Shown here: in pieces, positions 1 to 45,103 of the stretch
How the letters are laid out: every line of letters begins with the position of its first letter
How positions within the stretch are numbered: position 1 is the stretch's first letter
Assembly: GCA_902539825.1 (NCBI GenBank)
Contig: CACBMH010000007.1
Location: 1-45,103 of the forward strand
Length of the DNA stretch: 45,103 nucleotides
Reading direction: 5' to 3'
Source: an uncultured Alphaproteobacteria bacterium
Lineage (GTDB): Bacteria > Pseudomonadota > Alphaproteobacteria > HIMB59 > GCA-002718135
Translations under genes and position numbers: made by a program
Notes under the pieces: model-generated
The model's input: the letters and a program-made list of their open reading frames with translations, nothing else
Databases searched by the model: none
Told to the model about the DNA's origin: nothing

Positions 1-399
1 TTCAGCTGGCTTAGCTTCTGCTTCTTCTGCTTTTGGTTCTTCTGCTGCAGCTTTCGCTGCTTCTTCTTTTTCTTTAGCAGCAGCCAAACGTTCCTGTGCT
101 TTTTTCTTAGGTAGATGTTTTTTTGTTTTTTCAGTAATAACTGGTTTTTCCATCACACCAAGATTGCTAAGAAAAATAGAAATTCTATCTGATGGTTTTG
201 CTCCTTTTGCAATCCATTCCTTAGCTTTGTCTAAATCCATTTTAACTCTATCAGCGCTATCCTTTGGAAGCATTGGGTTATAAGTTCCGATTTGATCTAT
301 AAATTTTCCATCTCTAGCTCTTCTAGAATCTGCAACTACTATTCTATAAAATGGTCTTTTCTTTGCACCACCTCTTGATAATCTTATTCTTACTGGCAT
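1..399 (-). CDS. rpsP: 30S ribosomal protein S16 (3' end cut by window)
   Basis: Component of the small ribosomal subunit. The N-terminus [20 protein letters not shown] is the classic S16 start, followed by the DSR..RDG..I..IGTYNP region. The S16 core ends near residue 80; the remaining visible part to residue 133 is a Lys/Ala/Glu-rich tail, common in alphaproteobacterial S16. No stop codon is reached, so the C-terminus lies to the left of the window. An AAAGGA ribosome binding site precedes the ATG. It starts 12 bases after the ffh stop, so the two are almost certainly co-transcribed, in the widespread order ffh-rpsP (then usually rimM-trmD-rplS, not visible here). Confidence 0.96.
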
Positions 400-411
400 T
401 TTATTTCCTTT

Positions 412-1776
412 CTAATTTATGTTTGGAGGAAGGTTTCCTTGTAATTTTTGCATTAAATCACTGGGAATTCCTCCTTTGCCCATTGATTTCATTCTCTTCA
501 TCATTTTTTGTGATTGGAGAAACTGTTTTAATAACCTGTTAACGTCTTGAACTTTTGTTCCAGATCCTTTTGAAATTCTAATTTTACGTGAAGCCTTTAT
601 AATATCTGGATCAGCCCTTTCTTTTTTTGTCATTGAACTGATTATGGCTATTTGTTTATCAATCATTGAATTAGAAATTTTATTTTCTGCCATTAACTTC
701 TGTGCCTTTGAAACACCTGGCATCATAGAAAGTAAACCGGAGACTCCACCCATTTTACCCATTTGCTTTAATTGATTGGCAAAATCTTCAAGATCAAATT
801 TTCCTTTAGCAATCTTTTTTGCCATATCTTCCATTTCTTCTTTATCAATATTTTCAGCAGCCTTTTCGACAAGAGATACAATATCTCCCATACCTAAAAT
901 TCTTTGTGCAATTCTTTCAGGATGAAAAGGTTCAAATTTGTCTACTTTTTCACCTAGTCCTATAAATTTTATAGGAGAGTTTGTTATCGATTTAATTGAT
1001 AGTGCTGCACCACCTCTGCTATCACCATCTATTCGAGTTAAAATTGATCCAGTAATATTTATTGCATCACTAAAACTTTTAGCTACATTTGCAGCATCTT
1101 GTCCTGTTAGAGCATCTGCTACTAATAATGTTTCGTCAGGTTTAAACTTATTTTCAATTTCTATTAATTCACTCATTAACTTTTTATCTACAACTTGTCG
1201 TCCAGCAGTATCTAAAATAAGAATATCAAATAAATTTTTTTGAGCATAGTCTATGGAGTCATCAACAATCTTACTGGCTGATGATAGATTGTGATTAAAG
1301 AAATCTGAGCCAGTTTCTTCAGCTAATACTTTTAATTGCTCTTGCGCTGCTGGTCGATAAATGTCTGCTGATGCTAGTAAAATTTTTTTCTTCGAAGATT
1401 TCTTTAACAAATAGGAAAGTTTGGCAATTGATGTTGTTTTCCCAGATCCCTGTAATCCACAAAACAATATTTTAGTTAATTGAGAAGAAGATAAATTTAG
1501 AGATTTATTTTCTGATCCAAGAATTTTTACAAGCTCATCTTGCACAAGCTTTATGATCATTTGATCTGGCTTAACAGATTTGAGAATTTCTTTTCCTAAA
1601 ATGTTTGACTTGATGGAATTTATAAATTCTTTTACTACAACTAAGGAAACATCTGCCTCTAACAGAGCAATTCTAATTTCACGTAATGTAACTTCAAGAT
1701 CTGTTTCTGATATAACAGCCTTACCCCGAATACTTTGAACAATTTTTTCAAATTTTGTGTTCAGTGTATCAAACAT
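412..1776 (-). CDS. ffh: Signal recognition particle protein Ffh (SRP54)
   Basis: GTPase of the signal recognition particle; it binds signal sequences and 4.5S RNA and hands ribosome-nascent chains to FtsY at the membrane. The N domain begins MFDTLNTKFEKIV. The G domain has GLQGSGKTT (G1), DTAGRQ (G3) and TRIDGDSRGGAALS. The M domain contains the GLLSMMPG stretch, a RISKGSG motif and a methionine-rich tail (QKMMKRMKSMGKGG). The frame is open further upstream, to a GTG at 1836, but the family starts at MFDTL and GGAG lies 8 bases before ATG 1776, so I chose that start (454 residues, normal length). Its receptor gene ftsY is nearby on the opposite strand. Confidence 0.95.
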   Translation of the reverse strand: MFDTLNTKFEKIVQSIRGKAVISETDLEVTLREIRIALLEADVSLVVVKEFINSIKSNILGKEILKSVKPDQMIIKLVQDELVKILGSENKSLNLSSSQLTKILFCGLQGSGKTTSIAKLSYLLKKSSKKKILLASADIYRPAAQEQLKVLAEETGSDFFNHNLSSASKIVDDSIDYAQKNLFDILILDTAGRQVVDKKLMSELIEIENKFKPDETLLVADALTGQDAANVAKSFSDAINITGSILTRIDGDSRGGAALSIKSITNSPIKFIGLGEKVDKFEPFHPERIAQRILGMGDIVSLVEKAAENIDKEEMEDMAKKIAKGKFDLEDFANQLKQMGKMGGVSGLLSMMPGVSKAQKLMAENKISNSMIDKQIAIISSMTKKERADPDIIKASRKIRISKGSGTKVQDVNRLLKQFLQSQKMMKRMKSMGKGGIPSDLMQKLQGNLPPNIN

Positions 1777-1796
1777 AAATCTCCAATAGCCTTTTA

Positions 1797-1827
1797 ACTC
1801 CAGGGCACGAAACTCGTGGGCTAGAGT
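1797..1827 (-). promoter_or_regulatory. Hairpin in the ffh leader
   Basis: On the minus strand these 31 bases fold into a stem of 7 pairs (one G-T), a symmetric 2x2 C/C internal loop, and 5 further pairs (CACGA/TCGTG) closed by a 3-base loop. The stem ends 20 bases before the ffh ATG, just before its ribosome binding site. It is markedly more GC-rich than its surroundings. It lacks a terminal U-tract, so it is not an intrinsic terminator. It may act in translational control or mRNA stability; the function is inferred only. Confidence 0.45.
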
Positions 1828-1973
1828 ACCTATCACAATTGTAACAAGCTCAATTCGTTTACAAATATAGGATTTATTGGTGACCCTCTATTAGCTGAAT
1901 AATTGAAAGTCAAGTATTCTTAAATTTCCCATATTTACTGAGATTTATCGATAAATTAGGTTATAAAACAAAT

Positions 1974-2792
1974 ATGCAAAAAGTAGACTTTATAAAGATG
2001 CATGGACTTGGGAATGATTTTGTTATCATAGATAAAAGGTCTAACAATATCGCAATTACTGAAGATATAATTAAAAAACTCAGTGACAGAAGAACTGGGG
2101 CAGGGTGTGATCAATTAATCACAATTAATAATACAAGTAATCAAAGTGCTGATGCTGAAATTGAAATTTTTAATCCTGGTGGTGATAGAGCCGAGGCTTG
2201 TGGTAATGGAACACGCTGCGTAGCAAAAATACTATTTGATGAAGATTCAAATAAAGAAATTTTAAAAATTCAATCTGATGCAGGCATACTAGAATCAACA
2301 AAAATAGATAACAATATAAGTGTCAACATGGGTTCAATAAAAAATACTTGGGATAAAATTCCTTTAAGTAAAAAAGTCGATACAATGAACATACCAATTT
2401 CAATTGATGGATATAGTAATGGAGTTGCTGTTAATGTAGGTAATCCACATGTAGTTTTTTTTGGAAAATCGATCGAAGATACAGATCTTGAAAATATAGG
2501 TCCTAGAATAGAAAATCATGAGCTCTTTCCAAAAAAAACTAATGTTGAAATAGTTGAAGTTATTAATTCAAATTTAATTGAAATGAGAGTTTGGGAACGT
2601 GGAGTTGGAATCACGTTAGCTTGTGGCAGTGGTGCTTGTGCGGCTGTATATGCGGCGTGGAAAAAAGGATTGATTGAAAATAACGCTGAAGTGAAACTTG
2701 AAAAAGGTTCACTGCACATAAATATAGTTAATAATGAATCTATTATGACAGGACCTGCAGAAATAAGTTATCGGGGTAGTTTAGAAATATAA
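1974..2792 (+). CDS. dapF: Diaminopimelate epimerase
   Basis: Interconverts LL- and meso-diaminopimelate in the lysine and peptidoglycan precursor pathway; PLP-independent, cytoplasmic. Both catalytic cysteines are present: Cys76 in EACGNGTRC and Cys217 in ACGSGACAA. The N-terminal KMHGLGNDFVIID motif and NPHVVFF are also typical. At 272 residues it has the usual length. It is first in a tight plus-strand run dapF-mtaB-ftsY-yciB (3 bases to mtaB), a known alphaproteobacterial arrangement divergent from ffh. The 197 bases upstream, shared with ffh, must carry both promoters. Confidence 0.96.
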   Translation: MQKVDFIKMHGLGNDFVIIDKRSNNIAITEDIIKKLSDRRTGAGCDQLITINNTSNQSADAEIEIFNPGGDRAEACGNGTRCVAKILFDEDSNKEILKIQSDAGILESTKIDNNISVNMGSIKNTWDKIPLSKKVDTMNIPISIDGYSNGVAVNVGNPHVVFFGKSIEDTDLENIGPRIENHELFPKKTNVEIVEVINSNLIEMRVWERGVGITLACGSGACAAVYAAWKKGLIENNAEVKLEKGSLHINIVNNESIMTGPAEISYRGSLEI

Positions 2793-2795
2793 TTT

Positions 2796-4055
2796 ATGAA
2801 GAATAAAAACTACGTAGTCAATCTAGGTTGTAGATTAAATATTTATGAAGGTGAAATTATTAAAAACCATCTTAAAACAAATAATTTAAATAATGTTACA
2901 GTCATAAACTCATGCGCAGTAACTGAAGAAGCTGAGAAAAAAGTTTCTTATGAAATTAGAAAGGCAAAAAAGAATTTTCCAAATAATAAAATTGTAGTTA
3001 CAGGATGTGCGGCTCAAATCAATCCATTAAAATATAAAGATTTAAAAGAAGTAGGCTCAGTAATTGGGAACACAGAAAAATTAGAAACTTTAACATGGAA
3101 AAATATCGATCAATCTAAAAATCTTAAAGTAGGTAATATATTAGAAGAAAGTAAAACAGTACCTAATTCAATTGAAAAATTTGAAGGAAAATCAAGAGCT
3201 TATATTGAAATACAACAAGGATGTAACCATCGCTGTACTTTTTGTATCATTCCATTTGGCAGAGGCAATAATAGAAGTGTACCTGCTGGAGAAATAGTAA
3301 ATAAAATAAAAAAAATTGTTAGCAATGGATATAATGAAGTAGTCTTAACAGGAGTAGATATAACTGATTATGGAAAAGATCTTCCTGCAAAACCTACTTT
3401 TTCTAATTTAATTAAAAGAATTCTAAAATTAGTACCTGAATTAAAACAGCTGCGTTTGTCTTCAATTGACTGCGCTGAAATAGACGAAGATTTTTGGGAT
3501 GTTTTAAAGGAAGAAAGATTGATGCCTCATTTTCATATAAGTTTACAGGCTGGAAACAATTTAATTTTGAAAAGAATGAAAAGAAGACATTCAAGGGAAA
3601 TGGCAATTAATTTTTGTAAGAAAGTTTTATCTATTAGGAAAGATGCAACATTTGGTGCTGATATAATTGCCGGTTTTCCAACAGAGACAGAAACAATGTT
3701 TCAAGATTCAATTAAGCTAGTTGATGAGTGTAATTTAACTCATCTTCATATTTTTCCATATTCAGCAAGAGAAAACACTCCTGCATCTAGAATGCCTCAA
3801 GTTCAAAAAAATATTATCAAAGATAGAGCAAGAAGACTTAGAGAAAGAGGTATGGAAAAATTAAAACAACATTTAAAAAAAAATATTGGGAAGAAGGAAC
3901 AAATTTTAATTGAAAGTAGAAAAGAAAATTTTTCACTTGGAAAAGATCAGCATTTTTTAAAAGTAAAACTTGAAGAAGAGTTTAAAGAGGGAAATATAAT
4001 TTCCTGTATATACACAGGCGTAGAAAATGATACGTTATTAGCAAGAATAGCATGA
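2796..4055 (+). CDS. mtaB: tRNA t6A37 methylthiotransferase MtaB
   Basis: Radical-SAM methylthiotransferase that converts N6-threonylcarbamoyladenosine-37 to ms2t6A in tRNAs reading ANN codons. The N-terminal UPF0004 domain has its three cluster cysteines (C12, C40, C71). The radical-SAM cluster motif CNHRCTFC lies near residue 145 and is followed by IPFGRGNNRS, the signature of this family; a C-terminal TRAM-like region follows. The LGCRLN start fits the MtaB subgroup better than MiaB or RimO. The stop overlaps the ftsY start by 4 bases, so translation is probably coupled. Confidence 0.93.
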   Translation: MKNKNYVVNLGCRLNIYEGEIIKNHLKTNNLNNVTVINSCAVTEEAEKKVSYEIRKAKKNFPNNKIVVTGCAAQINPLKYKDLKEVGSVIGNTEKLETLTWKNIDQSKNLKVGNILEESKTVPNSIEKFEGKSRAYIEIQQGCNHRCTFCIIPFGRGNNRSVPAGEIVNKIKKIVSNGYNEVVLTGVDITDYGKDLPAKPTFSNLIKRILKLVPELKQLRLSSIDCAEIDEDFWDVLKEERLMPHFHISLQAGNNLILKRMKRRHSREMAINFCKKVLSIRKDATFGADIIAGFPTETETMFQDSIKLVDECNLTHLHIFPYSARENTPASRMPQVQKNIIKDRARRLRERGMEKLKQHLKKNIGKKEQILIESRKENFSLGKDQHFLKVKLEEEFKEGNIISCIYTGVENDTLLARIA

Positions 4056-4972
4056 GTTTGTTCTCAATATTTAAAGATAAGTTAAGTAAAACTTCAAATT
4101 TACTTTCTTTTAATATTTTAGAGATTTTAAAAAACAAAAAAATAGACGATTTAACTTTAGAAGAATTAGAAAATGTTCTTATTTCATCTGATATTAGTTT
4201 GGATGTTGTAAATCATCTAATAGATTCTATTAAAAAAATAAAAATTTCAAATGATGATGGAATAAAAAATGTATTAGAAATCTTAGCTAAAAATATAGAA
4301 AGTATATTACTTCCAAGAGAACATGTTCTGATAAATAAAAAAAATGATGAAAAAAAAATATTAATATTTGTTGGTGTAAACGGAAGTGGAAAGACAACCA
4401 CTATTGGTAAAATTGCAAATAAAATTTTATCAAATAAAAAAATTCTGATTGCGGCTTGTGATACATTTAGGGCAGCAGCTGTTGAGCAGTTGGAAAATTG
4501 GGCAAAAAAAAATAATAATGGTTTTATCGCTGGAAAAAGTAATCAAGATCCAGCAAGCGTAGCGTATCAGGCAACTGAAGAATTTGGAAAAGAAAATTAT
4601 GATTTTTTACTTATAGATACTGCTGGAAGATTATCAAATAATACTAACCTCATTAATCAGCTAATTAAATTGAAAAATGTTATTTCAAAAGTTAATTCCT
4701 CTTTTAATATTGAAACTGTGTTAGTTTTAGATGGAACGAATGGTTCGAACATGATTAAGCAAGTGGAAATCTTTGGAAATGAACTTAATGTGTCAAGTCT
4801 TATAATAACTAAATTGGATGGAACAGCAAAAGGCGGAGCATTAATTTCAATTGCAAATAAATTTGAAATCCCTATAAGTTATGTTGGTCTTGGAGAAAGT
4901 ATTGAGGACCTTGTAACCTTTAATTCTCAAAACTTTGCTAGGTCTATTTTAAATCTAGAAGAACAAAAATGA
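4052..4972 (+). CDS. ftsY: Signal recognition particle receptor FtsY
   Basis: SRP-receptor GTPase that docks Ffh-ribosome complexes at the membrane. At 306 residues it consists of just the NG domains; the long acidic A domain of E. coli FtsY is absent, as in many alphaproteobacteria. Visible motifs are GVNGSGKTT (G1), CDTFRAAAVEQL, DTAGR (G3) and TKLDGTAKGG (G4). The short hydrophobic/basic N-terminus (MSLFSIFKDKLSKTS) may be the membrane-binding helix. It overlaps mtaB by 4 bases and yciB by 4 bases. Confidence 0.95.
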   Translation: MSLFSIFKDKLSKTSNLLSFNILEILKNKKIDDLTLEELENVLISSDISLDVVNHLIDSIKKIKISNDDGIKNVLEILAKNIESILLPREHVLINKKNDEKKILIFVGVNGSGKTTTIGKIANKILSNKKILIAACDTFRAAAVEQLENWAKKNNNGFIAGKSNQDPASVAYQATEEFGKENYDFLLIDTAGRLSNNTNLINQLIKLKNVISKVNSSFNIETVLVLDGTNGSNMIKQVEIFGNELNVSSLIITKLDGTAKGGALISIANKFEIPISYVGLGESIEDLVTFNSQNFARSILNLEEQK

Positions 4973-5508
4973 AGTCAGTTTATAAATTATTAATTGATAT
5001 AGGACCGCTTGCAGTATTCTTTATTTTTTATACAAGAAGTGGTCTTCAAGAAGCAATACTTCCTCTTATGATTTCAACTGTAATTTCAGTAATCATTTCA
5101 TATATACTTGAGAAAAAAATACCAATTATGCCAACTCTTGGGGCTTCGATTGTATTAATATTCGGAGGTTTAACAATTTATTTTGACAATGAAATTTTTA
5201 TTAAAATGAAACCAACAATAATAAATATGGTCTTCGCATTAATTTTATATGGAGGAGTGATTGTTAAAAAACCTCTTTTAAAATATCTTTTAGGTGCTGC
5301 ACTTAAACTAGAAGAAGATGGATGGAGAATATTAACTCAAAGGTGGATTGCTTTTTTTGTTGCACTTGCTGTTTTAAATGAAATTGTTTGGAGAACACAA
5401 AGTACTGATGTTTGGGTAAATTTTAAAGTTTTTGGTATCTTGCCAATTACGTTTATTTTTACGATGACACAATTTCCTTTAATTAAAAAATATCAAATCG
5501 AAGATTAA
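4969..5508 (+). CDS. yciB: YciB/IspA-family inner-membrane protein
   Basis: Small polytopic membrane protein of the family called intracellular septation protein A; in enterobacteria it interacts with cell-envelope synthesis and division factors, but the biochemical role is not firmly known. About five hydrophobic segments are visible in 179 residues. The family signatures LEEDGW..LTQRWI.FF and NE.VWR...TD.WV.FK.FG in the second half are clear. ATG overlaps the ftsY stop (ATGA), so it is the last gene of this operon. It ends 1 base from the convergent pgk stop. Confidence 0.9.
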   Translation: MKSVYKLLIDIGPLAVFFIFYTRSGLQEAILPLMISTVISVIISYILEKKIPIMPTLGASIVLIFGGLTIYFDNEIFIKMKPTIINMVFALILYGGVIVKKPLLKYLLGAALKLEEDGWRILTQRWIAFFVALAVLNEIVWRTQSTDVWVNFKVFGILPITFIFTMTQFPLIKKYQIED

Positions 5509-5509
5509 G

Positions 5510-6706
5510 TTAAAAATTGTTTTCTCTTAATGCTATAAATCCTGGTGATTTATTTCCCTCAAGCCACTCTAAAAATGCACCCCCAGCTGTAGATAAATAT
5601 TTAAATGCATCATTGGCTTTAGCTTTTTTTATTGCTGCAAGTGTATCTCCTCCTCCTGCTAAAGCATCTAATTGAGACTTACTTGAATAATTTTGTATAA
5701 TATTTGCAACTGAAATTGTACTTTTATCAAATGGACTATACTCGAATGCACCTAAAGGCCCATTCCACAAAAGTGATTTAGATTTTAATATTTCATCTGA
5801 AATTAATTTTGTAGTTTGTTCACCAACATCTAATATCATTTGGTCATTTGGAATATTATTGATTGAATAATTCTCAACATTTAGTCTATCTTCTATTTTT
5901 TTTGAGCAAACAGCATCAATTGGTAAAAGTATTTTGCAATTTTTTGATTCTGCTTTTTTTTGTATCTTTTTTGATAGTTCAATAAAATCATTTTCTACTA
6001 GAGAAGAACCAACATTATAGTTATTTGATAGTAAAAAGGTATTAGCCATTGCACCTCCAATTACTAGAGAATCAAAAATTTCAACTAAATTTTCTAAAAC
6101 TTTTATTTTTGTTGAAACCTTTGAGCCACCTATAATTGCTAGATTTGGTTTGTTAGAATTTTCTAAAAATTTATCTAAATTTTCAATTTCTTTTGAGAAG
6201 CTTAATCCTGCGTATGAAGGTAAGTATTTGGTAATACCTGTTATAGATGCATGATTACGATGAGATGCAGAAAAGGCATCATTAATATATAAGTCGAAAC
6301 TAGAAGCTAATAATTTTGAAAAATTAAGATCATTTTTTTCTTCTTCAGCATTAAAACGAATATTTTCTAATAGACAAATTTCCCCCAAGTTCATTTCAGC
6401 AATTTTTGTCTCAATTATTTTTTTCTCATAGTTAGCTAAAAAATGAATTGTGTTTAGATTTAAAAATTTTTTTAATTCTGAACATAAAAAATAAATAGAA
6501 TATTTTTTATTTACTTCACCTTTAGGTCGGCCAAAATGAGCAATTAAGAAAACCTTATTTTTGTTTTTAATTAGTTTTTCTAGTGTTGGCAAAATAGCAT
6601 GAATTCTTGAATGATCTGTAATTGTCCCTTCCAAAACTGGTACGTTTAAATCAACTCGAAGAATTATTTTTTTATTTTTACAGTCTAGATCTCTTAGTTC
6701 TTTCAT
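5510..6706 (-). CDS. pgk: Phosphoglycerate kinase
   Basis: Cytoplasmic enzyme that transfers phosphate between 1,3-bisphosphoglycerate and ADP in glycolysis and gluconeogenesis. The N-terminal half shows RVDLNVP and HFGRPKG. The substrate-binding arginines lie in LLENIRFNAEEEKND, and the domain hinge is followed by IIGGSKVSTKI. The C-terminal nucleotide-binding domain has LWNGPLGAFE and the ALAGGGDT loop. At 398 residues it has normal length. It stands alone on the minus strand, convergent with yciB and divergent from gcrA. Confidence 0.96.
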   Translation of the reverse strand: MKELRDLDCKNKKIILRVDLNVPVLEGTITDHSRIHAILPTLEKLIKNKNKVFLIAHFGRPKGEVNKKYSIYFLCSELKKFLNLNTIHFLANYEKKIIETKIAEMNLGEICLLENIRFNAEEEKNDLNFSKLLASSFDLYINDAFSASHRNHASITGITKYLPSYAGLSFSKEIENLDKFLENSNKPNLAIIGGSKVSTKIKVLENLVEIFDSLVIGGAMANTFLLSNNYNVGSSLVENDFIELSKKIQKKAESKNCKILLPIDAVCSKKIEDRLNVENYSINNIPNDQMILDVGEQTTKLISDEILKSKSLLWNGPLGAFEYSPFDKSTISVANIIQNYSSKSQLDALAGGGDTLAAIKKAKANDAFKYLSTAGGAFLEWLEGNKSPGFIALRENNF

Positions 6707-6844
6707 TTCTATTCACATGTATATAAAAAAAATGCTGGAAATCATTGATTTTTTTTAAAAACTTGCAGTTTTGTCTTTTTTAATACATATATTTAGTATA
6801 TTAAACCTTTTTTAACCTACTAAATGTAGTAATGGAGTTTAATT

Positions 6845-7315
6845 ATGCCTTGGGATGATAATAATGTAGCAAAACTTAAAGATTTATGGGACCAAGGTCT
6901 ACCAACAGCTCAAATTGGAAAATTATTAGGTTTCACCAAAAACGCTGTGGTTGGCAAAGCTCATAGAATTGGACTCGAGAGAAGGCCATCACCTATAAGA
7001 AGAACAGCTGTTAAACCTGATCGAAAGAAAGCTAGGTCTCCAGTAATGCCTAAATTAAATTTTGAAAGCACCAAAGATCCAGAGATTGTCTCTACAGAGC
7101 CTACTGTTTTCCAACCAATGGTTAAAAATATATTTACTGCAGCTCCAAAGAGGGGTTGTGAATGGCCTGAAGGTCATCCTGATGAAGTTGACTTTCGTTT
7201 TTGTGGTAAGGATAGATTTGAAGATAAGCCTTATTGTTTAGATCATTGTGCTGTTGCATATGTTGTTCCTGAAAAAGAAGAAAACGAAAAGACAGAATTA
7301 AATAATACGATTTAA
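6845..7315 (+). CDS. gcrA: Cell-cycle transcriptional regulator GcrA
   Basis: GcrA-family regulator, largely restricted to Alphaproteobacteria; in Caulobacter it binds sigma-70 and CcrM-methylated GANTC promoters to time S-phase transcription. The N-terminal helix-turn-helix (residues 1-48, with LWDQGLPTAQIGKLLGFTKN and AVVGKAHRIGL) is nearly canonical. The sigma-binding C-terminal region keeps CEWPEGHP, FCGK and YCLDHC. The middle is a variable basic/proline linker. At 156 residues it has a typical length. GGAG lies just before the ATG. The 138-base gap upstream, shared with pgk, carries AT-rich candidate -10 elements I could not resolve. Confidence 0.94.
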   Translation: MPWDDNNVAKLKDLWDQGLPTAQIGKLLGFTKNAVVGKAHRIGLERRPSPIRRTAVKPDRKKARSPVMPKLNFESTKDPEIVSTEPTVFQPMVKNIFTAAPKRGCEWPEGHPDEVDFRFCGKDRFEDKPYCLDHCAVAYVVPEKEENEKTELNNTI

Positions 7316-7365
7316 TAATAATAAAAATTCTAGAAATAAAAATTCTTCCTGTTATTTGTTAAAAT

Positions 7366-8619
7366 ATGAAAGATGAGAGAATTAATTCTGTATTTACTCC
7401 TATTCTAATTGGAGGAAGTTTAATACTTTTAATAAGTTTTGCAATTCGTTCAACATTTGGCCTATTTCAAATTCCTATTGCATCTGATTTTTTATGGAAC
7501 CGTTCAGAATTTTCTCTTGCCATTGCTATTCAAAATTTAGCTTGGGGTGTAGGCACTCCACTTTTTAGTGCTTTTGCCGAAAAATATGGTGATAGAAAAG
7601 CAATAGCTATAGGCTTAATTCTTTATGCAATTGGAATTTTCATAAGTAGTACTGCTACAACTCCAGAAGCGCATCAAACTTTAAACCTATTAATTGGTTT
7701 TGGTATAGCTGGTAGTGGTTTTGGTCCAATTTTAGCAGTAGTTGGAAGAGGCACATCTCCAGAAAAAAGATCTTTAGCACTAGGTATTACAACTGCTGCA
7801 GGATCAGCTGGACAAGTGGTTGGTCCACCGCTTGCTTCTATTCTATTATCATTTTTGCCATGGTCTTCAGTGTTTGAAATCTTTTCAATTATATTATTAA
7901 TAACACTTATCCTTGTTCCAATTTTAAAAACAGAATTATCAAATACAAATATTAATAATGAAAATGAAAAAATTACTGACGCTATATTTGTTGCATTAAA
8001 AGATCCAACATTCTCAATGTTGTTCTTTGGTTTTTTTTCTTGCGGCTTTCAGTTAGCATTTATTACTGCACATTTTCCAGCATTTATTGTTGAGTCTAGT
8101 AGTCCAATTATAGAAGGAAGTTTAATAAGTTTGGTTTGTAGTTCTGTAGAAGGTTTAGGTGCCTTATCTATGGCTCTTATAGGATTGTTTAATATAATTG
8201 GTTGTTTGATTGCTGGAGCCTTAGGAAAGGGATATTATAAGAAATATCTTTTATCTTTAATTTATACCGGAAGGACTATTGCGGCAATTTTATTTATCTT
8301 ACTCCCTATTACACCAATATCTATTGCAATATTTTCAATAGTTATGGGTGCTTTATGGTTAGCAACAGTTCCTTTAACTTCAGGAATTATAGGTCATATT
8401 TATGGATTAAAATTTATGGGTACATTATATGGCATTGTATTTTTTTCTCATCAGCTAGGATCTTTTGTAGGTGTTTGGTTAGGTGGTCTATTTTATGATA
8501 TCTATGGAAGTTATGATATTGTATGGTGGGTTGGTATAGGGGTTGGTGCCTTTTCTGCAATAATCCATTTACCAATTAGAGAAAAACCATTATCTAATAC
8601 AAATATACAAACAGCGTAA
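7366..8619 (+). CDS. MFS transporter
   Basis: Major facilitator superfamily permease of 417 residues with about twelve hydrophobic segments. The loop between TM2 and TM3 reads FAEKYGDRKAIAIG, the MFS A-motif. A glycine-rich GSGFGPILAVVGRG and TAAGSAGQVVGPPL in TM4-TM5 resemble the oxalate/formate-antiporter and monocarboxylate-like branch. The substrate cannot be read from the sequence. It is followed after 4 bases by a 40-residue membrane peptide that is probably co-transcribed. The cytoplasmic central loop (about residues 192-205) is short and Asn/Glu-rich. Confidence 0.85.
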   Translation: MKDERINSVFTPILIGGSLILLISFAIRSTFGLFQIPIASDFLWNRSEFSLAIAIQNLAWGVGTPLFSAFAEKYGDRKAIAIGLILYAIGIFISSTATTPEAHQTLNLLIGFGIAGSGFGPILAVVGRGTSPEKRSLALGITTAAGSAGQVVGPPLASILLSFLPWSSVFEIFSIILLITLILVPILKTELSNTNINNENEKITDAIFVALKDPTFSMLFFGFFSCGFQLAFITAHFPAFIVESSSPIIEGSLISLVCSSVEGLGALSMALIGLFNIIGCLIAGALGKGYYKKYLLSLIYTGRTIAAILFILLPITPISIAIFSIVMGALWLATVPLTSGIIGHIYGLKFMGTLYGIVFFSHQLGSFVGVWLGGLFYDIYGSYDIVWWVGIGVGAFSAIIHLPIREKPLSNTNIQTA

Positions 8620-8623
8620 TTTT

Positions 8624-8746
8624 ATGGATGAAAAAAAGATTATACGAAACTTAATTATAGTAATTTTTTTCTTAGTTATTATTTATTCATTGGCTAGAGT
8701 TGGTGTAGGTTTAGATCTTAGCTTTGGACCTTATTTAAAAAAATAG
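8624..8746 (+). CDS. 40-residue single-pass membrane peptide
   Basis: A short reading frame starting ATG 4 bases after the MFS stop. It has a charged N-terminus (MDEKKIIRN), one strongly hydrophobic segment (residues 10-22, LIIVIFFLVIIYS), then a polar tail with RVGVGLDLSFGPYLKK. I do not recognise the family. Its position, a real transmembrane segment and the fact that it fills nearly the whole gap before the convergent aminopeptidase argue that it is genuine, perhaps a partner of the transporter. No strong ribosome binding site is visible; coupling from the upstream stop would be needed. Confidence 0.55.
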   Translation: MDEKKIIRNLIIVIFFLVIIYSLARVGVGLDLSFGPYLKK

Positions 8747-8751
8747 AAAAA

Positions 8752-9990
8752 CTAGTTACACCATTCTCCTTGTTTAAATATTGGCGTAACAGAGCCATCC
8801 TTATCAACACCCTCGACATCAATTTTACCTGAGCCAATCATCCAATCAATATGTATCATACTTGAATTACCACCTCTTTGAGAAATCTCTTCTTTCGATA
8901 AGTCTTTTTTGGATTTGAAACATTTGGAGTAACACTGTCCTAAAGCAATATGAGAAGCAGCATTTTCATCAAATAGAGTGTTATAAAAAGTTATTCCTAA
9001 TTGCGAAATAGGCGAACTGTTTGGAACTAGAGCTACTTCACCAAGTCTTCTTGAGCCCTCATCTGAATCGAGAACTTTTAATAAAACGTCTTGTCCTTTA
9101 GAAGATTTTGCATCAACAATTTTACCTTCCTCAAAGCGAACATTAATATCTTCAATTAGTGTTCCTTGATAAGATAGAGGTTTGGTTGAACAAACTTCGC
9201 CACTTACACGACTAGCATGAGGAGTTGTGAATACTTCTTCAGATGGGATATTTGGATTACAAATAATACCATTCTGTGCCTCTGATGCGCCACCCATCCA
9301 CTCATGATCATCAGCAAGACCTACAGTTAAGGATGTTCCAGGGCCTGAATATTTTAAAGAATGAAAATTTTTAGTATTTAACCAATCTGTTTTATCTCTT
9401 AAATTTTTATTATGTTTATCCCATTCACTTACAGGATCATCATTACTAACTCTTGATGCATGAAATATTGCATCTCCTAATTTTTTAATAGCTTCACCAT
9501 CATCAAGATCTGGGAAGACTCTTTTTGCCCATGCTTTTCCTGGCCACGAAATTATATTCCAATTAATTTTAAATTCCGTAATTCTTTCTCTGGCTGGTTT
9601 ATATGCGACAGCATTAGCTTTATTTGCACGCGAAACTTTATCAGGATCAATTTCAGATAGTAGCATGGGATCATCACCAGCAATTGCCATTCTAGCTGTA
9701 TTGTTATCAAAAGCTTCGCCCATCCCATTATAAAGCCAATTTGCTGCAACATTGAAAGATTCATTATTTCCATACTTAAATCGAGATAATGTAATATCAG
9801 AATCATTAAAAAGTGGTGTCACAATTCCAGCTCCTTCTTTGTAAGCATATTCAACTATTTTTCTAACTAAAGGTAAAGATTCTAACGGTGCTGTTATTAG
9901 AAGGTTTTGACCTTTTTGAAGAGCAACTCCTCTTTTAATAGATAGGTGAGCAAGTTTATCAATATTTTTTGTATCTACATCGTAAAACAT
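8752..9990 (-). CDS. M29 family aminopeptidase (AmpS/AmpT-like)
   Basis: Cytoplasmic dinuclear-metal aminopeptidase of peptidase family M29. The 412-residue length and N-terminus (LAHLSIKRGVALQKGQNLLI) match. Metal-binding regions are present: PSEEVFTTP, then RRLGEVALV, then the SHIALGQCY region, and HIDWMIGSG near the C-terminus. It probably removes N-terminal residues from short peptides during recycling. It is a single minus-strand gene between two plus-strand units, and its start is 139 bases from the divergent dxs. Confidence 0.9.
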   Translation of the reverse strand: MFYDVDTKNIDKLAHLSIKRGVALQKGQNLLITAPLESLPLVRKIVEYAYKEGAGIVTPLFNDSDITLSRFKYGNNESFNVAANWLYNGMGEAFDNNTARMAIAGDDPMLLSEIDPDKVSRANKANAVAYKPARERITEFKINWNIISWPGKAWAKRVFPDLDDGEAIKKLGDAIFHASRVSNDDPVSEWDKHNKNLRDKTDWLNTKNFHSLKYSGPGTSLTVGLADDHEWMGGASEAQNGIICNPNIPSEEVFTTPHASRVSGEVCSTKPLSYQGTLIEDINVRFEEGKIVDAKSSKGQDVLLKVLDSDEGSRRLGEVALVPNSSPISQLGITFYNTLFDENAASHIALGQCYSKCFKSKKDLSKEEISQRGGNSSMIHIDWMIGSGKIDVEGVDKDGSVTPIFKQGEWCN

Positions 9991-10129
9991 TAATATTATA
10001 ATTAGTTTTTAAATTCTAAAAAGTCTAGAGATTTTAACTTTAAAATTTATCTGTAAAATCTTTCCACAAACTGTTGTTTTTTTCCAGATATAAAAATATC
10101 AAATCTAGGCAAAAATAGTAAAATAAATT

Positions 10130-12046
10130 ATGGATTATGAACTTTTAGATAAAATTAATTTTCCATCGGACTTAAGAGAATTTAAAAAGACAGATCTAAA
10201 GCAAATCTCAGAGGAATTAAGAGCTAAAACAATTGAGACTGTTTCAAAAACTGGCGGTCATCTTGGTGCAGGACTTGGTGTTGTTGAGTTAACTGTCGCA
10301 ATTCATTATGTGTTTAATACGCCTCATGATAAATTAATTTGGGATGTTGGACACCAGGCGTATCCTCACAAAATTATAACGGGTAGAAAAAAAAATATCG
10401 AGACACTGAGAAAAAAAGATGGTGTGTATGGTTTTGTTAGAAGATCAGAAAGTGAATATGATCCATTCGGTACAGCTCATAGTTCAACAGCAGTTTCAGC
10501 AGGGTTGGGAATTAAAGCTGCAAAAGATATAAATAAAGATAACTCAAAAGTTATATGTGTTGTTGGAGATGGTGCCTTAAGTGCAGGTTTAGCATATGAA
10601 GGGTTAAACAATGCAGGTGCACAAAAAAAAGGTTTAATTGTTATTTTAAATGATAATAAAATGTCAATCGACAAACCAGTTGGCGCTATGAGTACATATC
10701 TAACTAGATTGCTTTCATCAAAATCTTACTCAAGCTTAAGAAATATTATTAAAAAAATTTCTAAAACATTACCATCAAATCTTTCAAAGACTCTTTATAG
10801 AACAGAAGAATATTCTAAAGGGCTTATCTCTGGAGGCACTTTATTTGAGGAATTGGGTTTTTATTACCTTGGTCCAATAGATGGTCACAATATAAACGAC
10901 ATGGTGTCAGTTCTAGAAAATATTAGAGATAATAAATTTGATAAACCAGTTTTTCTTCATTGTGTAACTAAAAAAGGCAAAGGGTACAGTCCTGCAGAAA
11001 AGTCAGAGGATAAATTTCATGGTGTAGAAAAATTTGATATTAATACAGGTAACTCTGTTAAAAAAACAAATTTAAAATCTTACTCAAATGTCTTTGGAGA
11101 AAAATTAACAAAACTTGCTGAAAATGACGAAAAAATTGTGGCAATAACAGCTGCTATGATGTCTGGAACAGGTTTAAAATTATTCCAACAAAATTTTGAA
11201 AAAAGATTTTTTGATGTTGGTATTGCTGAGCAACATGCTGTTACAATGGCAGCTGGATTGGCTACAGAGGGTTTTAAGCCATTTGTTGCAATTTACTCAA
11301 CATTTTTACAAAGAGCTTATGATCAAATAGTCCATGATGTAGCTATTCAAAAATTACCTGTTAGATTTGCGATTGATAGAGCAGGGTTAGTAGGGTCAGA
11401 TGGTCCTACTCATGCTGGTTCATTTGATATTACTTATTTAGCCACTTTACCAAATTTTATAGTTATGGCTCCTAGCAATCAAAGAGAATTATCTAATATG
11501 ATAGAGTTATCTTGTGAGATTAATGACTCACCATCTGCTTTTAGATTTCCAAGAGGAACAGGATCGGATGAACTGTTTAATAATCAGCCTACAGATATAA
11601 ATATAGGTAAGGGATATGTTCTAATTGAAGGTAATGATGTTGCAATTTTAAATTTAGGAACCAGACTTGAAAAATGTATTGAGGCAAGTAAGTTTCTAAA
11701 TCAAAATAATATTTATCCTACTATTGCAGATGCAAGATTTGCAAAACCAATAGACACACAATTAATAGATAAATTATTAAATAATCATAAGTATATTCTA
11801 ACTATAGAAGAAGGTTCTATAGGCGGATTTTCATCTCATGTTTTACATTATATCCATAATATAAGATCAAAAAAGGATAATGTTGTAATAAAAAATTTAA
11901 TTTTTCCAGATCGTTTTGTTGAACATATGACACCGGATGAACAATATCAAGATATTAAAATGGATACGGAGTCAATAATCAGAAAAATTAATAATTTTTA
12001 TGAAAATAAAATTGTTGATATAAAAAATTTTAAATTAAAAGTTTAA
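10130..12046 (+). CDS. dxs: 1-deoxy-D-xylulose-5-phosphate synthase
   Basis: Thiamine-diphosphate enzyme that condenses pyruvate with glyceraldehyde-3-phosphate, the first step of the MEP isoprenoid pathway; it also feeds thiamine and pyridoxal synthesis. The ThDP motif GDGALSAGLAYEGLNNAG...NDNKMSI is near residue 150. The transketolase pyrimidine-binding domain has FFDVGIAEQHAVTMAAGLA, then DRAGLVGSDGPTHAG. The C-terminal domain includes IEEGSIGGF. At 638 residues it has normal length. It is followed by panB after 30 bases. Confidence 0.96.
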   Translation: MDYELLDKINFPSDLREFKKTDLKQISEELRAKTIETVSKTGGHLGAGLGVVELTVAIHYVFNTPHDKLIWDVGHQAYPHKIITGRKKNIETLRKKDGVYGFVRRSESEYDPFGTAHSSTAVSAGLGIKAAKDINKDNSKVICVVGDGALSAGLAYEGLNNAGAQKKGLIVILNDNKMSIDKPVGAMSTYLTRLLSSKSYSSLRNIIKKISKTLPSNLSKTLYRTEEYSKGLISGGTLFEELGFYYLGPIDGHNINDMVSVLENIRDNKFDKPVFLHCVTKKGKGYSPAEKSEDKFHGVEKFDINTGNSVKKTNLKSYSNVFGEKLTKLAENDEKIVAITAAMMSGTGLKLFQQNFEKRFFDVGIAEQHAVTMAAGLATEGFKPFVAIYSTFLQRAYDQIVHDVAIQKLPVRFAIDRAGLVGSDGPTHAGSFDITYLATLPNFIVMAPSNQRELSNMIELSCEINDSPSAFRFPRGTGSDELFNNQPTDINIGKGYVLIEGNDVAILNLGTRLEKCIEASKFLNQNNIYPTIADARFAKPIDTQLIDKLLNNHKYILTIEEGSIGGFSSHVLHYIHNIRSKKDNVVIKNLIFPDRFVEHMTPDEQYQDIKMDTESIIRKINNFYENKIVDIKNFKLKV

Positions 12047-12076
12047 TTCTTAATAAAATTTAATTGAAAAATAAAA

Positions 12077-12862
12077 ATGAAGAAAATAAAAATTTTACAC
12101 AAAAGTTTTGCTAAACCAATAAGTTGTTTAACTGCATATTCTCCATCAATTGCAAAAATTTTAGATGGAAAAATTGATTTAATATTAGTTGGAGATTCTC
12201 TAGGTTCAACACTATATGGGATGAAGAATACTCAAGGAGTTACTATGGATATGATGAAAAATCATGGTGTAGCTGTTAATAAGGAAATTAAGAGAAGTTT
12301 AAAGGTTTTAGATATGCCTTATAAAACATATGATAATAAAATTGATGCATATAACAATGCTAAAATACTTTTAAATCACTGTAAGCCTGATTTATTAAAG
12401 ATAGAAATTAGTGAAAAAAAATTAGTTGTTTTGAAACATTTAGTAGATAAAAAAATAAACGTTATTTCTCATATAGGAGTAACACCACAAAGTTATAAAA
12501 ATTTTAATGAAATTAAAGTTTTAGGGAAAACTAATAAAGAAAAACAAAATTTATTAAAATTAGCAAAAGAATCTGAAAAACTTGGAGCTAAAGCTGTATT
12601 GTTAGAATGTATAACAGCCGACACAGCAAAACTAATTACAGAAAATATTTCTATACCTACAATAGGTATAGGTGCTTCAAGATATTGTGATGGGCAAGTA
12701 TTAGTATTTGATGATTTAATAAATCTAAGTACAAATGATAAAAAACCAAAATTTGTAAAAAATTATTTTAATTTTAAAAAAATTGCGGGCAATGTAGTCA
12801 AGAAATATAATCAAGAAGTTAAACTTAAAAAATTTCCTAGTACTAAATTTACATACAATTAA
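12077..12862 (+). CDS. panB: 3-methyl-2-oxobutanoate hydroxymethyltransferase
   Basis: Uses methylene-tetrahydrofolate to make ketopantoate, the first committed step of pantothenate/CoA synthesis. Mg-binding residues are in VGDSLG and LDMPY; the catalytic region KLEGG is reduced to KIEIS here but keeps the lysine and glutamate. LLECI and PTIGIGAS.YCDGQVLVFDD are typical. At 261 residues it is normal. panC is not adjacent. Probably in one transcript with dxs. Its TAA stop overlaps the convergent carbonic anhydrase stop in a shared TTAA. Confidence 0.93.
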   Translation: MKKIKILHKSFAKPISCLTAYSPSIAKILDGKIDLILVGDSLGSTLYGMKNTQGVTMDMMKNHGVAVNKEIKRSLKVLDMPYKTYDNKIDAYNNAKILLNHCKPDLLKIEISEKKLVVLKHLVDKKINVISHIGVTPQSYKNFNEIKVLGKTNKEKQNLLKLAKESEKLGAKAVLLECITADTAKLITENISIPTIGIGASRYCDGQVLVFDDLINLSTNDKKPKFVKNYFNFKKIAGNVVKKYNQEVKLKKFPSTKFTYN

Positions 12863-13488
12863 TCTAAATCTGTAAAGCTATCATTATCTAAAAACTTGAT
12901 TAAACCAGAATTTATTTGATACCACAAACCAATTATATTCAGTTTATTTTCATTAATTAATTTATCTATAAAATCATATTCATGTAAATTTTTAATTGAT
13001 TGTTTTATATTTTCCTGCTCAAAAAAAGTTATTTTTTCAGTTTCTGAAAAATCATTAGGGATATTGTCATAAGAATTTTGTAAACAACTTACCCATTGAT
13101 TTATATATTCAAAATCGTTTATATTTTTTTTATCTAATAGTGTTTTGTAAGAATACTCAACTCCACCACAATTTGAATGGCCTAAAATAATTAAGTTTGG
13201 AATTTTTAGAACTTTTAATGCGTATTCTATAGCAGATAATGTTTGTATATTTTGAACTTTATCATTTTTGGAAGGTACTATATTAGCAATATTTCTATGT
13301 ATAAAATAATCTCCAACACTTCCACCAAATATTGTATTTTCAAGAATTCTAGAATCACAACAAGTAATAATCATAGCAATTGGTTTTTGTGGAGATTGAG
13401 AAGCTTGGTGGTATATATCTTTATAATCTTCAAAGGTATTGTTTTTCCAGAATTGATATCTTTCAATTAAAAATTTTGGTATTGCCAT
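12859..13488 (-). CDS. Beta-class carbonic anhydrase
   Basis: Zinc enzyme that interconverts CO2 and bicarbonate. The zinc ligands and the catalytic Asp/Arg pair are visible: Cys43, Asp45 and Arg47 in CCDSR, and His104/Cys107 in GHSNCGG. The FFIHRNIAN-type segment (here YFIHRNIANIVP) is typical of the alphaproteobacterial group. At 209 residues it is a normal length, with no signal peptide, so it is cytoplasmic. In a heterotroph it would supply bicarbonate to carboxylases; this is inference. It is a single gene facing panB. Confidence 0.93.
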   Translation of the reverse strand: MAIPKFLIERYQFWKNNTFEDYKDIYHQASQSPQKPIAMIITCCDSRILENTIFGGSVGDYFIHRNIANIVPSKNDKVQNIQTLSAIEYALKVLKIPNLIILGHSNCGGVEYSYKTLLDKKNINDFEYINQWVSCLQNSYDNIPNDFSETEKITFFEQENIKQSIKNLHEYDFIDKLINENKLNIIGLWYQINSGLIKFLDNDSFTDLD

Positions 13489-13529
13489 AATATTAATTAT
13501 TTTAAAAATTATTTATATAGCAAAATTAA

Positions 13530-14504
13530 ATGAAAAAGGAAATTAGTAGAAAATTCTGTGTAGCACCAATGATGGGATATACAACACCATATGCAAGAAA
13601 ACTTTATAGAATTTTGTCAAAAAATAGTTTTCTCTTTAGTGAAATGATAGCAACAAAATCACTGATTTATTCAAAGAGTAGAGAAAATATTATTGATAAT
13701 GACCTCAATAATCCTGTTGCTCTTCAAGTTGGTGGTTCTGAGGTAGAGGATTTGGCAAAGGCAGCAAAAATAGCAATAGATTACAATTATGATGAAATCA
13801 ATTTAAATGTTGGTTGTCCAAGCAAAGCAGTTCAAAAAGGTAGTTTTGGTGCATGTCTTATGAGAGATAAAATTCTTGTTAGAAATTGTATAGAAGCTTT
13901 ACAAAATGATAAAATTGAAGCTACATTAAAATGTAGACTAGGACTAGGTAAAGAATTAAATTATGAATTCTTTGAAGAATTTATTGACGAGATATCAAAA
14001 ACAGGAATTAAATTTATTTATGTGCATGCAAGAAACGCAATCCTTAGTGGTATTAGTCCGCAAGGTAATAGAACCATACCCCCTCTTAGTTATGATTTTG
14101 TAAAAAAAGTAAAAAATAAATATACTAATATAACATTTATACTAAACGGAGGTATAAATAATCTTAATGACGCAGAGAATCTTTTAAAAGAATTTGATGG
14201 AGTAATGATTGGAAGATTAATTAAAAATAACCCCTTTATATTGAAAGAGGTTGATAAAAAAATTTTTAAAGGAGAAGATAAATTGATTGATGAATCAATA
14301 ATTAATAATTATTTTGAATATATTAAACCTAAATTAGGCTTTGAATCAATATTTAGATTATTAAGTCCTCTACTAAGTATCTTTTTTTCAGTTCCTAATA
14401 GTAAAACTTATAAATCTAAAATCAATGATTACATGAAAGGTCAAAAAATTAATTTAATTGAAGATTTATTAATAAAATTTGTTAGTGAGAGAAATCTAAG
14501 TTAA
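13530..14504 (+). CDS. dusA: tRNA-dihydrouridine synthase A
   Basis: FMN-dependent reductase making dihydrouridine in the tRNA D-loop. The TIM-barrel start FCVAPMMGYTTPYARKLYR, the SEMI.T.SL segment and NLNVGCPSKAVQKGSFGACLM with its catalytic cysteine fit the DusA subgroup (DusB/C differ at these sites). FMN-phosphate binding is suggested by LNGGINN and DGVMIGRL. At 324 residues it is normal. It is divergent from the carbonic anhydrase with a 41-base gap, and convergent with the PagL-like gene. Confidence 0.92.
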   Translation: MKKEISRKFCVAPMMGYTTPYARKLYRILSKNSFLFSEMIATKSLIYSKSRENIIDNDLNNPVALQVGGSEVEDLAKAAKIAIDYNYDEINLNVGCPSKAVQKGSFGACLMRDKILVRNCIEALQNDKIEATLKCRLGLGKELNYEFFEEFIDEISKTGIKFIYVHARNAILSGISPQGNRTIPPLSYDFVKKVKNKYTNITFILNGGINNLNDAENLLKEFDGVMIGRLIKNNPFILKEVDKKIFKGEDKLIDESIINNYFEYIKPKLGFESIFRLLSPLLSIFFSVPNSKTYKSKINDYMKGQKINLIEDLLIKFVSERNLS

Positions 14505-14509
14505 ATTTT

Positions 14510-15040
14510 TTAATAAGGTATATGATATGAAAAACTTATGATTTCAACACCTGGATTTTTATCGCCTAAGTTTGCATTTGAAATGTGGCTAAAAGAAATA
14601 CCAATTCTATTTTTATTTTCTAATTGATAACTAATTTCAAGTGATGTTCTGAATTGCAGATCATTACCTAATTTTTTTCCAGAACCATCATTATAAATAC
14701 CTGCACCAAAACTTGGTGTAAAAAAAAGTTTGTTTTCATTACCTTCAAATAATTCACCAAGATTATCTTCGATATAAATTCCTGTTAGAATATAGGATGC
14801 AGAATCATTAGTATATTCAAAGCCAAAAAAGGGCTTCAAGAAAAAAAAATTGTCTTCTTCGGGCCCAATATCAAATAATGTTTTATCACTTCTATATTCA
14901 TATCTAAAATCTGTGGCTTGATTTTTTTCAGAACCATCAAATTTTACATCATAAATACCAATGCCAAAAACGTTTGTACCCTTACTGACGGCTACATTAG
15001 AAATTAAAACAAAAGCTATAAAGGAAAATATTTTGATCAC
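14510..15040 (-). CDS. PagL-like lipid A 3-O-deacylase
   Basis: Predicted outer-membrane beta-barrel enzyme of the PagL/acyloxyacyl hydrolase type, which removes the 3-position acyl chain of lipid A. A signal peptide covers roughly residues 1-19. The remaining sequence alternates short beta-like segments and ends in an aromatic residue, as outer-membrane barrels do. The catalytic pattern is visible as His152, Ser154 (SHISN) and Glu166, with the H-x-S and S-to-E (12) spacing of PagL. At 176 residues it matches the family. It is last in the minus-strand run after rpoH, 31 bases away, so heat-shock sigma and lipid A remodelling may share a transcript. Confidence 0.78.
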   Translation of the reverse strand: MIKIFSFIAFVLISNVAVSKGTNVFGIGIYDVKFDGSEKNQATDFRYEYRSDKTLFDIGPEEDNFFFLKPFFGFEYTNDSASYILTGIYIEDNLGELFEGNENKLFFTPSFGAGIYNDGSGKKLGNDLQFRTSLEISYQLENKNRIGISFSHISNANLGDKNPGVEIISFSYHIPY

Positions 15041-15071
15041 TTAAATACTTTATAATTATTTTAAATAGCTA

Positions 15072-15935
15072 TCAAATGAAAAATTCTTTATTTTGTTGAG
15101 AAATTTCAAGTAAAGATTTCTTTAATTTCTCTAATGCCTTTGTCTCTATTTGTCTTACCCTTTCTTTACTTATCTTTAACTTATGACCTAACTCGTCTAG
15201 AGTTATACTTTTCTCTCTGAATTTTCTTAAACGTATAATTGTCTTTTCTCTATCATTTAAACTATCGATAGCTTTATTTATAAAATCCTTTTTTATATTT
15301 TTGTCATTAAATTCTTCATAGGTTTCTTCAGGATTTTGGCGTTCATCAGCTAATAAACTCATTAAGTCATTTTCAGTATCATTATCCACCTTTTGATTTA
15401 GGTATAGATCTCCACCAGTAAGTCTAGACTCCATATTTTGTACTTCTAAAGATTTAACATTAAGCATGTTTGATACTTTGTTTATTTCCTCTTGCCCCAT
15501 AAATTCTCTAGACACATCATTTATCTGTTGTTTGATTTTTTTAAGATTAAAGAAGAGGGCTTTTTGGGATGCTGTGGAGCCAGTTCTCACTACAGACCAA
15601 TTTTTTAAGATATAGTCCTGTATGGAAGCTCTTATCCACCAAGAAGCATAAGTGGAAAGTCTAAAATCTTTAGAAGTATCAAATTTTTCTAATGCGTGCA
15701 TAATTCCAAGAACTCCTTCATGGATCAAATCGTCTAGTGGCAAGCCATAACTAGTATACTTTCTAGCATAGGAAACAGCAAGGCGGAGGTATGAATTAAG
15801 AATTTTTTGAAGGGATCTAGGAGTTCTTTTATCTCTCCAATCATTTATAAGTTTAAATTCTTCGTCTTTTTCTAAAATATCAGCTTTTTTAGAGAGCTCT
15901 ACAAGATTGTTCGAAAAAAAATATTTTGAATTCAT
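15072..15935 (-). CDS. rpoH: RNA polymerase sigma-32 (heat-shock) factor
   Basis: Group 3 sigma factor. Region 2 contains LDDLIHEGVLGIMHALEKFD and STYASWWIRASIQDYI. The RpoH box is clear at residues 124-133 (QKALFFNLKK), preceded by VVRTGSTAS. Region 4 is at the C-terminus with ERVRQIETKALEKL. At 287 residues it has RpoH length; the primary sigma would be much longer. It follows the ligand-free phosphoesterase-like gene after 31 bases. Alphaproteobacterial rpoH genes are often found close to carD and fdxA, as here. Confidence 0.94.
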   Translation of the reverse strand: MNSKYFFSNNLVELSKKADILEKDEEFKLINDWRDKRTPRSLQKILNSYLRLAVSYARKYTSYGLPLDDLIHEGVLGIMHALEKFDTSKDFRLSTYASWWIRASIQDYILKNWSVVRTGSTASQKALFFNLKKIKQQINDVSREFMGQEEINKVSNMLNVKSLEVQNMESRLTGGDLYLNQKVDNDTENDLMSLLADERQNPEETYEEFNDKNIKKDFINKAIDSLNDREKTIIRLRKFREKSITLDELGHKLKISKERVRQIETKALEKLKKSLLEISQQNKEFFI

Positions 15936-15966
15936 ATATTAATATACGAATTATTTTAATTTTGGA

Positions 15967-16779
15967 TCAATTATTTTCAAATAAATCTAAAATTTCCCCA
16001 TTTTCTGCAAATATTCCACATAAAATATTTTTATTTGATAAAGGTTGTTTAAATAAAGTACAGACTGTATTTTTTTTTGAAATATCTAATTTGTTTCTGT
16101 GTTCAGATTCATAACCTCTAACAATTCTTACAAAAGTATTGTATGGTTCTTGTATTTTAGAAAAATTTTGGAATCCCCACCAAAAACAATCATTTTGTGC
16201 TGATAAAGGTCTAGTTATATCAACGCCTCTGTTTACAAATAATATTTTCTTAGTGTAAGAATATGCTGCATGTTTTAAATTTAAAAAGTATTGTTCATGA
16301 CCAGGATTCTCTTGTATTACTTTGTTTAAATTTGAAGTCCATTTTGAAATATTAAGCGTTCCTGAGGAAGCAATATTTCTTACCTCGTTTTCAGAAAATC
16401 CATAAGAATTTATAGTTTTATTTACTCCATGGTCAAACATCCAATCAATAATTTCTGTGGGGTTTGGAGCAAGTTGTAATTGTAACAATTTACTAAACAT
16501 CTCTTCTTGTGCTCCCCTTAAAAATACAATGGTTTCTGGTTTTAACCTAAATTTTGACATTAGATTAAATCTTAAATCAATAACACTACTTAAAGTTTCT
16601 CTAGAATTTTCTCCTAGACCTATAACATTGCCAAGAAAAATTAACTTATCTTCAGCGTTAAAATTTTTTTGAATATACTTTTTAATTGAACTAAATGATT
16701 TTAAATTTGAATGAATTGATCCTATAGCCCATATCTTCTCAGACTTCTTTAGTTCAACAAAATTGCTAATATTATTCAA
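15967..16779 (-). CDS. Phosphoesterase-fold protein lacking metal ligands (probable pseudo-phosphatase)
   Basis: The 270-residue sequence follows the PPP-type calcineurin-like phosphatase from end to end, but its metal sites are replaced. GDIHG reads GSIHS (20-24: Asp to Ser, His23 kept); GDxxDRG reads GNVIGLG (50-56); RGNHEEM reads RGAQEEM (88-94: Asn to Ala, His to Gln); FVHAG reads FVNRG (181-185). The flanking framework, including WMFDHGVNKTINSYG and the RPLSAQ and WWG segments, is preserved. It is therefore probably a folded, non-catalytic protein, perhaps binding or scaffolding. It sits between carD (4-base gap) and rpoH in one transcript. What it binds is unknown. Confidence 0.75.
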   Translation of the reverse strand: MNNISNFVELKKSEKIWAIGSIHSNLKSFSSIKKYIQKNFNAEDKLIFLGNVIGLGENSRETLSSVIDLRFNLMSKFRLKPETIVFLRGAQEEMFSKLLQLQLAPNPTEIIDWMFDHGVNKTINSYGFSENEVRNIASSGTLNISKWTSNLNKVIQENPGHEQYFLNLKHAAYSYTKKILFVNRGVDITRPLSAQNDCFWWGFQNFSKIQEPYNTFVRIVRGYESEHRNKLDISKKNTVCTLFKQPLSNKNILCGIFAENGEILDLFENN

Positions 16780-16783
16780 AATA

Positions 16784-17287
16784 TTATTTTTTACTTAAAA
16801 TTTGTTCAATTTTTTCAGTCGATTGAAAATAATCAGTTTTTTCAACTGCGGCAACTTCTCTAGCTAGACGTTCTATTGCAACTTGGAACATTTGCCTTTC
16901 ACTGTATGATTGTTCAGCTTGAGTAGTTTTTCTAAATAGATCTCTAACAACTTCAGCAATTTTAACTGGGTCTCCAGAAAAAATCTTTGTTTCATATTCT
17001 TGAGCTCTCCTACTCCACATAATTCTTCTTATCTTTGGCTTCAGCTTTAGAGTGGTATAAACTTCATCAATTATTTTTTTTGAAGAAATTTTTCTCAATC
17101 CAACCTCATCTTTTTTATCGAGAGGAACTCTGATTGTAAGTTTGGATTGCTCCATTTTAACAACATAGAAACTTGTTTTTATGTTAGAGATCTCCATATT
17201 TTCAATTTTTGAAATTTCTCCTACACCATGTTTTGGATAAACAACAATTTCTCCTAATTTAAATTCAGAATTTTTTTTTGATTTCAT
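16784..17287 (-). CDS. carD: CarD-family transcriptional regulator
   Basis: CarD/CdnL protein that binds the RNA polymerase beta subunit and stabilises open complexes, notably at rRNA and growth-related promoters. The N-terminal RNAP-interaction domain is recognisable (FKLGEIVVYPKHGVGEISKIE, a Tudor-like fold). The helical DNA-binding half includes a WSRRAQEYETKI segment and a RDL.RK region. At 167 residues it has the usual length. It starts directly after fdxA (adjacent bases) and is followed by the phosphoesterase-like gene. This pairing with fdxA is common in Alphaproteobacteria. Confidence 0.93.
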   Translation of the reverse strand: MKSKKNSEFKLGEIVVYPKHGVGEISKIENMEISNIKTSFYVVKMEQSKLTIRVPLDKKDEVGLRKISSKKIIDEVYTTLKLKPKIRRIMWSRRAQEYETKIFSGDPVKIAEVVRDLFRKTTQAEQSYSERQMFQVAIERLAREVAAVEKTDYFQSTEKIEQILSKK

Positions 17288-17620
17288 CTATGACCCTGGT
17301 TTTTCACTAAAATGTTTAATATATTTATCTTTTATATTTTGCCACTCCTCAGCGTCAGCTGGAGGTTCTTTTTTTATATTAATATTTGGCCAGATTTCTG
17401 AATATTTCCTATTAATCTCAGCCCATTTTTCAATTCCATCTTCAGTATCAGGTAAAATTGCTTCAACAGGACACTCTGGCTCACAAACACCGCAATCAAT
17501 ACATTCATCAGGATGGATGACTAGCATATTTTCACCCTCATAAAAACAATCTACTGGGCAGACTTCAACGCAATCCATATGCTTACATTTTATACATTTT
17601 TCATCAACAACATACGTCAT
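17288..17620 (-). CDS. fdxA: Seven-iron ferredoxin (3Fe-4S/4Fe-4S)
   Basis: Small soluble electron carrier. The N-terminus [20 protein letters not shown], then CP, gives the first cluster cysteines, and [12 protein letters not shown] the second set; this is the FdxA pattern binding one [3Fe-4S] and one [4Fe-4S] cluster. The C-terminal helical extension (after about residue 60, with a [15 protein letters not shown] segment) is typical of this class. At 110 residues it is normal. It lies between the TerB-like gene and carD with nearly no gaps. Its partner reductase is not in this window. Confidence 0.95.
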
Positions 17621-17626
17621 AACAAT

Positions 17627-18076
17627 TTAATTTTGTAGTTTATCTAGAGCTCTTTTTCTTGCATTTCCAGAGTTTACATCAGAAATATAAAGTAATCCAG
17701 CTAGTCTTCTAATAAGATTTGACTCAAAATCATGAATTTCACCATCAGATAATACAATTTCCCACAAAGCTTCAATAAGGAGAAGTTTCTTATCATCATC
17801 AAAATTTTTATTTATAAAAGAAGTATAATTGTGAAGAGATCTAGAATTGTTTTTATTTTTTAATGCTTCTTTAATAACAATTTCTACTTCCTCTGGATCT
17901 TCGTTAAAAACGTTAATTAAACTAAATTTAATTTTATTTAGCTCAATTTCATCAACTTTACCATCCGTATAAGCAGCTTCAATCATTAAGCCTGAAAGTA
18001 ACTCTAAATTTTTACTTTCATCGTTATTCTCATTAGAATTTTGATTATTTAAAATTTTTTTTAATATATTTATCAA
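17627..18076 (-). CDS. TerB-like domain protein
   Basis: Small acidic helical protein (149 residues). LSGLMIEAAYTDGKVDEIE and LWEIVLSDGEIHDFE are the two acidic repeats of the TerB/DjlA-type fold, with the DG.. motif repeated. TerB was named for tellurite resistance, but most members are of unknown or metal-sensing role, so no resistance function should be assumed. The N-terminus is amphipathic/basic, then Asn-rich. It lies 6 bases from fdxA and 20 from the helicase; in many Alphaproteobacteria an S4 RNA-binding gene sits at this place instead. Confidence 0.75.
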   Translation of the reverse strand: MINILKKILNNQNSNENNDESKNLELLSGLMIEAAYTDGKVDEIELNKIKFSLINVFNEDPEEVEIVIKEALKNKNNSRSLHNYTSFINKNFDDDKKLLLIEALWEIVLSDGEIHDFESNLIRRLAGLLYISDVNSGNARKRALDKLQN

Positions 18077-18096
18077 TTTGTACCTTTCAAATATGT

Positions 18097-20646
18097 TTAA
18101 AGAAGTTTTTCCAAAACAGCAAAAGGGGAATTTGGATCTCTTTTAATTTTATCTTCCTTAATTTTTTTCTTTATTTTTTTATTAGATTTATTTTTCATTA
18201 TTTTTTTTGTATCTTTTTTGTTATTGCCAAGAAAGAATAGTTTTTTTTTATCAGCTGTAATTAAATATTCATATCCGCAAAATGTCATTATGTCCTTTAG
18301 TTGGTCACTATTACATCCTATTGGGTTCATAAGATCGGATGATTCTAGAAATGGCCCTTTTTTTAATTTTTGTCTTGCTAAAAAGAAAATTTTTTCAAAA
18401 ACATCTATTCTGAATATAAAATTTTTAATATTTATATATCCAATAGATTGCCAATAATTATCTGGCATTTTTATTTCAGATGTAAAAGATACTCTACCAT
18501 TCAAAGGAAGTGGTAAAATATCATCATTTTCATTCTGGTAAAATGTTTTCCATAAAATTGCATTAAATTCTAAAGGTTTTTTCTTTAATAAGTTTGGAAT
18601 AAAAAAATATTTAGCGCCAACCCTAATTCCTAATTTAGAAAGTTGAAGTTTAGCATCTGGTGTAATTTTTTTTAAAGTATCTTTAAATCTTTCAATTGGA
18701 TAATTTCCAAAATTTTCAAAACAATTAAAGGCGATTGCTCTGATTTCTGAATTTATGTCTTCATCTAATCTTTTATTAAGAGGATAAAGAGTATTATTAA
18801 TTTCATCTTCTAGCCATTTTTGAAGTTTTGCTGAAATCAATAATTTATTTTCTGAAGATAAATACTCAGAATTCAAAGCATCAGCAATGGGTCTAAATAT
18901 TGACTTGCCTTTTTTTAATTTACCAACAGGCTCTTCTCCCCAATAAATAAAAGTATCATCTTTTATTTTACAATTACTAATATCACCAAAACTAATTGAA
19001 TCTGTGGGAGCATTCAAAAAATTATCAACTTTTCCATTAATCATATTTCTTACTGATTTTTTTATATTACTAATAGAAAAAAGGGATTGTGAAAATATTT
19101 TTTTATCTTCAAAAAGATCAAAACCTTTAATAATTCCATATTTATCCTTGTCGAGAAATACTTCATTGTTATTTCTTATAAAAATATCCTTAATATTAAA
19201 AATCTTTTTTTCTCCAATAAAAAACTTGGAAGAATAGTCTATAAATTTATTTGTAAGTCTACTATGTAATTGATCAGATAATTCATTCTCTATTTGCTGT
19301 GTTTTTTCTTTCCAATAATATGTATTTTTAAGCCAATTATGATTATTTGAAATATATGTCCAAGTTCTGATCTGGGATATTTTGATTGAAAGCTCAGGAA
19401 TGTCTCCACCATAATTAATTAATTTACTAATTTTGTTATTAATCCATTCTTCAGGAATAAAGTAATTATTTTTAATTAAAACTAAATATATGTCTTTTAA
19501 AAGTAATAAATAGTTGTCATTAAATAGTTTTTCAAAATCTGGAATTTGACAAATATTCCATAATAACTTTAAATTTTTCTTAGATACTAAAAATCTTTTT
19601 ATTTCATTATCATTTATTAAATTTCTAAAATTTAGTTCATCTAATGCATTTTTTTTATGTATATAATAACTTTGTATAGGGTATTTCTTTAATGAAGATA
19701 ATAATGAATCAATCGAACTAAAATCTAAATCACTATTCCTCCAATATATTTTTTGAATATTATCGAAATTATGCTTTTCTATTTGTTGTATAATTAAAGG
19801 ATCTAAGTTACCTGCTTCCTTAGTATAACTAAACGTACCATCCTGTTTATATCTACCAGCCCTACCTGCTATTTGACCTAATTCACTTGGAGTTAGATTA
19901 CGGTTATATCTACCATCAAATTTTTCTAGGGAAGAAAAACTCACATGATTGATATTTAAATTTAAACCCATTCCAATAGCGTCAGTAGCTACAAGATAGT
20001 CAACATTTTTATTTTCATAAACTTCAACTTGAGCATTTCTAGTTCTTGGACTAAGTGAACCCAAAACAACTGCAGCTCCACCTTTATGAGTTCTGATATT
20101 TTCTGCAATTTCGTAAACTTTATTTATATTGAAAGCAATTATTGCAGATCTTGGTTCCAGTTTAGAAAAATTTTGCTTTCTTAAAAAAGTGAGCTCAGAT
20201 AGCCTATTTTTTTTTTCAATAGAAATACTTGGGTATATTTTTTTTAATATATTTTCAATATTCAATGATCCTAAAAAAATGGTTTGAAAATTTCCTCTTA
20301 AATTTAGGATTCTGTCCGTAAAAATATGACCCCTTTCATAATCTGCTGCTAGTTGAATTTCATCAATGATAACACAATCTACAGGAATGTTATTAGGCAT
20401 TGACTCAACAGTACAAAAAAAATATTTTGCTTCTTTAGGAAAAATTTTTTCCTCACCAGTTATGAGAGCTATATTACTTAGACCTAACCTTTTTACTGCT
20501 TTATCGTAATTCTCTCTAGCAAGTAATCTTAATGGGAATCCAAAAATCCCCGAAGAGAAGGAAAATAATTTTTCAAATGCTGTGTAAGTTTTGCCTGTAT
20601 TAGTAGGCCCAAGTATAGCTAATAAATTTTCATCTTCACTGTTCAT
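18097..20646 (-). CDS. SUV3-like superfamily II RNA helicase
   Basis: ATP-dependent helicase related to mitochondrial SUV3. Walker A is GPTNTGKTYT (residues 13-22), motif II is DEIQLAADYERGHIFTDRIL near residue 95, and the second RecA domain carries ATDAIGMGLNL and IAGRAGR. The long C-terminal part (from about residue 300) is less conserved. The tail is lysine-rich and ends in DPNSPFAVLEKLL, a conserved ending in alphaproteobacterial homologues as I recall them. At 849 residues it is near the family length. It probably helps RNA turnover; it lies between acnA and the TerB-like gene. Confidence 0.88.
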   Translation of the reverse strand: MNSEDENLLAILGPTNTGKTYTAFEKLFSFSSGIFGFPLRLLARENYDKAVKRLGLSNIALITGEEKIFPKEAKYFFCTVESMPNNIPVDCVIIDEIQLAADYERGHIFTDRILNLRGNFQTIFLGSLNIENILKKIYPSISIEKKNRLSELTFLRKQNFSKLEPRSAIIAFNINKVYEIAENIRTHKGGAAVVLGSLSPRTRNAQVEVYENKNVDYLVATDAIGMGLNLNINHVSFSSLEKFDGRYNRNLTPSELGQIAGRAGRYKQDGTFSYTKEAGNLDPLIIQQIEKHNFDNIQKIYWRNSDLDFSSIDSLLSSLKKYPIQSYYIHKKNALDELNFRNLINDNEIKRFLVSKKNLKLLWNICQIPDFEKLFNDNYLLLLKDIYLVLIKNNYFIPEEWINNKISKLINYGGDIPELSIKISQIRTWTYISNNHNWLKNTYYWKEKTQQIENELSDQLHSRLTNKFIDYSSKFFIGEKKIFNIKDIFIRNNNEVFLDKDKYGIIKGFDLFEDKKIFSQSLFSISNIKKSVRNMINGKVDNFLNAPTDSISFGDISNCKIKDDTFIYWGEEPVGKLKKGKSIFRPIADALNSEYLSSENKLLISAKLQKWLEDEINNTLYPLNKRLDEDINSEIRAIAFNCFENFGNYPIERFKDTLKKITPDAKLQLSKLGIRVGAKYFFIPNLLKKKPLEFNAILWKTFYQNENDDILPLPLNGRVSFTSEIKMPDNYWQSIGYINIKNFIFRIDVFEKIFFLARQKLKKGPFLESSDLMNPIGCNSDQLKDIMTFCGYEYLITADKKKLFFLGNNKKDTKKIMKNKSNKKIKKKIKEDKIKRDPNSPFAVLEKLL

Positions 20647-20650
20647 TAAA

Positions 20651-23293
20651 TTATGCAGCTTCAGATATTATTTCATTTAAAACGTAATTTAAAATTCCTC
20701 CCGCTTTATAATATTCAAGCTCCTTATTAGTATCTATTCTGCACCTTAATTCTATTTTTTTATTTTCTTCTGAATTTATTTCACAAAAGATTATTGATCC
20801 TGGTTTTATTTCAGATAAACCTAATATAGAAAATTTTTCTTCACCTGTTATACAAAGGTTAGATTTGTTATCGTTTTTAGTAAATTCAAGAGGTAAAACT
20901 CCCATTCCTATTAAATTTGATCTATGAATTCTTTCGAAGCTTTCAGCAATTACAGCTTTGACACCTAAAAGCCTCGTTCCCTTAGCTGCCCAATCTCTTG
21001 AGGATCCAGTGCCATATTCTTTCCCAGCAATTATAATAGTATCAATTTTGTTTTTTATATACTCCTGAGCTGCATCATATATTGACATTTGTTTGTTTGA
21101 AAAAAAAGATTTGGTAAAACCACCCTCTACATCTTCTAAAATTTGGTTTTTGATACGAATATTTGCAAAAGTGCCTCTCATCATAATTTCATGATTGCCG
21201 CGTCTAGATCCATAAGAATTAAAATTTTTTGAGTTTATTTGCCTATTTGTTAAATAAAGACCTGCTGGACTATCTTCTTTAATACTGCCCGCTGGTGAAA
21301 TATGGTCAGTTGTTACGCTATCACCAAGTAATGCCAGAACTCTTGCATCTTTAATGTCTTTTACTTCAAAAGCATTTTCTTGATTGAAAAAGGGCGGATG
21401 TTTAATATAAGTACTTGTATCACTCCAATCGTATGTTGTGTCTATCTTATTATTAATCGCTTTCCAATTATCATCTCCTTTATAAATCTCTCTATATCTT
21501 TCTTTAAACATATCAGGAGTCAAACATATACTTAGAGTTTTATTGATTTCAAAATTTGTGGGCCACAAATCCTTAAGAAATATATCTTGTCCATTTTTAG
21601 ATTTGCCTAGGCTATCAGTAGTAAGGTTAATATTTATATTGCCTGCTATTGCATAAGCAACAACAAGCGGAGGTGAAGCAAGAAAATTTGCTTTTACTTC
21701 CTGGTGAACTCTACCCTCAAAGTTTCTATTACCCGATAAGACTGAACAAACAGTTAAATTATTCAATTCAATTTCATTTGACACCCAGGCATCCAAAGGC
21801 CCAGAATTGCCAATACAAGTTGTGCATCCATAACCAACTGTATTGAAACCAAGTGAATCAAAATATTCGGTTAGACCTGCTTTATTAAGATAGTCACTAA
21901 CAACTTTACTGCCTGGAGCCAAACTTGTTTTAACCCATGGCTTAACTTCAAGACCTAATTCAATTGCTTTTTTGGCTAAAAGCCCAGCAGCAATCATTAC
22001 ATTAGGATTTGATGTATTTGTGCAACTTGTGATTGCAGCTATTACAACATCACCAGTATTTAATTTATTCCTATTAAGATAAGAATTTTTATGTAATTTT
22101 CTAAATTCTTTAGGGGCATCTTTTAATAGAATTTTATCTTGAGGTCTTTTTGGGCCAGCAATTGAAGGTTCTATTTTATCCAAATCTAATATTATTTTTT
22201 CAGAATATTCTGGCGCATAGTTTTCATTAGCCCAAAGATTTTGCTTTTTTGAATATTTTTCTACTATATTTAAATGTTCATTATCCTTACCTGTTAATCT
22301 AAGGTAATTAATTGTTTCTTCGTCTGTTGGAAAAAATCCACAAGTTGCACCATATTCTGGTGCCATATTAGAAATTGTTGCTCTATCAGCTAAGGATAGA
22401 TTTTTTAGACCGCCGCCATAAAATTCTACAAACTTCCCAACAACTCCTTTTTTTCTCAAAATATTAGTTATTGATAAAACTAAATCAGTAGCTGTAATAC
22501 CTTCTTTTAGAGATCCTTTTAGTTCAAATCCAATTACTTCTGGAATATTCATTGATATGGCTTGACCCAACATAGCTGCCTCAGCCTCTATTCCCCCAAC
22601 TCCCCATCCTAAAACAGAGAGTGAATTAACCATTGTTGTATGGCTATCTGTTCCTACAACAGAGTCTGGGAATAAGTATTTTTGATTATTAATTTCTTTT
22701 AGCCATATGGTTTTAGCAATATTTTCTAAATTTACTTGATGACAAATACCCGAACCTGGAGGAACAAGATAAAAGTTATCAAATGAACTTTGGCCCCATT
22801 TAAGAAATTCATATCTTTCTTTATTTCTATCAAATTCTTTACTAACATTTTCTTTTAATGCATTATTATCTTTATAACTATCTACCATTACTGAGTGGTC
22901 TATAACTAGATCAACTCTGGATAATGGGTTTATTTTTTTTGGCTCAATACCCCTCGATTTTAACGCATTTCGCATCGCAGCAAGATCAGCAACAGCAGGT
23001 ACACCAGTAAAGTCTTGCATTAGGACTCGAGTTGGAAAAAAAGCTATTTCAGTTTTTTTATCTTTTTTATTAGATTGTTTTAATGAAGTAAAAACATTCA
23101 TGATCATATCTTTAGTGATATTCTCTCCATCTTCATTTCTAAGTATATTTTCTATTATTATTTTTAAAGAAATTGGAATCTTACTAAGGTCAATATCAAA
23201 ATATTCGGCAGCTTTATTTAAGTCAAAATATTTGAATTTTTGGTTATTTATTTCAATCGTACCCTCTGAACTAAAAGAATTAATATTTTTCAT
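20651..23293 (-). CDS. acnA: Aconitate hydratase (AcnA type)
   Basis: TCA-cycle enzyme that isomerises citrate to isocitrate through a [4Fe-4S] cluster. Cluster cysteines are in ITSCTNTSNPNV and GYGCTTCIGNSG; the substrate-binding region has SVVGTDSHTTM, and the C-terminal swivel domain has EYGTGSSRDWAAKG. At 880 residues it fits the AcnA/IRP branch rather than AcnB. It is first in the long minus-strand run, 4 bases before the helicase. The 298 bases upstream to the basic-repeat gene must hold its promoter. Confidence 0.95.
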   Translation of the reverse strand: MKNINSFSSEGTIEINNQKFKYFDLNKAAEYFDIDLSKIPISLKIIIENILRNEDGENITKDMIMNVFTSLKQSNKKDKKTEIAFFPTRVLMQDFTGVPAVADLAAMRNALKSRGIEPKKINPLSRVDLVIDHSVMVDSYKDNNALKENVSKEFDRNKERYEFLKWGQSSFDNFYLVPPGSGICHQVNLENIAKTIWLKEINNQKYLFPDSVVGTDSHTTMVNSLSVLGWGVGGIEAEAAMLGQAISMNIPEVIGFELKGSLKEGITATDLVLSITNILRKKGVVGKFVEFYGGGLKNLSLADRATISNMAPEYGATCGFFPTDEETINYLRLTGKDNEHLNIVEKYSKKQNLWANENYAPEYSEKIILDLDKIEPSIAGPKRPQDKILLKDAPKEFRKLHKNSYLNRNKLNTGDVVIAAITSCTNTSNPNVMIAAGLLAKKAIELGLEVKPWVKTSLAPGSKVVSDYLNKAGLTEYFDSLGFNTVGYGCTTCIGNSGPLDAWVSNEIELNNLTVCSVLSGNRNFEGRVHQEVKANFLASPPLVVAYAIAGNININLTTDSLGKSKNGQDIFLKDLWPTNFEINKTLSICLTPDMFKERYREIYKGDDNWKAINNKIDTTYDWSDTSTYIKHPPFFNQENAFEVKDIKDARVLALLGDSVTTDHISPAGSIKEDSPAGLYLTNRQINSKNFNSYGSRRGNHEIMMRGTFANIRIKNQILEDVEGGFTKSFFSNKQMSIYDAAQEYIKNKIDTIIIAGKEYGTGSSRDWAAKGTRLLGVKAVIAESFERIHRSNLIGMGVLPLEFTKNDNKSNLCITGEEKFSILGLSEIKPGSIIFCEINSEENKKIELRCRIDTNKELEYYKAGGILNYVLNEIISEAA

Positions 23294-23482
23294 GCAAAAA
23301 TTGGTAAATAATTATAATTATTAAATAGTATGAAGATAAATTTTTGTATAGCAAAATGTTTGTTTATTATTAGTTTTCTGCCAAAAATGTAAATGTAATT
23401 TATTAATTTTTTTTGTTAAGTTTTGTAATAAAGTTCTAAGTTAAAATTAGAGTCAGTTTAATTTTAATATATTGGTATATTG

Positions 23483-23511
23483 TTGACTTTAAGCGTAAGT
23501 TTTGGGAATAA
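23483..23511 (+). promoter_or_regulatory. Possible sigma-70 promoter for the basic repeat protein
   Basis: TTGACT at 23483-23488 is a good -35 element. Seventeen bases later a weak -10, GAATAA, lies at 23506-23511. A perfect TATAAT at 23525-23530 is further from the TTGACT than sigma-70 would accept and overlaps the first leader hairpin. Either could be the real -10, so the transcription start is uncertain. Confidence 0.35.
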
Positions 23512-23528
23512 ATGGTCAGCCTTTTATA

Positions 23529-23585
23529 ATTATCATTAAAGTGATAATGGAGGGGGGTTCCTCCGGGGTAACAAAATACAAGGAG
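23529..23585 (+). promoter_or_regulatory. Structured leader of the basic repeat protein
   Basis: Two adjoining hairpins can be read. ATTATCA (23529-23535) pairs with TGATAAT (23542-23548) around a 6-base loop. GGAGG (23549-23553) pairs with CCTCC (23560-23564) around GGGGTT. The ribosome binding site AGGAG follows at 23581-23585, six bases before the ATG. CCTCC is also complementary to the GGAG of that site, so the second hairpin and a site-blocking pairing exclude each other. This could regulate translation; the sequence shows only the complementarity. Confidence 0.45.
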
Positions 23586-23591
23586 TATTTT

Positions 23592-23768
23592 ATGGCTAAG
23601 AAGAAAAAGAAAGCTGCTCCAAAGAAAAAGAAAAAAGCAGCTACAAAGAAAAAGAAAAAAGCAGCTCCTAAAAAGAAAAAGAAGAAAGCTGCTCCTAAGA
23701 AAAAGAAAAAAGCAGCTCCTAAAAAGAAAAAGAAAAAAGCTGCTAAAAAGAAGAAAAAGAGAAGATAG
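23592..23768 (+). CDS. Lysine/alanine/proline-repeat basic protein (H1-like)
   Basis: A 58-residue protein built from KKKKKAAPKKKKKA-type repeats: about six blocks of five or six lysines separated by Ala-Ala-Pro, Ala-Ala-Thr or Ala-Ala, ending KRR. Composition is almost only Lys, Ala and Pro. It resembles the tails of histone H1-like and AlgP-type bacterial proteins and would bind DNA or RNA through charge; no fold is predicted. The frame is open upstream, but ATG 23592 has AGGAG six bases before it and begins the repeat exactly, so I prefer it. It is a single gene with its own leader and terminators. Confidence 0.8.
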   Translation: MAKKKKKAAPKKKKKAATKKKKKAAPKKKKKKAAPKKKKKAAPKKKKKKAAKKKKKRR

Positions 23769-23787
23769 CAATACTTCAATTTTTCAA

Positions 23788-23837
23788 GAAAACTTTAAAT
23801 CAAAGTTTTCTTTTTCTTATCTTTTTCACAAAGATAA
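23788..23837 (+). terminator. Two A/T-rich hairpins behind the basic-repeat gene
   Basis: The first hairpin pairs GAAAACTTT (23788-23796) with AAAGTTTTC (23802-23810), followed by TTTTT. The second pairs TTATCTTT (23817-23824) perfectly with AAAGATAA (23830-23837). Both lie between the stop codon and the GC-rich terminator. The first has the shape of a weak intrinsic terminator; the second has no U-tract and may protect the 3' end. Confidence 0.5.
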
Positions 23838-23838
23838 A

Positions 23839-23862
23839 ACGGGGTTCTGCCCCGTTTTTTTT
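23839..23862 (+). terminator. Strong intrinsic terminator
   Basis: ACGGGG (23839-23844) pairs with CCCCGT (23850-23855) around a 5-base loop, followed by an uninterrupted T-tract through 23862. It is unusually GC-rich for this genome. It closes the basic-repeat transcript and insulates the ccm operon, whose first ATG is only 36 bases further on. Confidence 0.85.
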
Positions 23863-23897
23863 ATTGTTTTAAATCAAAAAATAATTAGATCTTAATA

Positions 23898-24503
23898 ATG
23901 TTAATTGTTAAGGATTTATCGATAGAGAGATTAGATAAAAAAATTTTTGAAAATATTAATCTATCACTTTCTCCTGGAAATATTACCATATTAAAAGGTA
24001 AAAACGGTTCTGGCAAAACTACATTATTAAAAGCAATTATTAATCTATTAGAGCCATCATTTGGATCAATATATTGGAAAGGAAAATTATTGAAAAAAAA
24101 TTTATATGATTTTTATAATCATGTTACATACATAGGTGACACAACATCAAGCTTAAGAAAATTAACTATAAAAGATAATATAAATATTTGGAAAAAATTT
24201 TTTATATCAAATATTAATGATACTCAAATTGAAACAGCATTAAAAACCTTAAAATTAGATAATTATTTGAATAAAAAAGTTGGAACATTGTCTTTTGGTG
24301 AAACTAAAAAATTAGAATTTTTAAGATTAATAATGGAAAACAAAAAAGTTTGGATTTTAGATGAACCTCTTTCAAACTTGGATGAAGAGTCAATTGAACT
24401 AATGAAACAAACTTTTGAAGATCATTGCAGTAAAGAAGGATCTATAATTTTTAGCTCACATCAAAATCCAGGAATTTATGTGACAGAAGAAATAAACTTA
24501 TAA
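23898..24503 (+). CDS. ccmA: Heme exporter ATP-binding protein CcmA
   Basis: ABC ATPase of the CcmABCD complex, which releases holo-CcmE during system I cytochrome c maturation. Walker A is LKGKNGSGKTT (residues 34-44), the signature is LSFGETKKLEF, and Walker B is VWILDEPLSNLDEES. At 201 residues it matches CcmA. First of the collinear ccmABCDEFGH cluster; four bases separate it from ccmB. Only 35 bases separate the ATG from the upstream terminator, so the promoter must be very compact or lie partly within the terminator region. Confidence 0.93.
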   Translation: MLIVKDLSIERLDKKIFENINLSLSPGNITILKGKNGSGKTTLLKAIINLLEPSFGSIYWKGKLLKKNLYDFYNHVTYIGDTTSSLRKLTIKDNINIWKKFFISNINDTQIETALKTLKLDNYLNKKVGTLSFGETKKLEFLRLIMENKKVWILDEPLSNLDEESIELMKQTFEDHCSKEGSIIFSSHQNPGIYVTEEINL

Positions 24504-24507
24504 AATA

Positions 24508-25179
24508 ATGAACTTTTTAAATAAAATTATTTTTTTTTATTACAGAGAATACAAATTAAATATGAGTGGTATTCAAGATATTTTAACCAATATCATTTTC
24601 TTTTTCATATCAATATTTATTTTTATTTTCTCTATCGGACCAGATAAGGAAACAGTTTCTCTCATAGGAGTTGGTATATTGTGGACTTTATTACTATTAA
24701 GTTCAACTTTATCTCTAAGAAAATTTTATCAAGATGACTTTGAAAATGGCAATTTGTTGATCATACATTTAAATGGGTTTAGTTTTGGCTTTATTTCTAT
24801 TTTAAAAACTTTTTCACATTTTTTGTTTGTGCAGGTACCTTTTCTATTATCAATACCAATTGCATGCATCTTACTAAATATTTCTAATGATAAACTTTTC
24901 TACTTATTTGCTAGTTTTAGCATAGGATCACTTATTCTGTCCTGTTTAGGCTCAATTTCATCTTCAATGAACCTAATGAATCAGCGAAATTTTCTGCTGG
25001 GTAGTGTCATTGTTATGATATTTAGTGTTCCAGTAATTATTTTTTCAGTAGGTATAATTAATATGGAAGAAAGCTTTAATTCTCTTATAAATATATTATT
25101 TGGAATATTGTTAATTGTTTTTGCTATAAATCCCTGGGCAAGTGGGTTGTGTCTAAAACTTTCATTAGAAAATAATTAA
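24508..25179 (+). CDS. ccmB: Heme exporter membrane protein CcmB
   Basis: Permease subunit of the CcmABCD ABC complex. The 223 residues form about six hydrophobic segments. The LRKFYQDDFENGNLLIIHLNG segment after TM2 matches the conserved CcmB cytoplasmic motif (L...F..D...G.L......), and the NPWASGLCLKLSLENN end is typical. It starts 4 bases after ccmA and is followed at one base by ccmC. No ribosome binding site of note; coupling is likely. Confidence 0.9.
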   Translation: MNFLNKIIFFYYREYKLNMSGIQDILTNIIFFFISIFIFIFSIGPDKETVSLIGVGILWTLLLLSSTLSLRKFYQDDFENGNLLIIHLNGFSFGFISILKTFSHFLFVQVPFLLSIPIACILLNISNDKLFYLFASFSIGSLILSCLGSISSSMNLMNQRNFLLGSVIVMIFSVPVIIFSVGIINMEESFNSLINILFGILLIVFAINPWASGLCLKLSLENN

Positions 25180-25180
25180 T

Positions 25181-25879
25181 ATGAAATTCTTTGTTAATCC
25201 TAGTAAATTTAATGAGATGGCTGATTATTTATTTAGACCATTACTGATCTTATCTATAATATTGTTTGCAATAGGATTATTGTTTTCCTTTTATTTATCA
25301 CCAGATGATTATCAGCAAGGATCAACAGTAAGAATAATGTATGTACATGTACCAAGTGCATGGCTAGCTTTACTAACTTATGCAATAATGACTCTTTATA
25401 GTATTTTGGCACTTGCTTTTAGAATACCCTTTGGTTTTATTTTTAATACTGCAGTAGCTCCGATAGGAGCAGTTTTTACTTTAATATGTATAATAAGTGG
25501 ATCTTTATGGGGAAAACCAATGTGGGGTACTTGGTGGGTATGGGATGCGCGTTTAACATCTGTTGCAATACTATTTATTATTTATCTAATTATTATTTTT
25601 ATGAATTTATCTTTTGAAAATAGGATTGTTAGAGAAAAGGTTGTTGCTATATTTATTCTTGTTGGTTCAGTAAATCTGCCGATAGTCAAATTTTCTGTAG
25701 ATTGGTGGAATACCTTACATCAACCTGCAACAATAAGTAAATTATCTAAACCCAGCATTGATCCTTCAATGATGACACCTTTAATTATTATGACATTTGC
25801 ATTTATAATGATTGGAGTAGCAATAGCCATTTTAAGAATAAAAACAGAGATAATTTCAAGAAAATCTTATTTAAGTTAA
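25181..25879 (+). CDS. ccmC: Heme-handling protein CcmC
   Basis: Membrane protein of the heme-handling family that loads heme onto CcmE. The tryptophan-rich WWD motif reads WGTWWVWDARLTS, flanked by the conserved periplasmic histidines in MYVHVPSAW and TLHQPATI. About six hydrophobic segments lie in 232 residues. Spacing to ccmB is one base. A 61-base gap separates it from the tiny ccmD. Confidence 0.95.
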   Translation: MKFFVNPSKFNEMADYLFRPLLILSIILFAIGLLFSFYLSPDDYQQGSTVRIMYVHVPSAWLALLTYAIMTLYSILALAFRIPFGFIFNTAVAPIGAVFTLICIISGSLWGKPMWGTWWVWDARLTSVAILFIIYLIIIFMNLSFENRIVREKVVAIFILVGSVNLPIVKFSVDWWNTLHQPATISKLSKPSIDPSMMTPLIIMTFAFIMIGVAIAILRIKTEIISRKSYLS

Positions 25880-25940
25880 TTTGTGACTTTTAGTCCATTG
25901 GATTAAGTATCATTCCTAAGTATTTTTGTTATTAGAAGCT

Positions 25941-26045
25941 ATGTATTTTTGGTATATTTTAGGATCGTATATTACTGCCTTTCTTTTAATTTTTTTGTTA
26001 TTATTTTTTAGTTACTTAAAACTTAGAAGAATAAAAAATAAATGA
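25941..26045 (+). CDS. ccmD: Heme exporter subunit CcmD (34 residues)
   Basis: A short frame that gene finders often miss. It codes 34 residues: a start MYFWYILGSYITAF, one transmembrane segment (LLIFLLLFFSYL), then a basic cytoplasmic end LKLRRIKNK. This is the standard CcmD layout (short periplasmic start, TM helix, R/K-rich tail), and it sits between ccmC and ccmE as expected. Its TGA overlaps the ccmE ATG (ATGA), supporting coupled translation. CcmD stabilises the CcmC-CcmE complex with CcmAB. Confidence 0.85.
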   Translation: MYFWYILGSYITAFLLIFLLLFFSYLKLRRIKNK

Positions 26046-26482
26046 GTCTACGATTTCAAAGATTGCTATTTATATTGCTTACTTTGGTAATTATACTAAG
26101 TGCAGTCTTACTTATTTTATATAATACAAGAGAAAATGTATCGTATTTTTATACACCATCGGAAATTGATAAATCAGATATCATAATAAATAAAATAATA
26201 AGAATAGGCGGTTTTATAGAAAATAATAGTTTTAATAAAATTTCTTCAAGTTCATTTAAATTTAAAATCACTGATGAAAAAGCATCTATACTTGTCACTT
26301 TCAAAGGCATTCTGCCTGATTTATTTAGAGAAGGGCAAGGTGCAGTGATAGAGGGTGCTTTTATTGATAAAAATATTTTTAACGCAACTAATGTTTTTGC
26401 AAAACATGATGAAAATTATATGCCAGCATCAATAAAAGAAGATCTGAAAGATACAGGTTATTGGAATAAAAAATATAAATGA
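26042..26482 (+). CDS. ccmE: Heme chaperone CcmE
   Basis: Periplasmic, membrane-anchored chaperone that binds heme covalently. One N-terminal TM segment (about residues 7-27), an OB-fold middle (VTFKGILPDLFREGQG, a typical CcmE segment) and the heme-binding histidine in FAKHDENYMP near residue 123 are clear. At 146 residues it is normal. It overlaps ccmD and ccmF by 4 bases each. Confidence 0.95.
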   Translation: MSLRFQRLLFILLTLVIILSAVLLILYNTRENVSYFYTPSEIDKSDIIINKIIRIGGFIENNSFNKISSSSFKFKITDEKASILVTFKGILPDLFREGQGAVIEGAFIDKNIFNATNVFAKHDENYMPASIKEDLKDTGYWNKKYK

Positions 26483-28341
26483 GTTCATTAGTTGGTTTTT
26501 TAAGCTTAGTTTTTGCGATAGGTATTAATTTTTATTTATTGTTATCGAGATACATATTTAAATTTGAAAAAAAGAAATTTAATTTATTCATCCGCTTTTC
26601 CTCATTATTAACTTTGTTATCTTTTTTTTCATTAATGTATGCCTATGTGGTATCTGATTTCTCGAATTATAATGTCTTTCAAAACTCTCACTCAAATAAA
26701 CCATTAATATATAAAATTTCAGGTACTTGGGGAAATCATGAAGGTTCGATGCTTTTGTGGCTGAGTATATTATCTATTTTTAGTTTCTTTTTTTCTTTTA
26801 CAAAAAATATAGACGAAAGCTTTCAAAGATTAACATTAATTATTCAATCTTTACTTCATATTTTATTTGGTCTCTTTATTGTTTTTACATCAAATCCATT
26901 TCTAGTTAATTCAATTTTAGTAAATGAAGGTTTGGGTTTAAATCCAATTTTACAAGATCCAGGTTTAGCAGTTCACCCACCTATTTTATATGGAGGCTAT
27001 GTTGGCTACTCCATAGTTTTCAGTATTGCAATCGCTGGTTTATTTCAAAATACAGATGATGAATGGCTTTATGTTGCTAAAAAATGGTCATTGATTAGTT
27101 GGACTTTTTTAACCGGCGGAATAGCTCTAGGTTCATATTGGGCATATTATGAATTAGGATGGGGTGGTTGGTGGTTTTGGGATCCGGTCGAAAATATTTC
27201 ACTGATGCCTTGGATTGCTGGACTTGCATTAGTTCATTCACTCATTATGGTAAGAGGCGAGCAAGCTATTAAAAAATGGATAGTTTTTTTATCAATTCTT
27301 TGCTTTTCATTAAGTGTTTTTGGAACATTTTTGGTAAGATCTGGAATATTAACAAGTGTACATTCATTTGCCGCAGATGCATCCAGAGGTATATTTATAT
27401 TACTAATTTTTTTTATTGTAACTGGATTTGGTTTTTTAGTTTTCTTGTTAAAAGAACCAAAAAAATCAAATGCTTTAAATTTGTTATTTATCAATAAAGT
27501 TTCAGCACTTGTAATAAATAATATTTTAATGATTATAGCAACCTTAACTATTCTTTTAGGAACTATATACCCAATTATAATTGAAGTTTTGTATAATAAG
27601 AGAATATCGGTTGGAGGCCCTTATTTTAATTCAACAGTAATTCCTATAATGATACCTGGTTTTTTATTGATGAGTATTGCACCAATTTTATCCTGGCAAA
27701 CAAATAAGATAAATAATTCAAAAAAATATGTACTAACTTTCATTATCTTAAGTGTTTTAGTTCTAATTCAATCATATTTTTTGGATTATAATACATGGGG
27801 TTTCGTTGGGTTACTTTTAGGTTTTTGGATAATATTGGCTTCAATTATTGCTATATTTTCTTCGTATAAAATTAAAATTAACATTAAGTTTTTAAAAATA
27901 ATTAACCCTCATGTAGCGCATATTGGTGTTGGTATTGCTATAGTTGGTATTACCTGTTCTAGTGTTTTTCAAAATGAGCTAGATTTTAACCTTAATGAGG
28001 GAGATAAGTTCAATGTAAATGGAAAAACAGTTTTGTTTGAAAAAATAGAAACAACTAATCAAATTAATTTTCAATCTTTAAGAGGAAAATTTTTGTTTGA
28101 TATTGAAAATAATCAATCAAAAGAAATAGAGGCTGGAAAAAATTATTATCCAGTATCAAAGATGATTACATCTGAAGCTGGTATTTTACATCAGTGGAAT
28201 AAGGATATATATTTTATACTTGGTGATCAAAAAAATAATGAGTGGTTTGTAAAAGTTTTAATTAATCCATTTGTTAGCTTTATATGGCTTGGAGTGATAA
28301 TAATGATGTATTCTGGTTTAATAGCAGTTACGAGAAGATGA
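26479..28341 (+). CDS. ccmF: Heme lyase subunit CcmF
   Basis: Large membrane protein that with CcmH attaches heme to the CXXCH motif of apocytochromes. The WWD domain reads WGGWWFWDPVEN near residue 230. Conserved segments include SGTWGNHEGSMLLW, DPGLAVHPPILYGGYVGYS and LVRSGILTSVHSFAAD. At 620 residues with many hydrophobic segments it is close to the family length of 630-660. It overlaps ccmE and ccmG by 4 bases. Confidence 0.95.
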   Translation: MSSLVGFLSLVFAIGINFYLLLSRYIFKFEKKKFNLFIRFSSLLTLLSFFSLMYAYVVSDFSNYNVFQNSHSNKPLIYKISGTWGNHEGSMLLWLSILSIFSFFFSFTKNIDESFQRLTLIIQSLLHILFGLFIVFTSNPFLVNSILVNEGLGLNPILQDPGLAVHPPILYGGYVGYSIVFSIAIAGLFQNTDDEWLYVAKKWSLISWTFLTGGIALGSYWAYYELGWGGWWFWDPVENISLMPWIAGLALVHSLIMVRGEQAIKKWIVFLSILCFSLSVFGTFLVRSGILTSVHSFAADASRGIFILLIFFIVTGFGFLVFLLKEPKKSNALNLLFINKVSALVINNILMIIATLTILLGTIYPIIIEVLYNKRISVGGPYFNSTVIPIMIPGFLLMSIAPILSWQTNKINNSKKYVLTFIILSVLVLIQSYFLDYNTWGFVGLLLGFWIILASIIAIFSSYKIKINIKFLKIINPHVAHIGVGIAIVGITCSSVFQNELDFNLNEGDKFNVNGKTVLFEKIETTNQINFQSLRGKFLFDIENNQSKEIEAGKNYYPVSKMITSEAGILHQWNKDIYFILGDQKNNEWFVKVLINPFVSFIWLGVIIMMYSGLIAVTRR

Positions 28342-28862
28342 ATAGAATAATAATTTTAACACCTTTAATCATACTTTTAGTAATATGTATTTTTTCACTT
28401 ACTTATTTATTAAGTGGTAAAGATCCTAATAAACCGCCGAGTGCACTCTTGAATAAAGATGTTCCTATTTTTCAAAGTAGTTCTTTGTACAATGCAAAGG
28501 ATATAATCAAAACAAAAGATTTAAAAAATAAGAAGACCTTAATTAATTTTTTTGCTTCTTGGTGTAGTCCTTGTAAAATAGAACATCCACTTTTTTTTGA
28601 GATAGGTAAAAAATATCCTGAACTATATTTGTTGGGATTTAACCACAAAGATCCAACTTCTGATGCCAAAAAATATTTGGAGGATGATGGAAACCCATAC
28701 GATTTTGTTGGTGTAGACTCTGATGGTTTAATTGCATTAGAATTTGGTGTTTTTGGTCTACCAGAAACATATTTAATTAATGAGGATGGTAAGATTATCT
28801 ATAAATTTATGGGTCCGATAACAATGGATATTTTAAAAAATGAAATTGAGCCACTTCTATAA
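28338..28862 (+). CDS. ccmG: Thiol:disulfide interchange protein CcmG (DsbE)
   Basis: Membrane-anchored thioredoxin-like protein that keeps apocytochrome cysteines reduced in the periplasm. One N-terminal TM helix (residues 4-24) precedes the thioredoxin domain; the active site is SWCSPCK, and the FGVFGLPETYLIN segment holds the conserved cis-proline. I chose ATG 28338 (174 residues), which overlaps the ccmF stop by 4 bases, over an earlier start at 28284 that would add residues from ccmF's alternative frame. Confidence 0.93.
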   Translation: MNRIIILTPLIILLVICIFSLTYLLSGKDPNKPPSALLNKDVPIFQSSSLYNAKDIIKTKDLKNKKTLINFFASWCSPCKIEHPLFFEIGKKYPELYLLGFNHKDPTSDAKKYLEDDGNPYDFVGVDSDGLIALEFGVFGLPETYLINEDGKIIYKFMGPITMDILKNEIEPLL

Positions 28863-29226
28863 ATTTTTACATATAATAATTTTAAGTTTTGTGTTTTTTA
28901 CTTTTAAAATATTTGCAGTTGAAAATATTGATGAGAGAGTAAAAAAATTAACCTTAGAGTTGCGATGTATGACGTGTCAAAATCAAAGCATTTATGACTC
29001 AGATGCAGAATTCTCAAATGATATTAAAAAAATAGTTAAAAATAAGTTGAAAGCTGGAGAAAGTGAGCGAGATATTAAGAAATTTTTAGTTGAAAGATAT
29101 GGTGAATACATTCTTTTTAGACCATTAATGAATTATAATAATATCTTTCTTTGGAGTTTTCCTTTTATATTACTAATAATTGGCTTATTTTTTGTATTAA
29201 TTAAGAGCAAAGAAAACAAGGTCTGA
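28840..29226 (+). CDS. ccmH: Cytochrome c maturation protein CcmH
   Basis: Periplasmic thiol-oxidoreductase partner of CcmF. The motif LRCMTCQNQS (near residue 42) is the CcmH active site LRCxxCQNQ. An N-terminal signal/TM segment (residues 7-25) and a C-terminal TM segment (residues 105-121) fit a two-segment CcmH. At 128 residues it is short and lacks the TPR part found in CcmH-CcmI fusions. It overlaps ccmG by 23 bases. No ccmI follows. Confidence 0.93.
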   Translation: MKLSHFYKFLHIIILSFVFFTFKIFAVENIDERVKKLTLELRCMTCQNQSIYDSDAEFSNDIKKIVKNKLKAGESERDIKKFLVERYGEYILFRPLMNYNNIFLWSFPFILLIIGLFFVLIKSKENKV

Positions 29227-29249
29227 AACAATTTATTTTGTTTTTTTTT
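29226..29249 (+). terminator. Probable terminator of the ccm operon
   Basis: AAACAA (29226-29231) pairs with TTGTTT (29238-29243) over a 6-base loop, and the T-run continues to 29249. It starts at the last base of the ccmH stop codon. The stem is short and A/T-rich, so this is likely but weak. Confidence 0.5.
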
Positions 29250-29270
29250 ATTTAGCTTATATGGTTCCTC

Positions 29271-29299
29271 TATAATTTAGAAATACTTCTTCAAGGAGG
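29271..29299 (+). promoter_or_regulatory. -10 element and ribosome binding site of the binding-protein gene
   Basis: A perfect TATAAT lies at 29271-29276; no clear -35 is seen 17 bases before it. A near-perfect ribosome binding site AAGGAGG lies at 29293-29299, five bases before a GTG start. This is the strongest such site in the window and fits a highly expressed periplasmic protein. Confidence 0.6.
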
Positions 29300-29303
29300 A
29301 AAC

Positions 29304-30137
29304 GTGAAAAAAATTTTAATATACTTATTATCAATTGGTATTTTTGGAGTTGCTTCAATTGCAAATTCACAAACGATAAGAATTGGTACAGAAGGTGCTT
29401 ATCCACCATGGAATAATTTAAACTCTGCTGGTGAACTAGAAGGTGCCGAAATAGACTTTGGTAATGAAGCTTGTGAAAGAATGGGTGTCACATGTGAATG
29501 GGTAACTCAGGATTGGGATGGTATAATACCAGCTCTTCTTCAAGGTAAATATGACATTATTATTGCTGGAATGTCTATTACTGAAGAAAGAAAAGAAAAA
29601 GTAAATTTTACTACTGGATATATGACTGATGGTGCAAGATTTGCTGTTTTAAAAAATAGTGGTTTAGCAAATTTAAATATTGCAGGTATGGCCAAAGTTA
29701 ATCTTAATAATGCAGGTGGAAAAGAACAAGCTGCAATAGGTCAATTAATTGCTGCAATGGATGGTAAAACTGTTTGTGTTCAATCATCAACAATTCATCA
29801 AAATTTCTTAGAAAAACACATGTCTGGTGCTGTTGATGTTAAACTGTATCAAGCAGTTGACGATCACAATTTAGATTTAGCTTCTGGAAGATGTGATGCT
29901 GTTTTAGCTGATGTAGGATCAATTATTGATTTTATGGAATCCGATGGCGGTGTTGATGTTGCATTTACTGGTCCAACTTTTTCTGGTGGTGTCTTTGGTG
30001 ATGGTGTCGGTGGAGCAGTTAGAAAAGAAGATACAGATATTTTAGAGATGTGGAATGCTGCTATTGCAGAAATGTCTAAAGATGGAACTACTGCTGAAAT
30101 AACTAAAGAGTGGTTTGGCAGAGATATCTCAATGTAA
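29304..30137 (+). CDS. Periplasmic amino-acid binding protein (ABC type, HisJ/ArgT family)
   Basis: Family 3 solute-binding protein. The signal peptide covers about residues 1-22 (MKKILIYLLSIGIFGVASIA). The mature part begins with the family pattern TIRIGTEGAYPPWN, then EGAEIDFGNEACERMG, and WDGIIPALLQGKYDIIIAGMSITEERKEKV, which is diagnostic; the C-terminal end has AEITKEWFGRD. The ligand is likely a basic or polar amino acid, by family only. It starts with GTG. There are no permease or ATPase genes next to it, and it ends in its own terminator, so it is an orphan here. Confidence 0.92.
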   Translation: MKKILIYLLSIGIFGVASIANSQTIRIGTEGAYPPWNNLNSAGELEGAEIDFGNEACERMGVTCEWVTQDWDGIIPALLQGKYDIIIAGMSITEERKEKVNFTTGYMTDGARFAVLKNSGLANLNIAGMAKVNLNNAGGKEQAAIGQLIAAMDGKTVCVQSSTIHQNFLEKHMSGAVDVKLYQAVDDHNLDLASGRCDAVLADVGSIIDFMESDGGVDVAFTGPTFSGGVFGDGVGGAVRKEDTDILEMWNAAIAEMSKDGTTAEITKEWFGRDISM

Positions 30138-30157
30138 ATCAAATTTTATTTTAATAT

Positions 30158-30185
30158 AAGCGGTCTTTAAGACCGCTTTTTTTTT
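30158..30185 (+). terminator. Intrinsic terminator after the binding protein
   Basis: AAGCGGTC (30158-30165) pairs with GACCGCTT (30171-30178) around TTTAA, followed by a T-tract to 30185. It is strong and would separate the binding-protein transcript from yggT. Confidence 0.9.
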
Positions 30186-30234
30186 GATTAAATTACAGCC
30201 ATAATGCATAATAGATATTAAATAAAAATTTATA

Positions 30235-30516
30235 ATGAACTCACTTTTGTATTTAATTATTCAAATTATAAACTTATTTCAGTTTGTTCTCATAATTTAT
30301 ATAGTTCTAACTTGGCTTGTAAGCTTTAATGTAATTAATACTGGTAATCGATTTGTTTATAGTATTCTTGATACCTTATACCGATTATGTGAACCAAGTT
30401 TAAATTTTGTAAGAAGATACTTGCCTACTTTTGGGGCAATAGATTTATCTCCAATAGTTGTTTATCTTGGTTTGTGGTTTATAAAAAGTTTACTAATTGA
30501 ATATTGGCCTAGATAA
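30235..30516 (+). CDS. YggT family membrane protein
   Basis: Small integral membrane protein of the YggT family (93 residues). Two hydrophobic segments (residues 4-30 and 70-88) flank a loop with DTLYRLCEPSLNFVRRYLPTFGAIDLSPIV, the conserved YggT region (split here by position: RLCEP near residue 57, GAIDLSP near 76). In other bacteria it is linked to osmotic or division-site roles, not firmly defined. It ends two bases before folD, so the two are probably one operon. Confidence 0.85.
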   Translation: MNSLLYLIIQIINLFQFVLIIYIVLTWLVSFNVINTGNRFVYSILDTLYRLCEPSLNFVRRYLPTFGAIDLSPIVVYLGLWFIKSLLIEYWPR

Positions 30517-30518
30517 TT

Positions 30519-31397
30519 ATGCCGCATATATTAGATGGAAAAAAAATAGCACAAAATTTAAAAGATAAATTAAAAATTGAAATTGAAAACATAAAAATAA
30601 AATCTAAGCGTGTACCTGGGCTTGCAGTTATACAAGTTGGAAATGTTGCAGCAAGTAGTGTATATGTAAAAGCTAAAACAAAAGCTGCAAAAGAAGTTGG
30701 TATTGATGTAATTGATCATCACCTGGAAGAATCCACAAATCAAAACGATTTAATCAATTTGATTAATCAATTAAACAACAATGATAATATTAATGGTATT
30801 CTTGTCCAACTTCCTTTACCTAAAACCATAAATGAAGAAGTGGTCTTAAATAGTATATCGCCTGAAAAAGATGCTGATGGATTTCATCCTTTAAATGTTG
30901 GTAAACTATCAATAAGCCAAAAGAATGATGAAAGTCTAATGATACCATGTACTCCTTATGGTTGTCTGTTACTTCTAAAAGAACTTAATATTAATTTAGT
31001 TGGTAAAAATGCTGTTGTAATTGGTAGATCAAATATAGTTGGAAAGCCTATGGCACAATTATTATTAAAAGAGTCTTGTACTGTTACAACAGTTCATTCA
31101 AAAACTATAAATATTGAGAGTATTTGTAAGAGTGCTGATATTTTAATAGCAGCAATTGGTAAACCTGAGTTTGTAAATAAAGATTGGGTTAAGGAAGGAG
31201 CTATTATTATTGATGTTGGTATAAATAGAATAAAAATAAATGAAGAGAAATCAAAATTAGTAGGTGATGTTTTGTTTAGTGACGTGGAACATAAGGTAAG
31301 TGCAATTTCTCCTGTGCCAGGAGGAGTAGGGCCAATGACAATTGCCTGTTTACTTAGAAACACTACAGCTGCATTCAAGTTAAAGTCTAATAATTAA
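30519..31397 (+). CDS. folD: Bifunctional methylene-THF dehydrogenase/methenyl-THF cyclohydrolase
   Basis: FolD makes 10-formyl-THF from methylene-THF using NADP+. The catalytic lysine lies in YVKAKTKAAKEVGI (about residue 55). The PLPK motif (LVQLPLPKTI) and the SPEKDADGFHPLNVGKL segment are present, followed by PCTPYGC. The NADP-binding loop is VIGRSNIVGKPMA, and PVPGGVGPMTIACL ends the protein. At 292 residues it is normal. The TAA stop overlaps the convergent glycosyltransferase stop in a shared TTAA. Confidence 0.96.
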   Translation: MPHILDGKKIAQNLKDKLKIEIENIKIKSKRVPGLAVIQVGNVAASSVYVKAKTKAAKEVGIDVIDHHLEESTNQNDLINLINQLNNNDNINGILVQLPLPKTINEEVVLNSISPEKDADGFHPLNVGKLSISQKNDESLMIPCTPYGCLLLLKELNINLVGKNAVVIGRSNIVGKPMAQLLLKESCTVTTVHSKTINIESICKSADILIAAIGKPEFVNKDWVKEGAIIIDVGINRIKINEEKSKLVGDVLFSDVEHKVSAISPVPGGVGPMTIACLLRNTTAAFKLKSNN

Positions 31398-32245
31398 GAA
31401 TTACTTATTTTATAAATATGCTCTAGAAAAATATCTACTGTTATAATTTTTCTTGCTTTGGAACAGTGTTCGCACAGTTTTGATTTTACACCACATGGTG
31501 ATTGTGTATCTTCATAATAAATATTTTCATGAAAGTCGTAACCTATTACATCCGGCGATATCCATCCTCCAAAATATAGAACTGCTTTTTTATTTAATGC
31601 TGCTGCAACATGCCCAAAACCTCCCTCAGGACCAACATAAAAATCAACTTCTTCTAAAAGTGCACAAGCAAGTCTAAAATCCATTTCTTGAGGTGTAAAT
31701 ATTCCATCAATTTTTTTTGTTTGGGTATGATTTGATTGAATAATCAAATAATCATTTTTTAATTTATTTATTAATATTGTCCAATTCTGAATACCCCAAT
31801 CTTTGTTTTGATGTTTAAAACTAAATTGTGCATCATTTATTTTAGTTGATGAAGTTTCAAGGAAAATCATATTCCTAAATTGTTTATTATTTTTTTCATT
31901 CCAAAATTTTTTAGCTTCAGAAATGATTTTTTTTGCTTCTATTTTTTCTTTTTTTGAAAAATATATTTCACCAGGTATGGGTGTAAAATTTTTCCAAACA
32001 TAATTATTTGGGATACTTTTTTCGTAATTAATATAAGGTCTATTCAATTCATGGAAGTCAATTAGATGGATAGGTTTGTTATTATCTAAATTTCTACAGT
32101 CTGCAATATTTGGATTATTCTCATAAATTGGGGAATGAAATGCATGATTTTTTTCTGCAATGCCAATAACAATTTGTCTTTCTGGGAACTGTTTTTTAAT
32201 TTTAGCTGCTAAGGAAGTTACAAGTAAATCATCACCGTAACCCAT
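31394..32245 (-). CDS. GT-B fold glycosyltransferase (family 9-like)
   Basis: A 283-residue protein opening directly at MGYGDDLLVTSLAAK, the GxGD loop of GT9-like transferases, and keeping FYVGPEGGFGHVAAALNKKA, the nucleotide-sugar site, in the second half. A CGVKSKLCEHCSKARKI segment with Cys pairs near the C-terminus is unusual. It probably transfers a sugar to a cell-surface glycan; donor and acceptor are not readable. It starts six bases after argG and in the same frame as argG, with no clear ribosome binding site, so expression probably depends on translational coupling. Confidence 0.65.
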   Translation of the reverse strand: MGYGDDLLVTSLAAKIKKQFPERQIVIGIAEKNHAFHSPIYENNPNIADCRNLDNNKPIHLIDFHELNRPYINYEKSIPNNYVWKNFTPIPGEIYFSKKEKIEAKKIISEAKKFWNEKNNKQFRNMIFLETSSTKINDAQFSFKHQNKDWGIQNWTILINKLKNDYLIIQSNHTQTKKIDGIFTPQEMDFRLACALLEEVDFYVGPEGGFGHVAAALNKKAVLYFGGWISPDVIGYDFHENIYYEDTQSPCGVKSKLCEHCSKARKIITVDIFLEHIYKISNS

Positions 32246-32251
32246 AGAATA

Positions 32252-33439
32252 TTAATTATGTTTACGAAGCCTTATTGAGTTTATTTTAATAAATCCCTCT
32301 GCATCTTTTTGATTATATTCACCTACTTCATCAAATGAAACTAATGAATTATCATAAAGAGAGTTGCTTGATCTTCTACCCAATATAATTACGTTACCTT
32401 TAAATATTTTAATTTTAACATCGCCATTAACTTTGTGTGACATTGAATCTATCAATTTTTGCATTGAAATTCTTTCAGAAGAAAACCAAAAACCATTATA
32501 AATTACTTCTGCATATTTGGGCATCAATTCATCCTTAATATGTGCTTCTCCCTTATCTAAAGTAATACTCTCTATTGCTCTTCTTGCATCTAATAATATG
32601 GTTCCACCTGGCGTTTCATAAATCCCTCTAGATTTCATTCCAACAAATCTATTTTCTACAATATCTATTCTTCCTACTCCGTGACTTCCAGCTATAGAGT
32701 TTAATCTTGTAAGAATTTCGTGAGGTTTTAGTTTTTCTTCATTTATAGAGACTGGGTCACCGTTTTTAAATCCAATTATTATAATCTCTGCTTTATTTGG
32801 AGTATCTTCAATAGATTTTGTTCTAGAAAAAATATGTTCGGGTGGTTCAAGCCAAGGATCTTCAAGAAGTTTACCTTCAGAAGAAGTATGCAGAAGATTT
32901 GCATCTGTACTAAATGGAGGCTCACCCATTTTATCTTTAGGTACTGTTATCTGATTTTTTTCTGCATAATCTAATAAATCATGTCTAGAATCAAATTCCC
33001 AATCTCGCCAAGGAGCTATGACTTCAATTTTTGGATTATTTGCATAATATCCAAGTTCAAATCTAACTTGATCGTTTCCTTTACCAGTAGCTCCATGTGC
33101 TACAGCATCTGCTCCTACAACTTTAGCAATTTCAATTTGTCTCTTTGCAATTAAAGGTCTAGCTATAGCTGTGCCTAACAAGTAAGTTCCCTCATAAAGT
33201 GCATTAGCCCTAAACATTGGAAAAACATAATCTCTGACAAATTCCTCTTGGAGATTTTCAATAAATATTTCTTCAACACCTAGACTTTTTGCTTTTGTTT
33301 CAACGGGTGAAAGTTCTTCTCCTTGACCTATATCTGCTGTGAAAGTAACTACTGGGCATTCATATTTATTTTGAAGCCACTTAAGAATGACACTTGTGTC
33401 TAATCCACCTGAATAAGCTAAAACAATTTTTGTTGGCAT
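32252..33439 (-). CDS. argG: Argininosuccinate synthase
   Basis: Joins citrulline and aspartate with ATP in arginine synthesis. The N-terminal P-loop [10 protein letters not shown] is clear, and ADIGQGEEL and [12 protein letters not shown] (citrulline/aspartate site) follow. At 395 residues it matches the family. It lies between the IalB-like gene (directly adjacent) and the glycosyltransferase. argH is not in this window. Confidence 0.96.
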
Positions 33440-33913
33440 TTAACAATCGTCAGTTAATTTATTATAAGCGGCGGTAAACCCATTAAGCGTGTATGTATCA
33501 TTGGTTATAGTACCTCTTGAAGACTCGCCGGTAACTTTAAGTTCTAATCCTTTTTTCATAGCAAAAATTACTTTTGCATCTTCTTCTGTCCAAGCTGCAG
33601 TTGGAAGATCTTCAGTTGTATAAAATTTATACTCTCCTTTATCTATACTGATAATAATATCAGAGGAAACTTTGTAACTATAACCGGCCTCTATTTGAAC
33701 TACAGTTTCTGGGTTACCTATATTTTTATAAACTAAAACGTAAAAGTCTCCTCTTTTCTTATCACTTGGTAAATCTGTTTCTGTTGCTAAACTGCCAATA
33801 TAACAATACTCTTCAGCTTTCTCAAAAGACCACTTGCCTGCTTCTAAAGCACTTAGAGTGTTAGGAAGTGCTACATATAGCACTATTAAAAACTTAAGAA
33901 AAATTTTCATCAA
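33440..33913 (-). CDS. IalB-like secreted protein
   Basis: A 157-residue secreted protein with a signal peptide (residues 1-22). The mature part carries WSFEKAEEYCYIGSLATET and ends TYTLNGFTAAYNKLTDDC, the pattern of the invasion-associated locus B family, common in Alphaproteobacteria. Two cysteines (near residues 37 and 157) may form a disulfide. Members are periplasmic; the function is not known outside pathogens, and no invasion role should be assumed. Its start is 69 bases from the divergent ECF sigma gene. Confidence 0.75.
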   Translation of the reverse strand: MMKIFLKFLIVLYVALPNTLSALEAGKWSFEKAEEYCYIGSLATETDLPSDKKRGDFYVLVYKNIGNPETVVQIEAGYSYKVSSDIIISIDKGEYKFYTTEDLPTAAWTEEDAKVIFAMKKGLELKVTGESSRGTITNDTYTLNGFTAAYNKLTDDC

Positions 33914-33982
33914 TTCCTTCTTTTAGTATATCTTATGCAAATAGTTAAGAGAGTTTAATCAATGTCAGAGTCTTTTTAAAAT

Positions 33983-34519
33983 ATGGAAAAATCAAATTTC
34001 GATAACTTGATGAAAAGAATTCAAGAAGACCGCGACGAAATGGCTTTTTCAGAAATTTTTGATTTTTTTGCCCCTAAAGTTAATGCATATTTTATTCAAA
34101 ATAGGATCAAGTTTGAAAGTTCTGAAGAGCTCACTCAAGAGGTTTTAAGCACTGTTTGGGTAAAATCTAACCAATATGATTCAAAAAAAGCAGCTCTTTC
34201 AACATGGATATTTACTATAGCGAGAAACAAAAAAATAGACTTTTTAAGGAAAAATTCAAAGATAAATTTCAAAGAAGAAGATATACGAGACTTTTTATAC
34301 CAGGATAGAGAAATTGATTTGATTGAAGAAAAGGAAGCAAAAAAACAAATAGAAAGAATAAATAATGAGCTCGATGAACAGCAAAAAATAATGATTAAAA
34401 TGAACTTTTTTGAAAATAAAAGTCATAAAAAAATTGCAGATGAGCTTGAAATTCCCTTGGGGACAGTTAAATCAAGAATAAGGCATATTTTAACAAAAAT
34501 GCAGGAATTTTTAAGATGA
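33983..34519 (+). CDS. rpoE: ECF-type RNA polymerase sigma factor
   Basis: Sigma-70 family ECF factor of 178 residues. Region 2 has ELTQEVLSTVWVKSNQYD and TWIFTIARNKKIDFLR; region 4 has HKKIADELEIPLGTVKSRI. Overlap (ATGA) with the next gene, a ChrR-like anti-sigma, places it in the RpoE-ChrR class known from Rhodobacter, where singlet oxygen activates it. No ribosome binding site is apparent before ATG 33983, and I saw no TGATCC-type autoregulatory -35 in the 69-base gap. The gene symbol is by class only. Confidence 0.88.
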   Translation: MEKSNFDNLMKRIQEDRDEMAFSEIFDFFAPKVNAYFIQNRIKFESSEELTQEVLSTVWVKSNQYDSKKAALSTWIFTIARNKKIDFLRKNSKINFKEEDIRDFLYQDREIDLIEEKEAKKQIERINNELDEQQKIMIKMNFFENKSHKKIADELEIPLGTVKSRIRHILTKMQEFLR

Positions 34520-35145
34520 ACGGAACAGTAGTAAAAAACCAGCTTATATTTGATTTTGCTTCAGGAATATTAGGTCCAGCAAAGTCTTTATTCGCATCAA
34601 CTTATTTACAATTAAACTCAAATGCCTCTAAAATTGGCACTACATTTGAAAATATGATGGGTGAAAATCTGATGGATAACGAAAACATTAATCCTAAAAA
34701 TCTGAAATATACAGACTGCATTAATGGTAAAGATACTAAATCTGCCCCAAATCTTAAGGATCCAGTATCTAGCTTCTTCGGAAACCTAAATAATTTAAAT
34801 TGGAAACAAGTTTATAAGGGTTTCAAAGAGTTTACTCCTTCGATTGATGATAAAGATGAATTAAAATTAATAAAAATGGACCCCGGAGTTTCTGTACCGC
34901 TGCACTCTCATGGTGGAAAAGAGTATATATTAGTTTTAGAAGGTAGCTTTTGTGATGAATATGGTGAATACTCTAAAGGAGATATTCAGATTAATGACCA
35001 AAAAATAAGACATACACCAATAGCATCTAAAGACACAGGCTGTGTCTGTTTGAGTATTACTGAAAAAGATGTAATATTCTTTGGTAAGTATGGATCCTTC
35101 CTCAACTTATTTACATTTATTAAATCTTTTTTTAAACAAAAATAA
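34516..35145 (+). CDS. ChrR-like cupin anti-sigma factor lacking the zinc site
   Basis: Partner of the ECF sigma factor. The C-terminal cupin is intact: His130, His132, Glu136 and His166 match the ChrR metal ligands (LHSHGGKEY...RHT). The N-terminal anti-sigma domain aligns with ChrR by its FASGIL and SLFASTYLQL segments, but the zinc ligands are gone: the family's THLxLCxxC reads TYLQLNSNA here (His to Tyr30, Cys to Asn34, Cys to Ala37), and the early histidine is also absent. The domain may fold without zinc or act differently. It overlaps the sigma stop by 4 bases. 209 residues, a normal length. Confidence 0.8.
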   Translation: MNGTVVKNQLIFDFASGILGPAKSLFASTYLQLNSNASKIGTTFENMMGENLMDNENINPKNLKYTDCINGKDTKSAPNLKDPVSSFFGNLNNLNWKQVYKGFKEFTPSIDDKDELKLIKMDPGVSVPLHSHGGKEYILVLEGSFCDEYGEYSKGDIQINDQKIRHTPIASKDTGCVCLSITEKDVIFFGKYGSFLNLFTFIKSFFKQK

Positions 35146-35169
35146 ACTCATTATTATATAACTTCATAC

Positions 35170-36165
35170 GTGGCTAAAATTCACGTAGATTTTATTAGGG
35201 GTAAAAAAGTTGAAAGTACTCATCAAGTTAAAGCGTTAGTAACAAATGTGAATGGTAAAATTTTATTATCTACAAATAATGATAAAGAATTTTTCTTTCC
35301 TCGATCATCAATTAAAATATTTCAAGCTATTCCTTTTGTGATGTCAAATGCCATAAAAAATTATAAATTAAATAATAAACATGTAGCTTTAGCCTGTGCA
35401 TCACACAAAGGAGAAAAAATTCATATAAGAGAATTGCAAAAATGGATCTCAAAAATAAACTTAAAAACAAAAAATTTACAATGTGGTATTCATGGGCCAC
35501 TAGATAAAAAAGCTTCTGAAAAAATAATATATTCTAGAAAAAAATTTAATGAATTACATAATAATTGTGCTGGAAAACACTTAGCTATGTTAACAAGCTG
35601 TTTGATGAATAATCAGAATATCAATAACTATTTAGATTACAATCACACTCATCAAAAAAATATCAGAAAAGTTTTCAACAAATTTACAGAAGCTAAATTA
35701 TCAAAAAAAAATTTCTCTTTAGATGGATGTAGTGCACCGCAATATTCATTTAAATTTAAATCTATATCAAAAGCATTAAATAATTTGATTAAAAGTTACA
35801 AAGATGGTTATGATTATAGTGAAGAAGTCAAAACTTTGATTAATTCAGTTTTAGAAAATCCTGAATATATAGGAGGAACTGAAAGTTTTGATACCAAAGT
35901 TATGAAAGCTTCAAAAGGTAAAATATTTTGTAAAAGTGGAGCTGAAGGAGTTTTTTTATTTATTGATATTCAAAAAGAAATAAGTGGAGTTGTTAAAATT
36001 ACAGATGGAAATGAAAGAGCTATTCCTATTTCTATACTTAATATTTTTAAAAAATTGAAAGTTATGAGTAGAGTAGAGCTAAAAAATTTAGAAAAAAAAG
36101 AAAGATTTGTTTTACAAAATCATGCAGGTAGAAACATTGGTCGGATCATCCTTACAATGAAATAA
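35170..36165 (+). CDS. Type II asparaginase-family protein (AnsA_II fold)
   Basis: A 331-residue member of the thermolabile, Rhizobium-type L-asparaginase family, not the usual AnsA/AnsB. It begins RGKKVESTHQ, then SSIKIFQAIPF with the conserved Ser-x-x-Lys, and LACASHKGEKIHI; the NNCAGKHLAML segment and CKSGAEGVF are also conserved. It should hydrolyse asparagine to aspartate and ammonia. The start is GTG at 35170; no strong ribosome binding site is visible. It is convergent with the DUF3429 gene, with a 14-base overlap. Confidence 0.85.
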   Translation: MAKIHVDFIRGKKVESTHQVKALVTNVNGKILLSTNNDKEFFFPRSSIKIFQAIPFVMSNAIKNYKLNNKHVALACASHKGEKIHIRELQKWISKINLKTKNLQCGIHGPLDKKASEKIIYSRKKFNELHNNCAGKHLAMLTSCLMNNQNINNYLDYNHTHQKNIRKVFNKFTEAKLSKKNFSLDGCSAPQYSFKFKSISKALNNLIKSYKDGYDYSEEVKTLINSVLENPEYIGGTESFDTKVMKASKGKIFCKSGAEGVFLFIDIQKEISGVVKITDGNERAIPISILNIFKKLKVMSRVELKNLEKKERFVLQNHAGRNIGRIILTMK

Positions 36166-36583
36166 GAAATAAAAAAATTGTAATTAAAACAGTTAAAGGC
36201 AGTCTGAGATAGTAAAATGCCTGTTTATTTGTTTCATTTGCAAATAAAATAATATAGTCAAAAAATAACTGAGTTAACAATAGTAGAATTAATAAAATAA
36301 AAATTATTAAAATATTAATAATAAGAAGACTTAATATAATAACTATAACAGCAAATAAGCTAGGCAAAAAACCATATATGACTATGTGAGTGGGCGGATT
36401 ATTCTTTAAATTCCAGTTTATTGATCCAATAAAAACAATTATAATTAGACTATAGTAAATAACAAAATTTAGTAGATCTTTTTCCTTAAATATTAAAAAA
36501 TAGTATTTATCTAAAAAAGTTAAAACATATGGTATTAATCCAAAATATGAAATTAGAAATTGAAAATTAATTTTTTTGGACAT
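36152..36583 (-). CDS. DUF3429 membrane protein
   Basis: A 143-residue protein with about five hydrophobic segments. The ISYFGLIPYVLTFL start, GSINWNLK and the YYLRLPLTVLIT end match the DUF3429 pattern. No function is known for that family. It overlaps the 3' end of asparaginase by 14 bases on the opposite strand. The very Ile/Leu-rich middle (residues 75-110) leaves little room for catalytic residues. Confidence 0.7.
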   Translation of the reverse strand: MSKKINFQFLISYFGLIPYVLTFLDKYYFLIFKEKDLLNFVIYYSLIIIVFIGSINWNLKNNPPTHIVIYGFLPSLFAVIVIILSLLIINILIIFILLILLLLTQLFFDYIILFANETNKQAFYYLRLPLTVLITIFLFLISL

Positions 36584-36588
36584 GTAGC

Positions 36589-37464
36589 ATGATTGATCAA
36601 AGTATCATATTAGAAATTGAACAACTTTTAGATAATAAAAAAATTATAGATAGCAAGTTATTATCAGACTCTTTTGGTATTAATTGTTTAAAAATTGTTA
36701 CAAATGATAACAAGGACTTTATTGTTAAATATTATTACAAGAAAAATGATAAATTTAACGCTATAAAATCTGAAACAGATAACCTTATTTTTTTTAATAA
36801 ACAAAAATTTAAATATTTCCCTAGTATTATCAATCATAATGATAGGTTTCTAATAATGTCATTCATAGAAAATAATGATGACCAACCAAATCAAACAAAT
36901 GATGATTTTTTAGATGCAATAATTTCTATTCACTCAATGTATAGTACAAATTATGGTTTTGGTTTTGACACACAGATTGGTGGTTTAAAACAAATTAATT
37001 CAATATCTAAAAATTGGAAGGAATTCTATACAGAAGGGAGATTATATTACATATTTGATTTAGTTAATAAAAATAAGCCTATGGATAAAGTAATTAACAC
37101 TAAAATTGATTTATTAATTAAAAAGATAGATAATTTTATTCCAAACAATCCAAGATCATCATTATTACATGGTGACTTATGGGAAGGAAATATACTTTTT
37201 GAAAACAAAAAGTTTGTAGGGTTAATTGACCCAGGTTCTTTTTATGGGCATAATGAGTTAGAAGTATCTTATTTAAGATGGTTTAACCCAAAATTCATTG
37301 ATGATAATTTTTTAGATAAATACAATGATCATATCAAGATTGATAAATATTATTTTGAATATGAACCAGTTTACCAATTATATTATTCACTATTAAATGT
37401 TTATTTATGGGATAGAAGCTATATTGAAGATGTACGTAAACTACTGAAAAAAATTAAAATATAA
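36589..37464 (+). CDS. Fructosamine-kinase-like phosphotransferase
   Basis: A 291-residue small-molecule kinase of the fructosamine-3-kinase/aminoglycoside phosphotransferase fold. Catalytic loop HGDLWEGN near residue 196, then GLIDPGSFYGHNELEVSYL, is diagnostic of the FN3K branch (HGDLWSGN ... DPA..YGHRE.D). The lysine in FIVKYYYKK is the ATP-site lysine. It could phosphorylate ketoamines to detach sugars from glycated amines, or another sugar-amine. Its TAA overlaps the asnB-like ATG (TAATG), so the two are coupled. Confidence 0.8.
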   Translation: MIDQSIILEIEQLLDNKKIIDSKLLSDSFGINCLKIVTNDNKDFIVKYYYKKNDKFNAIKSETDNLIFFNKQKFKYFPSIINHNDRFLIMSFIENNDDQPNQTNDDFLDAIISIHSMYSTNYGFGFDTQIGGLKQINSISKNWKEFYTEGRLYYIFDLVNKNKPMDKVINTKIDLLIKKIDNFIPNNPRSSLLHGDLWEGNILFENKKFVGLIDPGSFYGHNELEVSYLRWFNPKFIDDNFLDKYNDHIKIDKYYFEYEPVYQLYYSLLNVYLWDRSYIEDVRKLLKKIKI

Positions 37465-39350
37465 TGTGTGGAATTAATGGAATAATATTTAAAACATCTA
37501 AGACTGATGTTTCAAAAATCCTAAAAATGAATGCACTTTTAAATCATAGAGGGCCAGATGATAGTGGATTTATTAATCATAAAAATCTTTTACTTGGTCA
37601 TACTAGGTTATCTATTATAGATATATCAAATCTTGGCTCTCAACCAATGTCTGTAGATGGAAGATATTGGATTATTTATAATGGAGAGATCTATAATTAT
37701 AAAACTTTGAGAGAAGAACTAATACAAAAGAAATATAAATTTTATTCAAACTCGGACACTGAGGTTGTTCTTAATGCATATAAAGAGTGGGGTGTACAGT
37801 CATTTCAAAGGTTTAATGGAGAATGGTCTTTTGCAATACTAGACAAAAAAAATAATGAGATAATAGTTTGTAGAGATGGTATTGGCTATAAACCTTGTTA
37901 TATATTTGATAATAATAATTTTTTTGCATTCAGTTCTGAAATAAAAGCATTTTATGCATTGGAAAATAAAATTGAATTTGATAACAATAATTTAGGTATA
38001 AATTCTACTACTCTAAATAATTGCTCTAAAACAATATTTAAAAATGTTAATCAACTTACTCAAGGAAGATATTTAAAAATAAATTTAAATAATTTAGAAA
38101 AAAAAATATTTAGATGGGACTATCCCCTTAAAAATTTACCTAAAATCAATTCAGGATTTAGAGAAAATGTTAATGATTATTTTGATCTTCTATATGAGTC
38201 TACAAAATTAAGATTGAACAGCGATGTTAAGACTGGAACTTCACTGAGTGGTGGATTGGATTCCTCCTCTATTTTCACATTAATGAATTTAATAGAGAAA
38301 AATGAAAAATTAGGTGAAAATGATTTAGATTTGAACCCAATTATAATGAATTATGAGGAGATGAAAAGCAAAGAGGACGCAGTTAAATTATCCCAAAAAT
38401 TTAAAAGAAATTATCAGATAGTTAATTTTGAAAAAATGACAGCAGAGAAAACAATGGGTCTTGTGTCATCTCTTGAAGTGGTAGAGGAATACTTTATCCA
38501 GTTTGAGCTATATAAAAAACAAAAAGAAAAAGGAATTAAGGTTAGTCTTGATGGTCATGGGGCAGATGAGTTTTTAGGGTATCCTCAATGGATACCAGAA
38601 TTATCCGTAAATATTTATAATAGTATTGCTAACAATTTTAAAACAATAAATAAATTTGGAAAAACTCAAAATATTAATAAATTTAAAAGATTATTTGGTT
38701 TAGGCGAACGGGAGATTGATCCAATATCTTTCAAAGCAACACCAGACTTAAATTTTGGTTTTACAGATTATCTACATATAGGTAATTTTGATGGCAGTAA
38801 TCAAATTATTAGTGACGATTTAGAAGATTTAGAAAATTTTCCTTATGAATTATGTTTTACTTATTTAATGTCTTATTGTGGTTGGTTCCAGTTTTTTTTA
38901 AATAAGTGGGACAAAGCATCTATGTCAAATTCAGTTGAGGTTAGAATGCCGTTTTTAGATAATAATGTAAGATTATTTGGATTAGCATTAAGTGGTTCTA
39001 ATAAGCTAAAGAATGGATTTACAAAATCAGTATTAAGAGAAGCTTTTAAAAATTATTTTCCCAAGTCATTGTATACCCAACAATTTAAACAAGGTCTAAA
39101 TATACAAAATGTTAATTATAATGAAAGTACTATAAATTTGATTTCTGAAATAATTAATGAAGATGGATTTAAAAGAAATAATGTTTTCAATTTTAAGAAT
39201 ATTAATAATGATTTTATTAATAGTAAAAATTTAGATAAAATATGGTTGCTTTGTAAATATTTCTTAATGATAAAAGGTTTCAAAAATAGATATGATTCTA
39301 TTGATATCGATTTAAAAGCTAAAGAAAAAAGTAATTTATTAAATTCTTAA
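37464..39350 (+). CDS. asnB: Glutamine-dependent asparagine synthase (AsnB family)
   Basis: A 628-residue amidotransferase with N-terminal nucleophile Cys2 (MCGINGIIF), glutamine-site segments NHRGPDDSG and NGEIYNY, and CRDGIGYKPCY in place of the more usual RD..G.KPLYY. The synthetase half has the PP-loop SGGLDSSSI (near residue 265) and LDGHGADEFLGY. Both active sites look complete. It could make asparagine or amidate another carboxylate; the FN3K-like partner keeps the second option open. It is convergent with the aldo/keto reductase, sharing TTAA stops. Confidence 0.85.
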   Translation: MCGINGIIFKTSKTDVSKILKMNALLNHRGPDDSGFINHKNLLLGHTRLSIIDISNLGSQPMSVDGRYWIIYNGEIYNYKTLREELIQKKYKFYSNSDTEVVLNAYKEWGVQSFQRFNGEWSFAILDKKNNEIIVCRDGIGYKPCYIFDNNNFFAFSSEIKAFYALENKIEFDNNNLGINSTTLNNCSKTIFKNVNQLTQGRYLKINLNNLEKKIFRWDYPLKNLPKINSGFRENVNDYFDLLYESTKLRLNSDVKTGTSLSGGLDSSSIFTLMNLIEKNEKLGENDLDLNPIIMNYEEMKSKEDAVKLSQKFKRNYQIVNFEKMTAEKTMGLVSSLEVVEEYFIQFELYKKQKEKGIKVSLDGHGADEFLGYPQWIPELSVNIYNSIANNFKTINKFGKTQNINKFKRLFGLGEREIDPISFKATPDLNFGFTDYLHIGNFDGSNQIISDDLEDLENFPYELCFTYLMSYCGWFQFFLNKWDKASMSNSVEVRMPFLDNNVRLFGLALSGSNKLKNGFTKSVLREAFKNYFPKSLYTQQFKQGLNIQNVNYNESTINLISEIINEDGFKRNNVFNFKNINNDFINSKNLDKIWLLCKYFLMIKGFKNRYDSIDIDLKAKEKSNLLNS

Positions 39351-40399
39351 ACACAAGGGTTTGGATCTGACAAATGAATATCTTCGATCTCATTTAAGAC
39401 TTCTTTTGATAAAACAATATCAATACTATCAATATTTTCTTTAAGCTGATCCATCGTTGTAGCCCCAATTATGTTACTAGTTACAAAAGGACGATCATTC
39501 ACAAATGCATTAGCAAAAGTAGATGGCGCTATGCCATGCTTGTTGGCAAGGTTAACATATTTCTCAATGGCATTCTCTCCTCTTTCTGTATGGTGTCTTG
39601 AAAATCTTCTTGGCCAAAGCGTGTACCTTGCTTTTTTTGGATTTGTTCCACCAATATATTTTCCACTTAATCTTCCTCCAGCTAAAGGTGAATACGCAAG
39701 TAAGCCGCAATTTTCCCTAATTGAAACTTCTGAATTATGAATATCAAAAACGCGGTTTACTAGACTATAAACATTCTGAATAGACATCATGCGTGGTAAA
39801 TTTTTTTCTTTTGATAATTGAAGATATTTCATAACACCCCATGGTGTCTCATTAGATAAACCTGCATATCTAATCTTACCTGCTTTAACAAGCTGGTCTA
39901 AATTATATAAAACTTCTTCAACGGTGGTCCAATCATTATCACTAGCATCGTATTCAAAATCTAAAATTCCAAATTTCGGTACTTTTCTTTCAGGCCAATG
40001 TAATTGGTATAGATCAATATAATCAGTCTTTAATCTTTTAAGACTATCATCTATTGCAGCATTCATATTTTTTTTATCAAAACCAAGAGTTTTTGATCCT
40101 TTTCTGATCCATTCAAGACCATCTGATTTTGAGGCTATTTTTGATGCTAAAATTATTTTGTCTCTATTTTTCTTTTCTTGAAACCAATTGCCAACTATTT
40201 CTTCAGTTTTACCGTATGTTTCTTTTCTAGGCATGACTGCATATAGCTCAGCAGTATCAAAAAAATTTACCCCTCTTTCAACAGCATAATCCATTTGATC
40301 GAAACCATCTTGTTGACTATTTTGTTCACCAAAAGTCATAGTGCCTAAACATATTACGCTTACATCAATATCTGTATTACCTAATTTTCTATATTTCAT
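39347..40399 (-). CDS. Aldo/keto reductase (Tas-like), copy 1
   Basis: NADPH-dependent oxidoreductase of the AKR superfamily, 350 residues. It starts MKYRKLGNTDIDVSVICLGT; catalytic residues are in NFFDTAELY (Asp, Tyr), ASKI (Lys) and LYQLHWPER (His). TSNIIGATTMDQLKENI is the cofactor-binding end. It resembles E. coli Tas. It is a paralog of the adjacent copy 2 (17 bases between), sharing long identical blocks, and both end in DPNPCV. Substrate not known. Confidence 0.88.
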   Translation of the reverse strand: MKYRKLGNTDIDVSVICLGTMTFGEQNSQQDGFDQMDYAVERGVNFFDTAELYAVMPRKETYGKTEEIVGNWFQEKKNRDKIILASKIASKSDGLEWIRKGSKTLGFDKKNMNAAIDDSLKRLKTDYIDLYQLHWPERKVPKFGILDFEYDASDNDWTTVEEVLYNLDQLVKAGKIRYAGLSNETPWGVMKYLQLSKEKNLPRMMSIQNVYSLVNRVFDIHNSEVSIRENCGLLAYSPLAGGRLSGKYIGGTNPKKARYTLWPRRFSRHHTERGENAIEKYVNLANKHGIAPSTFANAFVNDRPFVTSNIIGATTMDQLKENIDSIDIVLSKEVLNEIEDIHLSDPNPCV

Positions 40400-40416
40400 A
40401 TTTTATACTCATATTT

Positions 40417-41466
40417 TTACACGCAGGGGTTTGGGTCATCAAGATGGATATTTTCGATCTCGTTTAAAATATCATCATTCAAAGTAATATCAATACTATC
40501 GATGTTTTCTTTAAGTTGCTCCATTGTTGTAGCCCCAATAATATTACTTGTTACAAAAGGGCGGTCATTCACAAAAGCATTTGCAAAAGTAGATGGAGGT
40601 ATACCATGCTTGTTAGCAAGGTTAACATATTTTTCTATAGCATTTTCTCCTCTCATCGTATTGTGTCTATCAAAGCGGTTAGCCCATAATGTAAATCTTG
40701 TATTAGGTGGATTTTTGCCACCGATATATTTTCCACTTAGTCTTCCTCCTGCTAAAGGTGAATACGCAAGTAAGCCACAATTTTCTCTAATCGAAACTTC
40801 AGAATTATGAATATCAAAAATTCTATTTACTAAACTATAAACGTTTTGAATAGACACCATCCTTGGAAGATTTTTTTCTTCTGATAATTTCATATATTTC
40901 ATTACACCCCATGGTGTCTCATTAGATACGCCTATGTGCCTTACTTTTCCCTGCTTAACTAAATCTTTAAGACAAGATAAGACTTCTTCTAAGTCAACCC
41001 ATGAGTCTTCAGGGTCATATTCAAAATCTAACTTTCCAAACTTTGGTACTTTTCTCTCTGGTGCGTGAAGTTGGTATAAATCAATATAATCAGTCTTTAA
41101 TCTTTTTAGACTACCGTCAATTGCAGCGTTAATATTTTTTTTATCAAAGATAAGATTTGGTCCTCCATCTCTTATCCAGCTGTTACCTTCACTTTTAGCA
41201 CAAATTTTAGTTGCTAAAATTACGTCTTTTCTTTTATTATTTTGAGCAAACCAATTACCAATAATCTCCTCTGTTTTTCCATAGGTTTCAGCTCTAGTTG
41301 GTATAGAATAAACCTCAGCTGTATCAAAAAAATTTACACCTCTTTCAAATGCATAATCCATCTGTTGAAAGCCATCATCTTGATTATTTTGTTCTCCCCA
41401 AGTCATGGTGCCAAGACAAATAACGCTTACATCTAAATCTGTAGTCCCTAGTTTTCTATACTTCAT
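40417..41466 (-). CDS. Aldo/keto reductase (Tas-like), copy 2
   Basis: A 349-residue paralog of copy 1, upstream in the same transcript. The start is MKYRKLGTTDLDVSVICLGT and the catalytic residues lie in NFFDTAEVY, ATKI and LYQLHAPER. The block from SIQNVYSLVN to GKYIGG is nearly identical in the two; differences concentrate around residues 95-180 and 250-270, where substrate loops lie. It is a tandem duplication followed by divergence. It ends 17 bases before copy 1. Confidence 0.88.
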   Translation of the reverse strand: MKYRKLGTTDLDVSVICLGTMTWGEQNNQDDGFQQMDYAFERGVNFFDTAEVYSIPTRAETYGKTEEIIGNWFAQNNKRKDVILATKICAKSEGNSWIRDGGPNLIFDKKNINAAIDGSLKRLKTDYIDLYQLHAPERKVPKFGKLDFEYDPEDSWVDLEEVLSCLKDLVKQGKVRHIGVSNETPWGVMKYMKLSEEKNLPRMVSIQNVYSLVNRIFDIHNSEVSIRENCGLLAYSPLAGGRLSGKYIGGKNPPNTRFTLWANRFDRHNTMRGENAIEKYVNLANKHGIPPSTFANAFVNDRPFVTSNIIGATTMEQLKENIDSIDITLNDDILNEIENIHLDDPNPCV

Positions 41467-41536
41467 ACTATTTTTACAAAATGCCTTGAAATTGTCAGAT
41501 TTATAGCGATATTAGTAATAATTAAAAGGAGAAATT

Positions 41537-42289
41537 ATGGCTTTAGACTTTAATCAACGATCTTATACTAAATCAGTAGATCAAACAGCAATTGATGAAG
41601 GCTTGAGAGCGTATATGCTTAAAGTCTACAATTACATGACAATTGGCTTGTTACTCACTGGATTTATTGCTTACTTCTTTGGAAAAGCATCAATAGTTAC
41701 TAACGACATGGGTCAAATTGTGGGTGTAACGCAAGTGGGTGCATTACTTTTTGGATCTCCACTAAAATGGGTTGTTATGCTAGCTCCACTAGGTTTTGTG
41801 TTTTATTTAAGCGCTAGAATTAATAGGATGTCAGTTTCTGCAGCTCAGATAACCTTCTGGTTATTTGCAAGTATAATGGGCCTATCTCTTGCTTCAGTAT
41901 TTATTGAGTTTACTCAAACCTCTATTGCAAGAGTATTTTTTATTACAGCCAGTACATTCGGAGCAATGAGCTTATATGGTTACACAACAAAAAGGGACTT
42001 AACAAAACTTGGTGGTTTCTTATTTATGGGACTAATTGGTATTATTATTGCAAGCGTTGTTAATATCTTTGTTGGTTCAACAGCATTGCAGTTTGCAATC
42101 TCGGTTATTGGTGTTCTAGTTTTTGTTGGACTAACAGCATACGATACACAAAACATAAAAAATATGTATTATGGTGGTGATAGTGAAGAAATAGGATCAA
42201 AAAAAGCATTGATGGGTGCATTAAAATTGTATTTGGACTTCATCAACTTATTCATTTTATTGCTACAATTATTTGGTCAAAGAAGATAA
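41537..42289 (+). CDS. Bax inhibitor-1 family membrane protein
   Basis: A 250-residue membrane protein with about seven hydrophobic segments, matching the YccA/YbhL BI-1 family (first TM after LRAYMLKVYNYMTIGLLLTG; AYDTQNIKNMYY near the end; LYLDFINLFILLLQLFG at the C-terminus). In bacteria the family is linked to protease FtsH control or calcium leak, not firmly. A good AAAGGAG precedes the ATG. It ends in a strong terminator 32 bases on. Confidence 0.92.
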   Translation: MALDFNQRSYTKSVDQTAIDEGLRAYMLKVYNYMTIGLLLTGFIAYFFGKASIVTNDMGQIVGVTQVGALLFGSPLKWVVMLAPLGFVFYLSARINRMSVSAAQITFWLFASIMGLSLASVFIEFTQTSIARVFFITASTFGAMSLYGYTTKRDLTKLGGFLFMGLIGIIIASVVNIFVGSTALQFAISVIGVLVFVGLTAYDTQNIKNMYYGGDSEEIGSKKALMGALKLYLDFINLFILLLQLFGQRR

Positions 42290-42320
42290 TTCTTTTAAAA
42301 CGCAAATATCTTTTTATTAT

Positions 42321-42349
42321 ACCCAGTCTTTTAAAGACTGGGTTTTTTT
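42321..42349 (+). terminator. Intrinsic terminator after the BI-1 gene
   Basis: ACCCAGTCTT (42321-42330) pairs with AAGACTGGGT (42334-42343) around TTA, followed by T's to 42349. The T-tract runs into the ATG of the next gene at 42350. Its strength suggests it ends the BI-1 transcript; the next gene then needs another start of transcription, or read-through. Confidence 0.9.
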
Positions 42350-44155
42350 ATGTCTAACTTAGAAAATAAACTTAAAAAAATTATTGATACATTCAAAAGT
42401 GTAAATAAAGAAATTGCTTTCAAGGATATTAAAAAATTATCGGAAAAATATAATAAAAATATAAGGGTTCAAAGTATTTTGTATCAAATATCTATGAAAG
42501 TTGGTGACATAGATACATCTATAAATGCTTTAAAAAAAATTTTGTTCATCGATAAAAATAACATTTCATACCTTTCTCAATTATATAAATTACTTCTAGG
42601 AAAAGGTTTGCTTGATCAGGCGTTAGAAAAAATTAATTCTATACTTGAAATAGATAATAAAAATTATGAAGCTTTACGTGACAAATCCTATATTTATTTT
42701 TTAAAGAAGAATTATATTGAAGCAAAGAAATGCATTGAGAATATTTCAAACTTAAAAGATGACGATTACTTCGGTTACAATATTAAAGGCTTAATATATC
42801 TTAAAAATAATTTTTTTGAGGAAGCTAAATATTGCTTCAATAAAGCTTTAAAAATAAATGATCAATATATAGATAGCTACAATAATTTAGGCGCTTGTTT
42901 ACTTGAGTTAGAAAAACTTGATGAAGCAAAAAAAATTTTCGATAGTGCCTATGACCTTGATAAAAAAAATGTATCGACCCTAATAAATTTAGCTAATGTT
43001 CTAAGCCTTCAAGATAATATTGTTGGAGCAGTGAATCATTATAATGAAGCTTTAAGTTTAGAACCAAATAATCAAGAAATAATTTCAAATTTAGCTATAT
43101 GCTACTGCAGAGATAGTAAAGATAAAGAGGCAAAAATATTCTACGATAGAGCAATAAAAATTAATCCGTATGATTACAAATTAATGTATGCGTATTGTAC
43201 ATTACAATTAAAAATAAATAATTTTGATGCTTCTTGGGAATTATTTGATTCGAGATTATTAATAGAAAAAAATAAAGACAAGTTGAGCAATTTTGATTTG
43301 ATTAAAAATAATTTATTTAAAAATTTAACTATTAATCAAGATGACAAATTACTTGTTTTAAGAGAACAAGGAATAGGTGAGGAAGTTTTATTTAGTTCAA
43401 TATATCCTGATATTATAAATAAATTTAAAAATCTTAAAATAGAAGCTGATAAAAGATTAGTGCCTATTTTTAATCGATCATTTGGTAATGAAATATTTGT
43501 AGAAGATGGGTATTACTCAAAAAATTCTAGTGTATCTGATTTTGATAAAATTATATATGCAGGAAGTTTAATTAAATTTTTCAGAAAAAATAAAAGTGAT
43601 TTTGATTATAGTCATTATTTAACTGCAAGAGAAGATATTGTTCATAACTACAAAGAAAAGCTAAACAATCATAAAGATAAGTTGAAAATAGGTATATCTT
43701 GGAAAAGTGTTGTAAATATTTACGGTAGTTTGAAATCATTATCAATTAAAGATTTTGAACCATTGTTTATGGACAACAGATTAATTATTAATTTACAATA
43801 TGGAGATATTGATTCAGATAAAAAATATATATTTGAGCAAAACAAATACTTGGAATTGTTTAGCGATTTAGATTTATTTAATGATATTGAGTCATGTATG
43901 GGATTACTGAAAAATTTAGATTTATTTATTACTGTTAGTAATTCAACAGCACATTTTGCTGGTGCCTTAGGTATACCAACAATACTAATTTGCCCAAAAA
44001 AATCATCTACTTATTACTATTGGAATACACAAACTGGTTCTTCAATTTGGTATAAAAATATAAAAGTTTTAGGAATCGAAAAATCAATTAATGAGACAAT
44101 TAATGTAATTAATAATATTTTAGAAAAAGGAAATGAATTTAAATTTTCAAATTAA
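42350..44155 (+). CDS. TPR protein with C-terminal glycosyltransferase domain
   Basis: A 601-residue protein. Residues 40-310 are tetratricopeptide repeats (for example YNNLGACLLELEKLDEAKKI and VNHYNEALSLEPNNQEI). The second half has LREQGIGEEVLFSSIYPD, then LFITVSNSTAHFAGALGIPT and VLICPKK-like residues, the pattern of TPR-linked GT9/GT41-like transferases that glycosylate surface structures. No signal peptide. The T-run of the upstream terminator abuts ATG 42350 and no ribosome binding site is visible. It overlaps the next TPR gene by 23 bases. Confidence 0.78.
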   Translation: MSNLENKLKKIIDTFKSVNKEIAFKDIKKLSEKYNKNIRVQSILYQISMKVGDIDTSINALKKILFIDKNNISYLSQLYKLLLGKGLLDQALEKINSILEIDNKNYEALRDKSYIYFLKKNYIEAKKCIENISNLKDDDYFGYNIKGLIYLKNNFFEEAKYCFNKALKINDQYIDSYNNLGACLLELEKLDEAKKIFDSAYDLDKKNVSTLINLANVLSLQDNIVGAVNHYNEALSLEPNNQEIISNLAICYCRDSKDKEAKIFYDRAIKINPYDYKLMYAYCTLQLKINNFDASWELFDSRLLIEKNKDKLSNFDLIKNNLFKNLTINQDDKLLVLREQGIGEEVLFSSIYPDIINKFKNLKIEADKRLVPIFNRSFGNEIFVEDGYYSKNSSVSDFDKIIYAGSLIKFFRKNKSDFDYSHYLTAREDIVHNYKEKLNNHKDKLKIGISWKSVVNIYGSLKSLSIKDFEPLFMDNRLIINLQYGDIDSDKKYIFEQNKYLELFSDLDLFNDIESCMGLLKNLDLFITVSNSTAHFAGALGIPTILICPKKSSTYYYWNTQTGSSIWYKNIKVLGIEKSINETINVINNILEKGNEFKFSN

Positions 44156-45103
44156 TAATCTTCTTAAAAAGTTTGAATCTGGTAACAAACTGGATAGCTA
44201 CAGAGAATTGTTAAAAATTTTTAAAAAAAATAAAGATGATAATTTATTGCGTTACAATTTGGCAGTAATTCAGCAAAAACTTCATTTAAATGAGGAGGCA
44301 AAGATTAACTACAATTATTTAATTAAGTTTGAAAAAAATATAAAGGCTATGATTAATCTTTATAATATTTTTTTCTCGGAAGAAAAATACTACGAAGCAT
44401 TAAATATAATAGATAATATATTAAAAATTCAACATATTGAAAACGTTCACAAAGACAAAGCTTTTGCATGTTTAAAATTAAACAATATTAAAATTTCTCG
44501 AGAAATATCTGAATATTATCTTAGTAAAAATAGTAAAGATTTAATTGCTCTTAATATTTTAGGTCAGTGTTCCTTTACTGAAGGAGATAATAAAATGGCT
44601 ATAAAAATCTTTAATGATATCTTAGAGTTTGATCCTAATAATTTATCTGCACTAAATTCATTAGGTAGAATTTATCATGAGAAACGTGATGCAAAAAATG
44701 CGGAAAAGTTTTTTCTGCTAGCATTAGAAAAAGATCGATTGTCTTACCATGTTGTAAATAATATTGCTGGTTTTTATAGAGAAGAAGGAAAAAATAATAA
44801 AGCTGTATTTTATTATAAAAAAGCAATTAATCTAAATCCAAATAATCCATATATTTATAATAATTTATCAAAAACTTATTTTGATTCAGGCATTAATGAT
44901 GAAGCGAGAAATAATAGCTTTAAAGCATTAAAAATAAAACCAGATGATGGGGATATACAAAAAACATTATCATTTATTTATTTAAAAGATCATGATTTTG
45001 AAAAAGGTTGGGATTATTTTGAAGGAAGACTAAATTTGGATGAATTTGTTAAAAAAAATAAAAATATTGAAAGGTTAAATAAAAAACTATTTAGAAAAAA
45101 AAC
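44133..45103 (+). CDS. TPR protein, cut by the window end
   Basis: The frame opens ATG at 44133 (MNLNFQINNLLKKFESGNK), 23 bases inside the previous gene, and stays open to the last base, about 323 residues with no stop. TPR units are visible from about residue 45 (AVIQQKLHLNEEAKINYN, and later FNDILEFDPNNLSALNSLGR). It ends in FEKGWDYFEGRLN, a segment that in the first copy (ASWELFDSRL) precedes the transferase domain. It is therefore likely a paralog of the upstream gene with its transferase part outside the window. Confidence 0.7.
   Translation, partial: MNLNFQINNLLKKFESGNKLDSYRELLKIFKKNKDDNLLRYNLAVIQQKLHLNEEAKINYNYLIKFEKNIKAMINLYNIFFSEEKYYEALNIIDNILKIQHIENVHKDKAFACLKLNNIKISREISEYYLSKNSKDLIALNILGQCSFTEGDNKMAIKIFNDILEFDPNNLSALNSLGRIYHEKRDAKNAEKFFLLALEKDRLSYHVVNNIAGFYREEGKNNKAVFYYKKAINLNPNNPYIYNNLSKTYFDSGINDEARNNSFKALKIKPDDGDIQKTLSFIYLKDHDFEKGWDYFEGRLNLDEFVKKNKNIERLNKKLFRKK

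Follow-up and report, generated by a model that had tools for sequence, protein, structure and literature searches.

The window, a 45,103-nt stretch of DNA from an uncultured alphaproteobacterium, carries on its minus strand a series of genes in the order SUV3-like helicase, TerB-like protein, fdxA, carD, degenerate PPP-fold protein (pseudophosphatase), sigma-32-type factor, and PagL-like protein (Table 1). A first-pass annotation had drawn attention to positions 15967-16779; these coordinates hold, with the amendment that the frame sits on the minus strand, where an ORF of 270 residues spans a region in which the plus strand is full of stops. The product of the rpoH-like gene scores above the cut-off of the subfamily model NF005143, and just or clearly below the cut-offs of two RpoH equivalog models.

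Table 1. Genes and conserved motifs at the pseudophosphatase locus (positions in the window)
Feature	Position	Strand	Remarks
PagL-like lipid A 3-O-deacylase (PF09411)	14510-15040		last in the same gene series
Sigma-32-type RNA polymerase sigma factor, rpoH-like	15072..15935	-	31 nt downstream of pseudophosphatase gene
Degenerate PPP-fold (pseudophosphatase) gene	15967..16779	-	270 aa, TTG start
Motif 5, R221-G-Y223	16111..16119	-	replaces HGH(T)
Segment R190-P191-L-S-A-Q195-N-D197-C-F-W-W201	16177..16212	-	strongly conserved; placed by AF2 with low confidence
Motif 4, V182-N-R-G-V186	16222..16236	-	replaces VHAG
Motif 3, R88-G-A-Q-E92	16504..16518	-	replaces RGNHE
Motif 2, G50-N-V-I-G-L-G56	16612..16632	-	replaces GDxxDRG
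Motif 1, G20-S-I-H-S24	16708..16722	-	replaces GDxHG; coordinates computed from the ORF start
carD (CarD_TRCF_RID and CarD_C domains)	16784..17287	-	4 nt upstream of pseudophosphatase gene
fdxA-type ferredoxin	17288..17620	-	upstream of carD; NF045490 above cut-off

The codon of residue 1 is TTG in 74 of 80 aligned close sequences and GTG in five, with a gap in the remaining one and never an ATG; since the aligned start is TTG or GTG in 79 of the 80, the TTG start is supported. This non-ATG start (window 16777-16779), which in the window lies 4 nt past carD, is conserved in close relatives. Such a conserved start so close behind carD suggests translational coupling, with an output lower than that of CarD. 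The two genes are probably transcribed together, and a scan of 14400-20800 for promoters and terminators returned uninformative signals at the level of shuffled sequence.

The five motif regions of the PPP framework can be read in order along the protein, each of them altered. The canonical site comprises six metal ligands (D, H, D, N, H, and H) and a catalytic His-Asp dyad, whose roles we take to be those assigned in PP1 and lambda phosphatase. The window protein retains one of these eight positions, H23, which is the sole metal ligand left of the six, and both dyad residues are gone, that is, H91 (the histidine of GNHE) and D54 (the second aspartate of GDxxDRG). The first-pass description of a preserved PPP framework with the motifs GSIHS, GNVIGLG, and RGAQE, an asparagine at position 183, and one remaining metal histidine is accurate throughout. 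Across 176 family sequences, the ligands D21 and D51 are never kept, N90 is kept in two, H223 in three, H183 in 50, and H23 in 160; of the dyad, D54 is never kept and H91 is kept in two, with mostly glycine and glutamine instead. The family thus has neither the six metal ligands nor the His-Asp dyad of an active PPP phosphatase, and judging from these residues two-metal catalysis without the bridging aspartate and the dyad is very unlikely.

An AF2 model built from 65 sequences (pLDDT 81.4, pTM 0.82, with pLDDT below 50 for residues 186-210) has a PPP/calcineurin-like fold, with the five motif regions in order and aligned with those of 18 canonical paralogues. The best VIA-align match is the plant phosphatase RLPH2 (5vjv; Z 18.0 over 223 residues, rmsd 3.2), and the other 49 matches listed have Z scores of 13.7-17.0, including the PnkP phosphatase domain (17.0) and ApaH (14.2-14.3). 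The top Foldseek matches are a putative diadenosine tetraphosphatase, the PP1-like yeast enzyme PPZ1, and lambda phosphatase, with moderate TM-scores of about 0.44-0.58 by query length. The predicted structure, with PPP matches up to Z 18, therefore agrees with the calcineurin-like phosphatase fold proposed at first. Sequence models match the protein only weakly. Even at E ≤ 1, Pfam assigned the window protein to no family, the gathering score of PF00149 not being reached, and among 65 members searched at E ≤ 0.01 PF00149 was found in one and PF14582 in two (best 0.002). The nearest NCBIfam model is ApaH (NF001204), which matches 20 of the 65 members at E ≤ 0.01 (best 8.9e-7) and the window protein with 18.9 bits (E 0.00072) against a cut-off of 176. 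Querying solved structures with the window protein alone yielded a single hit (E 0.15), which we take as chance; the profile yielded weak PPP matches (best 6.5e-5).

The degenerate site is fixed among close relatives. The set used here consists of 80 distinct sequences including that of the window, of at least 260 aa and at least 255 aa in two analyses, drawn from 106 loci after leaving out shorter, contig-cut, and identical sequences; on grounds of similarity we treat it as the family of the window (f1), the f1 label being attached only to loci from the genome search. Named records that match at 59-86% identity come mostly from uncultured Alphaproteobacteria, among them Pelagibacteraceae AG-337-I02, MarineAlpha5 bins, and a SAR11 single-cell genome. 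All 80 sequences share S21, H23, S24, N51, G54, R88, A90, Q91, E92, E93, N183, R221, and Y223, and all 80 keep one of the eight metal/dyad positions. The replacements S21, N51, G54, A90, Q91, N183, and Y223 are fixed at the protein level while each is written in two to four synonymous codons (four each for Ser21, Gly54, and Ala90, and both for Asn51, Asn183, Gln91, and Tyr223). The median pN/pS of the gene is 0.14 against ten close relatives and 0.18 against 78 relatives, approximate values given that dS is near saturation, and equally rough estimates for the neighbours, with dS again near saturation, are 0.07-0.09 for carD, rpoH, and fdxA and 0.20-0.28 for pagL and terB. The pseudophosphatase gene thus evolves faster than carD and rpoH (0.14-0.18 vs. 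0.07-0.09), but far below neutrality. Purifying selection acts on the fold and on the altered residues although the catalytic residues have gone, the pattern that defines a pseudophosphatase. The initial view that this is not a decaying gene is borne out by the replacements found in 80 of 80 sequences, their varied synonymous codons, and a pN/pS well below 1; the two findings named at the outset as counterevidence, relatives with an intact metal site and equal rates of nonsynonymous and synonymous change, did not appear, the former being absent from all 80 close and all 96 class-wide sequences.

The first-pass annotation missed that the pseudophosphatase belongs to a class-wide family. A search with the single protein in 289 Alphaproteobacteria genomes gave matches at E ≤ 0.001 in 103 of them, and a 65-member profile found one match each in 98 of the same genomes (E 3.7e-122 to 1.5e-73), representing 56 taxonomic families, with no further match up to E 1e-25. 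In a wider sample of 299 genomes from the phylum, which also covers the class, the profile has eight matches at E < 1e-90, all within the class, and the next match is at 7.5e-19. None of the 24 genomes of f2, another family in this order, has a pseudophosphatase match. A plasmid search returned 12 records with weak matches only (best E 4e-9), and a phage search returned no match.

We aligned all 96 members outside f1 (the class set) with the 80 close sequences and 18 canonical weak-scoring proteins; these controls are part of the weak matches of the phylum (n = 14) and class (n = 4) searches, and L205 and L214 are near-identical. Class members keep none (n = 11), one (n = 37), two (n = 44), or three (n = 4) of the eight metal/dyad positions, and all 18 canonical paralogues keep all eight. 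D21, D51, and D54 are kept in none of the 96 class members and none of the 80 close sequences. The replacements largely recur across the class, with D51 replaced by N in 91, D54 by G in 96, H91 by Q in 87, and H223 by Y or F in 76 of the 96 members, and N90 is replaced by A in 50, the others having Q, S, G, T, and more. Eighty of the 96 retain H23 and 50 retain H183, from which residual metal binding outside the window's own group is conceivable. A quick-search tree of 125 rows (96 class members, 18 controls, and 11 sequences from the close set of 80) puts the degenerate family on one side of a branch supported at 100% SH-aLRT. Members of this family with an intact site elsewhere were also considered; this is rejected for the 96 fetched proteins, and the 18 intact proteins form a separate branch. 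The family shares with bacterial PPP phosphatases and ApaH (NF001204; 2dfj and 9ojd; lambda phosphatase 1g5b; PnkP 4j6o; RLPH2 5vjv) the fold, the order of the five motifs, and a framework of G50, G89, E92, W113, G118, H161, G185, Q195, and G222 that is common to 17-18 of the 18 canonical paralogues. Unlike them, it lacks all three aspartates (first, bridging, and dyad) in every one of 176 sequences and has newly conserved residues such as W17, N51, G54, Q91, and R221. The best reading of these data is an ancient, single-copy alphaproteobacterial PPP-fold family that has lost the two-metal site and kept the fold.

The gene neighbourhood ties this family most consistently to carD. Counts for close loci refer to L001-L136, in which some genomes occur more than once and the 136th locus (L120) belongs to f2 and has no match. 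In 133 of the other 135, carD precedes the pseudophosphatase gene, and the remaining two are cut by the contig end within the gene. The rpoH-like gene follows in 110 close loci; in 23 of the 133 with downstream sequence it is absent and pagL is next, and two close loci end right after the pseudophosphatase gene. The tight spacing with carD and rpoH noted at first holds in the window, with gaps of 4 nt and 31 nt, but the rpoH link is inconstant even in close loci. The 23 loci with a PagL-like gene in place of the sigma-32-type gene include seven from five other genera.

Synteny across the class was read within a fetched flank of about 2 kb, less near contig ends. In 82 of the 96 loci, carD is found upstream in the same orientation, and in 77 of these the profile start is ≤ 400 nt from the carD stop; in the remaining loci, carD is on the opposite strand (n = 1) or was not found within the fetched flank (n = 13), and in some genomes it is far from the pseudophosphatase gene (e.g. 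136 kb in G360). The rpoH gene was found in 36 of the 96 loci, directly downstream in 33, and fdxA in 65, a count lowered by the limited flank because fdxA sits further out than carD. The pseudophosphatase gene thus has a regular, though not universal, place downstream of carD, and gene order favours CarD over RpoH as a partner. No fusion of CarD and pseudophosphatase occurs in the 96 class loci. CarD_C is present in 254 of the 289 class genomes, comprising 96 of the 98 with the pseudophosphatase family and 158 of the 191 without it, so that the family accompanies carD, whereas carD can do without the family. Among 30 carD-centred class loci (L215-L244), 16 lack any profile match, including matches of the canonical type, and L244 has only a weak partial match (E 0.00029) at its edge. 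Pairwise distances across 64 loci correlate at 0.51 between pseudophosphatase and CarD, at 0.27 between pseudophosphatase and FdxA, and at 0.29 between CarD and FdxA, and none of 500 permutations reaches the correlation of 0.51 with CarD; such a correlation is expected of co-inheritance and is no proof of contact.

The CarD proteins themselves vary. In the one f2 locus read (L120, 1063-1773), the CarD N-terminal tail is lysine-rich and histone H1-like, with 45% Lys over 65 residues, and the CarD open frames of f2, which lacks the pseudophosphatase, are 212-246 aa long vs. about 167 aa in f1. Of 83 class CarDs (loci L137-L196 and L245-L280), 71 end in Ala-Ala, and the CarD of the window ends in Lys-Lys.

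CarD/CdnL is described as an RNA polymerase-binding factor in Caulobacter and other Alphaproteobacteria (PMC5324124, PMC11034885, PMC6994171), and in Caulobacter it supports the transcription of rRNA and biosynthetic genes (PMC5324124, PMC6994171). In Caulobacter, clearance of CdnL/CarD during starvation depends on SpoT and ClpXP, and an Ala-Ala end is described as its ClpXP tail; a possible (p)ppGpp-sensitive adaptor is raised there, and the trigger of the clearance is stated as unknown (PMC11034885).

With carD as the most constant partner gene, and with a retained fold and pocket that suggest binding, we favour a non-catalytic binding regulator of CarD or RNA polymerase, probably encoded in one transcription unit with carD, and put its chances at about even. 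Such a regulator would have given up the ancestral two-metal site while retaining the fold around a remodelled pocket of W17, N51, G54, R88, Q91, E93, and R221 (R88 is also present in 10 of the 18 canonical paralogues). It would be made together with CarD from a weak start codon conserved among close relatives, would bind CarD, RNA polymerase, or a phosphate-bearing ligand without catalysis, and by this binding would tune CarD-dependent transcription. Its predicted inactivity follows from the lost residues, and the retained fold, the fixed new pocket, and the conserved low-confidence segment 190-201 suggest binding. CarD or RNA polymerase is the putative target by virtue of gene order, which can also mean shared regulation only.

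The latter is the core of the main rival, a scaffold that is merely co-expressed with its neighbours. The pseudophosphatase would then be a non-catalytic PPP-fold protein unrelated to CarD, e.g. scaffold- or chaperone-like for FdxA, an RNA process, or the helicase, encoded in a growth or stress operon. The functionally mixed neighbours (SUV3-like helicase, TerB-like protein, FdxA, CarD, sigma-32, and PagL-like protein) are consistent with this, as are the presence of CarD in 158 of the 191 genomes without the family and locus L154, where fdxA lies upstream and carD was not found within the fetched flank. However, carD is the closest and most constant neighbour (82 of 96, 77 close) compared to fdxA (65 of 96) and rpoH (36 of 96), and we regard this rival as possible, though on balance doubtful.

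A more specific alternative is that the former metal pocket acts as a ligand sensor, binding an anion or nucleotide (an alarmone, NTP, or phosphate) via its arginines and controlling CarD activity or turnover. The polar and basic set conserved in the 96 class members and the window (N51 in 92 and Q91 in 88 of 97 at former metal and dyad positions, with R221 in 91 and R88 in 94 next to them) would suit such a ligand, and the dinucleotide hydrolase ApaH is both the nearest NCBIfam model and among the fold matches. The starvation clearance of Caulobacter CdnL/CarD, with its possible (p)ppGpp-sensitive adaptor (PMC11034885), points in the same direction, together with the Ala-Ala end of 71 of 83 class CarDs and a RelA/SpoT synthetase in 34 of the 41 relatives searched. 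However, RelA/SpoT was also found in 15 of 16 searched genomes of f2, a family without the gene, and its presence is thus not discriminating. The window's CarD ends in Lys-Lys, and the pseudophosphatase is kept nonetheless; because that CarD lacks the Ala-Ala tail, a simple Ala-Ala-tail adaptor is not the whole story. We consider the sensor unlikely. Quite improbable, too, is the boldest extension of the regulator, in which the emptied metal site would be a metal-free sensor of a phosphate signal that relays to CarD or RNA polymerase and would be the missing starvation-sensitive factor on CarD, acting throughout the class as an undescribed regulator of bacterial transcription initiation.

That the protein is still an enzyme, using one-metal or metal-free chemistry at the re-made site, is highly improbable. 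A conserved pocket can be catalytic, and H23, E92, H161, N51, Q91, and R221 are strongly conserved, but none of the 176 sequences retains D21, D51, or D54, and the dyad histidine is absent from 174 of them. H23, the window protein's only remaining ligand, is missing from 16 of the 96 class members, and E92 and H161 each occur in 17 of the 18 canonical paralogues and may thus be structural. Local decay of an ordinary phosphatase gene, as the missing ligands of the window protein might by themselves imply, has a practically negligible chance, being refuted by replacements fixed in 80 of 80 sequences with varied codons, a pN/pS of 0.14-0.18, and the lack of internal stops in the listed matches.

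A phosphoesterase fold serving as a binding subunit has parallels in eukaryotes. The B subunits of DNA polymerases and the retromer subunit VPS29 are inactive, calcineurin-like binding subunits that have lost their metals. The pseudophosphatase would resemble them in its way of working, as a metal-less phosphoesterase fold, although they belong elsewhere in the superfamily, to another branch.

The words "phosphatase" and "phosphoesterase" do not occur in the main text of PMC5324124, PMC11034885, or PMC6994171, and the passages on CarD/CdnL consulted there describe no partner gene of the pseudophosphatase kind. Neither a CarD-linked phosphatase nor a similar bacterial pseudophosphatase was found in the open-access literature searched. 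The PPP fold and pseudophosphatases as such are already known, whereas a class-wide, metal-less PPP branch beside carD was not found in that literature. Among bacteria, the family clearly exemplifies a PPP lineage without its metal ligands that is still under selection and that Pfam and NCBIfam models match only weakly. As a catalytically emptied, single-copy gene that usually lies beside carD and is present in 98 of 289 class genomes, it is a concrete candidate for the starvation trigger of CdnL clearance.
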